Assembly: GCA_019347695.1 (NCBI GenBank)
Contig: JAHWKT010000005.1
Location: 1 to 48,215 of the forward strand
Direction: 5' to 3'
DNA: 48,215 nucleotides
Source of the DNA: Actinomycetota bacterium
GTDB lineage: Bacteria > Actinomycetota > Nitriliruptoria > Euzebyales > JAHELV01
Positions within the stretch are counted from its first letter, which is position 1. Each line of letters starts with the position of its first letter. Shown here piece after piece: positions 1 through 48,215 of this stretch. Made by a program: the position numbers and the translations under genes. A model generated the notes under the pieces. The model was not told the DNA's origin and made no database searches. It saw only the letters and a program-made list of their open reading frames with translations.

Positions 1-207
1 GGTCTCGCGGGTCTGGCCATAGCTCCACGTCTCGCCGTCGGAGATCAGGCATGGCCGGTCGGCGTCGGTATCGCCCAGCAGCGCCTCCGCGCAGTTGAGC
101 ACCTGCGGATACTGCAGCTCGGGTAGGTCGAACAGCACATCGGGCAGCTGCTCGACTGGCGGCAGGCTGTCGATCGTGAACGTGTCGACGTGCGCCGACG
201 TGGTCAT
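1..207 (-). CDS. 2-aminobenzoate-CoA ligase-like AMP-binding enzyme, N-terminal 69 codons
   Basis: This gene runs off the left edge, so only its N-terminus is present. The ATG is preceded by a GGGAGG Shine-Dalgarno site seven bases upstream. The translation contains LPPVEQLPDVLFDLPELQYP and LNCAEALLGD followed by a TWSYGQ segment, the typical opening of 2-aminobenzoate (anthranilate)/benzoate-CoA ligases of the AMP-binding superfamily. These enzymes adenylate an aromatic acid with ATP and transfer it to CoA in the cytoplasm. The adenylation motifs lie outside the window. It is divergent from a beta-oxidation-type operon starting at 359, which supports a role in activating an aromatic acid such as anthranilate for that pathway. 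Substrate is inferred from N-terminal resemblance and context only. Confidence 0.83.
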   Translation of the reverse strand, partial: MTTSAHVDTFTIDSLPPVEQLPDVLFDLPELQYPQVLNCAEALLGDTDADRPCLISDGETWSYGQTRET

Positions 208-358
208 GGTCGCCTCCCGGCATCGGCTGGTGCTCACCGTAGAGGCGTCCCGGACGTCACTCAAGACCCGTGACGGTCGCCACGGTGGCGCCGCACGTCG
301 CCGACCGCGAGGCGCCATCGGTTAGCATCGTGGGACCGGTGGCGACCAGCGAGGACAC

Positions 359-1516
359 GTGCAGGGCCTGAGCGACGAGCACCGCCGCATGCGTGACGAC
401 GCGCGCGGGGTCGCACGTGACGAGCTGGCCCCCATCGCCACCCGCGGACCCCACGGTCGCGTGAACCGCGACCTGGTTCGGGCGCTGGCCGACCACGGCA
501 TCCTGCCCGCGCTGTTCCCGGCCGAGCTGGGCGGGACGGCGGCCGAGGGGGTCTCGGCGACCGCGCTGTGCGTGCTGCGGGAGGCGATCGCGCGCCAGTC
601 GGTGACCGCGGAGACCACGCTGGCGGTGCAGGGCCTTGGGTCCTACCCGATCCTGCAGTCGGGCACCGACGACCTGCGCGCACGCTGGATCCCGCCGGTG
701 GCCAAGGGACAGGCGGTCGCCGCCTTCGCGCTGACCGAACCCGGTGCCGGGTCGGACGCCGCCGCGCTGGCGCTACGCGCCGAGCGCGACGGCGACGGCT
801 TCAGGTTGACGGGCACCAAGACGTGGATCTCGCATGCTCCGGACGCCGACGTCTACACGCTGTTCGCCCGGACCACGCCGGACGCGGGCGCGAAAGGCGT
901 CACGGCCTTCGTCGTGCCCGGCGATGCCACTGGCCTTCGCGGGGCGCCGATCGAGCTGCTCGCACCCCACGCGATCGGCTCCCTGGAGCTCGACGGGGTG
1001 CGCGTGCCCGCCAGCGCCGTGCTCGGCGAGGTCGACCGCGGGTTCGCAGTGGCGATGCGCACCCTGGATCTGTTCCGGCCGAGCGTCGGCGCCGCCGCGG
1101 TCGGGATGGCGCAGGCGGCGCTCGACGCGGCACTCGACCACGCCGACCATCGGGAGTCGTTCGGGCAGCGGCTGCGCGAGTTCCAGGCGGTCGCCCACCA
1201 GCTCGCGGACATGGCCACCCGCCTGCAGGCGGCGCGGCTGCTGGTGTTCGACGCGGCCGCCGCGCACGACGCCGGGGGCGGGCAGGTCACCGGGCAGGCG
1301 GCGATGGCCAAGCTGTACGCGACCGAGACCGCCCAGTTCGTGATCGACGCGGCGGTCCAGATCCACGGCGCCGCGGGCCTCGAGCGCGGTCACCTGCTCG
1401 AGGAGCTCTACCGCGAGGTCCGAGCGCTGCGGATCTACGAGGGCGCCTCGGAGATCCAGCGCACGATCATCGCCCGTGAGCTCTATCGTGACCGGCGGAG
1501 CACCGACGGTGGGTGA
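359..1516 (+). CDS. acyl-CoA dehydrogenase
   Basis: A 385-residue flavoprotein of normal family length, predicted to oxidise an acyl-CoA to the 2,3-enoyl-CoA in the cytoplasm. FAD/substrate signatures are visible: ALTEPGAGSD at residues 124-133 and GTKTWISHA near 152-160. The C-terminal YEGASEIQR at 360-368 contains the Glu (361) that aligns with the catalytic base of medium-chain dehydrogenases. The GTG start has an AGCGAGGA site five bases upstream. It opens a five-gene operon with tight spacing; the next gene overlaps its end. Divergence from an aromatic-CoA ligase suggests a ring-derived CoA thioester as substrate rather than a fatty acid, which is inference. Confidence 0.93.
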   Translation: MQGLSDEHRRMRDDARGVARDELAPIATRGPHGRVNRDLVRALADHGILPALFPAELGGTAAEGVSATALCVLREAIARQSVTAETTLAVQGLGSYPILQSGTDDLRARWIPPVAKGQAVAAFALTEPGAGSDAAALALRAERDGDGFRLTGTKTWISHAPDADVYTLFARTTPDAGAKGVTAFVVPGDATGLRGAPIELLAPHAIGSLELDGVRVPASAVLGEVDRGFAVAMRTLDLFRPSVGAAAVGMAQAALDAALDHADHRESFGQRLREFQAVAHQLADMATRLQAARLLVFDAAAAHDAGGGQVTGQAAMAKLYATETAQFVIDAAVQIHGAAGLERGHLLEELYREVRALRIYEGASEIQRTIIARELYRDRRSTDGG

Positions 1517-2282
1517 CGCGGCCCGCCCGGACCGACGGGCGCTGGTGACCGGCGGCAGCAGAGGCATCGGGCTGGCCGTCGTCGAGCGGCTCGCGGCCGA
1601 GGGGACCGAGGTGGTCGCCCTGGGGCGCGACACCGACGCGCTCGGCGCGCTGGCCGCGACCGCCGACGACCGTGGCTGGCAGGTGCAGACCGAGGCGTGC
1701 GACGTCGGTGACGAGGGCGCCGTCGCCGACCTGTTCGCGCGGGTGGGACCGGTCGACGTGCTCGTGGCCAACGCCGGCATGTCGGCGTCGGCGCCGGTGC
1801 ACCGCATCACGCTCGACGACTGGAACCGACACCTGCGCGTCAACGCGACCGGCGTGTTCCTGACCGTGCGGGCCGCGCTGCCCGAGATGCGCGAGCGCGA
1901 CTTCGGGCGCATCGTCGTCGTGGCGTCGGTCGCCGCACTCCACGGGGCGCCCTACATCGGGGCCTACGCCGCGTCGAAGCACGCGGCACTCGGCTTCGTG
2001 CGCGCCGTCGCGGCGGAGGTCGCCGGCTCGCGGGTCACCGCGAACGCCGTCTGCCCCGGGTACGTCGACTCGGCGATGACCGACCGCAGCGTCGCGAACA
2101 TCGTCGAGCGGACCGACCGCGACGAGCGCGACGCCCGCGCGTTCCTCGAGCAGCAGCAGCCGCTGGGTCGGCTGGTCGAACCCGCTGAGGTGGCGGCGTC
2201 CGTCGCGTTCCTCGCCTCCGACGCTGCGGCACCGATCAACGGGCAGACGATCGTGCTCGACGGCGGCGGGGTGCAACACTGA
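1509..2282 (+). CDS. short-chain dehydrogenase/reductase, 3-hydroxyacyl-CoA dehydrogenase type
   Basis: Classical SDR of about 257 residues. The Rossmann motif TGGSRGIG is at residues 14-21, NAG at 88-90, and the catalytic Ser140, Tyr153 and Lys157 (YAASK) are all present. The end IVLDGGG is typical of FabG/3-hydroxyacyl-CoA dehydrogenase members. It probably oxidises or reduces a 3-hydroxy/3-oxo acyl-CoA with NAD(P). I chose the GTG at 1509, overlapping the preceding gene by 8 bases, because GGCGGAG lies nine bases upstream. In-frame GTGs at 1491 and 1476 are alternatives. Its place between an acyl-CoA dehydrogenase and a crotonase makes a beta-oxidation-like sequence of steps. Confidence 0.9.
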   Translation: MGDAARPDRRALVTGGSRGIGLAVVERLAAEGTEVVALGRDTDALGALAATADDRGWQVQTEACDVGDEGAVADLFARVGPVDVLVANAGMSASAPVHRITLDDWNRHLRVNATGVFLTVRAALPEMRERDFGRIVVVASVAALHGAPYIGAYAASKHAALGFVRAVAAEVAGSRVTANAVCPGYVDSAMTDRSVANIVERTDRDERDARAFLEQQQPLGRLVEPAEVAASVAFLASDAAAPINGQTIVLDGGGVQH

Positions 2283-2308
2283 CGTCAGCCAACCCAGGAG
2301 CTGCGACC

Positions 2309-3133
2309 GTGACGTTTCGAGCAAGCGCGCCGTTGACGACGGAGTGGGAGCACTTCGACCTGGGCATCGACCACGGCGTGGCGACGGTGACGTTCGCGCG
2401 TCCCGACAACCTCAACGCGCTGACCTTCGAGGTGTACGCCGACCTGCGTGACCTGCTGGCGCAGCTCCCCGAGCGCGATGACGTCGACGTGCTCGTGATC
2501 ACCGGCACCGGGCGCGGTTTCTGCTCGGGCGGTGATGTCCACGAGATCATCGGTGCGCTGCGCGGCATGGACACCCGCGGGCTGCTGGAGTTCACGCGGA
2601 TGACCGGCGCGGTGCTGCAGCGGCTGCGCGAGATCCCACTGCCGGTGATCGCCGGCGTCAACGGCGTCGCGGCCGGTGCCGGCGCCGTGATCGCCCTGGG
2701 AGCAGACATCCGGGTGCTGGCGCGGTCCGCGTCGCTGCACCTGCTGTTCACCCGCGTCGGGCTGTCGGGCGCGGACATGGGCATCGCCTACCTGCTGCCC
2801 CGACTCATCGGGTTGGCACGCGCAACGGAGCTGCTGCTGCTGGGCGACCGGGTCGACGCCGACACCGCACTGGAGTACGGGCTGGCGAGCCGGGTCGTCG
2901 ACGACGACGAGCTGCCGGACGCGGTTGGGGCACTCGCCCGGCGTTTCGCGGACGGCCCGACGCTCGCGTACGGGGCGACCAAAGCACTGCTGACCCGCGA
3001 GCAGGACATGAGCCTGCAGGCCGCCGTCGAGACCGAGGCGCTCACGCAGGCGCTGCTGATGACCTCAGCCGACCACGCCGAGTTCTACGAGGCCTTCTCG
3101 GATCGCCGTGAGCCGAGATGGACAGGGCGCTGA
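2309..3133 (+). CDS. enoyl-CoA hydratase/isomerase family protein (PaaG-like active site)
   Basis: Crotonase-fold protein of 274 residues. The oxyanion-hole segment GRGFCSGGDV is at 69-77 and the second segment VAAGAGAVIALGADI at 120-134. The two Glu residues of classical enoyl-CoA hydratases are not visible at the expected sites. Instead GLSGADMG (151-158) carries Asp156, as in PaaG-type ring 1,2-epoxyphenylacetyl-CoA isomerases and some other aromatic-pathway crotonases. Start GTG at 2309 follows CAGGAG. It acts with the neighbouring dehydrogenases on a CoA-bound intermediate. An isomerase, hydratase or ring-cleaving role cannot be separated from sequence alone. Confidence 0.91.
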   Translation: MTFRASAPLTTEWEHFDLGIDHGVATVTFARPDNLNALTFEVYADLRDLLAQLPERDDVDVLVITGTGRGFCSGGDVHEIIGALRGMDTRGLLEFTRMTGAVLQRLREIPLPVIAGVNGVAAGAGAVIALGADIRVLARSASLHLLFTRVGLSGADMGIAYLLPRLIGLARATELLLLGDRVDADTALEYGLASRVVDDDELPDAVGALARRFADGPTLAYGATKALLTREQDMSLQAAVETEALTQALLMTSADHAEFYEAFSDRREPRWTGR

Positions 3134-3134
3134 G

Positions 3135-3554
3135 ATGAACGGCTCGCCACACGAGATCGTCAACCCGTCCACGCTGCTCGACCCCGTCGGGTTCTCCCAC
3201 GCCGTCGTCGCCGCACCCGGGCGCACCATCCACCTCGGCGGACAGACCGGCCACCGCCACGACGGGTCGCTGCCGGCGGGCCTGGTCGCACAGTTCGAAC
3301 AGGCCGCGGGCAACCTCGCGACGGCGCTCGAGGCCGCGGGCGCGCGGGCCGAGCACCTCGTGTCGATCCAGGTGTTCGTCACCAGCGTCGAGGACTATCG
3401 GGCGAACCTCGAGCCGCTGGGCGCCGTCTACCGTCGGCAGCTCGGCCGGCACTACCCCGCGATGGCGCTGTTCGAGATCGCGCGGCTGTTCGACGCCGAC
3501 GCGCTGGTCGAGCTCGTCGCGGTCGCCGTGGTGCCCGACGACGACCGGGCATGA
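3135..3554 (+). CDS. RidA/YjgF-family protein, probable enamine/imine deaminase-like
   Basis: A 139-residue cytoplasmic protein with the RidA fold pattern: GFSHAVVAAPGRTIHLGGQTG near the start, then EQAAGNLATALEAAG, VFVTSVEDY and the closing VELVAVAV. RidA enzymes hydrolyse reactive enamines/imines. The segment that normally reads P-A-R before the last strand reads YPAMALFEIARL here, so the arginine that binds the substrate carboxylate in Rid1 proteins is replaced by Met. It may therefore belong to a Rid4-7-type subgroup. ATG at 3135 sits one base after the stop of the hydratase. A RidA-like gene fits a pathway handling amino-aromatic or 2-amino-enoyl intermediates (inference). Confidence 0.88.
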   Translation: MNGSPHEIVNPSTLLDPVGFSHAVVAAPGRTIHLGGQTGHRHDGSLPAGLVAQFEQAAGNLATALEAAGARAEHLVSIQVFVTSVEDYRANLEPLGAVYRRQLGRHYPAMALFEIARLFDADALVELVAVAVVPDDDRA

Positions 3555-4663
3555 CCGCGCGGTACCTCGTCCTGCGGACGTCGCAGGACACCGCCGGGGT
3601 CCCCGACCGCTGCCGGCAGTGGGCGCAGCGGGTCCGCGCCGACGTCGCGGTGCTGGGTCCGATCGGACCGGATGACCTGCGCGCGCGACTCGAGCACGAC
3701 GACTGCGCCGGTGCGGTGCTCGAGCTCGCACGTGTCGCCGACGACGCCACCGTGGCCGCCGCCATCGCGCGCGCGGCCTACCCGGTCGTGGCCGTCAGCC
3801 GCGAGGCAGTGGCCGGTGACCGCAGCGTCGTGGAGGCGGCGTGCGCCCACGTCTTCGCGGGTCGCGGTACCGGCGGGTTCGTGTGGGGCCTGTGGCATCT
3901 GCATGCCCTGCACGAGCACCCACCCCGGACCATGTCGTACGGTCCCCATCCGGCACAGGTCGCCGATCTGCGGACACCCGTCGACGCCGCCCGGCCGGTG
4001 GTGGTGCTCGTCCATGGCGGGTTCTGGCGCCACGAGTGGGAGCGCGACCTGATGGACGGCCTCGCACTCGACCTGTCGCGCCGCGGCTACGCGACGTGGA
4101 ACGTCGAGTACCGGCGGGTCGGCGAAACGGGCGGTGGCTGGCCGCAGACCGGTGACGACGTGGTGCGCGCGGTCACGGCGCTGACGATCCTCGCCGACGA
4201 CGGTGTCGACCTCGAACGGGTGGTGCTGCTGGGGCACTCGGCCGGGGCGCAGCTCGCGTTGCGCGCGGCCGCCGAGCTGCGCGACCGGGGGCGCCCGCCC
4301 GCCCTGGTCGTCGCGCTGTCGGGGCTGCTCGATCTCGGGTCGGCTGCCAGCGGCGGCGTCGGCTGGGGATCGGTGGAGGCGTTCGTGGGTGCCGGTCCCG
4401 AGGAGGACCCCGAGCGCTACCGCGACGCGGCGCCGATCGCCCACCTGCCGCTCGGGGTTGCGCAGCTGCTCGCCCACGGCACCGCAGATGCCCACGTGCC
4501 GCCCGCGCAGAGCGCGGGGTACGAGGACGCTGCCCGGACCGCCGGCGATCACATGGAGCTGGCCCGGCTCGACGACGCCGACCACTTCGCGCCGATCGAC
4601 CCGACGTCGACCGCGTGGGCGACGATCGCCGCCGCAATCGAGCGCAGGGTGCCGCCGGGCTGA
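3551..4663 (+). CDS. AroQ-like domain fused to kynurenine-formamidase-like alpha/beta hydrolase
   Basis: A 370-residue two-domain protein overlapping the previous gene by ATGA. Residues 1-115 resemble the flavodoxin-like fold of type II dehydroquinate dehydratase: a Rossmann-like alternation ending in HVFAGRGTGGFVWGLWHL, but without its catalytic Tyr, Arg and His. Residues about 145-370 form an alpha/beta hydrolase of the kynurenine formamidase/esterase group, with VHGGFW as oxyanion loop, GHSAGA carrying the nucleophile Ser, HGTADAHVP the Asp and ADHFAP the His. The likely reaction is hydrolysis of an amide or ester such as N-formylkynurenine, feeding anthranilate to the neighbouring ligase. 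Domain assignment of the N-terminus is by pattern only. Confidence 0.82.
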   Translation: MTARYLVLRTSQDTAGVPDRCRQWAQRVRADVAVLGPIGPDDLRARLEHDDCAGAVLELARVADDATVAAAIARAAYPVVAVSREAVAGDRSVVEAACAHVFAGRGTGGFVWGLWHLHALHEHPPRTMSYGPHPAQVADLRTPVDAARPVVVLVHGGFWRHEWERDLMDGLALDLSRRGYATWNVEYRRVGETGGGWPQTGDDVVRAVTALTILADDGVDLERVVLLGHSAGAQLALRAAAELRDRGRPPALVVALSGLLDLGSAASGGVGWGSVEAFVGAGPEEDPERYRDAAPIAHLPLGVAQLLAHGTADAHVPPAQSAGYEDAARTAGDHMELARLDDADHFAPIDPTSTAWATIAAAIERRVPPG

Positions 4664-4952
4664 CCTCGACGCCGGGACCCGGGCGACCCGGGGCCACCTC
4701 GGATGGCCTGCCGTGCACCACGCACGGCAACTGTCCACCCCACGAGCCGTCGATGTCGTTGGATTCCTCTCGGCGGCCGCCACCAGCGGTCGCCTGCGGC
4801 GTATCGTGCGTCATCGTCCACGAACCGGGCTCGGTGAACATCCGGGACGCCCCGGGGATCCCCCCGGACCCATCCCTCCCCCGCATCGGGTTTGCCGGTC
4901 GGCGCGCGGGACAGGGTGACACGACGAGACGATCACGACGGTAGGAATCGCG
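4664..4952. other. intergenic region between catabolic operon and DUF3616/GH3 pair
   Basis: No coding region with credible codon pattern or recognisable product was found in these 289 bases. It presumably holds the end of the upstream transcript and the promoter of the gene at 4953. No convincing -35/-10 pair or strong hairpin terminator stands out. Confidence 0.4.
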
Positions 4953-6041
4953 ATGGCTGACGAGCTGGCACGCCTGGAGTTCGATCTCGGACCCAACGAG
5001 GCCTCGGGGCTCGAGACCTTCGACAACCAGCGTGTGCTGGCCGACCACGACTGGGACCTGGCCTTCTGGGCGGTGCTCGACGACATCGACGTCCACGACG
5101 CCATCGGCGTGATCGGACACCGCCAGGGCGAGCCGCTGCGCCGCGGATGGGAGGCCGAGCGCCTGCACGCCACCCATCCGGAGGGGTTGGGCCAGACCGA
5201 GGACGCCGAGGCGGTCAGCCGTCACCGCGGCTGGGTCTACATCTTCGGCTCCCACTTCGGCAGCAAGGACGGGCCGCTGCAGCGCAAGCGCCAGTTCGTC
5301 GCGCGGTTCACCGAGGACGACGTGGTCGACGCCTTCGGTGGCGACCCGATCGAGCTGGAGGTCCGCCACACGGGCCTGACCGATGGGCTGCACCGGGTGG
5401 TCAACGACGGGTTGGCCGAACGCGGACTCGACCTGCTGGCGCCGGGCCCGAAGGTACGCGCCGCGTTCTGCGAGGTCGACGACGACACCCCCGACAACAT
5501 GCGTCCAGCCGACAGCGACCAGCCGATCAACATCGAGGGCGTCGCGTTCCTCGCGGACGGCACCACGTTCCTGGGCCTGCGCTGGCCGGTGACCGAGGAC
5601 GGACGTCCACTGATCGTCGCGGTCGCCGGCATCCCCGAGTGGTTCGACGACGGGGACCTGCCACGGGTGACGGCCGTGCACGTCGTCGATGCCGTCGGAC
5701 GCAACGGCACGCTGGCGGGCGTCCGCGACCTCTCGGCCGCCGGCGGGCGGATGCACGTCGTCTCGGGCAACATCGACAGCCGCGACAAGGGCAGCGTGCT
5801 CCTCGAGGACCACCCGGAGGGCGCCGATACGGTCAACACCCACTTCAGCTGTGCCCTGCCGCCGATCGACCGCGACACCCGCCTCGACGCCCAGCTCGAG
5901 CGGGAGTTCCCCGACATGCCCCGCATCGAGGGCCTCGCCGTCGACTTCGGCCATGTGTTCTACGTGTCCGACGAGGACGAGGGCGTCGACATGCGCTTCA
6001 CCCGTTTCGTGGTCGCCGACGACTCGACCTCGAACACGTGA
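4953..6041 (+). CDS. DUF3616-like protein, possible beta-propeller
   Basis: A 362-residue cytoplasmic protein with no signal peptide. Segments such as NIEGVAFLADGTTFLGLRWP (about 190-209), GIPEWFDDGDLP and RIEGLAVDFGHVFYVSDED near the end resemble DUF3616/SdiA-regulated-like proteins, which are predicted propellers with blade-wise repeats. The internal motif IEG(V/L)A occurs twice. The molecular function is unknown. ATG at 4953 follows TAGGAA. It overlaps the GH3 gene by GTGA, so the two are co-translated. A role alongside glycoside hydrolysis is inferred only from that coupling. Confidence 0.72.
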   Translation: MADELARLEFDLGPNEASGLETFDNQRVLADHDWDLAFWAVLDDIDVHDAIGVIGHRQGEPLRRGWEAERLHATHPEGLGQTEDAEAVSRHRGWVYIFGSHFGSKDGPLQRKRQFVARFTEDDVVDAFGGDPIELEVRHTGLTDGLHRVVNDGLAERGLDLLAPGPKVRAAFCEVDDDTPDNMRPADSDQPINIEGVAFLADGTTFLGLRWPVTEDGRPLIVAVAGIPEWFDDGDLPRVTAVHVVDAVGRNGTLAGVRDLSAAGGRMHVVSGNIDSRDKGSVLLEDHPEGADTVNTHFSCALPPIDRDTRLDAQLEREFPDMPRIEGLAVDFGHVFYVSDEDEGVDMRFTRFVVADDSTSNT

Positions 6042-8518
6042 CGCCTCCTACCGGGCCGGCCGACGATGCACCGCGGCCGGAGCGTGCGCACGACATCGAT
6101 CGGCTGGTCGCGGCGCTCGAGCTCGAGCAGAAGGTGCGGCTGCTGACGGGCGCGAGCTTCTGGACGACCTACGCCGAGCCCGCGGTCGGGCTGCGCAGCA
6201 TGGTCATGTCAGACGGTCCGGTCGGCGTGCGCGGGACCGGCTGGGACGAGCGCGACACGTCGGCCACCCTGCCGTCACCGACCGCCCAGGCCGCGACCTG
6301 GGACCCCACGCTCGTCGCGCGCCTCGGCGAGCTGCTCGCCAGCGCGGCGCGGCGCAAGGACGTCGACGTACTGCTGGCGCCGACCCTCAACCTGCCCCGC
6401 TCGCCGCTGGCGGGACGCCACTTCGAGTGCTACTCGGAGGACCCCCTGCTGACCGGCGCGATCGCTGCCGCCTACGTGCGCGGCGTGCAGACCGGCGGAG
6501 TGGGCACCACCGCCAAGCACTACGTCGCCAACGACTCGGAGACCCAGCGGTTCACGCTCGACGTCGCCGTCGACGAGCGCGTCCTGCGGGAGCTGTACCT
6601 GGCGCCGTTCGAGCGGGTCGTGCGCGACGCCGGCTGCTGGCTGGTCATGACGGCCTACAACGCCGTCAACGGCCACTCCATGACCGAGAGCCCGCTGCTC
6701 GACGATCCCCTCACGGCCAGCTGGGGCTTCGACGGGGTCGTGGTGTCGGACTGGACGGCGGTCCGCTCGGTCGTGGCGTCAGCGTCGGCCGCCCAGGACC
6801 TTGCCATGCCCGGACCGCACAGCCCGTGGACCGACGGGCTGGTCGACGCGGTCCGCGACGGGCAGGTCGACGAGGCGACCATCGACCGCAAGGTGCGGCG
6901 GTTGTTGCGGCTGGCCTCGCGGGTCGGTGCCCTTGACGCGGTGCCGGTCACCGGCCCACGGGCCGCGGCGATCGGGACCGACGACCAGCGGCGCCTGCTG
7001 CGCGCCGCCGCGGCCGCGGGCACGGTGCTGGTCCGCAACCACGGCCCGTTGCTGCCACTGGACCCGGCGACGCTGCAGCGGGTCGCCGTGCTCGGTCCCA
7101 GCGCCGCGTCGCCGCGCATCCAGGGCGGCGGCAGCGCCGCAGTGACGCCCGAGGTGGTCGTATCGCCGCTCGACGGCATCCGAGCGATGCTGGGCCCAGA
7201 TGTGGCGGTGGACCACGCGGTCGGTGCACGCATCAGCCGCGGCCCCGAACCCGTCGACCTCGACGACGTCACGGATCCGGTGACCGGCGAGCCCGGTCTG
7301 CGTGTCCGCCTGCTCGACGCCGACGGCGTCGAGCTGCGCAGCGAGCAGCGGCTGGCCGGCACGCTGGTGTGGACCGCCGACGAGGTGCCGCCCGAGCTGG
7401 CTGCGGTGGAGGTCCACACCCGGCTGTGCGCGGACGTCTCCGGGTGCTGGCAGGTCGCCGTCGCGGGCAGCGGCCACTTCACCCTCGACGTGGCGGGTGC
7501 CACGCTGGTCGATCAGCACATCGAGCCCGAAGCGGATGATCCGGCCGCGGTCATGCTGGCGCCGCCGTACCGCGGTGGCAGCGTCGACCTCGTCGAAGGT
7601 GAGACGGTCGAGGTCGGGGTACGGCACCGGGTCGAGCACATCGAGATCGGTGTGACGGTCGTGCTCGGCGTCGAGCGCCCGACGCCGTCCGACGAGGAGG
7701 AGCTCGACCGGGCGGTCGCCCTCGCGGCAGACGCCGATGCGGCCGTGGTCGTCGTCGGCACCACCGAGCGGATCGAGAGCGAGGGATTCGACCGGACGAC
7801 GCTGGCGCTGCCGGGACGACAGGACGAGCTCGTGGCCTGCGTCGCGCAGGCGAACCCGTCAACCGTGGTGGTGGTCAACGCCGGCGGACCGGTGCTCATG
7901 CCGTGGCGCACCGACGTCGCCGCGGTGCTGCTCATGTGGTTCCCAGGACAGGAGTTCGGCGGCGCGCTCGCCGACGTACTGGATGGCACCATCGAGCCCG
8001 GCGGCAGGCTGACCACCACGTGGCCGGTGACCGAGGACGACGCGCCGGTGCTGGACACCACACCCGTCGACGGCACGCTGGTGTACGACGAGGGCCTCGA
8101 CATCGGCTACCGGGCCTGGCTGCGCAGCGGCCGGACCCCCGCGTACTGGTTCGGGCACGGCCTCGGGTACACCACCTGGTCGTACGAGGCGATCGCGGTG
8201 ACGGCGACCGGACACGGCGCCCGCGCGCAGGTCCGCGTCACCAACGCCGGGCGATGTTCCGGGCGCGAGGTCGTGCAGGTGTACCTGGCGCGTCCCGACT
8301 CGGCCGTCGAGCGCCCGGTCCGCTGGCTCGCCGGCTTCGCCGCGGTCACCGCGGAGGCGGGCGCGTCGGTCGAGGCGACCGTCGACCTGCCCGCGCGAGC
8401 CTTCGCACACTGGTCGACCGACCGGGGCGGATGGATGGTCGAACCGGGCACCTGGCACGTGCTCGCCGGCCGCAGCGCCGCCGACCTGCCGTTGACCACG
8501 ACGCTCGAGCGACGCTAG
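6038..8518 (+). CDS. glycoside hydrolase family 3 beta-glucosidase
   Basis: An 826-residue GH3 enzyme of the long beta-glucosidase type without a signal peptide, so intracellular. The N-terminal TIM-barrel domain contains the substrate-binding KHYVAND segment and GFDGVVVSDW with the nucleophile Asp238. The second alpha/beta domain contains ESEGFDR, whose Glu582 is the probable acid/base. Between the halves (about 410-530) is a PA14-like insertion with WTADEVPPEL and VAGSGHFTLDV. A fibronectin-III-like domain closes the protein (VRVTNAGRCSGREVVQVYL). It probably releases terminal beta-glucosides from imported oligosaccharides or glycosides. The GTG at 6038 overlaps the previous stop as GTGA and is the only start that gives the expected family N-terminus. 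Confidence 0.94.
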   Translation: MTPPTGPADDAPRPERAHDIDRLVAALELEQKVRLLTGASFWTTYAEPAVGLRSMVMSDGPVGVRGTGWDERDTSATLPSPTAQAATWDPTLVARLGELLASAARRKDVDVLLAPTLNLPRSPLAGRHFECYSEDPLLTGAIAAAYVRGVQTGGVGTTAKHYVANDSETQRFTLDVAVDERVLRELYLAPFERVVRDAGCWLVMTAYNAVNGHSMTESPLLDDPLTASWGFDGVVVSDWTAVRSVVASASAAQDLAMPGPHSPWTDGLVDAVRDGQVDEATIDRKVRRLLRLASRVGALDAVPVTGPRAAAIGTDDQRRLLRAAAAAGTVLVRNHGPLLPLDPATLQRVAVLGPSAASPRIQGGGSAAVTPEVVVSPLDGIRAMLGPDVAVDHAVGARISRGPEPVDLDDVTDPVTGEPGLRVRLLDADGVELRSEQRLAGTLVWTADEVPPELAAVEVHTRLCADVSGCWQVAVAGSGHFTLDVAGATLVDQHIEPEADDPAAVMLAPPYRGGSVDLVEGETVEVGVRHRVEHIEIGVTVVLGVERPTPSDEEELDRAVALAADADAAVVVVGTTERIESEGFDRTTLALPGRQDELVACVAQANPSTVVVVNAGGPVLMPWRTDVAAVLLMWFPGQEFGGALADVLDGTIEPGGRLTTTWPVTEDDAPVLDTTPVDGTLVYDEGLDIGYRAWLRSGRTPAYWFGHGLGYTTWSYEAIAVTATGHGARAQVRVTNAGRCSGREVVQVYLARPDSAVERPVRWLAGFAAVTAEAGASVEATVDLPARAFAHWSTDRGGWMVEPGTWHVLAGRSAADLPLTTTLERR

Positions 8519-9365
8519 CGGCCGGCGAGGTCGTCCATGATCGACGGCTCGATCAGGACGCTGTCGACCGCGTGGACGACGGCGTTCGACGCCGCGATGT
8601 CGGGCTCGACCACCGTCGAGTCCTCGAAACGAACACGCCCCCGTCGACGGTCGCCTCCACGAACCCGCTGACCGTGCGCACCCGACCCTCGGTGACCTCC
8701 TCGGCGGGCAGCATCGACAACACGATGTGCTCGTCGAGCAGCAGACCGTGCAGCGTGTCGAACCACCCGTCCTCGTGGAGCACGTCCAGCACCAGGCCGC
8801 CCTCCGGCTCACCGGTGACGACGAGGTCGGCGACCATGCCCTTCATGAAGTTGGGCTCGCCACGCACGGAGGGACGGTCCTCGAGCCGAGCCCCGCCGCC
8901 GCGTCCTCGAGCATCTGCTGGCGCCACTCGTCGATGTCCGCATCGTCGGTCATCGTGTCGTACAGCGCGTAGCGGCCCGGCGTGTCGAAGATCATCGGGC
9001 CGACCCGACGGCCCGACCCGACGTCGACGGCCACGACCGTCGGTGCGTCCACCTCGTCGGGCACGTCGACGCGCCGGACGCCGTTGTGCGTGGCGATGGC
9101 GAGCAGCGTTCCGTCGGGACTGAACGCCAGGCCGCCGGACCGGGCGCCGGCACCCTCCAGCGGTGCACCGATCCGTCGGCCGGTGTCGCCGTCGATGACC
9201 ACGACGGCACCGTCGTCGGTCTGCACGGCCGCCAGTGCGCCGTCGGGCGAGATGGCCAGCGCCGCCGTCGATCATCCGCCGGTCCACGTCGGCCATCTGT
9301 GCCGAGGTCAGCCGGCCGATCGCCGCGGCGGAGACCGCGGGGTACACGTCGGTGCGCATGTCCAT
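8515..9365 (-). pseudogene. degenerate gene with propeller-like and fasciclin-like segments
   Basis: Three frames must be joined to read this region. The first holds MDMRTDVYPAVSAAAIG. The second, about 9226-8870, holds propeller-like repeats (GLAFSPDGTLLAIATHNG, VVAVDVGSGRRVGPM). The third, about 8875-8620, holds a fasciclin-like part (DGWFDTLHGLLL, EEVTEGRVRTVSGF). A last shift near 8625 leads to EPDIAASNAVVHAVDSVLIE, the canonical end of a FAS1 domain, and a stop at 8515-8517. At least three frameshifts, plus apparent loss of the central FAS1 core, argue for a decayed gene rather than one base error. Propeller and FAS1 parts may come from different ancestral genes. The stop overlaps the convergent GH3 stop. 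Confidence 0.55.
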
Positions 9366-9853
9366 ACTGTGCGCCGCCGCCGCGCGCGTCACACCTGCGC
9401 GCTACACCATGACACGTGGCGTCGGCCCCCATGGCGCCGACAGGCGAGGGAATCACCGGGGGTGAGCGGACGGTTGTCCCCAGGCACGCCCCGGACAGCG
9501 AAGGGCGCCGGCATGCCCACCACGATTCGCTCGTCATCGGCGCCGACCGAGGTCGTCGAACAGGCGCTGGGCGCCCCGTGAGCACCGACACCACACCGCC
9601 AGCGCGCGAGTTCCTCGCATCTGACATGGTGCTGCCCGAGATGGCCGAGATCGGCTCCAGGCGCGCAGCGGAGTACACGTCGGCCAGGTGCTGGTGCTCA
9701 GCGGCGCGCTGCTGTTCACCGAGGTCAACGTCGAGATGCCGGCGACCCTGCTGTCGGGCGCGCTGGGCAACTTCGCGGAGCCTGGTTCCACGAAACACGC
9801 GGCGGACCGGCTCCGCCGGGCAGAGACTCGTGGTCGGGATGGCGGCGCGACGC
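9366..9853. other. degenerate non-coding stretch
   Basis: No intact gene is supported. Short plus-strand protein-like pieces in different frames, such as REFLASDMVLPEMAEIG (about 9605) and VLVLSGALLFTEVNVEMP (about 9690), look like remains of a disrupted coding sequence. I do not recognise the family. Confidence 0.35.
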
Positions 9854-9883
9854 ACGAAAGCCCCGCCGGGGCGGGGCTTTCGT
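9854..9883 (-). terminator. hairpin downstream of cold-shock gene
   Basis: A perfect 14-bp inverted repeat (ACGAAAGCCCCGCC, 2-base loop, then its complement) lies about 60 bases after the minus-strand stop of the cold-shock gene. It has no U-tract, which is common for terminators in GC-rich actinobacteria. Because it is symmetric it could act on either strand. Confidence 0.7.
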
Positions 9884-9943
9884 GGAGTTGGGTAGGTCGT
9901 GACACGGTGCCTCACGGCGGGGCACGACCACGCACAGGTGCAG

Positions 9944-10147
9944 CTAGAGCGCCTCGACGTCGCTCGCCTGCGGGCCCTTCTGCCCTTCGGTGACCGTGTA
10001 GCTCACGCGCTGCCCCTCATCGAGGCTCTTGTATCCCGAGCCCTTGATGGCAGAGAAATGAACAAACAGGTCGTCGCCGCCGCCCTCTGGGCTGACGAAA
10101 CCGTAGCCCTTGTCGGCGTTGAACCACTTGACCGTACCTTCTGGCAT
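9944..10147 (-). CDS. cold-shock protein (CspA family)
   Basis: A 67-residue single-domain cold-shock protein of exact family length. RNP1 (KGYGFVSP, residues 13-20) and RNP2 (LFVHFSAI, about 27-34) are intact, as are the opening [11 protein letters not shown] and the closing [10 protein letters not shown]. It binds single-stranded RNA/DNA and acts as an RNA chaperone in the cytoplasm. It is monocistronic, with a gap of about 180 bases to the next gene upstream that would leave room for a regulatory 5' leader, and a strong hairpin follows its stop. Confidence 0.97.
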
Positions 10148-10327
10148 GCATATTCCGATCTGGAACGCACATACGCCGGGTTACTCCGTGTGAGAAATTG
10201 GACCCCGACCGGGTGCGCGAAGCACCCACCTTAGCGGATGCGACGGCATGTGCGGTCCTCGTCACCCCTGGCGGGGTGGTCGCATGCATCTGCGACGTGG
10301 GCCCAGGCGGAGCCGGAGCTCGGCCGA

Positions 10328-11128
10328 TCATGCGCCGTCGGGTAGTACGACCCGCCCGCGGCGGTCCAGGACGCCGAAGCAGTAGCCGCGTCTGCGGATG
10401 CGGCGGATCAACCGTGGCAGGGCCGCCATGGTCGCCTGCGAATCCTCCTTGTCGTGCAGCAGGATCACGGCACCCGACTCGAGGCGCCGCATGACCGAGC
10501 GGATGATTTGCCGCGGCGTTCGCGACGCGTCCCAGTCGTGCGTGTCGACGGTCCACAGCACCGTGCGGAACCCCATGGCGCGGACGGTGGCACGTACGCG
10601 CTTGTTCACCTTGCCGTAGGGCGGACGCAGGAGGCGACCGCCGGCGACACGCGCACGGGCGAACGCGCGCTGCGAGCGGCGGATCTGCCGTCGGATCCCA
10701 GCGTCGGACAGGCTCGTGAGGGCGGCATGGTCGTAGGTGTGGTGATAGATCCTGTGGTCACCACGCGCCAATGATCGTGCCCGCCCGGGCCGTGCCGCCA
10801 CCGATCGTCCGGTCATGAAGAACGTCGCCTGCACACGCTCCTCGGCGAGGATGGCGGCCAGTCGCTTCGAGTTGGCGTCACTCGGGCCGTCGTCGAACGT
10901 GAGCGCCACCGGGCCGTTCGCGCAGGTGCGAGCCCGCCCGGGTCCCCGTGTGGACGCGGGATCGCGCTCGGCTGGCGCAGAGCCGACGGCCAGCGCGCCG
11001 AGCGCGACGGCCACGATGACCGCGATCGTCGCCCAATGCACCGCCAGGCGGGAACCGGCCAGCGCCACCCGCATCCTCCTCCGCGACCCGGGTGCTTCGA
11101 GTCGATGCGCCGCTTGCGTACGTAGCAC
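10328..11128 (-). CDS. polysaccharide deacetylase (NodB homology domain), membrane-anchored
   Basis: A 266-residue carbohydrate esterase family 4 protein. One membrane segment (about residues 29-50) anchors an extracellular catalytic domain. All motifs are present: TFDDGP (77-82, catalytic base and metal Asp), HTYDH (130-134, metal His pair), RPPYG (168-172), DTHDW (195-199) and LLHD (223-226). It should remove N-acetyl groups from cell-wall or exopolysaccharide sugars in a metal-dependent way. It stands alone; the hairpin at 11155-11199 separates it from the pckA remnant upstream. The exact polymer substrate is not predictable. Confidence 0.93.
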   Translation of the reverse strand: MLRTQAAHRLEAPGSRRRMRVALAGSRLAVHWATIAVIVAVALGALAVGSAPAERDPASTRGPGRARTCANGPVALTFDDGPSDANSKRLAAILAEERVQATFFMTGRSVAARPGRARSLARGDHRIYHHTYDHAALTSLSDAGIRRQIRRSQRAFARARVAGGRLLRPPYGKVNKRVRATVRAMGFRTVLWTVDTHDWDASRTPRQIIRSVMRRLESGAVILLHDKEDSQATMAALPRLIRRIRRRGYCFGVLDRRGRVVLPDGA

Positions 11129-11154
11129 CTACGCAGGTGCGCCGAAGGTAGCAA

Positions 11155-11199
11155 CGATCGTCGGCCGCACCGGGGAACCCCTACCGCGGCCGACGATCG
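11155..11199 (-). terminator. long stem-loop after the pckA remnant
   Basis: A perfect 14-bp inverted repeat (CGATCGTCGGCCGC and its complement) encloses a 17-base loop that contains a second small GGGG/CCCC stem. It lies 18 bases beyond the minus-strand stop of the pckA remnant (11217), where a transcription terminator is expected, and before the deacetylase gene. Confidence 0.7.
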
Positions 11200-11216
11200 C
11201 CGCCGGATGCTGCTCG

Positions 11217-11590
11217 TCAGGCGTCGTGCTGCGCGCCGTGGGCGGCGTCACCCTCCGCGACGCTGTCGGTGTGCTCGGCCGCGCCGGGCGGACCCGCAGC
11301 GATGACGTCCTGCGGGGCCTGCGACTCGTACGAGGCGAGTTGTCGACGAACATCTTCGCGACGTCGGCCGCCCTCGCGTCGTAGTCATCCGGGTCCTGCC
11401 AGGTGCCGCGGGGCTGCAGCAGCTCGGACGGCACACCGTGGCACTCCGTCGGCACCTCCAGTCCGAAGATCGGATCGGTGACGTACTCCACGTCGTCGAG
11501 CGCGCCGGAGATCGCCGCGCGCACCATCGCGCGTGAGTGCTGGATCGACAGGCGACTGCCGGTGGTGGTGCCCGGTGATCCATGGCCGGC
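11217..11590 (-). pseudogene. pckA: ATP-dependent phosphoenolpyruvate carboxykinase, C-terminal remnant
   Basis: Only the last fifth of PEP carboxykinase (ATP) is left. GSRLSIQHSRAMVRAAISG and DPIFGLEVPTECHGVPSELL are diagnostic C-terminal segments. After VAKMFVDN a single-base shift near 11340 is needed to continue with ASYESQAPQDVIAAGPPG to the stop at 11217. Upstream of about 11590 (the gene's 5' side) homology stops and the DNA becomes the plus-strand esterase remnant. The nucleotide-binding P-loop and metal-binding residues are all missing, so it cannot interconvert oxaloacetate and PEP. The natural stop and terminator hairpin are still in place. Confidence 0.85.
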
Positions 11591-11663
11591 TCTGAGGTGT
11601 CCGGACCGCCGTCGCCGGACGTGGTGGATCCGCGCCGCGGACGCCGAACGCTCCCCCCGACTT

Positions 11664-12470
11664 CGGCGCCTTCTGGGCCGCGACGATCGCCGCGCTGGAC
11701 CATGTGCCGTTCGACGTTCGGCGGACGACCCAGCCAGGTCTCACCCCGGCACCCACGCGCACGCCATCTCGTTCCGGTCGTGGCAGCGGCGTCGGATCCA
11801 CGGGTACGCACTGACCTGGGACGACGACGAGCCGTGACCGCTCATCGTCCATGCGCACGGCTACCGTGCCCAGGTCACGCCACGCGTCGAGTGGGTCCGC
11901 GCCGGCTGCCACGTGCTCGGGTTCGACATCCGGGGCTTCGGGCGGTCCGTCGACGCGGTTGTGTCACCGTCGCCCGACGGCTGGCTGCTGACCGGTGCGC
12001 GCCGCCCGGAGACCTCGGTGCTGCGCGGTGCGGTGTGCGACTACGTGCGCGCGCTGCAGGTCGCGTCCGCCCTGGGGTGACGACGCGGCGTCTCGTCTGC
12101 CATGCCGTGAGCCTGGCCGGTGGGCTGGCGACCATGGCCGAGGCGGTGGCCGGTCGCGCGGACCTGCTCGTGCTCGGCGTCCCGACGTTCGGATGGGCCG
12201 AGGGGCGTCGCCTGCTCGTGGAGCGCGGGTCGGGCGCGGAGGTCGCCGACTTCCCGGCGCGCCATCCCGAGTATCCCGAGGACGACCTGCAGGCCGTGCT
12301 GGCCTACTTCGACGCCGCACTGTTCGCGCCGGCGATCCGCTGCCCCACCCTGCTCGGGATCGGCCGGGTCGACCGGGTCGTGCCGTCGGCGTGCGTGCGC
12401 GCCATCGCCGCACGGCTGCGCGCGCCACACGAGATCATGACCGTTCCCGTCAGCCACGATTCCGGACCGG
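11664..12470 (+). pseudogene. acetyl xylan esterase/cephalosporin-C deacetylase (AXE1) family remnant
   Basis: The plus strand shows an AXE1-type alpha/beta hydrolase in pieces. FGAFWAATIAALDHVPFDV (about 11670) is followed by a frame change, then RRRIHGYALTWDDDEP ends at an in-frame TGA (11835-11837). The same frame goes on with LIVHAHGYRAQVTPRVEWV and VLGFDIRGFGRS. A second shift near 12075 leads to LVCHAVSLAGGLATMAEA (nucleophile-elbow region, with Ala where Gly is usual) and LGIGRVDRVVPSACV (catalytic Asp region). Homology ends near 12465, where the opposite-strand cNMP gene begins. One nonsense codon and at least two frameshifts make it non-functional. Confidence 0.75.
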
Positions 12471-12867
12471 CGACGCGGGCCAGCGTGTCGAGCGGCATCG
12501 TCAGGACCAAGCAGGCGCTGTCGGTCCGTACGGTCGCTGTCGCGCGCCCCGGCGGCCGCAACCCCGACCACCCGAAGATCCGCCCAGGCTGGTCCGTCGT
12601 CTCGACGACCAGGTCCCCAACGCCAGCGAACTCGACCAACGTGGCGATCGTGCCGCTGACGAGCACGACGAGCTCAAACGTCACCGCCCGTTGGCGCAGC
12701 AGAATCTCACCCTGGGCCACGTCGTGCGGCGTGAGCTGCCCCTGCACGTGTGCGAGCAGATCGTCGGGCAGCGTCACCGCGCCCGGGATGAGCGCTGTCA
12801 GTGACAGCACGGCGGACGGCTCGTGGAGCATCCGGTGATCGTGTCCCGCCAACGACCCTGCGGGCAA
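12462..12867 (-). pseudogene. cyclic-nucleotide-binding (Crp-like) domain protein, C-terminally truncated
   Basis: Reading leftward from 12867, the frame encodes DDLLAHVQGQLTPHDVAQGE, ELVVLVSGTIATLVEF, GRIFGWSGLRPPGRATATV and CLVLTMPLDTLARV. These are the beta-roll and PBC-type segments of a cNMP-binding/Crp domain. Soon after ARVAGP the frame runs into the antisense of the esterase remnant, so the domain's end and any following DNA-binding or other domain are lost. An open frame continues to 12304, so a fusion product could still be made. The real start may be the ATG at 12828. I regard it as a fragment left by a deletion junction near 12462. Confidence 0.6.
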
Positions 12868-12930
12868 GGACCTTCGGCCCTGTCGCGTTGCCCCGATTGT
12901 GCGACGCTCGCGTCCGTCAGGGAGACGCCG

Positions 12931-13340
12931 ATGTCCGAGACCGAGATCGCGCTGGTGACGCTGTCACCCGACGAGTGCCGCGCCCTGCTGGTCACCCACC
13001 GCCCCCGGCTGGGCCGACTGGTGTTCGTCGACGACGGTTGGCCGCTGGCGTTGCCCATGAACTTCGCGGTGCGCGATGAAGCCATCTACTTCCGGACCGC
13101 GCCGGGCGCAAGCTCGACGCCGCCCTCCGCGCCGACCGGGTGGCGTTCGAGCTCGACGACGTCGACGAGGTCTGGGAGGACGGGTGGAGCCTGCTGGCGT
13201 TCGGGCGTCTGCAGGTCGTCACCGACCCCGACGAGCTCGCCGAGGCGCGCCGCCTGCCACCACGACCGTGGGCGGCGGGTGACACGCCCTACCACCTGCG
13301 CATGGACATCGAGAGCCTGTCGGGGCGACGCATCACCTGA
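12931..13340 (+). pseudogene. pyridoxamine 5'-phosphate oxidase-family protein, one-base frameshift
   Basis: A nearly complete flavin/F420-binding split-barrel protein of about 136 residues. It opens with MSETEIALVTLSPDECRALL, RLGRLVFVDDGWPLALPMNF and AIYFRTAPG. Near 13105 one base appears to be missing; a one-base shift continues with KLDAALRADRVAFELDDVDE, GWSLLAFGRLQVVTDPDELA and PYHLRMDIESLSGRRI, the normal family ending. GGGAGA lies six bases before the ATG. Apart from the single indel the gene looks healthy, so this could be a base-calling error. If real, the product is truncated after about 60 residues. Related proteins act as FMN-linked reductases or heme-binding proteins. Confidence 0.78.
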
Positions 13341-13401
13341 CGCACCGACCACCTGCGCGGTTTCGGTAAAGGTCGCGTCGCGGCGGCCGACGAGCGTCGC
13401 C

Positions 13402-13701
13402 ATGATCACCAAGCGCTTCTTCAAGACCCGCGACGACGTCGAGGTCACCTTCCAGATCGACGCCCACGGCGCCGAGTCGGCCGCACTGGTCGCCGACATC
13501 CACGACTGGCGGCCGCAGCCCATGACCCGCTCGGCCCGCGGCCGCGGGCCGTTCAGGCTGAAGCTCCGCGTCCCCAGAGACGGGTCGATCCAGTTCCGCT
13601 ACCTGCTCGACGGCGTCAGGTGGGAGAACGACGACGCCGCAGACGCCTACTGGCCGAACGCACTCGGCACGGACAACAGCGTGGTCGTCTTCGGCGGCTG
13701 A
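13402..13701 (+). CDS. small stand-alone CBM48 (AMPK-type glycogen-binding) protein
   Basis: A 99-residue protein made almost entirely of a CBM48/isoamylase N-terminal-like beta-sandwich: VEVTFQIDAHGAESAALVAD, IHDWRPQPM, LRVPRDGSIQFRYLLDG and the closing DNSVVVF. The WRP and FRYLLDG segments match the strands of glycogen-binding domains. No catalytic domain is attached. It could target glycogen or an alpha-glucan-metabolising partner, which is inference. It lies 60 bases after the PNPOx-family gene and before a ppsA remnant. Confidence 0.82.
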   Translation: MITKRFFKTRDDVEVTFQIDAHGAESAALVADIHDWRPQPMTRSARGRGPFRLKLRVPRDGSIQFRYLLDGVRWENDDAADAYWPNALGTDNSVVVFGG

Positions 13702-13929
13702 TCGATCACCTCCGGCGCCCTCCTACAGCGGACGTCCACCGTGCACATGACACGGTGGGCGTCCACGACAGCGACGCCGACCATTGCCCGCCTGTGCTCG
13801 GTCGCAGGCGGAACGGCAAGCGTCCCGCCGACAGCGAGACCTTGGCCCCACCGGGTGGGTGGCATGGTCGGTCATGGTGCGGACGTGGGCGAACGCCCGC
13901 CTCAGACGACGCCGACTGGAGCAGCGGCC

Positions 13930-14530
13930 GTGGTAACACTCGAGCAGCGGGCAACCGACCAGATCATGTGGTTCTCGCAGGTTGACACCGAGGATGTCGG
14001 TCTCGTGGGCGGCAAAGGAGCCAACCTGGGCGAGCTCACGGGTGCCGGCTTCCCCGTACCCGACGGCTTCGTGGTCACCGCGGCGGCCTATCTGGCGGCG
14101 ATGGAGCGCGGCGGGGTGCGGGATCGTCTGCGCGAGGTCGCCGCCGGCGTGATGTCCCCGACCCGGACGCGCTCGCCCAGGCGTCTGGAGCAGCGCAGCA
14201 GTTGGTGCGCTGCTCCGGTACGCCAGAACAGCTGCGCGAGGAGATCGTCTCCGGCTACCGGAAGCTCGGCGACGACGTCGCCGTCGACGTCGCCGTCCGC
14301 TCGTCGGCGACGAGCGAGGACACCGCCGGCACGTCGTTCGCCGGGATGAACGGGACCTTCACCAACGTCGTCGGGCCGGACCAGCTGGTCAGCCGTGTGA
14401 TCGACTGCTGGGCGTCCGCTATGGTCAGCGCGTGATCGCCTACCGAGACCGGCACGGCATGGACGAGGAGCCCGCGATCGCGGTCGTCGTCCAACGGATG
14501 GTCGACAGTGAACGGTCCGGCGTCCTGTGA
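13930..14530 (+). pseudogene. ppsA: phosphoenolpyruvate synthase, N-terminal remnant
   Basis: The N-terminal nucleotide-binding part of PEP synthase is recognisable: MWFSQVDTEDVGLVGGKGAN and LGELTGAGFPVPDGFVVTA in one frame. After a shift near 14160 come LREEIVSGYRKLGDDVAVDV and AVRSSATSEDTAGTSFAGMN in a second frame. Another shift near 14425 gives YGQRVIAYRDRHGMDEEPAI and a stop right after SERSGVL at 14528, where the family continues with a phosphate-binding and catalytic His domain. More than half of the protein is absent. It cannot convert pyruvate to PEP. GTG at 13930 or ATG at 13966 was the original start. Confidence 0.84.
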
Positions 14531-14580
14531 CCGGCGATGACGCCCAGCCAACGCGGCGGTGAGCGGTGAGATCCAGCAGC

Positions 14581-15591
14581 ATGCGGGCGTGGATCGTCAA
14601 GCGGCCCGGCCCGATCGACGAACAGCCGTTGCAGCTGATCGAACGCCCGATACCAGACCCGGCACCCGATGAGGTGCGCGTGCGGGTCTCGGCCTGCGGG
14701 GTGTGCCGCACGGACCTGCACCTCGCCGAGGGCGACCTGGCACCACGCCATCCCGGTGTGGTACCAGGCCACGAGGTCGTCGGACGCGTCGACGCGCTCG
14801 GCGCGGACGTGCAGCGCTTCGCGGTCGGCGACCGGGTCGGTGTGCCGTGGCTGCGCTCGACGTGCGGCGCATGCCGCTTCTGCGCCACAAACGCGGAGAA
14901 CCTCTGCGTACAGCCGCGCTTCACCGCGTGGGACGCCGACGGCGGGTTCGCCGAGTGGTGCACCGTCCCCGCCGCCTACGCCTACCACCTGCCGGACGCG
15001 TTCGACGACGAGCACGCCGCCCCGCTGCTGTGCGCGGGCATCATCGGCTTCTGCGCATTGCGCCTCGCCGACCTCGACCACACGGCCACCGCCGCCCGTC
15101 GACTGGGCATCTACGGGTTCGGCGCCAGCGCGCATCTGGCCGCGCAGGTCGCGCTACACCAAGGCGCCACGGTGCACGTGATGACGCGCGATGCCGACGC
15201 ACGCACGCGGGCCCTCACCCTGGGCTGTGCGTCGGCCCAGGGCGGCGACGACGCCCCACCCGAGCCGCTGGACGCCGCGGTGCTGTTCGCTCCGGTCGGT
15301 GCACTGGTGCCGGTGGCACTGGAGGCACTGGATCGGGGCGGCACACTGGTCATCGCGGGCATCCACCTGTCCGACGTGCCGGCGCTCAACTACGAGCGAC
15401 ACCTGTTCTACGAGCGGCGGGTCGTCTCGACGACCGCCAACACGCGGGCCGATGGCGAGGCGTTTCTCCTGCTCGCCGCCGCGGTGCCCATCCGCGTAAC
15501 CACGACCCGCTACCCCTTCCATCAGGCGGACCATGCGCTAGCCGATCTCGCGCACGACCGTGTCAACGGCGCGGCGGTACTGGTGCGGTGA
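14581..15591 (+). CDS. zinc-dependent alcohol dehydrogenase family protein
   Basis: A complete 336-residue medium-chain dehydrogenase. Catalytic zinc ligands are in CGVCRTDLH (about residues 39-47) and GHEVVG (about 63-68). The structural zinc lobe is CGACRFCATNAENLC, with all four Cys. The Rossmann-like YGFGASAHLA lies in the second half. It resembles AdhA-type NAD-dependent primary alcohol/aldehyde dehydrogenases of actinobacteria, including HLPDAFDDEHAAPLLCAG before the coenzyme domain. ATG at 14581 follows GTGAGATCC. It is intact although flanked on both sides by decayed genes. Confidence 0.92.
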   Translation: MRAWIVKRPGPIDEQPLQLIERPIPDPAPDEVRVRVSACGVCRTDLHLAEGDLAPRHPGVVPGHEVVGRVDALGADVQRFAVGDRVGVPWLRSTCGACRFCATNAENLCVQPRFTAWDADGGFAEWCTVPAAYAYHLPDAFDDEHAAPLLCAGIIGFCALRLADLDHTATAARRLGIYGFGASAHLAAQVALHQGATVHVMTRDADARTRALTLGCASAQGGDDAPPEPLDAAVLFAPVGALVPVALEALDRGGTLVIAGIHLSDVPALNYERHLFYERRVVSTTANTRADGEAFLLLAAAVPIRVTTTRYPFHQADHALADLAHDRVNGAAVLVR

Positions 15592-15676
15592 CTCCCGCGA
15601 CCCGCTCTCGCCGAGCACCCCAGTGGACACCGTCCACCGCGGCAGATCACGCCCGCCACCGAGCGGGAGACACGGC

Positions 15677-15918
15677 CTACATGCCGAGATCGGCGGCATC
15701 CTGGCCCAGCCAGACGTGACCGAGTCCGGTCGGGACAAACCATCCGTGGGGCACACCCTCGGGGACGTCGATGCGGCGACCGGTGACATCCTGGTGCACC
15801 AGCCGAACGAACCGTGACTTGTCGCCGCCAGCGAACGGGTGCAACGGCATCTCGCGTAACCGCGCCAGATGCTGTGGGTCGTCCACCTCGGTCAGCCGCC
15901 CACGCACCATGATCGCGG
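15677..15918 (-). pseudogene. PNPOx-like flavin protein, C-terminal remnant
   Basis: Minus-strand reading gives [39 protein letters not shown] and VTGRRIDVPEG, the C-terminal half of a pyridoxamine-phosphate-oxidase-like split-barrel protein. The frame ends in a stop at 15677 after an unrelated-looking tail. The N-terminal half is missing; at about 15918 the DNA switches to the plus-strand narK remnant. It is a paralogue, not a copy, of the gene at 12931. Confidence 0.58.
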
Positions 15919-15922
15919 CCCG

Positions 15923-16234
15923 GTGGTGCTCCCGGTCAACTACGTGCCCGTGGCGTTCCTGTCGATGGCCGCGGCGCTCGGCGTCGGCAACGGCGCGGTG
16001 TTCGCGCTGGTCGGCACCCGCGCACCGGCGACCAAGGTCGGCGCCGTCACCGGCTTCGTCGGTGCGGCCGGCGGCCTCGGCGGCTTCTTTCCCCCGCTGG
16101 TCATGGGTGCCGTCTTCGAGGCCACCAGCTCCTACGCCATCGGGCTGGCGCTGCTGTGCCTCACCGCGCTGACCGGAATGGCCTACACCTACCGGCGGTT
16201 CGCCCGCAACGCCAGTTCCGCAGCGCCAGGGTAG
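15923..16234 (+). pseudogene. narK: nitrate/nitrite transporter (NarK-type MFS), C-terminal remnant
   Basis: About 100 codons encode the last transmembrane helices of a NarK/NasA transporter. [20 protein letters not shown] and [19 protein letters not shown] are the diagnostic second nitrate signature; [20 protein letters not shown] is the final helix; the stop is at 16232. The remaining ten or so helices are absent and there is no start or Shine-Dalgarno site. It abuts, head to head, the PNPOx remnant at about 15918. Confidence 0.7.
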
Positions 16235-16313
16235 TGACCGCTGACGAACGGCAACCCCGTGATGCCCGTGCCTGCAGTGCCAACAGGCTCGCGCCGGTGC
16301 GGTTGCTCTCTGA

Positions 16314-16835
16314 TCACGTGTCCTGCTCCGGGCCGGTCGCGGACGCATCCCGCTCGTCGACCTGCTCCTCGGCTCCGGATGACGCGTCGTCGGCGGGGCC
16401 GGACACGGGCTGATCGAGCGGGTTGATCCACCGGACGTCGAAGAACCGGGCGAAGTCGGCGTCGGCGGAGACCACTGCGACCCCGTGATCGATCGCGAGC
16501 GCGGCAAGCGCCGCATCGGTCACCAGTGGCCCGCGGACCCGGTGGTTGCGCACCAGGCGGCCGAGCACGCCCGCGTACGCGGCGGTGGGCTGAGGCACCC
16601 ACGCACGCGGTGCGGCAAGCCAGTCTTCGACCTGCTGCCACGCGACCTCGGGCTCCAGCGGTTCGGCGAACGCGCGCGGGTTCGTGGCGATGCGCAAGAA
16701 CGCGGCGACGGTCTGCCAGGGGAATCCCACCCTGGTCGAGCCGTTGAGCGCATCGACCAACCATGTGCGCGCTCGGTCATGATGCGGATCGTCGGAGTTG
16801 CGGGCGTACAGCAGGATGTTCGCGTCGAGCAGCAT
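16314..16835 (-). CDS. VapC-type PIN-domain toxin
   Basis: A 173-residue PIN-domain ribonuclease. The first catalytic Asp is in MLLDANILLYA (residues 1-11). The later acidic residues are in VTDAALAALAIDHG and VSADADFARF, the latter matching the closing active-site motif. VapC toxins cleave RNA, often initiator tRNA or rRNA, when freed from the antitoxin. The coding start shares one base with the antitoxin stop (TGATG), so the pair is co-translated. The last 35 or so residues, rich in Asp/Glu/Ser, are an unusual tail beyond the usual 130-140 residue domain. Confidence 0.86.
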   Translation of the reverse strand: MLLDANILLYARNSDDPHHDRARTWLVDALNGSTRVGFPWQTVAAFLRIATNPRAFAEPLEPEVAWQQVEDWLAAPRAWVPQPTAAYAGVLGRLVRNHRVRGPLVTDAALAALAIDHGVAVVSADADFARFFDVRWINPLDQPVSGPADDASSGAEEQVDERDASATGPEQDT

Positions 16836-17071
16836 CAGCCGTGTGCGTCGCCCTCCAGAATCGCGAGCGTCTCCTCGATGTCGTCGAGCGGCAGGCGCGG
16901 GCGCCCCATAGCTGAGACGTTCTGGTGAAACGGTCGCGGTTCCGCCTCGGACCGCGCGAGTCCTCGCCGTGCCAGGGCGTTGACTATTTCGCTCACACCA
17001 ACGCCTCGCTCTCGCCGCGCCTCTTCCACGGCGCGCGCGACATCAGCGTCCAGAGTGATGGTCGTCCTCAT
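16835..17071 (-). CDS. VapB-type ribbon-helix-helix antitoxin
   Basis: About 78 residues starting MRTTITLDADVARAVEEA, a ribbon-helix-helix DNA-binding N-terminus, followed by a toxin-binding C-terminal tail. It directly precedes the PIN toxin with a one-base overlap. It should neutralise the toxin and autorepress the pair. An upstream in-frame ATG at 17077 is an alternative start. Confidence 0.85.
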   Translation of the reverse strand: MRTTITLDADVARAVEEARRERGVGVSEIVNALARRGLARSEAEPRPFHQNVSAMGRPRLPLDDIEETLAILEGDAHG

Positions 17072-17154
17072 GCACATAGCCTAGCATCACGATGCACGGC
17101 CGCGTCCAGAGGATCTCTGCATCGTCGGCAACGAACTCGACGTGCCGCGCGGTC

Positions 17155-17199
17155 TTGACACGCGAGCCAGAACTCGATAGATTCGGTCGATCGACCGAA
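17155..17199 (+). promoter_or_regulatory. sigma-70-type promoter with overlapping 18-bp palindromic TetR operator
   Basis: TTGACA (17155-17160), a 17-base spacer and TAGATT (17178-17183) form a good vegetative promoter. The perfect palindrome TTCGGTCGATCGACCGAA covers 17182-17199, over the -10 end and the transcription start. The TetR gene starts nine bases later at 17208. A repressor bound here would block its own transcription. The same 16-base core recurs at 20685-20700. Confidence 0.85.
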
Positions 17200-17207
17200 C
17201 AAATTGC

Positions 17208-17834
17208 ATGAGTGGAGTGGCGATCGCTCGACGACCAGAATCCAGTGACACGGCGGAGCGGATACTCGCCGCAGCCAAGCACGCGTTGCTCGAGTCCGGC
17301 TACGGGGCGTTGTCGACGCGCGGCATCGCCGACCAGGCCGGTGTGCCGCTGAGCCAGATCCACTACCACTTCGGGTCCAAGCGACAGCTCGTTCTTGCAC
17401 TGCTGGAGGCCGAGAACGAGCGGCGGTTGGCGCGGCAGGCGGCGATGTACGCCGCCGACCAGCCGCTGTGGAAGCAGTGGGAGCAGGCCTGTGACTTCCT
17501 CGAGGACGATGTGGCCTCGGGCTATGTCCGCGTGCTGCAGGAGATGACCGCCGCCGGTTGGTCCGACGATGCGGTGGAGACCGCGGTCCGGGCGTATCTC
17601 CGGGGCTGGTTCCGGCTGCTGACCGGTGTCACGGAGGAGTTCGCGAACGACGTGGGTGGGCTCGGGCCGTTCGAGCCCAAGGAGGTCGCGACGCTGGTCG
17701 GCGTCGCCTTCCTCGGGGCCGAGACGATGATCCTGCTCGGCGTGAGCGAGGAGGAGATGCCCAACCGGTCTGCGCTGCGCAAGGTCGGAGCACTGATTCG
17801 GGCGATCGAGGAGCGCGACGGCGAGGAGCGATGA
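17208..17834 (+). CDS. TetR-family transcriptional repressor
   Basis: A 208-residue regulator with a TetR helix-turn-helix at residues about 16-62: AERILAAAKHALLESGYGAL, then TRGIADQAGVPLSQIHYHFG and SKRQLVLALL. The C-terminal ligand domain (70-208) is specific and its effector unknown. It is the first gene of a cluster, overlaps the next gene by ATGA, and is preceded at nine bases by a palindromic operator. It almost certainly controls itself and the downstream genes through that site and its twin at 20685. No clear Shine-Dalgarno site is seen, fitting a very short leader. Confidence 0.94.
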   Translation: MSGVAIARRPESSDTAERILAAAKHALLESGYGALSTRGIADQAGVPLSQIHYHFGSKRQLVLALLEAENERRLARQAAMYAADQPLWKQWEQACDFLEDDVASGYVRVLQEMTAAGWSDDAVETAVRAYLRGWFRLLTGVTEEFANDVGGLGPFEPKEVATLVGVAFLGAETMILLGVSEEEMPNRSALRKVGALIRAIEERDGEER

Positions 17835-18706
17835 TCATGAGAGCGCGATTGCCTGACGTCGAGGGTCACGTCGACCGCGACGGTGTCGAGATCGGCTACG
17901 AGGTCCACGGCAACGGCGCGCCGACGCTCCTGTTGCTTCCGGCGTGGACGATCGTGCACAGCCGGTTGTGGAAGGGGCAAGTCCCGTACCTCGCGCGCCG
18001 CCATCGCGTGGTGGTCTTCGACGGGCCGGGCAACGGCCGCTCCGACCGCCCCCAGGATCCGGATCCCTACGGGCACGAGGCGGTCGCCGCGGCCGCGATC
18101 GACGTCATGGACGCCATCGGTACCGACGCGGTGGTGCTGGTCTCCCTGTCGAAGGGTGCCAACTGGTCGCTGAAGCTCGCGGTCGATCATCCCGAGCACG
18201 TGCTCGGGCAGGTGTTCATCGCTCCGTCGGTCCCCTTGGCGCCGCCTAGCGGGGCCAGAGCGAGAAGCGTCGACACGTTCTACGACGAACTCGAGGACCC
18301 GCAGGGCTGGGAGAAGAACAACGCCCACTACTGGCTGCGTCACTACGAGGACTTCGCCGAGTTCTTCTTCTCGCAGTGCTTCCCCGAGCCTCACTCGACC
18401 AAGCAACGTGAGGACACCGTCGGGTGGGCGCTGGAGACGAAACCGGAGGTGCTGCTGGCCGACGCGATGGCCGGCATGCCCGACCGCGACACCGTGCTGG
18501 GGTGGTGCGCCCGCGTCGACAGCCCGGTGCTGGTCATCCACGGCAGCGAGGACCGCATCAGCCCCTTGTCCCGCGCAGAGGCGCTGACCGAGGCCACCGG
18601 CGGGGAGCTCGTCGTCCTGCAAGGCTCCGGCCACATCCCGCTCGCGCGGGATCCCGTCAAGGTCAACCTGGCGCTGCGTGACTTCGTCGATCGTGTGGCG
18701 TCATGA
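17831..18706 (+). CDS. alpha/beta hydrolase
   Basis: A 291-residue cytoplasmic alpha/beta hydrolase. The nucleophile elbow reads VSLSKGANW (Ser107), with Ser replacing the usual first Gly of GxSxG. The acid is in VIHGSEDRISPL and the His in QGSGHIPLARDP. Residues about 150-215 form a cap domain rich in aromatics (NNAHYWLRHYEDFAEFFFSQ). It overlaps the TetR stop as ATGA and has GAGGAGCG before the start. It is a clear paralogue of the N-terminal domain of the next gene: both open with MRAR-P and share VDRDGV, YEVHG and NGRS. Substrate unknown; the regulator context suggests an ester- or lactone-containing small molecule. Confidence 0.9.
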   Translation: MIMRARLPDVEGHVDRDGVEIGYEVHGNGAPTLLLLPAWTIVHSRLWKGQVPYLARRHRVVVFDGPGNGRSDRPQDPDPYGHEAVAAAAIDVMDAIGTDAVVLVSLSKGANWSLKLAVDHPEHVLGQVFIAPSVPLAPPSGARARSVDTFYDELEDPQGWEKNNAHYWLRHYEDFAEFFFSQCFPEPHSTKQREDTVGWALETKPEVLLADAMAGMPDRDTVLGWCARVDSPVLVIHGSEDRISPLSRAEALTEATGGELVVLQGSGHIPLARDPVKVNLALRDFVDRVAS

Positions 18707-20640
18707 GAGCTCGCCAACCTGACCTGACGGGCGTCGTCGACCGCGACGGGGTGCCAATCTTCTACGAGGTGCACGGTGACGGAGAGCCAGCACTGCTGCT
18801 GATCCCGCCGTCGCCGATCACCCACTCGCGGATCTACAAGGCGTTGCTGCCTCACCTCGCCCGTCACCACCGTGTGGTCACGTTCGACGGACGGGGGAAC
18901 GGCCGATCGGGACGGCCCGTCGACGTCGAGGACCACACCCGGGCAGCCAACGTCGCCGACATCCTGGCCGTGCTCGATGCGACCGGGACCGCCGATGCGG
19001 TGTTGGTGACCCACTGCCACGCCGCCTGGTGGGCCGTGGAGACCATCGCCTCCCAACCCGACCGCGTGCGAGCGCTGGTCGCGATCGAACCTGGCGTTCC
19101 CTACCTCGGCTGGGCGCTGGAGTCCACCGGCGAGGTCCTGGCGGCCGCCGAGGAGGCACAGGACCTGGACCCACCGGGAAGGGAGCGCTTCGAGCAGCAG
19201 TGCCGTGACCTGGGTGTGCCCACGCTGGTCATCCACGGTGACCTCGACGTCTGCCAGCACGTCGACCGCGGCGCCGCGTTCGCCGAGCTGACCGGTGGCG
19301 ACCTCGTCGTCATCGAAGGCTCCGGCCACCTTGCCCTCGTCAGGGACCCGGTCGCCGTCAACCGCGCCATCATCCGCTTTGTCGATCGCATCACGGGAGC
19401 AGCCATGCGTCGTCACACCTGGACCCGCGGCATGCACCGCGAGCGCAAGGTCCTCTACCTGTCATCGCCCATCGGTCTGGGCCACGTCCGTCGCGACCTG
19501 GCCGTCGCCGAGCAGCTGCGTACGCGCCACCCCGACATCCGGGTCGAATGGCTCGCCCAACATCCCGTCACCACCGTGCTCGAGGCGGCCGGCGAGACCA
19601 TCCACCCGGCCAGCGACTGGCTCGCCTCCGAGTCCGGCCACATCGCGTCGGAGGCCGCGGGCCACGACCTGCACTGCTTCCAGGCGCTGCGGCGCATGGA
19701 CGAGATCCTGGTCACCAACTTCATGGTGTTCCAGGAGGTCGTCGAGGACGGGCTGTACGACCTGGTCATCGGCGACGAGGCGTGGGACGTTGACCACTTC
19801 TGGCACGAGAACCCCGAGCTCAAGCGCGGCTCGCACGTCTGGTTCACCGACTTCGTGGGCTACCTGCCGATGCCCGACGGCGGCGAGCGCGAGGCGTACC
19901 TGACGGCCGACTACAACGCCGAGAAGATCGAGCACATCGAGCGGTTCCCGCGGATCCGGGACCGCGCGATCTTCGTCGGCAACGCCCCCGACGTGGTTCC
20001 CGAGGTGTTCGGGCCCGACCTTCCCAAGATCACCGACTGGACGCAGGACCACTTCGACTTCTCCGGCTACATCACCGGGTTCACGCCTCCACCGCCCGAC
20101 GAGGCCGCGCAGTGGCGAGCCGAGCTGGGCTACGCCGACGACGAGAAGATCTGCATCGTCACCGTCGGTGGCTCCGGCGTCGGCGAGGACCTCCTGCACA
20201 AGGCGATCGCCGCGTACCCGATCGCCAAGCGAGCGGTTCCGGAGCTGCGCATGGTCGTCGTCGCCGGGCCCCGCATCGATCCGCAACGTCTTCCCCGGTA
20301 TCCCGGGTTGGAGGTGCATGGGTACGTCGAGCGCCTCTACCGGCACCTGTGCGTGTGCGACCTCGCCGTCGTGCAGGGCGGTCTGACCACCACCATGGAG
20401 CTGACAGCGGCGCGCCGGCCCTTCCTCTACTTTCCGCTGGGCCACCACTTCGAGCAGACCTACCACGTCCGCCACCGGCTCGATCAGTACGGCGCCGGGG
20501 TGCACATGGACTACGTGGCAACCGATCCCGACGGACTCGCCGCGGCGATCACGGCCGAGATCGGTCGCGCTGTCGACTACCGGCCGGTGGAGACCGACGG
20601 CGCCGAGCGCGCGGCCGCCATGATCGCCGAGTTGATCTAG
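18703..20640 (+). CDS. alpha/beta hydrolase-glycosyltransferase fusion protein
   Basis: A 645-residue fusion. Residues 1-232 are an alpha/beta hydrolase paralogous to the preceding protein but with a much shorter cap. Its nucleophile position reads THCHAAW, so Cys105 replaces Ser, while Asp (HGDLDVCQHV) and His (EGSGHLALV) are kept. Residues about 245-645 are a GT-B glycosyltransferase related to MurG/GT28 and UGT families, with SSPIGLGHVRRDLAVAEQL for the acceptor side and VQGGLTTTMELTAARRPFLY (about 557-576) for the nucleotide-sugar side. Met235 is preceded by GGGAG six bases upstream (ATG at 19405), so a stand-alone transferase could also be made. It overlaps the previous gene by ATGA. Confidence 0.9.
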   Translation: MRARQPDLTGVVDRDGVPIFYEVHGDGEPALLLIPPSPITHSRIYKALLPHLARHHRVVTFDGRGNGRSGRPVDVEDHTRAANVADILAVLDATGTADAVLVTHCHAAWWAVETIASQPDRVRALVAIEPGVPYLGWALESTGEVLAAAEEAQDLDPPGRERFEQQCRDLGVPTLVIHGDLDVCQHVDRGAAFAELTGGDLVVIEGSGHLALVRDPVAVNRAIIRFVDRITGAAMRRHTWTRGMHRERKVLYLSSPIGLGHVRRDLAVAEQLRTRHPDIRVEWLAQHPVTTVLEAAGETIHPASDWLASESGHIASEAAGHDLHCFQALRRMDEILVTNFMVFQEVVEDGLYDLVIGDEAWDVDHFWHENPELKRGSHVWFTDFVGYLPMPDGGEREAYLTADYNAEKIEHIERFPRIRDRAIFVGNAPDVVPEVFGPDLPKITDWTQDHFDFSGYITGFTPPPPDEAAQWRAELGYADDEKICIVTVGGSGVGEDLLHKAIAAYPIAKRAVPELRMVVVAGPRIDPQRLPRYPGLEVHGYVERLYRHLCVCDLAVVQGGLTTTMELTAARRPFLYFPLGHHFEQTYHVRHRLDQYGAGVHMDYVATDPDGLAAAITAEIGRAVDYRPVETDGAERAAAMIAELI

Positions 20641-20684
20641 CCACAGCCGACGCGAGAGAGAGGAGCAGCCGCTTGTTCCGAAAA

Positions 20685-20700
20685 TCGGTCGATCGACCGA
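20685..20700 (+). promoter_or_regulatory. second palindromic TetR operator
   Basis: The 16-base perfect palindrome TCGGTCGATCGACCGA is identical to the core of the operator at 17182-17199. It lies 27 bases before the OsmC-like start, in the 87-base gap after the fusion gene. It should place the OsmC/oxidoreductase genes under the same TetR repressor. A matching -35/-10 pair is not obvious. Confidence 0.82.
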
Positions 20701-20727
20701 CCAGGTACGAATCACGGGAGAGATGAC

Positions 20728-21306
20728 ATGAGTTCTGCAACCACGACCCAGGCGCGTCGCCCCCTCAACGGCGTGGACGTGCCGACCCTGTTCGCGACCA
20801 TCGACGCCGTCAAGGCCCAGCCCGAGGCCGCCCGGTTCCAGTTCCGGGCCGTCAACCGGTGGATCAGTGGTACCCACAGTCGCACGACCATCCACGGGTT
20901 CTTCGGCGTCGGTCAACAGCTGCAGCACAAGGCTGAGCACACCTATGACGCCGACCATCCCGAGGTGCTGGTCGGCACCGACCAAGCACCGAGTCCGGTG
21001 GAGTTCATTCTCCACGGCTTGGCGGCCTGCCTGACCGCTGGTATCGGCAACATCGCGGCCGCCCGTGGCATCGAGCTGACGGAGGTCGAATCCCGCGTGG
21101 AGGGCGACATCGACCTGCGCGGGTTGCTGGGGCTGTCCGACGAGATCCGCAACGGCTACGAGCAGATCCGGGTGAGCTTCCGGATCGCCGGCGATGCGAC
21201 CGAGGAGCAACTCCGCGCCGTGGTTGAGCAGTCACGCGCCCGATCGGCGGTATTCGACATCGTCACCAACGGCGTGCCGGTCGACGTCAGCGTGGAGACC
21301 GCGTGA
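20728..21306 (+). CDS. OsmC-family protein
   Basis: A 192-residue OsmC/Ohr-fold protein. VEFILHGLAACLTAGIGNIA (about 91-110) carries the conserved first Cys. The second region reads VVEQSRARSAVFDIV, with no Cys where peroxidatic OsmC/Ohr proteins have one. It may therefore not be a thiol peroxidase, or may use a single Cys. Start ATG follows GGGAGAG. The TetR operator twin lies just upstream, and the FAD enzyme gene follows after about 73 bases. Similar OsmC paralogues occur in catabolic or stress operons; the substrate here is unknown. Confidence 0.88.
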   Translation: MSSATTTQARRPLNGVDVPTLFATIDAVKAQPEAARFQFRAVNRWISGTHSRTTIHGFFGVGQQLQHKAEHTYDADHPEVLVGTDQAPSPVEFILHGLAACLTAGIGNIAAARGIELTEVESRVEGDIDLRGLLGLSDEIRNGYEQIRVSFRIAGDATEEQLRAVVEQSRARSAVFDIVTNGVPVDVSVETA

Positions 21307-21379
21307 GGGAGAACCAGTCCAAAGCGGTCGGTCCCGGCACGCCGGGATCGACCGCTCCCACCACGGCGAGGTGACCTGG

Positions 21380-22540
21380 ATGGCTGACCACGACGTGATC
21401 ATCGTCGGTGCCCGCGCCGCCGGAGCCAGCACGGCACTGCTGCTCGCGCGCGCCGGATGGCGCGTGCTGGTCGTCGACCGCGCGCGGCGCGGCAGCGACA
21501 CGCTGTCGACGCACGCGCTGATGCGACCGGGCGTGCTCCAACTTCAGCGGTGGGGGCTGCTCGACGCCATCATTGCCGCCGGCACCCCTGGCCAGGACCG
21601 TGTGGTCTTCCACTACGGCGACGACCGCGTCGACCTCGAACTGTCGTCGCGGCTGTACGCGCCGCGGCGCACCGTCCTCGACCCGGTGCTGGTAGCGGCC
21701 GCCGAGGACAGCGGCGCGGTGGTGCGCTTCGGCGTCGACGTCCGCGGTCTGTTGCGCGACCCCGACGGGCGTGTCACCGGGATCCGCGTGCGTGACAGGC
21801 ACGGCCGTACGATCGAGCTGCGCAGTCGGATGACGGTGGGAGCGGACGGTCGACGATCGCTGGTGGCTCGCGACGTCGACGCCGAGGTAACCCGCCGCGG
21901 TGCCAACGCGGCCGCCGCGATGTACGGCTACTGGACCGGTGTCGAGACCGCAGGCTACGAGTGGGGCTTTCGGCCGGGCCGCAGCGCCGGGCTCATCCCC
22001 ACCGGCGACGCGCGGGTGTGCGTGTACGCCGGCATGCCGCCCCAGCGGTTCGCGCACGAGGTGCGCTACGACCCCGAAGGCGGGCTGCACCGCGTGCTGG
22101 CGGAGACCACGCCCAGCGTCGCCGAGCGGGTCGCGGCCGGACAGCGCGTCGAACCCGTCAGAGGATTCCCTGGCATGCCAGGCTGGCTGCGCCGACCGTG
22201 GGGTCCGGGCTGGGCGCTCGTCGGCGACGCCGGCTACTTCAAGGACCCGATCACCGCCCATGGCATCACCGACGCGCTGCGCGACGCCGAACTGCTCGCC
22301 CGGGCACTCGACCGCCTGCTGCGAGGCGACGTCGAACCGGCAGACGCGCTGGCCGACTACGAGCGCAGGCGCGACGCCCTGTCCATCCCGCTGCTCGAGA
22401 TCACCGATGCCGTCGCCAGCTTTGCCTGGACACTGCCCGAGGTGCAGCGGCTGCATCTGAAGATGAGCGACGCCATGCAGCAGGAGGTCGACGCGCTGAC
22501 CGAGCTCGACCCCCTGGTCGCACGCCCGGTGGCCGCATGA
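21380..22540 (+). CDS. FAD-dependent oxidoreductase, geranylgeranyl-reductase/hydroxylase-like
   Basis: A 386-residue flavoprotein of the geranylgeranyl reductase/aromatic hydroxylase superfamily. The FAD dinucleotide motif is VIIVGARAAGASTALLLARA near residue 6, with Ala at one normally Gly position. The second FAD motif is LVGDAGYFKDPITAHGITDA (about 282-301), and GADGRRS (about 155) is the substrate-proximal DG motif. It should reduce or hydroxylate a lipophilic or aromatic compound using NAD(P)H. ATG at 21380 follows GCGAGGTGACC. It is the last gene of the TetR-linked cluster. Confidence 0.92.
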   Translation: MADHDVIIVGARAAGASTALLLARAGWRVLVVDRARRGSDTLSTHALMRPGVLQLQRWGLLDAIIAAGTPGQDRVVFHYGDDRVDLELSSRLYAPRRTVLDPVLVAAAEDSGAVVRFGVDVRGLLRDPDGRVTGIRVRDRHGRTIELRSRMTVGADGRRSLVARDVDAEVTRRGANAAAAMYGYWTGVETAGYEWGFRPGRSAGLIPTGDARVCVYAGMPPQRFAHEVRYDPEGGLHRVLAETTPSVAERVAAGQRVEPVRGFPGMPGWLRRPWGPGWALVGDAGYFKDPITAHGITDALRDAELLARALDRLLRGDVEPADALADYERRRDALSIPLLEITDAVASFAWTLPEVQRLHLKMSDAMQQEVDALTELDPLVARPVAA

Positions 22541-22810
22541 CACCTCGAATACCGGAGGTCGCGGTTGCGTCGTCGGATCACGTACCGCTCGGCCTCGGCT
22601 CGTCGATCCGGAACCCGTCGAAGGACGGTTCCAACCGCACCGCTTCGACGACGTGCAACTGATCACGTGCAGCGCGTTCACCGACTGTTGCGCTGCAGCG
22701 CAACCATCCGCGCCCGCTTCAGCAGGTGATCATCGACCGTCACCGTAAGGTTCGCCATGGCCGGTGTTCCGCGCAACCCGTGTAGCACAGTTGCCCGAGA
22801 GGGACGGCAG
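22541..22810 (-). pseudogene. VapB-type antitoxin remnant within a non-coding gap
   Basis: Minus-strand ATG at 22758 starts MANLTVTVDDHLLKRARMVA, a ribbon-helix-helix antitoxin N-terminus, but the frame stops at 22681 after LQRNSR. One base over, SVNA, the usual continuation, can still be read for a few codons. No toxin gene is adjacent. The rest of the gap (22541-22680) holds nothing recognisable. Confidence 0.5.
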
Positions 22811-24493
22811 CTACTGCAGTGGCACGCTGCCGTCGTGGGCGTGGGCCTGCGAGTGGACGGTGAGCAGCTGCGCGTCGATCGCGTCGCGGTCGACGTCGAC
22901 GATGTCCAGGCCCACGAGATGGCGCGTGACCGGGCAGCCCTCACGATCGAACGCCTGCGCAGCCGTCAGCGCTGCGGCGGTGTCCGCATCGATCCGCCCG
23001 TGCTGCGCGAGATGCTCGTCCCAGTCGGCGACCGTGAACATCTCGGTGATCCGGTACGGGCGGTCCGCGTCGCGGTACAGCGACCAGCGTCGCGCACCGG
23101 TGCGGAACCGCTCGCGCCGCAGCACGCGCAGCGCTGCGAGGAATGCGTCCAGATCTTCTGGATCGATCTGCCACGTCGTGGCGACCACGACCGGGGACCC
23201 GGCCACCCGTGTGGCGTGCTGGGGCACGGAGAAGTCGTCGGGCGGCGGCAGCGGCTCGGCGACCTCGCCCAGCACCGGCAGGGTCAGCCGCGACGCGACG
23301 ACCCCCAGCATCGCGGTCGCCGCACACGCGACAGCCACGGCGCGACCCGCACCGACACCCTCGGCCAGCGCGCCGGCGACCACCGCACCCAGCGGCTGCA
23401 ACGCGATCGCCAACAGATACAGCGACACGACCCGGCCGCGAACCCAACCCGGCGCCAGCGTCTGGATCGTGGCGTTGAGTGTCGTCAACGTCCATACCCA
23501 CGCCGCACCCGCGACCGCCAACGTCGCCGCGCTGACCACCGGCCACGGCGACAGCCCGAACACCACGCCCATCGCGCCGAACGCCACGATCGACCCGGGC
23601 AGCATCCGCTGGCCCAGCACGCGACGGGCCGGCTCCCTCGTAAAGGCAGCTACCAGGGCGCCGGCGCCGAACGCGCCGTAGAGGAACCCGAACCCACTCG
23701 GCCCGAGCGCCAGGTCGTCGCTGACCACGTTCGGCAGCAACGCCTGCACACTCGTCGCCGTCACAGCGAACGCTGCCGCGATCACCAGCAACACCCGGAT
23801 CGGCTGGGTGAACCGCGCGTAACGCACGCCGGTCGCCGCCGCGCGCCACAGCCGCCGGCCCGCGTCGTCTTCCACCCGCTGTCGCGGGAACGACAGCAGC
23901 ACGGCCACGACCGCGAGGAACGACACCGCGTTCGCGCCGAACGCGACAGCGGTCAGACCGGCGGCGACCAGCACCCCGCCAAGCGACGGGCCGACCGCGC
24001 GCGCCACGTTGAACGCCGCGGAGTTCAACGTGATCGCCTGGGCACGAAGCCGTGGGCCAACCAGATCCGGAACTAGTGTCTGGAACGCCGGCAGGTGCAC
24101 CGCGGTACCCGTGCCCAGCACGAACGACAGCCCGAGCAGCCAGGCAGGCGTGATCGTCCCGGCGTAGGTCATGGCAGCCATCGTCGCGACCGCCGAGGCG
24201 GAGATGAGCTGGCCGGTGATCATCAATGTCCGCCGGTCGAACGCATCGCTCAACACGCCGGCCGGCACCGTGAACAACAGCCGCGGCAGCGTCAGCGCGG
24301 TCGTGACCAGCGCGACCAACAACGGCGACCCGGTCAACTCGTTCATCAACCACGGCGCCGCCGTGAGCTGCAGGAACGTGCCGACATTGCTGACGATCGC
24401 CGCCGACCACACCCGCCGGTACTCGGGCACGGCCAACGGCTCCATCGCGCCGACAGGACCGACCACGCTGGGAGGAGTCGACGCACCGGTCAT
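22811..24493 (-). CDS. MFS transporter with C-terminal monooxygenase-like domain (MFS_3/EntS type)
   Basis: A 560-residue membrane protein. Residues about 20-430 hold a 12-helix MFS transporter of the enterobactin-exporter/transmembrane-secretion-effector group: VSNVGTFLQLTAAPWLMNEL, VLSDAFDRRTLMI (the loop-2 motif) and ALNPAAFN-like LNSAAFNVARAVGPSLGG. Residues about 445-545 form a soluble ferredoxin-like domain of the antibiotic-biosynthesis-monooxygenase type (VVATTWQIDPEDLDAFLAAL, YRITEMFTVADWDEHLAQHG). Such proteins are drug/siderophore-type exporters at the inner membrane. The neighbouring FAD enzyme cluster is divergent across the antitoxin remnant. The start may be ATG 24493 or 24445. 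Confidence 0.92.
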   Translation of the reverse strand: MTGASTPPSVVGPVGAMEPLAVPEYRRVWSAAIVSNVGTFLQLTAAPWLMNELTGSPLLVALVTTALTLPRLLFTVPAGVLSDAFDRRTLMITGQLISASAVATMAAMTYAGTITPAWLLGLSFVLGTGTAVHLPAFQTLVPDLVGPRLRAQAITLNSAAFNVARAVGPSLGGVLVAAGLTAVAFGANAVSFLAVVAVLLSFPRQRVEDDAGRRLWRAAATGVRYARFTQPIRVLLVIAAAFAVTATSVQALLPNVVSDDLALGPSGFGFLYGAFGAGALVAAFTREPARRVLGQRMLPGSIVAFGAMGVVFGLSPWPVVSAATLAVAGAAWVWTLTTLNATIQTLAPGWVRGRVVSLYLLAIALQPLGAVVAGALAEGVGAGRAVAVACAATAMLGVVASRLTLPVLGEVAEPLPPPDDFSVPQHATRVAGSPVVVATTWQIDPEDLDAFLAALRVLRRERFRTGARRWSLYRDADRPYRITEMFTVADWDEHLAQHGRIDADTAAALTAAQAFDREGCPVTRHLVGLDIVDVDRDAIDAQLLTVHSQAHAHDGSVPLQ

Positions 24494-24545
24494 GCCGTCA
24501 CGCTAGCCCGTGGCAGAACCCGCGCGCTGTTTGATCACCTGGCGG

Positions 24546-25565
24546 TCAGCCGAGCCCCGGAGCTCCGGCGTACGCCGGCAGGGCCGGCTGTCCCCCAAGA
24601 TGGCAGTACAGGACCCGGGAACCGGCGGGGATCTCGCCGGACCTGATCATGCCGACCAGCCCTGCCATCGACTTGCCCTCGTACACGGGGTCGGTCAGCA
24701 TGCCCTCGCTGCGCGCTGCCAGGTGGATGGCCTCGATCGTTGCCTGGTCGGGGATGCCATACGCGGGTCCCGCGTAGCCGTCGACGACGATGATCTCGTC
24801 ATCACGCAACGGCCGGCCGACGCCGATCCGCTCAGCCGTGTCGGTCGCGATGCGCGCGACCTGCTCGACGGTCTGGTCCAGCGTCGCCGACGCGTCGATG
24901 CCGATGACCCTGCGATCGTCGCGATCCTCCAGGGCGAAGCCCGCGATCATGCCGGCGTGGCTCGAGCCGGTCACGGTGCACACGATGATCGTGTCGAAGA
25001 ACACGTCGTGCTCGGCCTCCTGCACGGCGACCTCCCGGGCCCAGTTCGCGAACCCCAGGCCGCCGAGCGGATGATCCGACGCGCCGGCGGGGATGGCGTA
25101 CGGGGTGCCGCCCGCGTCCTCGACGGACGCCAGCGCACGCTTCCACGAGTCTCGGATACCGATGTCGAACCCCGCCGGGTCGATGCGGATGTCGCCGCCC
25201 ATGATGCGGCTGAGCTGGATGTTGCCGACCTTGTCGTACGCCATGTCGGGCCAGTCGACCCAACCCTCCTGCACGGTGACGGCGCCGAGACCGAGGTGGC
25301 ACGCGACACCGGTGACCTGCCGGGTGTGGTTCGACTGGATCCCCCCGATCGAGACCAGCGTGTCGCAACCCGTGTCGAGCGCCTCGGCGGCGAGATACTC
25401 GAGCTTGCGGACCTTGTTGCCGCCGTACGCGATACCCGAGTTGCAGTCCTCGCGCTTGGCCCAGATCTCGACGTGACCGCCAAGCGCCGCGCTCAACCGC
25501 GGAAGCGGATGGATCGGCGACGGACCGAACAGCAGCGGCTCGCGGCGGAAGTCATCAAGGCTCAT
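24546..25565 (-). CDS. acdS: 1-aminocyclopropane-1-carboxylate deaminase
   Basis: A 339-residue PLP enzyme matching ACC deaminases almost end to end. The PLP lysine is Lys51 in [11 protein letters not shown], and [15 protein letters not shown] is the substrate Ser/Asn region. The residues that separate ACC deaminase from D-cysteine desulfhydrase are the deaminase type: Tyr295-Glu296 (VYEGKSM) and Leu323 (YCHLGG), equivalent to Tyr294, Glu295 and Leu322. It opens the cyclopropane ring of ACC to 2-oxobutyrate and ammonia, using the plant ethylene precursor as nitrogen source. I chose ATG 25565, preceded by GGAG, giving standard length. An upstream in-frame ATG (25652) adds residues without homology. 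Confidence 0.93.
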
Positions 25566-26716
25566 CGACTGCTCCGGTCGAGACAGCGCTGTCGGTCCGA
25601 TCGTCATGGGGTGTCGGGACCCTGTCAACTCGCCCCGCCCCCCATGCGCCATCGGACAACAGCGTCCGCCACCGGATGGTGGGTCGAGATCTCGCGTACT
25701 GCTCGGGCCGAGATCGGCAGCTCGTCAGGCTCGAACTCCACAAGCACGACGGGGAGCGGCAGCAACTCGATCGCCAGAGTCGAACCGACGGCGCCGTACG
25801 GCGCGTTGCTGATACACAGGAGCCACGCTGCGGGACGCGATCCTCGCGACAGCGATGGACGATGGTCGTGCCGCAGCGGCTCGACTCGTCGGTAGGACGC
25901 CCTCATCTGCACGCATCACCGATCGAGATTCGCCCACGTCCAGCGCGCGACCCGGAGATGACGCGGTAATCGACGCACGAGCGCTCGCTGACGAGGAACC
26001 CGCACGGCCATGCAAGCCACCCCGTGTTCGAAGGACACGCGGGGTGCTCGATCGTGTCCGCCGGCTCCCCCGGCCCACGTATCCGCCATCTTCGCCCCAC
26101 CGGCCGCCGTCAACTCCCGGCGCACCGGCGTGTCAGCACGTGTCAACAGACCGACTCTCGCCCAGAACTGGTCGCCGCTCCACGCTCCACGGCGTCGATC
26201 ACTATCGTCGACCTCGTCGATCGTGGTGGCCTCGGCCGGCAGGGCGGCAACATGGGCGACGACGCGAGTCGCGTCAGCCATGCTGGCAGGGATCGGCTGT
26301 TCCCGACGACAGACCTGCGATGCCGCCTGTCGACAGTCGGCCGGGCGCGGGGACGCGGATCGTTACGCATCCGCACCCGACGGCCGTCGTGCGACATCGC
26401 TGGATCGCGGCGCGGCGCGGTCCGATGCCGCGCTGCAACTCGTGCACGCGAACACCGCCGAGAACAGTAGGGCCAGGCGGCGCATCCAACGGCCACCGTC
26501 GGCAACCGGTGAGAGGATTACAGCCATAGCATTCACCCGAATGTCGCCCCGGTGCACCGTAGTGTCCGTTGATGGCTGTATCGGGGCTGCGCGTACGACC
26601 TCCCCAAGGTGGACGATCGCCGATCGTTGACAATGGCTACATTCGTCGCTGCGTGGCCGGCGACCCACGAGCTACTCGCCCGGCGAGGCACGTCGACCAA
26701 CCGGCGGACATCGCAA
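25566..26716. other. 1.1-kb degenerate region
   Basis: No intact recognisable gene is seen. A minus-strand open frame at 25625-25912 contains [20 protein letters not shown] and may be a real 95-residue or truncated protein of unknown family. A minus-strand start at 26485 encodes a lipoprotein-like leader (MRRLALLFSAVFACTSC) whose frame stops after 40 codons at 26363. Near 26600 the minus strand reads IVHLGEVVRA, like the C-terminal end of MazF. A near-perfect inverted repeat (ACCCCGTGT/ACACGCGGGGT) at about 26021-26046 could be an old terminator. The whole stretch reads as gene remnants. Confidence 0.4.
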
Positions 26717-26747
26717 TACACATTCGTCACGGCTCAATGTGTACGAT
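26717..26747 (+). promoter_or_regulatory. vapBC operator and -10 element
   Basis: An inverted repeat TACACATT-N11-AATGTGTA (26717-26743) overlaps TACGAT (26742-26747), a plausible -10 box, six bases before the antitoxin ATG. Such sites are where VapB/VapC complexes autorepress. The message would be leaderless or nearly so. Confidence 0.68.
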
Positions 26748-26753
26748 GGTGAC

Positions 26754-26954
26754 ATGCGCACCAACATCGACATCGATGAGCAGCTCCTCGCCGACGCACA
26801 AGCCATCGCCGGCACCGCCACCAAGAAGGCCACGGTCGAGCACGCCCTGCGAGAACTCGTCCGCCGCAAGGACCGACAGCGCATCCGAGAGCTACACGGC
26901 AGCGTCGAGTGGACCGGCGACCTCAACGAGTCCCGCAGCGGCCGACATCAGTGA
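26754..26954 (+). CDS. VapB-type antitoxin
   Basis: A 66-residue ribbon-helix-helix antitoxin starting MRTNIDIDEQLLADAQAIAG, with the typical KKATVEHALRELVRRK helix and a toxin-binding tail ending in the toxin gene overlap (GTGA). It binds the operator just upstream and inhibits the VapC encoded next. Confidence 0.9.
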   Translation: MRTNIDIDEQLLADAQAIAGTATKKATVEHALRELVRRKDRQRIRELHGSVEWTGDLNESRSGRHQ

Positions 26955-27385
26955 TCGTCGTCGACACCACCGTCTGGATCGACTACTTCGCAGGCCGCGA
27001 CGAGAAGCCGCACGTCGGCGAACTGCAGCAGCTCGTGGACGCCGACGCCGGGATCGCACTCACTGACGTCATCCTGGGCGAGATCCTGCAGGGACTGCGC
27101 GGCGAGCACACCGTCCGGCGGGTCGATCAGCGACTGCAAGCGTTCGACATCCTGCGGCTGCGCACGCTCGACGACTTCCGCAACGCCGCTGCGCTGTACC
27201 GGCACGCCGGAAGCAAGGGCAAGACCATCCGCCGAACCCTGGACTGCCTCATCGCGACCGTATGCATCCGCGAGAGCTGCGCCATCCTCCACAACGACCG
27301 CGACTTCGACCACCTCGCCGACGTCACCGACCTCGTGGTGCACGCCGCGCCCCATTCCGGCGACCGGGGCGACCCCACACAATGA
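26951..27385 (+). CDS. VapC-type PIN-domain toxin
   Basis: A 144-residue PIN ribonuclease with all acidic active-site segments: VVDTTVWIDYF (first Asp), LTDVILGEILQGL (Glu), TLDCLIATVC (Asp) and HNDRDFDHLA (final Asp). It starts with GTG overlapping the antitoxin stop by four bases, so translation is coupled. It should cleave RNA when released from VapB. Confidence 0.92.
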   Translation: MIVVDTTVWIDYFAGRDEKPHVGELQQLVDADAGIALTDVILGEILQGLRGEHTVRRVDQRLQAFDILRLRTLDDFRNAAALYRHAGSKGKTIRRTLDCLIATVCIRESCAILHNDRDFDHLADVTDLVVHAAPHSGDRGDPTQ

Positions 27386-27409
27386 CCTCCCACGCCCTGG
27401 ATCACAGTT

Positions 27410-27979
27410 TCACGGGTCGCCAGGCCCGCGTCGACTCGTCACAAGCGCGGCGGCCATCTCTCGCGCCGAGCGCCATGCGTCGTCGACGTTGCTGACAGCC
27501 CCGGCGACGGTGGCGCCTTCCTCCAGGACGAGCAGGCGCTCGCCGAGCGCGCGGGGGTCGCTGGCGCCGGCATCCAACGCGAGGCGGGCGAACAGTTCAC
27601 GAATCCACTGCTTCTGGGCGGCAACAACCTGCCGGGCCGGGTGGTCTGGATCCGGGAGCTCGGCGAACGCGTTGATGAAGGCGCAGCCCCGGACGGCCTC
27701 GCGTCGCATCCAGACATCGCACGCGTCGAACACGGCGAGCAGGCGATCCGTGGCGGTGCCGTCGCAGCGCTCCAGCTCGTCGAGCAGCCAGGCACGCCGC
27801 CGTTCATCACGGTCACGCAGGTAGGCGGCGACGAGCTCGTCCTTGGAGCCGAAGTTGTTGTACAGCGTCATCTTCGAGACGTCGGTGCGCTCGACCAGCG
27901 TGTCGACGCCGACGGCGGGGATGCCGGCGCCGTAGAAGAGCTCGCCCAGACGCCCTGCAGCCCGCTGTACGGCCGACAC
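27410..27979 (-). CDS. TetR-family transcriptional regulator
   Basis: About 189 residues from a GTG start at 27979. The helix-turn-helix region is GVDTLVERTDVSKMTLYNNF followed by GSKDELVAAYLRDRDERR. It belongs to the TetR group with a C-terminal TetR_C_33-like domain (CAFINAFAELPDPDHPARQV). An upstream in-frame ATG at 28108 would add residues without homology. It is convergent with the vapC gene and has no obvious target gene beside it, its 5' side being the broken vapC copy. Confidence 0.84.
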   Translation of the reverse strand: MSAVQRAAGRLGELFYGAGIPAVGVDTLVERTDVSKMTLYNNFGSKDELVAAYLRDRDERRRAWLLDELERCDGTATDRLLAVFDACDVWMRREAVRGCAFINAFAELPDPDHPARQVVAAQKQWIRELFARLALDAGASDPRALGERLLVLEEGATVAGAVSNVDDAWRSAREMAAALVTSRRGPGDP

Positions 27980-28165
27980 ATCAGTCCCGACCGCGAACTC
28001 GCGGCCGCACTTTCCGAGTAGACGGACTGGGTGGTCGAGCACACTGGGCGTCGAGCGTGCATCGCTCGGCGTATGAGGCTCCCGCATGCTGCGACGACAT
28101 CGGGGCACCGCTGCGTCGCCAACGCCGACCGCTGCGCCTGCGGCTGGCTGCGTTGGCGCTCCGGC

Positions 28166-28422
28166 TCACGTCGACAGCACGGTGCCCTGTACCGGCCGAT
28201 GATCCGATCGGCGGTCACGAAATGGAGGTTGTCGACCCTCGCTAGCGCGACGTCGAACTCAAGACGTCCGAGCACCGTCTTGATCTCGGCCTCCCACAGG
28301 CTCGCCGCGCTGACGAACACCATCGCGGAGCCGTCGGCGATCGCAGTGCGCGCATCTCGCGACAGCCGCGGATCGTCCACCAGCCACCACAGGAAGGCGT
28401 GGGTGTTCAGCAGCAGCGACAT
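28166..28422 (-). pseudogene. vapC toxin copy with internal deletion
   Basis: The frame begins MSLLLNTHAFLWWLVDDPRL and AASLWEAEIKTVLGRLEFDV, nearly identical to the toxin at 45297-45683. It then jumps from the FDVA region straight to VDNLHFVTADRIIGRY. About 50 residues, including the HHNDPFDRML active-site segment, are missing. One extra base near 28185 also displaces the natural ending, which can still be read as GTVLST plus stop at 28166. The first Asp of the active site has become Asn (LLNTH instead of LLDTH). No antitoxin precedes it. It is a dead duplicate. Confidence 0.78.
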
Positions 28423-28475
28423 CAACCGCTCTGATTCGTCGGTCGCCAACACAGACAGAACCCGCGAGCGCATGG

Positions 28476-28799
28476 TCAGTAGACGATGTCGAGCGCGTAC
28501 CGCAGCGCACGGTCCAAGTCGGCCCGCACGACCTCCCCGAGGTGGCCGACGGGCTCGCCGTCGAGCACACTGACCGGCACAGTGATCACGCTGTCACAAC
28601 TGATGACGCACCGGTTGCCAAGACCCTGCTCCGGTCCGATCCGCACTTCGGAGCGGATGCCTCGGATCGTGCGGGTGATCGGCGCGCAGGTGACAGACGT
28701 CAGCACGCCGAGGGCGGCGTCTCGCGTCAGCACGCACACGGGACGTCGTCCCGTGTGCGGTCCGAGATCAGCCCAGTAGATGTCGTTACGGGCTACCAC
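28476..28799 (-). CDS. MazF/PemK-type endoribonuclease toxin
   Basis: A 107-residue toxin of normal length. It opens MVARNDIYWADLGPHTGRRP, with the conserved RR-P-C-V-L strand, then VTCAPITRTIRGIRSEVRIG and ISCDSVITVPVSVLDG. It closes with HLGEVVRADLDRAL. MazF cleaves single-stranded RNA at short sequence motifs. The start overlaps the upstream antitoxin gene by seven bases, so the two are one operon. Confidence 0.92.
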   Translation of the reverse strand: MVARNDIYWADLGPHTGRRPVCVLTRDAALGVLTSVTCAPITRTIRGIRSEVRIGPEQGLGNRCVISCDSVITVPVSVLDGEPVGHLGEVVRADLDRALRYALDIVY

Positions 28800-29038
28800 G
28801 CCGGAACGGTCTGAGCAGCCAGCCTCCGTGCGGACTGCACCAGTGCAGGATCAGCCGGGTGGCGTCGGTACGCCGCGACGAGTTCGCGGTCGGCGTCAGC
28901 AAGATCCTCGGCGGTGATCACCGCCTGCGCGCCGCGGCGCAGAAGCTCGGACCGGTTGGTGCCGAGCCGGGCAGCCAACCTGTCGAGCTGCGCAACCAAT
29001 TCATCGTCGAGCTGCACGAGCACTTCGCGTCGAGACAT
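28793..29038 (-). CDS. ribbon-helix-helix antitoxin of MazEF-type pair
   Basis: An 81-residue protein starting MSRREVLVQLDDELVAQLDR, then LGTNRSELLRRGAQAVI: a CopG/RHH DNA-binding domain followed by a toxin-binding C-terminal tail. It precedes and overlaps the MazF gene. An ATG two codons upstream (29044) is an alternative start. Confidence 0.88.
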   Translation of the reverse strand: MSRREVLVQLDDELVAQLDRLAARLGTNRSELLRRGAQAVITAEDLADADRELVAAYRRHPADPALVQSARRLAAQTVPAW

Positions 29039-29049
29039 GAGCATATGCT

Positions 29050-29712
29050 ATCACATATGACGTTCGGCACGCTGGCGATCGTCGCCAACACTGCGACGCC
29101 GCCGGCATGCCCGGTCGTCAACGCGAGCAGCGCACCGATCGGGAGGAACGCGGCCACGACGACGGCCGACACTCCGCCGCCCGGCCGCCGTGGCGTCCGT
29201 CGGTCGACCGGCGACCAGCAGCCACGCGATCAGCGCGACGAGGACGGGCACGACCCATGCTCCCAGGCCAGCCCGCCAGCCTCCGGCGAGCCGCGCGATC
29301 GGAACCGTGGCCGCGGCGGCCGCAGCCGAGCCACCACCAGCGCCTTCGAGTACATCGCGGTCGCCCACTCGAGACGGTCCGCGAACCAACGTTTCACTGC
29401 CACCGGCAGCAGGACATTGCCGAGGGCTGCGCCGGCCACGGCGACGCCGGTGGCGACGAGCACCGCCGTCGGCCGCTGGATCAGCACCCGCGCGACGAGC
29501 CCCACCGCGAGCGCGCTGACGGCTGCGATGAACGTCGCCGCCAGACCGATGGCCGTCGCGGAGCTCACCCGGTCGTCGTCGGATCCGGTCGACTCCAGTT
29601 GACGTGCAACGGCAACGTCACGACCCCGGTCGCCCTTGACCACCGCAGGGTCGTCGACGTCGTCAGAGATCTCTGGCGGCACATCCCCACGCGATACCCG
29701 CGACTGGCTCAT
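29050..29712 (-). pseudogene. cyanate/CynX-type MFS transporter, decayed N-terminal part
   Basis: From ATG 29712 the frame has a charged N-terminus, then AIGLAATFIAAVSALAVGLV and GNVLLPVAVKRWFADRLEWA, the second being typical of CynX/NimT-like MFS transporters. After MYSKAL a shift near 29370 moves to IARLAGGWRAGLGAWVVPVL and ALIAWLLVAGR. A further shift near 29165 gives VVVAAFLPIGALLALTTGHA. The remaining helices are absent where the MazEF operon begins. It is truncated and frameshifted, so no transporter can form. Confidence 0.68.
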
Positions 29713-30025
29713 ACCGCGATGGTACGTCCGTTCGAGATCGGCGCGGCCGCCAGGGCTCGGTGCCAGTTCGTGGTTGCGATCTGCCTTGCGAGCGAGACAC
29801 CGCGTCGCGACCCGGCGCGCGCCGCCATCCACATGGCGCCGTACGGTTCAGGGCGTACGCGGTCTCGCCATATGCGACACCCGGCTGGTCGCCGACGGGC
29901 ATCGCCCCAGCGTTCGTACTGCATCTGGACCCCTATCGGGTCTTGCCCGGGCAACTGCTCCGCGTACGCTCAGGCAGTACAACGCGCTGTGCCTGAGGTC
30001 GCGGTGCCAGTCGAAGGGAAACGCG
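29713..30025. other. intergenic region before the universal stress gene
   Basis: I see no gene in these 313 bases. It must contain the promoter for the universal stress protein. GAAGGGAA at 30014-30021 is that gene's ribosome-binding site. No promoter boxes are convincing. Confidence 0.4.
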
Positions 30026-30895
30026 ATGGACTTGATCGTGGTTGGAGTGGACGGGTCGGCGCCCGCGGACACCGCACTGCGATGGGCGGCACGACAGGCC
30101 CGGCTCACCGGCGCCGAACTGGCTGTGGTGTACGCCTACGGACGGCGCCCCGGCCGCGCGAGGTCGGAAGATGGCAGCCGTGCGCTGGCCGACAAGCTGC
30201 TGACGTCGATCACGAAGCGCAACAGCGACGTGCTCGAGCACGTGACATGGCACCTGCACGCGGAGTCGGCCGGGCGAGGCTCACCCGCGCGCGTGCTGAT
30301 GGACGAGGCGGAGCAGGCGGACCTCATCGTCGTCGGCTCCCGCGGCCGCGGCGGATTCGGTGAGCTGCTCCTTGGCTCGACCAGCTACCGACTGGCCGGG
30401 CGCACCAGGACCCCCGTCGTCGTGCTCCGCGCGGACCTGCCGACCGGCGCCGATGAGCCCCCGTTCCCCGGGGATGTGGTGGTGGGCGTCGATGGCTCGG
30501 ACACCGGTGACCGCGCGCTGCTATGGGCTGCCGCCGAAGCACGACGTCGCGACGTGACGCTGCACGTCCTGCATGCACAGCCGCTGCCGACCCACTACCT
30601 CTACGGGATGGGCTCGGTGCCCAACATCGACAAGGAACGGGCGCTTATTGTCGAGGAGGGCGAGAAGATCATCGAGCGGGCGCTGACCCGCGCACAAGAC
30701 GCGCTCGACGACATCGAGATCGCCAGGCACTGTCTCGTGGAACCCGTCGCCAATGCGCTGGTCAGCTTCGCCGGACGCGAGAACCTGATCGTCGTCGGCA
30801 GCCGGGGACACGGCTATGTCAGCGGGTTGATGCTCGGAGCGACCAGCCACCAGGTACTCCACCACGCCCAAGCACCGGTGGTCGTCGTGCCGTAA
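30026..30895 (+). CDS. tandem-domain universal stress protein
   Basis: A 289-residue cytoplasmic protein with two UspA domains. Domain 1 is MDLIVVGVDGSAPADTALRW to DLIVVGSRGRGGFGELLLGS. Domain 2 is DVVVGVDGSDTGDRALLWAA to LIVVGSRGHGYVSGLMLGAT. Both carry the G-2x-G-9x-G-(S/T) ATP-binding pattern, so both may bind ATP. Such proteins respond to hypoxia, starvation and oxidative stress in actinobacteria. ATG at 30026 follows GAAGGGAA. It is apparently monocistronic. Confidence 0.96.
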   Translation: MDLIVVGVDGSAPADTALRWAARQARLTGAELAVVYAYGRRPGRARSEDGSRALADKLLTSITKRNSDVLEHVTWHLHAESAGRGSPARVLMDEAEQADLIVVGSRGRGGFGELLLGSTSYRLAGRTRTPVVVLRADLPTGADEPPFPGDVVVGVDGSDTGDRALLWAAAEARRRDVTLHVLHAQPLPTHYLYGMGSVPNIDKERALIVEEGEKIIERALTRAQDALDDIEIARHCLVEPVANALVSFAGRENLIVVGSRGHGYVSGLMLGATSHQVLHHAQAPVVVVP

Positions 30896-30947
30896 TCACC
30901 GGCCGAGCCCGACAGCAGCCACCATCCATCATGTCGAGCGCCACACC

Positions 30948-31100
30948 GTGACGGGCGTCCTGCTGCTCGTCACCGGCGCCGCCAGCGCCGGACTGGCCAT
31001 CCTCGGTGCCCGCTGGGCACTCGGGTTCCTCGCGCTGCTCGGCGTCCTGGCCGTGCCCGTGGGCCGCACCCTGCCCGACGTCAGCGCGTCGCCCAGCTGA
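30948..31100 (+). CDS. possible small membrane protein or MFS end remnant
   Basis: A 50-residue frame from GTG: VLLLVTGAASAGLAILGARW and LGFLALLGVLAVPVGRTLPD give one or two hydrophobic helices. There is no clear Shine-Dalgarno site. It could be a real short membrane protein, or the last helices of a lost transporter. I do not assign a function. Confidence 0.35.
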   Translation: MTGVLLLVTGAASAGLAILGARWALGFLALLGVLAVPVGRTLPDVSASPS

Positions 31101-31244
31101 TACCTGTCCCACCCACGTACCGGGCCACCCTTTGCCACCGCGACGAGGCCGTCGAGGTGGGTGCGGGCGATCACGTGGCGATCCGCCCCAGCGTCACTGC
31201 TCGCACGCGCGAGGACGCCGTCGTCCTGCTCACCGCGGCTGCGG

Positions 31245-31283
31245 GTAGATATATATAAACTACAGTTCGCCTGTAATACTGTG
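31245..31283 (+). promoter_or_regulatory. AT-rich promoter/operator-like segment
   Basis: TAGATATATATAAAC (31246-31260) is a striking A/T island in this GC-rich DNA. It is followed by TACAG-N5-CTGTA (31261-31275), which overlaps TAATAC (31274-31279), a -10-like box eight bases before an ATG at 31287. The inverted repeat suggests a regulated promoter for the membrane protein that follows. Confidence 0.5.
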
Positions 31284-31286
31284 CGT

Positions 31287-32603
31287 ATGGGGGCGAAGCG
31301 GCAAGCTGACGGCGAGGCGACGGTACCCGCGGAGCACGGCGTGCGTCAGGCGCGGCACCGCCGTCGAGCAAGCGTCGGCGACGACCACGGTCACCGTTCG
31401 CGGCGGTCGCGCCCGCCGTCGGGATCGCACTCGTCTACGGCGTTGCAGTCGCGGTGTGGGTCGTCGCCGGTGACCGCCTGCCCGCCGGGCGGTGGCTGGC
31501 GGTGCACCTGTTCACGCTCGGCGTGCTGACCAACGTCGTGGTGGTCTTCTCCCAGCACTTCGGGCTGACCGTGACCCGCGCACCCGACCAGCGGTCGCGG
31601 TGGCAGCCGGCGATCCTGAACACCGGCATCCTGCTCGTGCTGGTCGGCATCCCAACATCGAGCACGTGGACGATCGCACTGGGCGCGACGATCACCACGA
31701 CGGTCGTGTTCCGCTTCGTATCTGCGGCTGCGGCGCATGCGCCGCCAAGCTGTCGGCGCGCGGTTCGCGTGGATCGTGCGCATCCACGAACGCGCGCACG
31801 GCTCGTTCATCCACGGCGCCGTGCGCGGGCTGCTGTCGGGCGTCGGAGCGCTGCGCGGGTCGTGGTACGGCGCCGGGCGGATCGCGCACCTGCACGTCAA
31901 CATCCTCGGCTGGGCGGGCCTGACGCTGTTGGCCACGCTGGTGTTCTTCGGCCCGACGATGCTGGGAACGCGGATCGAGTCCGGCGCGAACGCCCGCGCC
32001 GCGGTCGCCTTGCGTCGGGCAGCGACCGCGCTGACGATCGCGGTGGTGTTGCTCCTTGCGTCGGGCGTCGACGGACCGGCCGGCAAGGCGTTCCGTTCAG
32101 CCGCCGCCCTGGCTCTCGGTGTGTACGCCTGGGCGGTGGGCATGGTCTGCCTCCCGGTGCTGCGAGCCGCTCGGGCGGCCAAGCCGTCGGCGGCACGACC
32201 ACCACTGATCGCGCTGTGCGGCTGGTTCCCCGTGCTCGCCTGGGCTGATGTCGTCGTCGCGACCGGCGGGCTGCAGTTGCTGGACGCGCTCGGGCTCGCA
32301 GCACTCGCCGGCGTGTTCGACCAGGCCTTCGCCACAGCGTTGAGCTACGTCGCTCCGGCGCTTCGCGGCCGGACGAACGCCGACCGCGCGCAGCTGACGG
32401 CCCGGCTGACGCGCGGCGCGACACCGCGCACCGTGGCGTACAACATCGGCGTGGTCGCCGTGGCCGTCGCCGCGGCCGGCGGCACCACGCTCGATGCCGC
32501 CGGAGCAGGGTTGGCCGCCGTGGCCTGGCCGCTCGTCATCGCCAGCATCGCGACACAGGCAGTGATGGCACTGTGGCCGGTCGGTCGAGACGCGCCATTG
32601 TGA
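31287..32603 (+). pseudogene. multi-spanning membrane protein, frameshifted (NnrS/copper-oxidase-membrane-domain-like)
   Basis: An integral membrane protein with about ten helices split over frames. AVHLFTLGVLTNVVVVFSQH, PAILNTGILLVLVGIPTSS and IALGATITTTVVF are in one frame. After a shift near 31720 it continues with ARFAWIVRIHERAHGSF, IAHLHVNILGWAGLTLLATL and GWFPVLAWADVVVATGGLQL to the stop at 32601. The His-rich helices resemble actinobacterial membrane proteins linked to copper/nitrite metabolism. A second indel near 31390 is needed to join the likely ATG at 31287. Two single-base indels in an otherwise complete gene could be real decay or sequencing error. Confidence 0.65.
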
Positions 32604-32644
32604 CGTCGGGGCAGGTCATGCCGGCGTGACCTGCGACCGCGTCG

Positions 32645-32803
32645 TCACGCCTCGGGTTCCGCCCGTTCCGCGGGGCCATCCACCGGCGCGAGAGCACGCT
32701 CCGCGCCGCAGTGGGGGCACCGATCGTCGTCGACGTGGTCGGGCTCGAGGAATCGCCCACACGACAGACACGTCTGACCCAGCCAGCACGCATCGTCGCC
32801 CAT
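32645..32803 (-). CDS. small zinc-ribbon protein
   Basis: A 52-residue protein with two CxxC knuckles, CLSCGRFLEP and CPHCGAER, forming a probable zinc ribbon, followed by an acidic/Ala-Pro tail. ATG at 32803 follows CGAGGT. It is divergent from the ArsR-like regulator. Function unknown; such ribbons often mediate protein or nucleic-acid contacts. Confidence 0.7.
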   Translation of the reverse strand: MGDDACWLGQTCLSCGRFLEPDHVDDDRCPHCGAERALAPVDGPAERAEPEA

Positions 32804-32932
32804 ACCTCGACGGTAGCGGGCGGCGAAGGCGCCCGCTGCCGCACACCGCGCGCAGGCAAGGTGGGCAACGGATAGGTGGAAGTCGGTAGTATTAAACACA
32901 TCGCGCCTAGAACCGATCGCGGAGGAACCACG

Positions 32933-33610
32933 CTGGACCCCGACGTACGGATGCATCGCGCGCTGGCGGACGAGACGCGCAGCAGACTCCTGCGGATCCT
33001 GCGCGCTTCGCAGGAGCCGCTCGACGCGCGCGAGCTCGCCCACCAGCTCGGTCTGCACCTCACAACGGTGCGCGCCCACCTCGATGTGCTCGTCGAGGCC
33101 GGACTCGCCACGTCCCATTCGGAGGACCGCACCACCCCGGGGCGCCCGCGCCGCCTCTACGAGGCGGCCGACGATCCCTCCACCGCGGTCGACGCCGGCG
33201 GCTACCGGCTACTGGCCGAGATGCTCGCCAGCCACCTCGCGGCCACGAGCGGCGACGTGGCCAGCGATGCCGTCGCGGCCGGCCGCGAATGGGGAACCTA
33301 TCTCGTGCAACGGCCCCCGCCGTACACCACGACACCGAGCGATGCCGCACGCGCCGAGCTGCTGCAGCTGATGGGCCGGCTCGGGTTCCAAGCTGAGCTC
33401 GACGCCGACGGCACCCGGATCCTGCTCCATCGCTGTCCGTTCCTCGATGTCGCCCGACGCCATCAGGACGTCGTGTGCTCGCTGCACCTGGGGATCCTGC
33501 AGGGTGCGCTGCGGACCCTCGACGCGCCACTGGACGCACGTGACCTGGAGCCATTCGTGCAACCCTCGCTCTGCGTCGCCCACATCGCCGAGACAGACCA
33601 CGCCGGCTGA
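32933..33610 (+). CDS. winged-helix transcriptional regulator (ArsR/SufR-like, COG2345 type)
   Basis: About 225 residues. The N-terminal winged helix is LADETRSRLLRILRASQEPL then HQLGLHLTTVRAHLDVLVEA and TTPGRPRRLYEA. The C-terminal half has three Cys in a family pattern: HRCPFLDVARRH, VVCSLHLGIL and SLCVAHIAE. Related SufR-type regulators use such Cys for an iron-sulfur cluster. The best Shine-Dalgarno site, GGAGGA at 32921-32926, lies six bases before an in-frame CTG (32933), whereas the first ATG of the domain (32951) is too far away. I therefore propose a CTG start, with an upstream GTG-type start at 32876 less likely. Confidence 0.87.
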   Translation: MDPDVRMHRALADETRSRLLRILRASQEPLDARELAHQLGLHLTTVRAHLDVLVEAGLATSHSEDRTTPGRPRRLYEAADDPSTAVDAGGYRLLAEMLASHLAATSGDVASDAVAAGREWGTYLVQRPPPYTTTPSDAARAELLQLMGRLGFQAELDADGTRILLHRCPFLDVARRHQDVVCSLHLGILQGALRTLDAPLDARDLEPFVQPSLCVAHIAETDHAG

Positions 33611-33672
33611 CCGCCATTCGCTAGCACCGGCGTGGAGCGCCGTTCGGGGACCGGCCGACACCAGGAGGATCA

Positions 33673-34038
33673 GTGAGCTCGAGGATCTGGCTGCGGCGCG
33701 CCTACGACACGCCGACGCGCAACGACGGCCACCGGGTACTCGTCGATCGGATCTGGCCGCGAGGGGTCTCGAAAGAGGACGCGCGCATCGACGACTGGGC
33801 GCGCGAGCTGGCCCCCAGCGATGACCTTCGCCGCTGGTTCGACCACGACACCGAGCGCTGGGACGAGTTCCAACGGCGCTACCGCGCGGAGCTCCGACGC
33901 CAGGAGCAGTCGCTGGACCAGCTTGCACGACGAATCGACGAGGGCCGGGTCACCCTGGTGTACGGCGCCCGTGACGAGCATCACAACAACGCTGTCGTGC
34001 TCCGCCACGTCCTCGAACTGCGGCGCCAAACGCCATGA
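33673..34038 (+). CDS. DUF488 family protein
   Basis: A complete 121-residue DUF488/YeaO-like cytoplasmic protein. RIWLRRAYDTPTRNDGHRVL, VDRIWPRGVSKEDARIDDWA and LAPSDDLRRWF are the family hallmarks, and the end has VTLVYGARDEHHNNAVVL. GTG at 33673 follows CAGGAGGATCA, a strong ribosome-binding site. The biochemical role is unknown. It follows the regulator gene after 62 bases and may be co-transcribed with it. Confidence 0.92.
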   Translation: MSSRIWLRRAYDTPTRNDGHRVLVDRIWPRGVSKEDARIDDWARELAPSDDLRRWFDHDTERWDEFQRRYRAELRRQEQSLDQLARRIDEGRVTLVYGARDEHHNNAVVLRHVLELRRQTP

Positions 34039-34105
34039 GCGGGCGTGCACGCCCGGCCGAGCTGCGAGGTCACCCTCGGATGGCAGCGGCCCATGGGCGG
34101 CGTCG

Positions 34106-34360
34106 ATGACGACGGCCGGCGATGACCTGGCTCGGCCTCTGCGTGGCATCGACCGCACGAACATCATCCTGTACTGTCGCCACTGGCACGCCACGACGCG
34201 GTTCTATCGCGACGACCTCGAACTCCCCGTCGTCCACACCACCGAGTGGTTCGTCGAGTTTCACCTCACCGGCGAGTCGTACCTCAGCATCGCCGACGCA
34301 CCACGACGGCGCCACGTGCGCGACGGCGACATGACAGCAGCCCTCGACGACGCCATCGAC
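34106..34360 (+). pseudogene. VOC (glyoxalase-like) protein, N-terminal remnant
   Basis: The frame reads RTNIILYCRHWHATTRFYRD, DLELPVVHTTEWFVEFHLTG and ESYLSIADAP, the first half of a vicinal-oxygen-chelate/bleomycin-resistance-type protein. After about 34355 it loses homology because ABC-transporter sequence begins in another frame. The second metal-binding half is missing. An open frame runs on to 34423, so a hybrid peptide is possible. Confidence 0.65.
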
Positions 34361-34364
34361 TTCC

Positions 34365-34690
34365 TCTGTGAGCTCGGGCCACATCGAAGATCGATCGGCG
34401 ACCCACCAGCTGTCCAGCGGTGAACGCAACGGGTCGGCATCGCACGCGCCCTGATCAACCATCCCGACGTGCTGCTCGTCGACGAGCCCACCTCGGTGCT
34501 CGACCACCAGCGTGGCCGGCAGATCGTCGACCTCCTCTCCGAACTCACCCACCAGCGCTACGTCGCGACGGTGATGGCACCCACGACCGCACACAGCTCG
34601 ACCACGTCGACATCTCTACCACATGCACGACGGACGCCTGACCACCGCCGCGCCGATCGCCGTCGCCATACCGACCGCCAACGCGCGATA
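34365..34690 (+). pseudogene. ABC transporter ATPase (LolD/MacB type), C-terminal remnant
   Basis: The ABC signature and what follows it can be read across frame changes: [17 protein letters not shown] (signature motif), then after a shift near 34430 [20 protein letters not shown] (Walker B) and [14 protein letters not shown] (D-loop). A further shift near 34580 leads to RTQLDHVD. The last stretch resembles [11 protein letters not shown]. Walker A and the Q-loop are absent. It is joined directly to the VOC fragment. Confidence 0.7.
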
Positions 34691-34975
34691 GACAGCAGCA
34701 CGGGATGGCCCAACTCGGTGTGGTCGCTGGCGCTCGCGCGACCCCACAACCCCGTGCGCCGTCCCACCACGAGCGCGCGTGTGGCCGAGGTGCATGGACT
34801 GGTTCACGCGACTTACGTGCTCGCGTCGTCGGTGGCCACCGAGCACGCCGCGACCATCAGCTTCGCCGCCTTGGGCATCGCTTTCATCGCGCTCGCTGCG
34901 CCTATGTCGGGCTACGCCAACGCGCGCGGCACAACCGACGAGGATGAACGCCAACACGCTGTAGGAACGCGGAGG
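34691..34975. other. non-coding gap before antiporter terminus
   Basis: These 285 bases hold no recognisable gene. A plus-strand segment near 34800-34910 reads [19 protein letters not shown], one hydrophobic helix, possibly another remnant, but nothing supports expression. Confidence 0.35.
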
Positions 34976-36928
34976 TCAGGTCTTGGTAGGTCCGCGGGTC
35001 GGCTCCGGTGCAGCTGCAACGGTCCGCGGGTGCTGCGCCCGTACCCACGCTTCGATGCCGGCGATGCCGTGGTCGCGGTCGGCCGATGTCACGATGAGCA
35101 GATCGCCTGGGCACAGGCGGGTGTCTCCGCGGGGCAGCAGAACCCGATCGTTGCGTACGACGGCGGCCACGAGGACGTCGGGCGGCGGCATCGCCTCGCG
35201 CAGCAGCTGTCCGACGAGCCGCGAGTCGTCGGGCAGTTCGACCTCGATCACGTCGAGGCCGGTGTCCGAGATCGGCAGCGCGTCGGCGATGACGTCGGTC
35301 GTGGAGGGTCGGGTCGCCAGTCCGAGCGCAGTGATCACGGGCACCGCGGTCGTGCCCTGCACCAGCGCCGAGACGAGCACGACGAAGAACACGGCGTGGA
35401 AGATGGTTGTCGCGCCGGGGATGCCGGCCGAGTGCGCGAAGGTGGCCAACACGATCGGTACCGCGCCACGCAGGCCCAGCCACGACACCGCGGCGATCCC
35501 GCGTGCCGAGAAGCCCATCGGCGCCAGAGTGACCGCACACGCCAGCGGGCGGCCGACCAGCACGAGCAGCGCGACAAGGCCCAGCGCGGTGAGTGCGATA
35601 CCGGGCAGCTGCGACGGGAACACCAGGAGGCCCAACAGCAGAAACAGACCGACTTCGGCGCCGTTCGCCAGCGCGGTGTGGAACGATCGCAACGAGGCCC
35701 GATGGCGGGGCGTCTCGATGGCCAGGACGATCCCGGCGATGTAGGTCGCGAGGAACCCTGACGCCCCGAGCGTGGCGGCGACGCCGTAGGTCGCGCCCGC
35801 GATCGCCAGCCCCACGATCGGATACCAGCCTCTCGCCGCATCCCGGATGTGATGGAACAGTCGACCACCCGACCAGCCCGCGGCGACCCCGACGGCGACC
35901 CCGCCGATGAGCTGTGCCGCGCCGAACACGACCCACGCGGCGGCGCTGGGCGGGGTGATCCACGCTGACAACAGACCGACGGTCAGCAGCACGGCGACGG
36001 GATCGTTCGCACCTGACTCGATCTTGAGCACCGCCGACAGGCGCTCCGGCAGCGGCGCGCGGCGCAGCAGATCGAACACCGCCGCCGCGTCGGTGGACGC
36101 GACGATCGCGCCGACGAGCCAGGCGGCACGGCTGGGAACGTCCAACAGCCACATCGCGCCCAGCGCGGTGATACCTGCCGTGATCAGCACGCCGACGGTG
36201 GCCAGGACGACGCCCGGCGCAGCCCCTCGGCGCAGATGTCGCACGTCGGTGGTCAACCCGCCCTCGAACAGGATGATCACCAGCGCGCCGACACCGAGGC
36301 TCTGGACCAGCACCGGATCCGACAGGCTGATCCAGTCCAGCCCGTCATCGCCGACCACCATCCCGACGGCCAGGAACGACAGGGCGGCGGGCAGGCGCAG
36401 CCGCGCGGCAAGGACCGCGGTGAGCGATCCGACGATCAACAGCCAGGCGCCGACCAGCAGCGGCCGGTCGACTGCCAGTCCGGCGTCCAGTGCGTCCGCG
36501 GCGGGCGGATCGGTCGAGCCGGCCACGGCGGCGAGCAGGTACGCCACCATCACGCTGCCCGTCAGCAGCAACGCGGTCGCAGCCAGGACCACGCGTACCG
36601 CCGAGCGGAGATCGTCGTCGTGGTGGTCCTGGCGTCGACGTTGCAGCAGTGCGTGTGCGGTCGCACCTGCGGTCATCCCGAGCAGCAGCGCAACCACCAG
36701 GCGCCAGCCACCCGACAGCACGAGTCCGGGTGTCAACGGCCCGAACGCTACGACGATGCCGATCGCGACGATCACGGCGCTGCCGAGCTTGACCGGATGG
36801 GACACCTGCCGCAACGCCCACCCGAGCTCACCCGCGATCAGGCGGCCCAGTGACATCCCGGCCGCCGAGCCGTCACGCCGAGCGTCACGGCGGGCCGCGG
36901 TCAACAGGCTCGACCACCACGGTCTCAT
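34976..36928 (-). CDS. K+/H+ or Na+/H+ antiporter (CPA1, NhaP2/CvrA type)
   Basis: A 650-residue inner-membrane antiporter. Residues about 25-150 form an extra N-terminal module of about four helices. Residues 155-545 are the CPA1 core: LILFEGGL-type [19 protein letters not shown], the ion-binding region [15 protein letters not shown] (ST-D signature) and [20 protein letters not shown]. Residues about 565-635 are a TrkA_C domain ([40 protein letters not shown]), typical of potassium-linked NhaP2. It exchanges cytoplasmic K+ or Na+ for protons and helps pH and volume control. The start ATG may also be 36856 (MSLGRLIAG). Confidence 0.93.
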
Positions 36929-37053
36929 CGTGGCGAGACTATGTCATGCACACGCCGGGCGCGGTCCCCATGGCGGCTTTGTCGTGTGTCGCGCCCAAGC
37001 ATCGCCGGTCGTGACTTCGCGACCGACCGGCCGGGGCCCTACCATCGGCACGC

Positions 37054-37533
37054 ATGAGTCGCCCTATCGATGCCGACACGATCACAGTTCGGCGCGCCCG
37101 GTCGGCCGACCTCAACGAACTCGCCGCTCTCCGGGCGGAGTGCGGTCTCGTGCCGTCACCACGCGGATTCCGCGACGAGATGGAGCGCATGCTCAACAAC
37201 TCATCGGAGGTGTGCCTCGTGGCCTCGGACACCTCCAACGGCGGGCAGATCGTCGGCGCACTGGTGGGATCCTACGACGGTCGCTCCGCGAACGTCTCAC
37301 GTCTGGCCACCCACCCCGACCACCGCCGACGCGGCATCGCCACCGCACTCGTCGCCAGGTTCACCGCAGCCCTCGACCACCCGAGCGTCAGCGACGCGTC
37401 GGCGCTCGTGCTCGACCGCACCCCCGACGCTGACCGGCTGTGGACAGCACTCGCCTTCGACCACATCGGCGACGTGCCCGCCTACCGTCCGTCGGTTCGA
37501 GCACGTGGTACCGACCGCCGGGGCACAGCATGA
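37054..37533 (+). CDS. GNAT-family N-acetyltransferase
   Basis: A 159-residue acetyltransferase. The acetyl-CoA loop is THPDHRRRGIATALVARF (residues about 88-105, the R/Q-x-x-G-x-A motif). The upstream strand is GGQIVGALVGSYDGRS and the end is RLWTALAFDHIGDVPAYRP. Substrate unknown; it could acetylate a small amine or a protein. It overlaps the antiporter gene by ATGA, so both are co-translated, which raises the possibility that it modifies or serves that system (inference). Confidence 0.88.
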   Translation: MSRPIDADTITVRRARSADLNELAALRAECGLVPSPRGFRDEMERMLNNSSEVCLVASDTSNGGQIVGALVGSYDGRSANVSRLATHPDHRRRGIATALVARFTAALDHPSVSDASALVLDRTPDADRLWTALAFDHIGDVPAYRPSVRARGTDRRGTA

Positions 37534-39599
37534 CCTTGACGCTCCTGGCGGCGGCAGCCCCCGAAGGTGGTGGCGCACCGGCGTTCCTCACCGAGGTGGC
37601 GGCGCTGCTGATCGCAGCGGCGATCGCGGCGTACACGGCGACTCGGCTGCGTCAGGTCCCGATCGTTGGGTTCCTCGTGGCCGGCGTGGTCATCGGTCCC
37701 AATGCCGTCGGGCTCGTCCGCTCGATCGAGACCGTCAACGCCGCGGCCGAGCTCGGCGTGATCCTGTTGCTGTTCACGATCGGCATCGAGTTCTCCCTCG
37801 ACCGGCTGGTCGCCATCCGCCGGCTGATCATCGGTGGCGGCACCCTGCAGGTGGGTCTGGCGATCGCTGTGACCGCGGGCATCTGCGTCGCCGTCGGCTC
37901 GTCGGTCCCCGAAGCTGTGTTCAGCGGCATGCTCGTGGCGCTGTCGTCGACGGCGATCGTGCTCAAGCTCCTCGCCGGACGGAGCGCGACCGACAGCAGG
38001 CCTGGGCGCGTGCAGGTCGGGCTGCTGATCTTCCAGGACCTGGCGATCGTCGCGTTCGTGCTGCTGGTGCCGATGCTCAGCGGGGACGGTGGTAGTGCGC
38101 TCGACATGGTCGTCGCATTGGGGCGGGCGGCGGTCGTGGTCGCGGCGGTGCTGGTCGGCGCGCGGCGTGTGATGCCGCAGCTGCTCGAGCGTGTGGCCCG
38201 CGCCTGCTCGCAGGAGGTCTTCCTTCTCGTCGTCGTGGCCGTCTGCATCGGTACGGCCTACATCAGTGGACTGCTGATCGGGTCGGTGACGCTCGGCGCC
38301 TTCCTCGCCGGGCTCCTCGTCGGCGAGTCGGCGTTCGATCTGCAGGCCCTCGGCGAGATCATCCCGCTGCAGACCCTGTTCAGCGCGGTGTTCTTCATCT
38401 CGGTCGGGATGTTGCTCGACCCTGGATTCCTGCTCGCCAACGCCGCACTCGTGCTGGCAGTCGTCGCCGTCGTCGCCCTCATCAAGGTCACCACGACCGC
38501 CGTCGCCGTCGCCGCGCTGCGCGAACCGGTGACAGTGACAGCGGTCGCCGCCTTCGGGCTCGCGCAGGTCGGCGAGTTCTCCTTCGTGCTCGAAGGGGTG
38601 GGTCGAGAGGCGGGCCTGACACCGGCCGGTCTGGGCGAGACCGGCAGCCAGACGTTCATCGCCGCGACCGTTGTACTCATGCTCGTCACACCGGCGCTGT
38701 CGGCGCTCGGTCGCATGCTCGCGGCACGCGCGATCGCCGGCCGCGACCGGTCGCTGGCGGAGGATCTCGTCGGCGGCTCCGATACGCGGCACGGTCACGT
38801 GGTCATCGCCGGCTACGGCGCCGCGGCCCGCGCACTGGCGGAACTGCTCGACCGCAACGGCATCCCGTTCGTGGTCACGACGCTGTCGCCGGACGGCGCC
38901 AGCGAGGCCGCCGACGCCGGCTACGATGTGCTCCGCGGCGACGCGACCCGGCGGGCGACGCTGGAGGCCGCCGAGACGCCCGACGCGCGCTGTGTCGTCA
39001 TCGCCGACGACGAGCCCGACGCCGTCGCGCGCACCGCCGCGACCGCGCGGATGGTCGCGCCCGGCGTCCCGGTGATCGCACGTGTATGGGGCGACGCCGA
39101 TCCCGAAGCGCTCGGCGTCGACGAGCTGGTGACGGCCGAGAACGCGTCGGCGCTCGCCGTCGCCGTCCGCGTGCTGCGCCGCTTCGGCCTGGCGAACACG
39201 GCCATCGCCGCCGAGGTCGATCGCATCAAGCGCAGCGGATGGACCGGCGGCGCCGTCACCGCCACGCTGAGCGCCATCGACCGGGCCAGCCAGCTCGAGT
39301 TCCGCCCCATCGACACGCAAGGCTGTCCACACGTCGACGAGATCACCCCGGTCCTGCCGAGTGCAGCCGGTTGCGAGGACTGCCTGCGCATGGGTGCGCG
39401 CTGGAACCATCTGCGGGTGTGCCTGTCATGCGGGCACGTCGGCTGCTGTGACTCCTCACCGAATCGCCACGCAACGGCGCATCACAACGAGACCGGACAC
39501 CCGCTGATCGCCTCCGGCGAGGAGGGCGAGAACTGGGCCTGGTGCTACGTCGACCGCGCCCGCATCGACGGCCAGCCCACCATCGACAGCCCGACGTGA
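37530..39599 (+). CDS. CPA2 cation/proton antiporter with TrkA-N domain and UBP-type zinc finger
   Basis: A 689-residue, three-part protein. Residues about 25-400 form the KefB/CPA2 membrane core: LRQVPIVGFLVAGVVIGPNA, LLLFTIGIEFSLDRL, VALSSTAIVLKLLAG and FGLAQVGEFSFVLEGVGREA. Residues about 422-535 are an RCK/TrkA-N nucleotide-binding domain (HVVIAGYGAAARALAELLDR). Residues about 598-680 form a UBP-type zinc finger: CPHVDEI, CEDCLRMGARWNHLRVCLSC, GHVGCCDS, HATAHHNETGHPLI. All expected Cys/His ligands are present. ATG at 37530 overlaps the GNAT stop. The finger's partner in bacteria is not known. Confidence 0.94.
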   Translation: MTLTLLAAAAPEGGGAPAFLTEVAALLIAAAIAAYTATRLRQVPIVGFLVAGVVIGPNAVGLVRSIETVNAAAELGVILLLFTIGIEFSLDRLVAIRRLIIGGGTLQVGLAIAVTAGICVAVGSSVPEAVFSGMLVALSSTAIVLKLLAGRSATDSRPGRVQVGLLIFQDLAIVAFVLLVPMLSGDGGSALDMVVALGRAAVVVAAVLVGARRVMPQLLERVARACSQEVFLLVVVAVCIGTAYISGLLIGSVTLGAFLAGLLVGESAFDLQALGEIIPLQTLFSAVFFISVGMLLDPGFLLANAALVLAVVAVVALIKVTTTAVAVAALREPVTVTAVAAFGLAQVGEFSFVLEGVGREAGLTPAGLGETGSQTFIAATVVLMLVTPALSALGRMLAARAIAGRDRSLAEDLVGGSDTRHGHVVIAGYGAAARALAELLDRNGIPFVVTTLSPDGASEAADAGYDVLRGDATRRATLEAAETPDARCVVIADDEPDAVARTAATARMVAPGVPVIARVWGDADPEALGVDELVTAENASALAVAVRVLRRFGLANTAIAAEVDRIKRSGWTGGAVTATLSAIDRASQLEFRPIDTQGCPHVDEITPVLPSAAGCEDCLRMGARWNHLRVCLSCGHVGCCDSSPNRHATAHHNETGHPLIASGEEGENWAWCYVDRARIDGQPTIDSPT

Positions 39600-39702
39600 T
39601 ACGAGCGGTCAATGGCGTCGGCCCGGTCCGTGTTGAGGATGCCGCGCAGATCGCTCGGCCAGCTCAGGGTGTATGCAGCACAGCCGTCACACCACACCCG
39701 CA

Positions 39703-39933
39703 TCATCGCGCACCTCCTGCCCGGCGGACGTCGAGCCCGCCCGACGCCGCCTGTCCACCGACGATCGAGCCGGCTGCGATCAGCACGCGACCCACGTGCA
39801 CCCGCCACGCCGGCGTGACCCCCGAAGACCTGCGCGTTCGGCGAGCTGCCGCGACGCGGTTGTGCCGGGCGGCCTCACGGCGACGCTCCTCGAGCGTGGC
39901 CTCGACAACCTCTGCCACCATTAACCCGCTCAT
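39703..39933 (-). CDS. small basic protein of unknown function with one hydrophobic helix
   Basis: A 76-residue frame starting MSGLMVAEVVEATLEERRRE, rich in Arg, then WRVHVGRVLIAAGSIVGGQA, one possible membrane helix, and a short tail. The ATG is preceded by GGGAAGG at eight bases, and a promoter-like region separates it from the divergent CGNR gene, so I think it is expressed. No family was recognised. Confidence 0.55.
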   Translation of the reverse strand: MSGLMVAEVVEATLEERRREAARHNRVAAARRTRRSSGVTPAWRVHVGRVLIAAGSIVGGQAASGGLDVRRAGGAR

Positions 39934-39961
39934 TGCGGTGCCTTCCCGTAACGGGTATAAC
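39933..39961 (+). promoter_or_regulatory. promoter upstream of the CGNR gene
   Basis: TTGCGG (39933-39938), 17 bases, then TATAAC (39956-39961) give a good vegetative-type promoter, within an unusually A/T-rich intergenic stretch (39950-40000). TAAGGAG at 39996-40002 then serves the GTG start at 40007. Confidence 0.65.
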
Positions 39962-40006
39962 CGTCTTGATGGCTTACAACCTATATCGAACCCTGTAAGG
40001 AGTCAA

Positions 40007-40574
40007 GTGAAATACGATCATTACAGCGATCCGTCGATCGCGGTCGCGGTCGACCTGATCAACGACTTCGGCACCGTACCGCTCGACTCGGCCGGACACG
40101 GCGACAAACCGCTCGGTGACCCGGCGGCGTTCCTGCGGGGCCACGGACTCGACGACACCGGCGTGACGCAGGCCGACGCGCCCGCCGCGCAGGACCTCGC
40201 CGACCGGCTGCACGAGGCACTCAACACTGACGATCCGGCACGCGTGGTGGACGTCGTCAACGGCGTGCTCGCCGACGCCAACGCGGTCCCCCAGATCAGC
40301 AGCCACGACGGCCAACCGTGGCACCTGCACTACCACGCCGCCGGCGCCGCGCCACTCGACCAGTTTGGCCGCCACCGCCGCGATGGGCCTCGCCACCGTG
40401 CTGTGCACCAGCGGCACCAGCCGCTTCGGGCACTGCGATGGCACCGCGTGCCGCGACGTCTACGTCGACACGTCGCGCAACAACCGACGACGATTCTGCA
40501 GCGACGGCTGCGCCAACCTCGCCCACGTCACCGCACACCGCGCGCGCCAGCGGGCGGACGGGCACACGAACTGA
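40007..40574 (+). pseudogene. CGNR zinc-finger (ABATE-domain) protein, one-base frameshift
   Basis: The N-terminal ABATE-like part is MKYDHYSDPSIAVAVDLIND, PAAQDLADRLHEALNTDDPA and WHLHYHAAGAAPLDQ. A one-base shift near 40360 is needed to continue with AATAAMGLATVLC and the CGNR finger FGHCDGTACRDVYVD then RRRFCSDGCANLAHV, ending at 40572. These proteins are probable DNA-binding transcription regulators of actinobacteria. Promoter, ribosome site and both ends are intact, so the indel may be a base-calling error; if real, the DNA-binding finger is lost. Confidence 0.78.
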
Positions 40575-40741
40575 CCGGCCGAGGCGTTGCGGTCAGCGAC
40601 ATCCGCCACCTGGGACCCGACGGCTGGCAGCCGGGGACGCATCCGGATCGCGCCGACTACGGCTCGTTCGCCGACTTCAGCGACCCCGACGGCAACACCT
40701 GGGTGCTGCAGGAGGCGCGGCGCGGCGACGCGACCGCCTGA
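40575..40741 (+). pseudogene. VOC-family protein, C-terminal remnant
   Basis: Immediately after the CGNR stop the plus strand encodes RGVAVSDIRHLGPDGWQPG, then DYGSFADFSDPDGNTWVLQE, the unmistakable last strands of a glyoxalase-like VOC protein with its final metal Glu. The N-terminal half is missing. It need not come from the same gene as the N-terminal VOC remnant at 34106. Confidence 0.68.
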
Positions 40742-41551
40742 CGGCGCGCAACAGCACGACGACGGATCAGGCCGTATCGACCCGGCCGCCGAAAAGCGGT
40801 TCATGTGAACGTTCCGTGGGTGGGTTGACGGCGCCTGCATAGCGCAACGCCGCCTCTGGCCTACGTTTCCGGCTATCTGAGGCTGGAATCGATGGGCGCT
40901 GGAGGCGGCGCGAGCTGGTCGGCGCCGCCAGGTCGGTGTCGGTGTAACCGGTGAGCAGCGGAGCCCACTCACGCGCCGGCATGTCAAGCCACGCGCGTGC
41001 TCGCTGGTCCGGCGCGAGCCGGCCGGTGATGCGCTGCAGTGCGGCGGCGAGCGGGGAGGACCACCTGTGGCGGGCCGCGCAGGCGGTTCGTGAGCTCACC
41101 GACGCGGTGGACGACCGCGCGCCGCAGCCGTCCGATGACCAGTGAAGCGGTCGAGGCGCCGTCACTCAGGTCGCGGCCAAGCACCGAGCGCAGCGTCGAC
41201 CGGGTCGTCCACGGCAGGCTGAACTGGTGGCGCCTGCTTCGACTGCTGAACGAGCAACGTCCGCGCTGGGACGAGCACTACCGTGTTGGCCACGCCGTGA
41301 CCGCGCTCACACACGCCGGCCGGGCGACCGTGCTCGCCTACCTGCAACACCGCGCGACCGGCCCGCGTCACGACCTGCACGGCTGACCCTGCCGGTCACG
41401 CGCCGGACGCGGCAGCCGACGAGCGCGATCGATCATCAGCAAGGACGGTCGACTGCGATCGGCTAGGATCCACGCGGCCACCGTCGGGCTCGGCTGTCAT
41501 GCCCGACGTGCCGCGACGCGGGCGCCAGAGGCTTAGCACGAGGAGGACCGC
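40742..41551. other. low-information region with weak open frames
   Basis: No gene is convincing. A plus-strand frame at 41135-41386 (83 codons, including VGHAVTALTHAGRATVLAYL) and a minus-strand stretch near 40895-41060 (RLAPDQRARAWLDMPAREWA, LLTGYTDTDLAA) look protein-like but have no Shine-Dalgarno site or recognisable family. They may be remnants. Confidence 0.3.
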
Positions 41552-42079
41552 GTGGGGACAACGGATGCGACGCCGGCGGTCCTGGATGAGCTCGACGCTG
41601 GCGAGCGGTCGGTAGTCCTCGACCGGCTGCTAGCCGATCATCCGGACCTGCGACCCGAAGCCGAGGCACTCGCTCGGGAGACGCTCGACGACGTCGACGA
41701 GGATGCCGTTGCCCACGAGGTCGTCGAGATCTACCGCGACATCGAGATCCAGCGCATCGGTGAGCGGGTCGGTCCGCGGCGCGGCCGCGGCTACATCGAC
41801 GAGCACGAGGCGGCGTGGGAGCTGCTCGAGGAGGCGCTGCAACCGTTCCTCGGACAGATCGCTCGTCGTGCCAGGTCGGGATTCACCGACGCGGCCCGGC
41901 GCTATGCGGCCGGCGTGCTGAGTGGGCTCGGCAAGCTCCGGGCCGACGCGGATCCCGACAGCGTGTTCGGCTGGGGTCCGCCCGAGGAGGCCGCCGATTC
42001 GCTGGGCTGGAGCGTCCGACACGCCGCCGAGGAGGTCGGTGTGCCGTTGCCGGATCCGTCGCCTGGGACTGAGTATTGA
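41552..42079 (+). CDS. hypothetical acidic protein upstream of SWIM gene
   Basis: A 175-residue, strongly acidic, helix-rich cytoplasmic protein. GTG at 41552 has an excellent GAGGAGG site seven bases upstream. Segments include RSVVLDRLLADHPDLRPEAE, AWELLEEALQPFLGQIARRA and RYAAGVLSGLGKL. No domain was recognised with confidence. It lies 30 bases before the SWIM zinc-finger gene and is likely co-transcribed and functionally linked with it. Confidence 0.72.
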   Translation: MGTTDATPAVLDELDAGERSVVLDRLLADHPDLRPEAEALARETLDDVDEDAVAHEVVEIYRDIEIQRIGERVGPRRGRGYIDEHEAAWELLEEALQPFLGQIARRARSGFTDAARRYAAGVLSGLGKLRADADPDSVFGWGPPEEAADSLGWSVRHAAEEVGVPLPDPSPGTEY

Positions 42080-42109
42080 TGTACACGGCAGGATGCTCGT
42101 GGTGACGCC

Positions 42110-43701
42110 GTGACGATCACGGTGCCGGTGGATGCTGGCGATGCCACGGTTGCGACGGATGATGCCGGCGGCGAGCAGGATGCACAGCTGACCGAGGTCC
42201 TCGACGGTGCGCTGCTGGCGGCGTACGCAGGCTGGCTGATCTACGAGCGCGGTGTGGACTACGCGACCCACGGACACGTGACGCACCTGCAGATCGGCGG
42301 GCACCGCGCGACGGCGGTGGTGCAGGGCACGCGACCGTACGATGTCACGATCGAACGCGTCGGGTCGACACTGACCTTCGACTGCACGTGCCCGATGGGC
42401 GCGATCGACGAGTTCTGCAAGCACCTGGTCGCGCTCGGGGTGGAGCTCGTCGGCGACGACGAGCCGGACGTCGCCGACGTCGCGCGCGCTGGCCCCGACG
42501 CCCCGCGCGTGGACCCCGATGCCATCGACCTCGACGCATGGCTCGCCGACCAGCCCGCCGACCGGCTGCGCGAGCTGCTGACCGCCGAGGCGGCGCGCGA
42601 CCCGGACGTGCGCCGGCGGCTGTCGGTCGTGGCCGCCGCCGACACTGGCGAGTCGCCCGAGTTGTCGTCGCTGCGCGCGCGAATCACCGACGCCTTCGCC
42701 GTCGGCCATCACCACAGCTACCGCTACATCGAGTACCGCGACGCGTACGCATGGGCGCACGACGTCGAGGCGGTGATCGACGCGGTCGACGAGCTGCTCG
42801 CCGCCGGGTTCGCCGCCGAGACGGTCGCGCTGGCCGAGACGATGCTCGCCGAGCTCAACGACAGCGTCAACTACGTCGACGACTCCGACGGCCACCTGGA
42901 CGGGCTGTTCGAGTCCGCAGCCGACCTGCACCTGCGCGCCTGCGAACAGGCGCGTCCAGACCCGGTCGCGCTGGCCGGGCGGCTGCTGGACTGGGCGCTG
43001 TCGTGGGAGCTGGACGGGTTCCTGTACGCCGTCGGCGACTACGCCGAGGTGCTCGGCAGCGCCGGCCTCGCCGCATACCGCCAGCTCGCCGAGCAGCGCT
43101 GGGCGCAGATCCCCGCGCTCGGCCCCGGCGACGACCACCACGACCGCTTCGCGATCACCACCGTCATGGAGCACCTGGCCGAGACCACCGGCGGACTCGA
43201 CGCGCTGCTCGAGGTGATGCAACGCAACCAGGCGTCGGGGCATGCGTTCGTGCGCATCGCCACGGCCTGCCGCGACCACGACCGCGACGACCTCGCGCTG
43301 GACTGGGCACAGCGCGGCCACCAGGCGTTCCCCGGCGAGTCGCGCCTGACCGAGCTGATCGGCGACATCCACGCAGACCACGGCCGCCACGACGAGGCGC
43401 TGGCCGCCGAACGCGAGCTGTTCACCGGCGGACCGTCGCTCGCCCGCTACCACCGCCTCATGCGCCGTGCCGAGGCAGCCGGGCGCTGGCCGACCGAACG
43501 CGGGCCCGCCACCTCGAACGCGCGCTCGAACCGGCCGACAACCGGGCGTACGACGAGGTCGTCCGGCTGCTGCAGATCATGCGGCCCCTGTACGACGCGA
43601 CCGACCGCGGCGACGCGTTCTCCCCGCTCGTCGCGAGCATCCGCACGAGTTACAAGCGCCGCCGCAACCTCGTCGCCCGCCTCGACCGCGCCCGCCTGTA
43701 G
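42110..43701 (+). pseudogene. SWIM zinc-finger protein with helical-repeat C-terminus, frameshifted near its end
   Basis: The first 460 codons are open: a SWIM finger at about residues 85-105 (FDCTCPMGAIDEFCKHLVAL, a CxCx8CxH pattern), then a long helical-repeat domain (ADRLRELLTAEAARDPDVRR, AGFAAETVALAETMLAELND, LALDWAQRGHQAFPGESRLT) as in DUF6880-like proteins. Near 43495 the reading frame must shift by one to reach ERALEPADNRAYDEVVRLLQ, the normal closing helices, and the stop at 43699. Unshifted, the frame runs on to 43948 with unlikely sequence. SWIM fingers bind DNA or proteins; the role here is unknown. Confidence 0.78.
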
Positions 43702-43985
43702 TCGGCGGCCCGTCTCCCCCACCGGCCACGCCGTCGGGCCATCAGCTGGAACCACTGCTCCACCCGCTCCGTCCCGGGTGCGGTCACCCGTAGGCCGCCG
43801 ATCTCGGACGCACACGCTGATCCCCCGCCAGAGCGTCACAGAGTCAGAAGCACCTCAACCGCACTTCCGCGGTGCCCTCGCCGACCTGGGACGCCACCTC
43901 GTCAGCCTGGCAGGAACACGCCCGCCGCTGAGAGACAGGCCACAGTGACACGTGCGGCTCGCCTGCGCAGACAGCCCAACGACGG
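43702..43985. other. intergenic gap
   Basis: I see no gene, repeat or strong hairpin in these 284 bases between the convergent SWIM and vapC genes. Confidence 0.4.
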
Positions 43986-44393
43986 TCAAGCGACCACCGG
44001 CGTCGGCGGTATGACGAACGCACAGCGGGGTCCGGCTGCGCCCATCAACCGCCGGTCGAGCGTAGCGACCGGCACACCAAGTATCTCAGCAACCGCCACG
44101 TACCACGCGTCGTACGCCGTGACGTTGTAGCGCAGCTCCCAGACCCGCGCGCCGAATGGCTCGTAGGGGTACAGCTGCCACGACATGCGTCGCAGGTCCT
44201 GGTGCGCCGACGCCGCTCGAGACCGATCGATACCCCCCGCGAGCTCACTTCGCCGCAGCAGGTTGGCCGCTTCGACCGGGCACAAGTGCGGCGCAGCCAG
44301 CGGCCCACGCGCCAGTTGCTGCTCAGCCCACCGACCAGTCGTGCCGGAGTCGATGAGCGCGGCCACCACCACCGAAGCGTCGACCACAAGCAC
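43986..44393 (-). CDS. VapC/FitB-type PIN-domain toxin
   Basis: A 135-residue PIN ribonuclease. Active-site acids are in MLVVDASVVVAALI (first Asp), HLCPVEAANLLRR (Glu), TAYDAWYVAVAE (Asp) and VATLDRRLMGA. Residue order and length match the FitB/VapC group. It lies three bases after the antitoxin stop in one operon. Confidence 0.9.
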   Translation of the reverse strand: MLVVDASVVVAALIDSGTTGRWAEQQLARGPLAAPHLCPVEAANLLRRSELAGGIDRSRAASAHQDLRRMSWQLYPYEPFGARVWELRYNVTAYDAWYVAVAEILGVPVATLDRRLMGAAGPRCAFVIPPTPVVA

Positions 44394-44396
44394 TGA

Positions 44397-44630
44397 TCAG
44401 GCCCGGTCCTCGTCGCGCCAGCGAAGCAGGTCGTCCACGTCGAGGACCGCGGGGCTTGCCTCCTTGCGCCGGCGGATCTCGTCGAGCAGTGTGTCCACGT
44501 CGGGACGTGCGGCAAGGTCGGTGAGATGTTGCCGCAGGTACTGCTGGAGCGAGCGGCCGCTGCGCGCAGCTCGACTGGCGAGCTCGTCACGTACGTCGTC
44601 GGGAAGGTCCCTGATCGTCACGCTTGTCAT
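44397..44630 (-). CDS. FitA-like ribbon-helix-helix antitoxin
   Basis: A 77-residue antitoxin: MTSVTIRDLPDDVRDELASR then GRSLQQYLRQHL, an Arc/FitA-like RHH DNA-binding domain, and a toxin-binding tail ending LLRWRDED. It autoregulates through palindromes at its start and neutralises the PIN toxin encoded next. Confidence 0.9.
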   Translation of the reverse strand: MTSVTIRDLPDDVRDELASRAARSGRSLQQYLRQHLTDLAARPDVDTLLDEIRRRKEASPAVLDVDDLLRWRDEDRA

Positions 44631-44646
44631 GCATGCATGCTAGCAT
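44629..44646 (-). promoter_or_regulatory. antitoxin operator-like palindromes
   Basis: Two overlapping 10-base palindromes, ATGCATGCAT (44629-44638) and ATGCTAGCAT (44637-44646), span the antitoxin start codon and leader. Their position suits autorepression by the FitAB/VapBC-like complex. Confidence 0.55.
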
Positions 44647-44758
44647 CATCGCTGCCGTTAGCTCACAGACACTGGCAATCCAGCTCGGCGCGTGCCGGCG
44701 GGTGCGGCGTGGATCAGCCCCATGAGGGGCACTGTACCGGGGCGCGCTCGGCTCGTCG

Positions 44759-44956
44759 CTACCCGTCGTCACGTGGCTGGCCAACGAACTGTGCGACGGT
44801 GTCGGGCTGGTCTTCCATACAGAAGTGGCCGGCGTCGGCGATGACGTGCCGGTCGGCGCCGGGGATGTCGTCGGTCAGACGGTGGGCACAGTCGACCGGC
44901 ATGTCTACCGTGACGTTGCCGAAGGTGACCGGCGCACCACGGGCAGCCCAATCCAT
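44759..44956 (-). pseudogene. haloalkane-dehalogenase-like alpha/beta hydrolase, C-terminal remnant
   Basis: The minus strand encodes GAPVTFGNVTVDMPVDCAHR then IPGADRHVIADAGHFCMEDQ and PDTVAQFVGQP, the catalytic-His end of a haloalkane-dehalogenase/epoxide-hydrolase-type alpha/beta hydrolase. The nucleophile and cap domains are absent. There is no ribosome site at its apparent ATG. The homology begins abruptly about 10 bases from the repeats of the attachment-site-like structure at 44967. Confidence 0.6.
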
Positions 44957-44966
44957 GCCTGTCTCA

Positions 44967-45284
44967 ACGTAGCCAACGTATCTAGCAGATGGCTACGTCG
45001 ACAACCCGCCCGATGCGCTGCAGGTCGCTGACCTGCGGTTTTGCGGTGGAGCTAAGGGAATCGAACCCCTGACCTCTTCCATGCCATGCACACGCCGAAC
45101 CGTCCAACGCGTCCGGCAGCGTCCCATGGAGGCCACCCACGTCCGATCGTATCCGACGGGCGCGCAGCGCAGAAACCGCGTAAGCAAGACGTATTGCGTC
45201 CAATGCGTGATCGCCGGTCCGGCGACGTCGCTCGCTGTCCCGTGACGTCCCAGCGACCGCCGGTGGCTACGTTGCTGGCTACGT
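44967..45284. repeat. four copies of TGGCTACGT flanking the tRNA fragment
   Basis: TGGCTACGT occurs at 44990-44998, 45264-45272 and 45276-45284 on the plus strand, and inverted (ACGTAGCCA) at 44967-44975. The left pair is an inverted repeat with a 14-base spacer; the right pair is a direct repeat with a 12-base period. A tRNA 3' fragment lies between them. The arrangement resembles integrase arm-type sites around an attP core. Confidence 0.55.
45045..45092 (-). tRNA. tRNA-Ala(GGC) 3'-half fragment
   Basis: The minus strand contains an alanine anticodon loop ATGGCAT (anticodon GGC), variable loop AGGTC, a T-arm AGGGG-TTCGATT-CCCTT and the acceptor strand TAGCTCC followed by ACC. The anticodon stem is already mismatched, and no D-arm or 5' acceptor strand (GGGGCTA expected) precedes it. 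It is therefore a partial tRNA, as left at the edge of an element integrated into, or carrying, a tRNA 3' end. Confidence 0.62.
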
Positions 45285-45296
45285 CGGGCGCCCGAC

Positions 45297-45683
45297 TCAC
45301 GTCGACAGCACGGCGACCCCGTACCGGCCGATGACCTGGTCGGCTGTCACGATGCGGAGGTCGTCCACCATCGCCTGCGCGACCAGCATCCGGTCGAAAG
45401 GATCGTTGTGATGCGGCGGCAACGTCGCAGCGGTGCGGGTGTACCGACCGGTGATCGCGAGCTCGGTGAAGCCGTTGCCCACCACCTCGTTGGCGAGGTC
45501 GACGGTGTCGACGTCGAGCTCGAGGCGTCCGAGCGCGGTCTTGATCTCGGCCTCCCATAGACTCGCCGCGCTGACGAACGCCATCACCGAGCTGTCGGCA
45601 ATCGAGGCGCGGGCCTCTGGCGACAGCCGCGGGTCGTCCACCAGCCACCACAGGAACACGTGGGTATCCAGCAGCAGCGACAT
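45297..45683 (-). CDS. VapC-type PIN-domain toxin (Phd-VapC pair)
   Basis: About 128 residues. MSLLLDTHVFLWWLVDDPRL carries the first Asp, AASLWEAEIKTALGRL the Glu, HHNDPFDRMLVAQAMVDDL the third acid, and VTADQVIGRYGV the end. This is the group of PIN toxins that pairs with Phd/YefM antitoxins. It is the intact relative of the broken copy at 28166-28422. ATG at 45683; an extra Met precedes at 45686. The antitoxin gene lies 69 bases upstream. Confidence 0.9.
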   Translation of the reverse strand: MSLLLDTHVFLWWLVDDPRLSPEARASIADSSVMAFVSAASLWEAEIKTALGRLELDVDTVDLANEVVGNGFTELAITGRYTRTAATLPPHHNDPFDRMLVAQAMVDDLRIVTADQVIGRYGVAVLST

Positions 45684-45752
45684 CAACCGCTCCGACTCGT
45701 CGAAGCGTGTCGTATGGTCACCGCGACCCGTGGAAGCGGGGATGCCATCGCG

Positions 45753-45980
45753 TCAGCCGCGGAAGGCGTCGACGAGTTCGTCGGGCAACGGATCGTCGAA
45801 GTCCTCAGCGATCCGGATGCACCCTCGCAGGCTTCCCGGTTGACGCTCAGGCGCTGCGTGCGCCACAAGGCGGGCGATCGGCCGGTTGTTGCGGGCGATT
45901 ACGACTTCCTCACCCTGTTCGACGCGCTCGAGCAACCGTGACAGGTGGGTCTTCGCTTCGTGGACGTTCACAATCGTCAT
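45753..45980 (-). CDS. Phd/YefM-type antitoxin
   Basis: A 75-residue antitoxin: MTIVNVHEAKTHLSRLLERV then GEEVVIARNNRPIARLV, the Phd/YefM DNA-binding domain, and an acidic tail ending DDPLPDELVDAFRG that would wrap the toxin. It precedes the PIN toxin in one operon and should autoregulate it. Confidence 0.92.
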   Translation of the reverse strand: MTIVNVHEAKTHLSRLLERVEQGEEVVIARNNRPIARLVAHAAPERQPGSLRGCIRIAEDFDDPLPDELVDAFRG

Positions 45981-46127
45981 GAACTTAGTCTAGTCTGGTC
46001 ATGCAAGGAGGGCAATCGGGCTGCCGTGGACGCGGAGGCCCAGCGCGACCCAACCAGGTCCTCCCACGCGCTGGACGTTTCCACGGACTACTCTCGACTG
46101 TCCCGATACATCCCGGCGCGGCGCTGG

Positions 46128-46907
46128 TCAGCGCACGACGAGTTCGCCGGCCATGTCGGGGGCGTGGGGGATGCAGTAGAAGCGGTAGGTGCCGGCGTCG
46201 GCGGGGAACGTGACCCGTTGGGTGGCGCCGGGCGGGACGTTGAGGTCGACGCCGAGCTCGTCGATCGTGAATGTGTGCCGCGTAGGGTCGTCGTTGGTGA
46301 CCGTGACCGCGACCTTTCCGCCGTCGGTGGTGATGGTGCGGGTGTCGAACTGGAAGTCCTTGGTGGTCAACTCGATGTCACCGGGCTGGGCTGCGACGCT
46401 GTCGATGCGGGCGGCCGCCACGATCGATACGGCGGTCGCAGCAACCAGCACAACGACAGCCGTTGCCGCAACCCCAGTCGCGGGTCGCGGCGATCGGCGG
46501 GCAGGCTGTCGGGCCTGGCGGAACGCTGGGACGGCCGCGATGCTGCCGGCAAGGGTCGCCAGGGTGAACAGCGTCAGTGGCAGGAAGTCGCCGGGGGTCT
46601 CGGGATGGGTGAGCGCGTCGGCGAGGAACGGCGCGCTCGACACAAGCTCGGCGAGCAGCACGACGCCGAGCACCACGACGCCGGCCCGCCGCCACCGCCA
46701 GACCACCAGCAGGCCGGCGACGATCGGGGTGGCCATCGCCAGGAAGAAGCTTTCGATGCTGCCGGCGATGATCATGGCGATCACGAACGATGCGATCGTG
46801 GCGCAGCCCGCGGCGACAAGCAGGCTGAGCCATCCGACGCGTGGCTGTCTGCTCGACACGACGGGGGCGGTGCGGGTGGGTTGATTGGTGTGGCTGGTGG
46901 TGGTCAT
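46128..46907 (-). CDS. membrane protein with C-terminal cupredoxin domain
   Basis: A 259-residue protein. After a polar N-terminus come about four membrane helices (SLLVAAGCATIASFVIAMII, VVVLGVVLLAELVSSAPF, LTLFTLATLAGSIAAVPAF, GVAATAVVVLVAATAVSIV). The last about 90 residues are an extracytoplasmic cupredoxin: LTTKDFQFDTRTI, DPTRHTFTIDEL (His ligand) and YRFYCIPHAPDMAGELVV (Cys, His, Met ligands of type 1 copper). It may bind copper and pass electrons or handle metal at the membrane. ATG at 46907 is 28 bases after the repaired end of the SnoaL-like gene; without repair the frames are fused. Confidence 0.85.
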   Translation of the reverse strand: MTTTSHTNQPTRTAPVVSSRQPRVGWLSLLVAAGCATIASFVIAMIIAGSIESFFLAMATPIVAGLLVVWRWRRAGVVVLGVVLLAELVSSAPFLADALTHPETPGDFLPLTLFTLATLAGSIAAVPAFRQARQPARRSPRPATGVAATAVVVLVAATAVSIVAAARIDSVAAQPGDIELTTKDFQFDTRTITTDGGKVAVTVTNDDPTRHTFTIDELGVDLNVPPGATQRVTFPADAGTYRFYCIPHAPDMAGELVVR

Positions 46908-46935
46908 CGTCACGTCTTCTGAGGTTCTGTGGGCG

Positions 46936-47366
46936 CTACGCCGCGGTACCCGCGGGACGTGCGCCGAGCTGCAACAGCACGCTGTGGTGTCGACGGCGGC
47001 CGAGTACTCGCCGATCCGGCCGTCGTCGCCGACCCGGTTGACGTCGATGAGCTCGAACGCGACCTGTCGCCCGGTGGGTGCCAGGCCGAGGAGCTCGCCG
47101 GTGTGGGTGCCCCGCACGGTGCTGCGGGTGACGATGCGGTCTGCCTCGACGATCTGGTCCTCGACGATCACGTAAAGATCGGGAAACGCGCGACGCAATG
47201 TCGTGACCGTGTTCTTGAGACCCGCAAGGCCGGTGCGCTCCGGCGGTGTCGAGCTGTGGTCGAGGTCGTCGCACGCGCTGAGCTCGTCGACGACGGGCAG
47301 GTCGCCTTGGGTCCACACCTCCTCGACGAGACGGCGGGCCTGGCGCCTCATCCACTCCGGTGACAT
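46936..47366 (-). pseudogene. SnoaL-like/ester cyclase family protein, frameshifted near its end
   Basis: ATG at 47366 has AGGAG seven bases upstream. The product starts MSPEWMRRQARRLVEEVWTQ and contains LKNTVTTLRRAFPDLYVIVE, RSTVRGTHTGELLGLAPTGR and DVNRVGDDGRIGEY, typical of SnoaL-like/SPBc2 ester-cyclase proteins. Near 46985 a one-base shift restores the usual ending SVLLQLGARPAG and a stop at 46936. As given, the frame instead runs through into the cupredoxin gene. These small proteins cyclise or hydrate small molecules; the substrate is unknown. The indel needs checking. Confidence 0.75.
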
Positions 47367-48038
47367 CGGCGACTCCTGGAAGTCGCGAGCGTCACGCCAC
47401 GGGCGAGCGCGTTGGGTCCGTGCGCTGTCGTGCGGGCTCCGAGACGACGGACGGCGGTCCGGTGGCGTGACGACGGGCAGGTGTGGGATGGCGCACCCGA
47501 GCGCGAGCACTGCGAGGAACGACCAGTAGTACAGCGCGACCCACGCGTCTCGGGGGGTCGTCACGGCCAGCTCGGGGCCACCGAAGCCGGTGACCGTGGG
47601 CGCCCAGGTCGGGATCGGCGTCAGTGCGATCGCGCCGCTGACGATCCGTCCCCATAGCGGACCGCGGCCCGACAGCGCGTAGCCGCCCGCCATGCCGAAC
47701 AGCGGCACGCCGATCGCGCCGCCGCCCAGCCCATCGGCGAAGAACTCCTCCAAGCCCGCCATGGGGCCGCCGGGCGCGGTGGCCACCCCGTGGACCAGCA
47801 CGCCGGCGAACAGCAGCGGCGCCGTGGCCAGCCACCGCCAGCCTCGCCGGCCGCCGGTGCGGCGCAGGTGCTCGGCCCAGCCCAACAGCGCGCCGGTCAG
47901 CACACCGGGCAGCAGGATCCACACGAACGTGCCGACCCACTCGACACCAGACGCGGGCCCGGCGATCTCCACCATGAACCCGCGCAGCCCCGCAGCCCAC
48001 GCCAGACCACACACCCCGCCAACAGCGACCAACGCCAC
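47367..48038 (-). CDS. polytopic membrane protein of unknown function
   Basis: About 215 residues with five or six hydrophobic segments: VGGVCGLAWAAGLRGFMVEI, FVWILLPGVLTGALLGWAEH, WLATAPLLFAGVLVHGVAT and ALYYWSFLAVLALGCAI. GTG at 48038 follows AAGGG. No stop separates it in frame from the SnoaL-like gene; in the next frame a stop lies at 47392-47394, which would leave a 25-base gap to the next gene. That suggests another one-base indel. I recognise no functional family. Confidence 0.6.
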
Positions 48039-48215
48039 GAGCCCTTGTGTCGCAGGCCACGCTCACGCGTTCCGTCGCGGGTCGACGTCGATCGCATCAT
48101 CCACCTCCAAGGCCGCGCTCCGACCACCGACCGCAGCGTGCGCCACCGCGGGACCGTGCGCCACGACGAGGACTCCCCGTTCGCTGGACGTTTCCCTAGA
48201 CTTCGCGACGGTGGA

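Follow-up and report, generated by a model that had tools for sequence, protein, structure and literature searches.

The 318-bp block at positions 44967-45284 of the window (the whole 48,215-nucleotide stretch of DNA analysed here) is probably a complete, decaying attP site of a family of actinobacterial integrative elements that targets tRNA-Ala genes, and it most likely marks the junction of two units that carry toxin-antitoxin (TA) genes and lack an integrase. Read in the sense of the tRNA, the block has the attP-type order of P arm, tRNA-Ala(GGC) 3' half and P' arm (Table 1). The 9-mer TGGCTACGT occurs in it four times exactly (44967-44975, minus strand; 44990-44998, 45264-45272 and 45276-45284, plus strand) with no further exact copy within the window, against an expectation from shuffled sequence of 0.10 per 48 kb; four copies were reached in 0 of 100 shuffles. 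An earlier note on this DNA had placed inverted and direct copies of the 9-mer around a tRNA-Ala(GGC) 3' fragment and likened the structure to an attP site, with a tRNA 3'-end core and arm repeats on both sides. The four copies lie where it put them, the fragment is confirmed on the minus strand between them, and both the core identity and the arms on either side bear out the likeness.

Table 1. Features of the putative attP site and its surroundings in the window
Feature	Position	Strand	Remarks
Interval from the last homology to G003:C43 (left) to the first homology to G003:C69 (right)	43705..46125	.	Holds the whole site and the TA genes
PIN-domain toxin, VapC-like	43986..44393	-	PF01850, 1.5e-9
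FitA-like ribbon-helix-helix antitoxin	44397..44630	-	PF22513, 2e-12
Small ORF starting just outside P'	44759..44956	-	PF12697, E 0.006, below cut-off
Outer P' arm site (TGGCTACGT, minus strand)	44967..44975	-	Exact
Middle P' arm site, decayed	44976..44987	-	Intact TGGCTACGT there in C181, G002b and G003_84
Core-proximal P' arm site (ACGTAGCCA, minus strand)	44990..44998	-	Exact
Short hairpin 3' of the core (GCAGGTC-n-GACCTGC)	45018..45040	-	Read from sequence
Core, tRNA-Ala(GGC) 3' half with one base missing	45046..45088	-	43/44 to C167:2-74
GGAC-rich conserved stretch from P arm to core, ~175 bp	45089..45263	-	~80-86% identity among copies
P arm, two arm sites with 3-base spacer (ACGTAGCCA-GCA-ACGTAGCCA)	45264..45284	-	Identical in every complete P copy within the genus
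PIN-domain toxin, VapC-like; 3' end 12 bases from the P arm	45297..45686	-	PF01850, 5e-11
Phd/YefM antitoxin	45753..45980	-	PF02604, 2e-12

Copies of the site generally have the layout of an asymmetric attP with two plus three arm sites, the P' side of the sister copies usually comprising three arms in the order ACGTAGCCA-N2-TGGCTACGT-TGGCTACGT. The window copy is decayed at two points, the middle P' arm site and one base of the core, and it is therefore doubtful that the site still works. The hairpin motif is present 3' of the core in most copies and, by its sequence, is perhaps the remnant of a tRNA terminator. A search of the 318-bp block against Rfam gave no RNA family above noise, and ARAGORN found no intact tRNA in the window.

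All genomes compared are drafts, that of the window being 88% complete. Its intact tRNA-Ala(GGC) gene lies on the minus strand at C167:2-74, and the window core matches the last 44 bases of this gene at 43 positions, one base being absent; the core thus has the identity with a tRNA-Ala 3' end without which the earlier proposal would fall. Nor is the 9-mer common in the genome, where it has 18 exact copies against 25 for the reversed control. Eleven of the 18 fall in the window block and two sister blocks (C130:7713-7954 and C181:1302-1552) and seven are singletons, while the pair TGGCTACGT-N3-TGGCTACGT, allowing up to two mismatches, has exactly three occurrences, one in each block. The cores of both sister blocks match the intact gene at 44/44 positions, and the C181 block has lost part of the GGAC-rich stretch that separates its P arm from its core. 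The last base of the core is both the start of contig C167 and the end of C130, which fits a junction that the assembler could not resolve; a mixture of strains or a plain repeat could account for it as well.

Both arms lie inside the interval bounded by homology to two contigs of the same-genus genome G003, an interval that is not a proven insertion since its two flanks are on different G003 contigs. No clean empty site was recovered in three relatives, no attL or attR bounds the interval, and no further arm occurs within one mismatch in 43000-47000. No integrase was found among the ORFs at the site, PF00589 had no match on the window's contig, and no relaxase or other mobilization gene was recognised in 43705-46125. 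The presence of both arms means that the window site is not an island edge of the attL/attR type, and that it is most likely the junction of two element units rather than a single edge. Of the two possibilities raised earlier, an island edge or a tandem element that has lost its integrase, the edge therefore falls; the tandem is supported by a pair of sites in another genome of the genus (below), and no matching integrase turned up in the genus.

Additional copies are held by three same-genus genomes, G001, G002 and G003. The P' trio is present in four genomes of the genus (reversed control, 0) and was found in none of 57 order- and class-level relatives; the exact trio has no match in viral contigs, and the trio with up to three mismatches has none in nine phylum relatives. 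On G002:C69 two complete sites in the same orientation form a tandem at a distance of 3.1 kb. VapBC lies in the interval, and a MazF-type toxin stops ~14 bp short of the first P arm; no integrase was recognised in this 3.1-kb unit, which is partly masked. G003:C84 carries one site with a VapBC pair. On G003:C93 the junction is heterotypic, P and core of the TGGCTACGT/ACGTAGCCA type being joined to a foreign P' with TGGACCC repeats, which resembles the sequence beside an integrase that G002 carries at its intact tRNA-Ala(GGC). P-core-P' junctions between units are thus seen as a tandem on G002:C69 and in heterotypic form on G003:C93, and two element families appear to share tRNA-Ala(GGC) as a target. 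That G002 enzyme, a different tyrosine integrase (G002:C136, L061:1255-2631), ends 16 bases from the 3' end of the tRNA-Ala(GGC); its locus also has the TGGACCC repeats and an excisionase-like ORF of the HTH_17 type, and belongs to the second of these families. G001:C59 holds P', Phd-VapC and P inside 1.4 kb, with no core found in this unit; its P arm-VapC-Phd segment aligns with window positions 45134-46001 as one uninterrupted block at 83% identity. The same contig (L058:2729-7465) also carries sigma-factor-like, SMC-like ATPase and Ku-like genes, from the Phd-VapC unit to another P'-like site. A P-plus-core copy on G003:C46 (L060:6294-7992) is broken directly after the core beside a transposase gene, perhaps by insertion of a transposase-bearing element; in view of this break we did not take it for an attR.

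Nearly all copies have TA genes as neighbours. At the window site, Pfam identifies TA proteins on both sides, including the PIN and Phd/YefM proteins of the Phd-VapC pair that the earlier note had seen next to it, and TA proteins likewise adjoin the C181, G002 and G003 copies; next to the C130 copy lie a ribbon-helix-helix-type protein and a gene that has no match and is probably broken, and at the second G002 site masked bases precluded a call. The ORF just outside the window's P' is perhaps a C-terminal fragment of an alpha/beta hydrolase, to go by its sub-threshold match. G001-G003 have 18 PIN genes in ~12.2 Mb, and a PIN gene lies within 1.5 kb of four of their five P sites (binomial 4e-9, or 1e-8 with the partial C46 copy counted as a miss), while in the window's own genome, with 27 PIN genes, two of three sites have one near (0.002); as the sites had been seen before the test was set up, these figures describe an association and do not test a prior prediction. 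The count of 27 compares with 3-8 in the three same-genus genomes, and two more PIN-domain genes lie in the window at 16446-16835 and 26954-27319.

Species genomes in GTDB were searched for the arm pair. At ten actinobacterial loci outside the genus the P pair is followed, ~190-215 bp on, by a tRNA 3' half, mostly of tRNA-Ala(TGC), once of tRNA-Ala(GGC) and twice of what was read as tRNA-Val; the tRNA core varies between loci while the arms are constant, and several of these genomes hold more than one copy. Matches to the arm pair outside Actinomycetota were taken as chance, the few inspected having no comparable tRNA half. Genes on the P side of the wider family encode DUF4160/DUF2442, DUF433/DUF5615, VapBC and HEPN with a nucleotidyltransferase-like partner, and also Wadjet-like JetA/JetB and a DNA methylase; on the P sides of L106, L107 and L113 neither a TA nor a defence gene was recognisable.

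Most of the listed integrase genes in the wider-family genomes were scanned, with their flanks, for arms. An arm cluster lies beside an integrase in five of nine genomes, in each case in the order tRNA-Ala, P' arms and a ~390-aa tyrosine integrase, and all five integrases belong to one family (64-80% identity to that of L271). The tRNA is tRNA-Ala(TGC) at L270, L271, L273 and L276 (partly masked) and tRNA-Ala(GGC) at L287, and where pairs were compared, the core next to the integrase agrees with the P-core copy of the same genome at 44-46 of 46 positions, or 41/46 for one genome's second copy. This co-occurrence of tRNA-Ala, the same arms and an integrase suggests that the 9-mers probably serve as arm sites for a family of integrases that target tRNA-Ala. 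Among the phage and plasmid matches listed, none exceeds 30% identity to the L271-type integrase. G069:C77 brings together, within ~11 kb, an integrase of this family that the contig end truncates, a long relaxase/helicase-like protein and the P pair; a helicase-type protein adjoins the integrase at L271 and L077 has a TrwC relaxase, so at least some wider-family elements are probably integrative and mobilizable elements (IMEs). At L103, in G065, an integrase remnant lies 3' of the core.

An integrase with matching arms, one of the things by which the earlier note's reading could be judged, thus exists beside intact tRNA-Ala in other Actinomycetota; the window's genus yielded no member of the family, the best match to the L271 type among the integrases fetched being 27% identical. 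The 13 PF00589 integrases of the window's genome were rejected as partners, none having paired arms beside it or falling in the matching family, and the integrase at the intact tRNA-Ala(GGC) of G002 was set aside because its flank has TGGACCC repeats and not TGGCTACGT. The order of the P' arms differs between the window's genus and the integrase-bearing elements, suggesting that the actual partner may be a related enzyme rather than the L271 type itself.

A consistent view of these sites can be proposed in which the family's tyrosine integrase probably binds the ACGTAGCCA/TGGCTACGT arm sites and would drive recombination between the element and a tRNA-Ala 3' half. The window block would then be a former tandem junction, P of one unit joined to P' of another, and this copy may have arisen by accretion. 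Units without an integrase would either be moved in trans or have lost the gene, and the TA pairs could help the units to persist by stabilising them. Ordinary decay, in which a single IME, ICE or prophage with its own integrase has been deleted down to its att region and TA genes and the integrase-less units never moved as such, is possible but less probable. It is consistent with the integrase carried by elements of the wider family, with the remnant in G065 and with the decayed state of the window copy itself. However, a lone integrated element would leave attL and attR and not P-core-P', no integrase was recognised in the partly masked G002 tandem unit, and several copies per genome have no adjacent integrase.

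The outer 9-mers are inverted and conservation ends near them, as would be expected of a miniature transposable element, i.e. a 318-bp repeat that a transposase would move by its TGGCTACGT terminal inverted repeats, the tRNA half inside it having been captured by chance. This we consider highly improbable, as complete copies show by eye no target-site duplication outside the arms, P with core and P' occur separately (P' beside tRNA-Ala and an integrase), the arms stay constant while the tRNA core changes, and the arm numbers, two and three, are asymmetric. Bacterial genomes often contain incomplete tRNA copies, and an unrelated tRNA pseudogene might in principle lie near coincidental 9-mers. 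That four 9-mers fall within 318 bp when 0.10 are expected per 48 kb argues against such a coincidence, and the recurrence of the layout in four genomes of the genus and at ten other loci refutes it, leaving it a negligible probability.

Each component of the junction of integrase-less units proposed here is a known kind of thing, and the closest known systems are cis-mobilizable elements (CIMEs) with their accretion structures and tandem ssrA islands. CIMEs are units without integration or transfer genes, beside att sites common to a mobile element, and tandem accretion structures at a tRNA gene are known (PMC5704250). The window interval resembles them in having neither integration nor transfer genes. 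A CIME, however, keeps attL and attR, whereas complete attP copies are present here, the window has no attL or attR that we could find (for which reason we do not file its copy as a CIME), and the units are very small (~1.4-4.3 kb) with TA genes nearly always adjoining. TA and restriction-modification cargo is known in IMEs (PMC5704250), which the wider family resembles through its integrase at tRNA-Ala and, in some members, a MobF-type relaxase or helicase; the window copy differs in having neither integrase nor relaxase. The tandem ssrA islands of Dehalococcoides, of which 15 lack the integration module (PMC3146451), are alike in forming arrays at a single RNA gene. What is distinct here is a complete attP in several integrase-less copies, a near-constant TA neighbour and arms kept across genera as the core changes. 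We found no description of the element family or of the small TA-plus-attP units in the literature and databases searched, and no paper on tRNA-Ala elements with these features.

Integron gene cassettes are small units without an integrase that have their own recombination site and often carry TA pairs. A more speculative reading, which we think unlikely, would make the present units their tRNA-based counterpart, 1.4-4.3 kb TA-plus-attP units without an integrase that are cut and pasted in trans. The movers would be integrases of mobilizable elements targeting tRNA-Ala or tRNA-Val, arrays would build up in Actinomycetota and the TA pair would keep each unit in place. The site here differs from that of a cassette in being an attP that derives from a tRNA and has arm repeats. 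Should units without an integrase prove mobile, the spread of TA pairs that have no integrase of their own would become testable.

The arm pair ACGTAGCCA-N3-ACGTAGCCA, when a tRNA 3' half follows it at ~190-215 bp, is a sequence tag for the ends of an actinobacterial mobile-element family that is apparently undescribed, and it works even where no integrase survives. As the slot beside the P arm often holds TA, methylase or Wadjet-like genes, the tag could also be used to search for defence and addiction cargo.

Two further observations concern neighbouring sequences. The motif GCAAAACCGCAGGTCAGAGGCC lies 3' of the C181 core and also just upstream of tRNA-like sequence at G000:C22:10104-10129 and G003:C49:28805-28827, the tRNA-like sequence at G000:C22 being tRNA-Arg beside an integrase. 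Three tyrosine recombinase genes stand in a row on a 3.2-kb contig (G000:C55:717-3050, L064), an arrangement like that of a recombinase-in-trio, and similar runs of tyrosine recombinases occur on G068:C466 and elsewhere.
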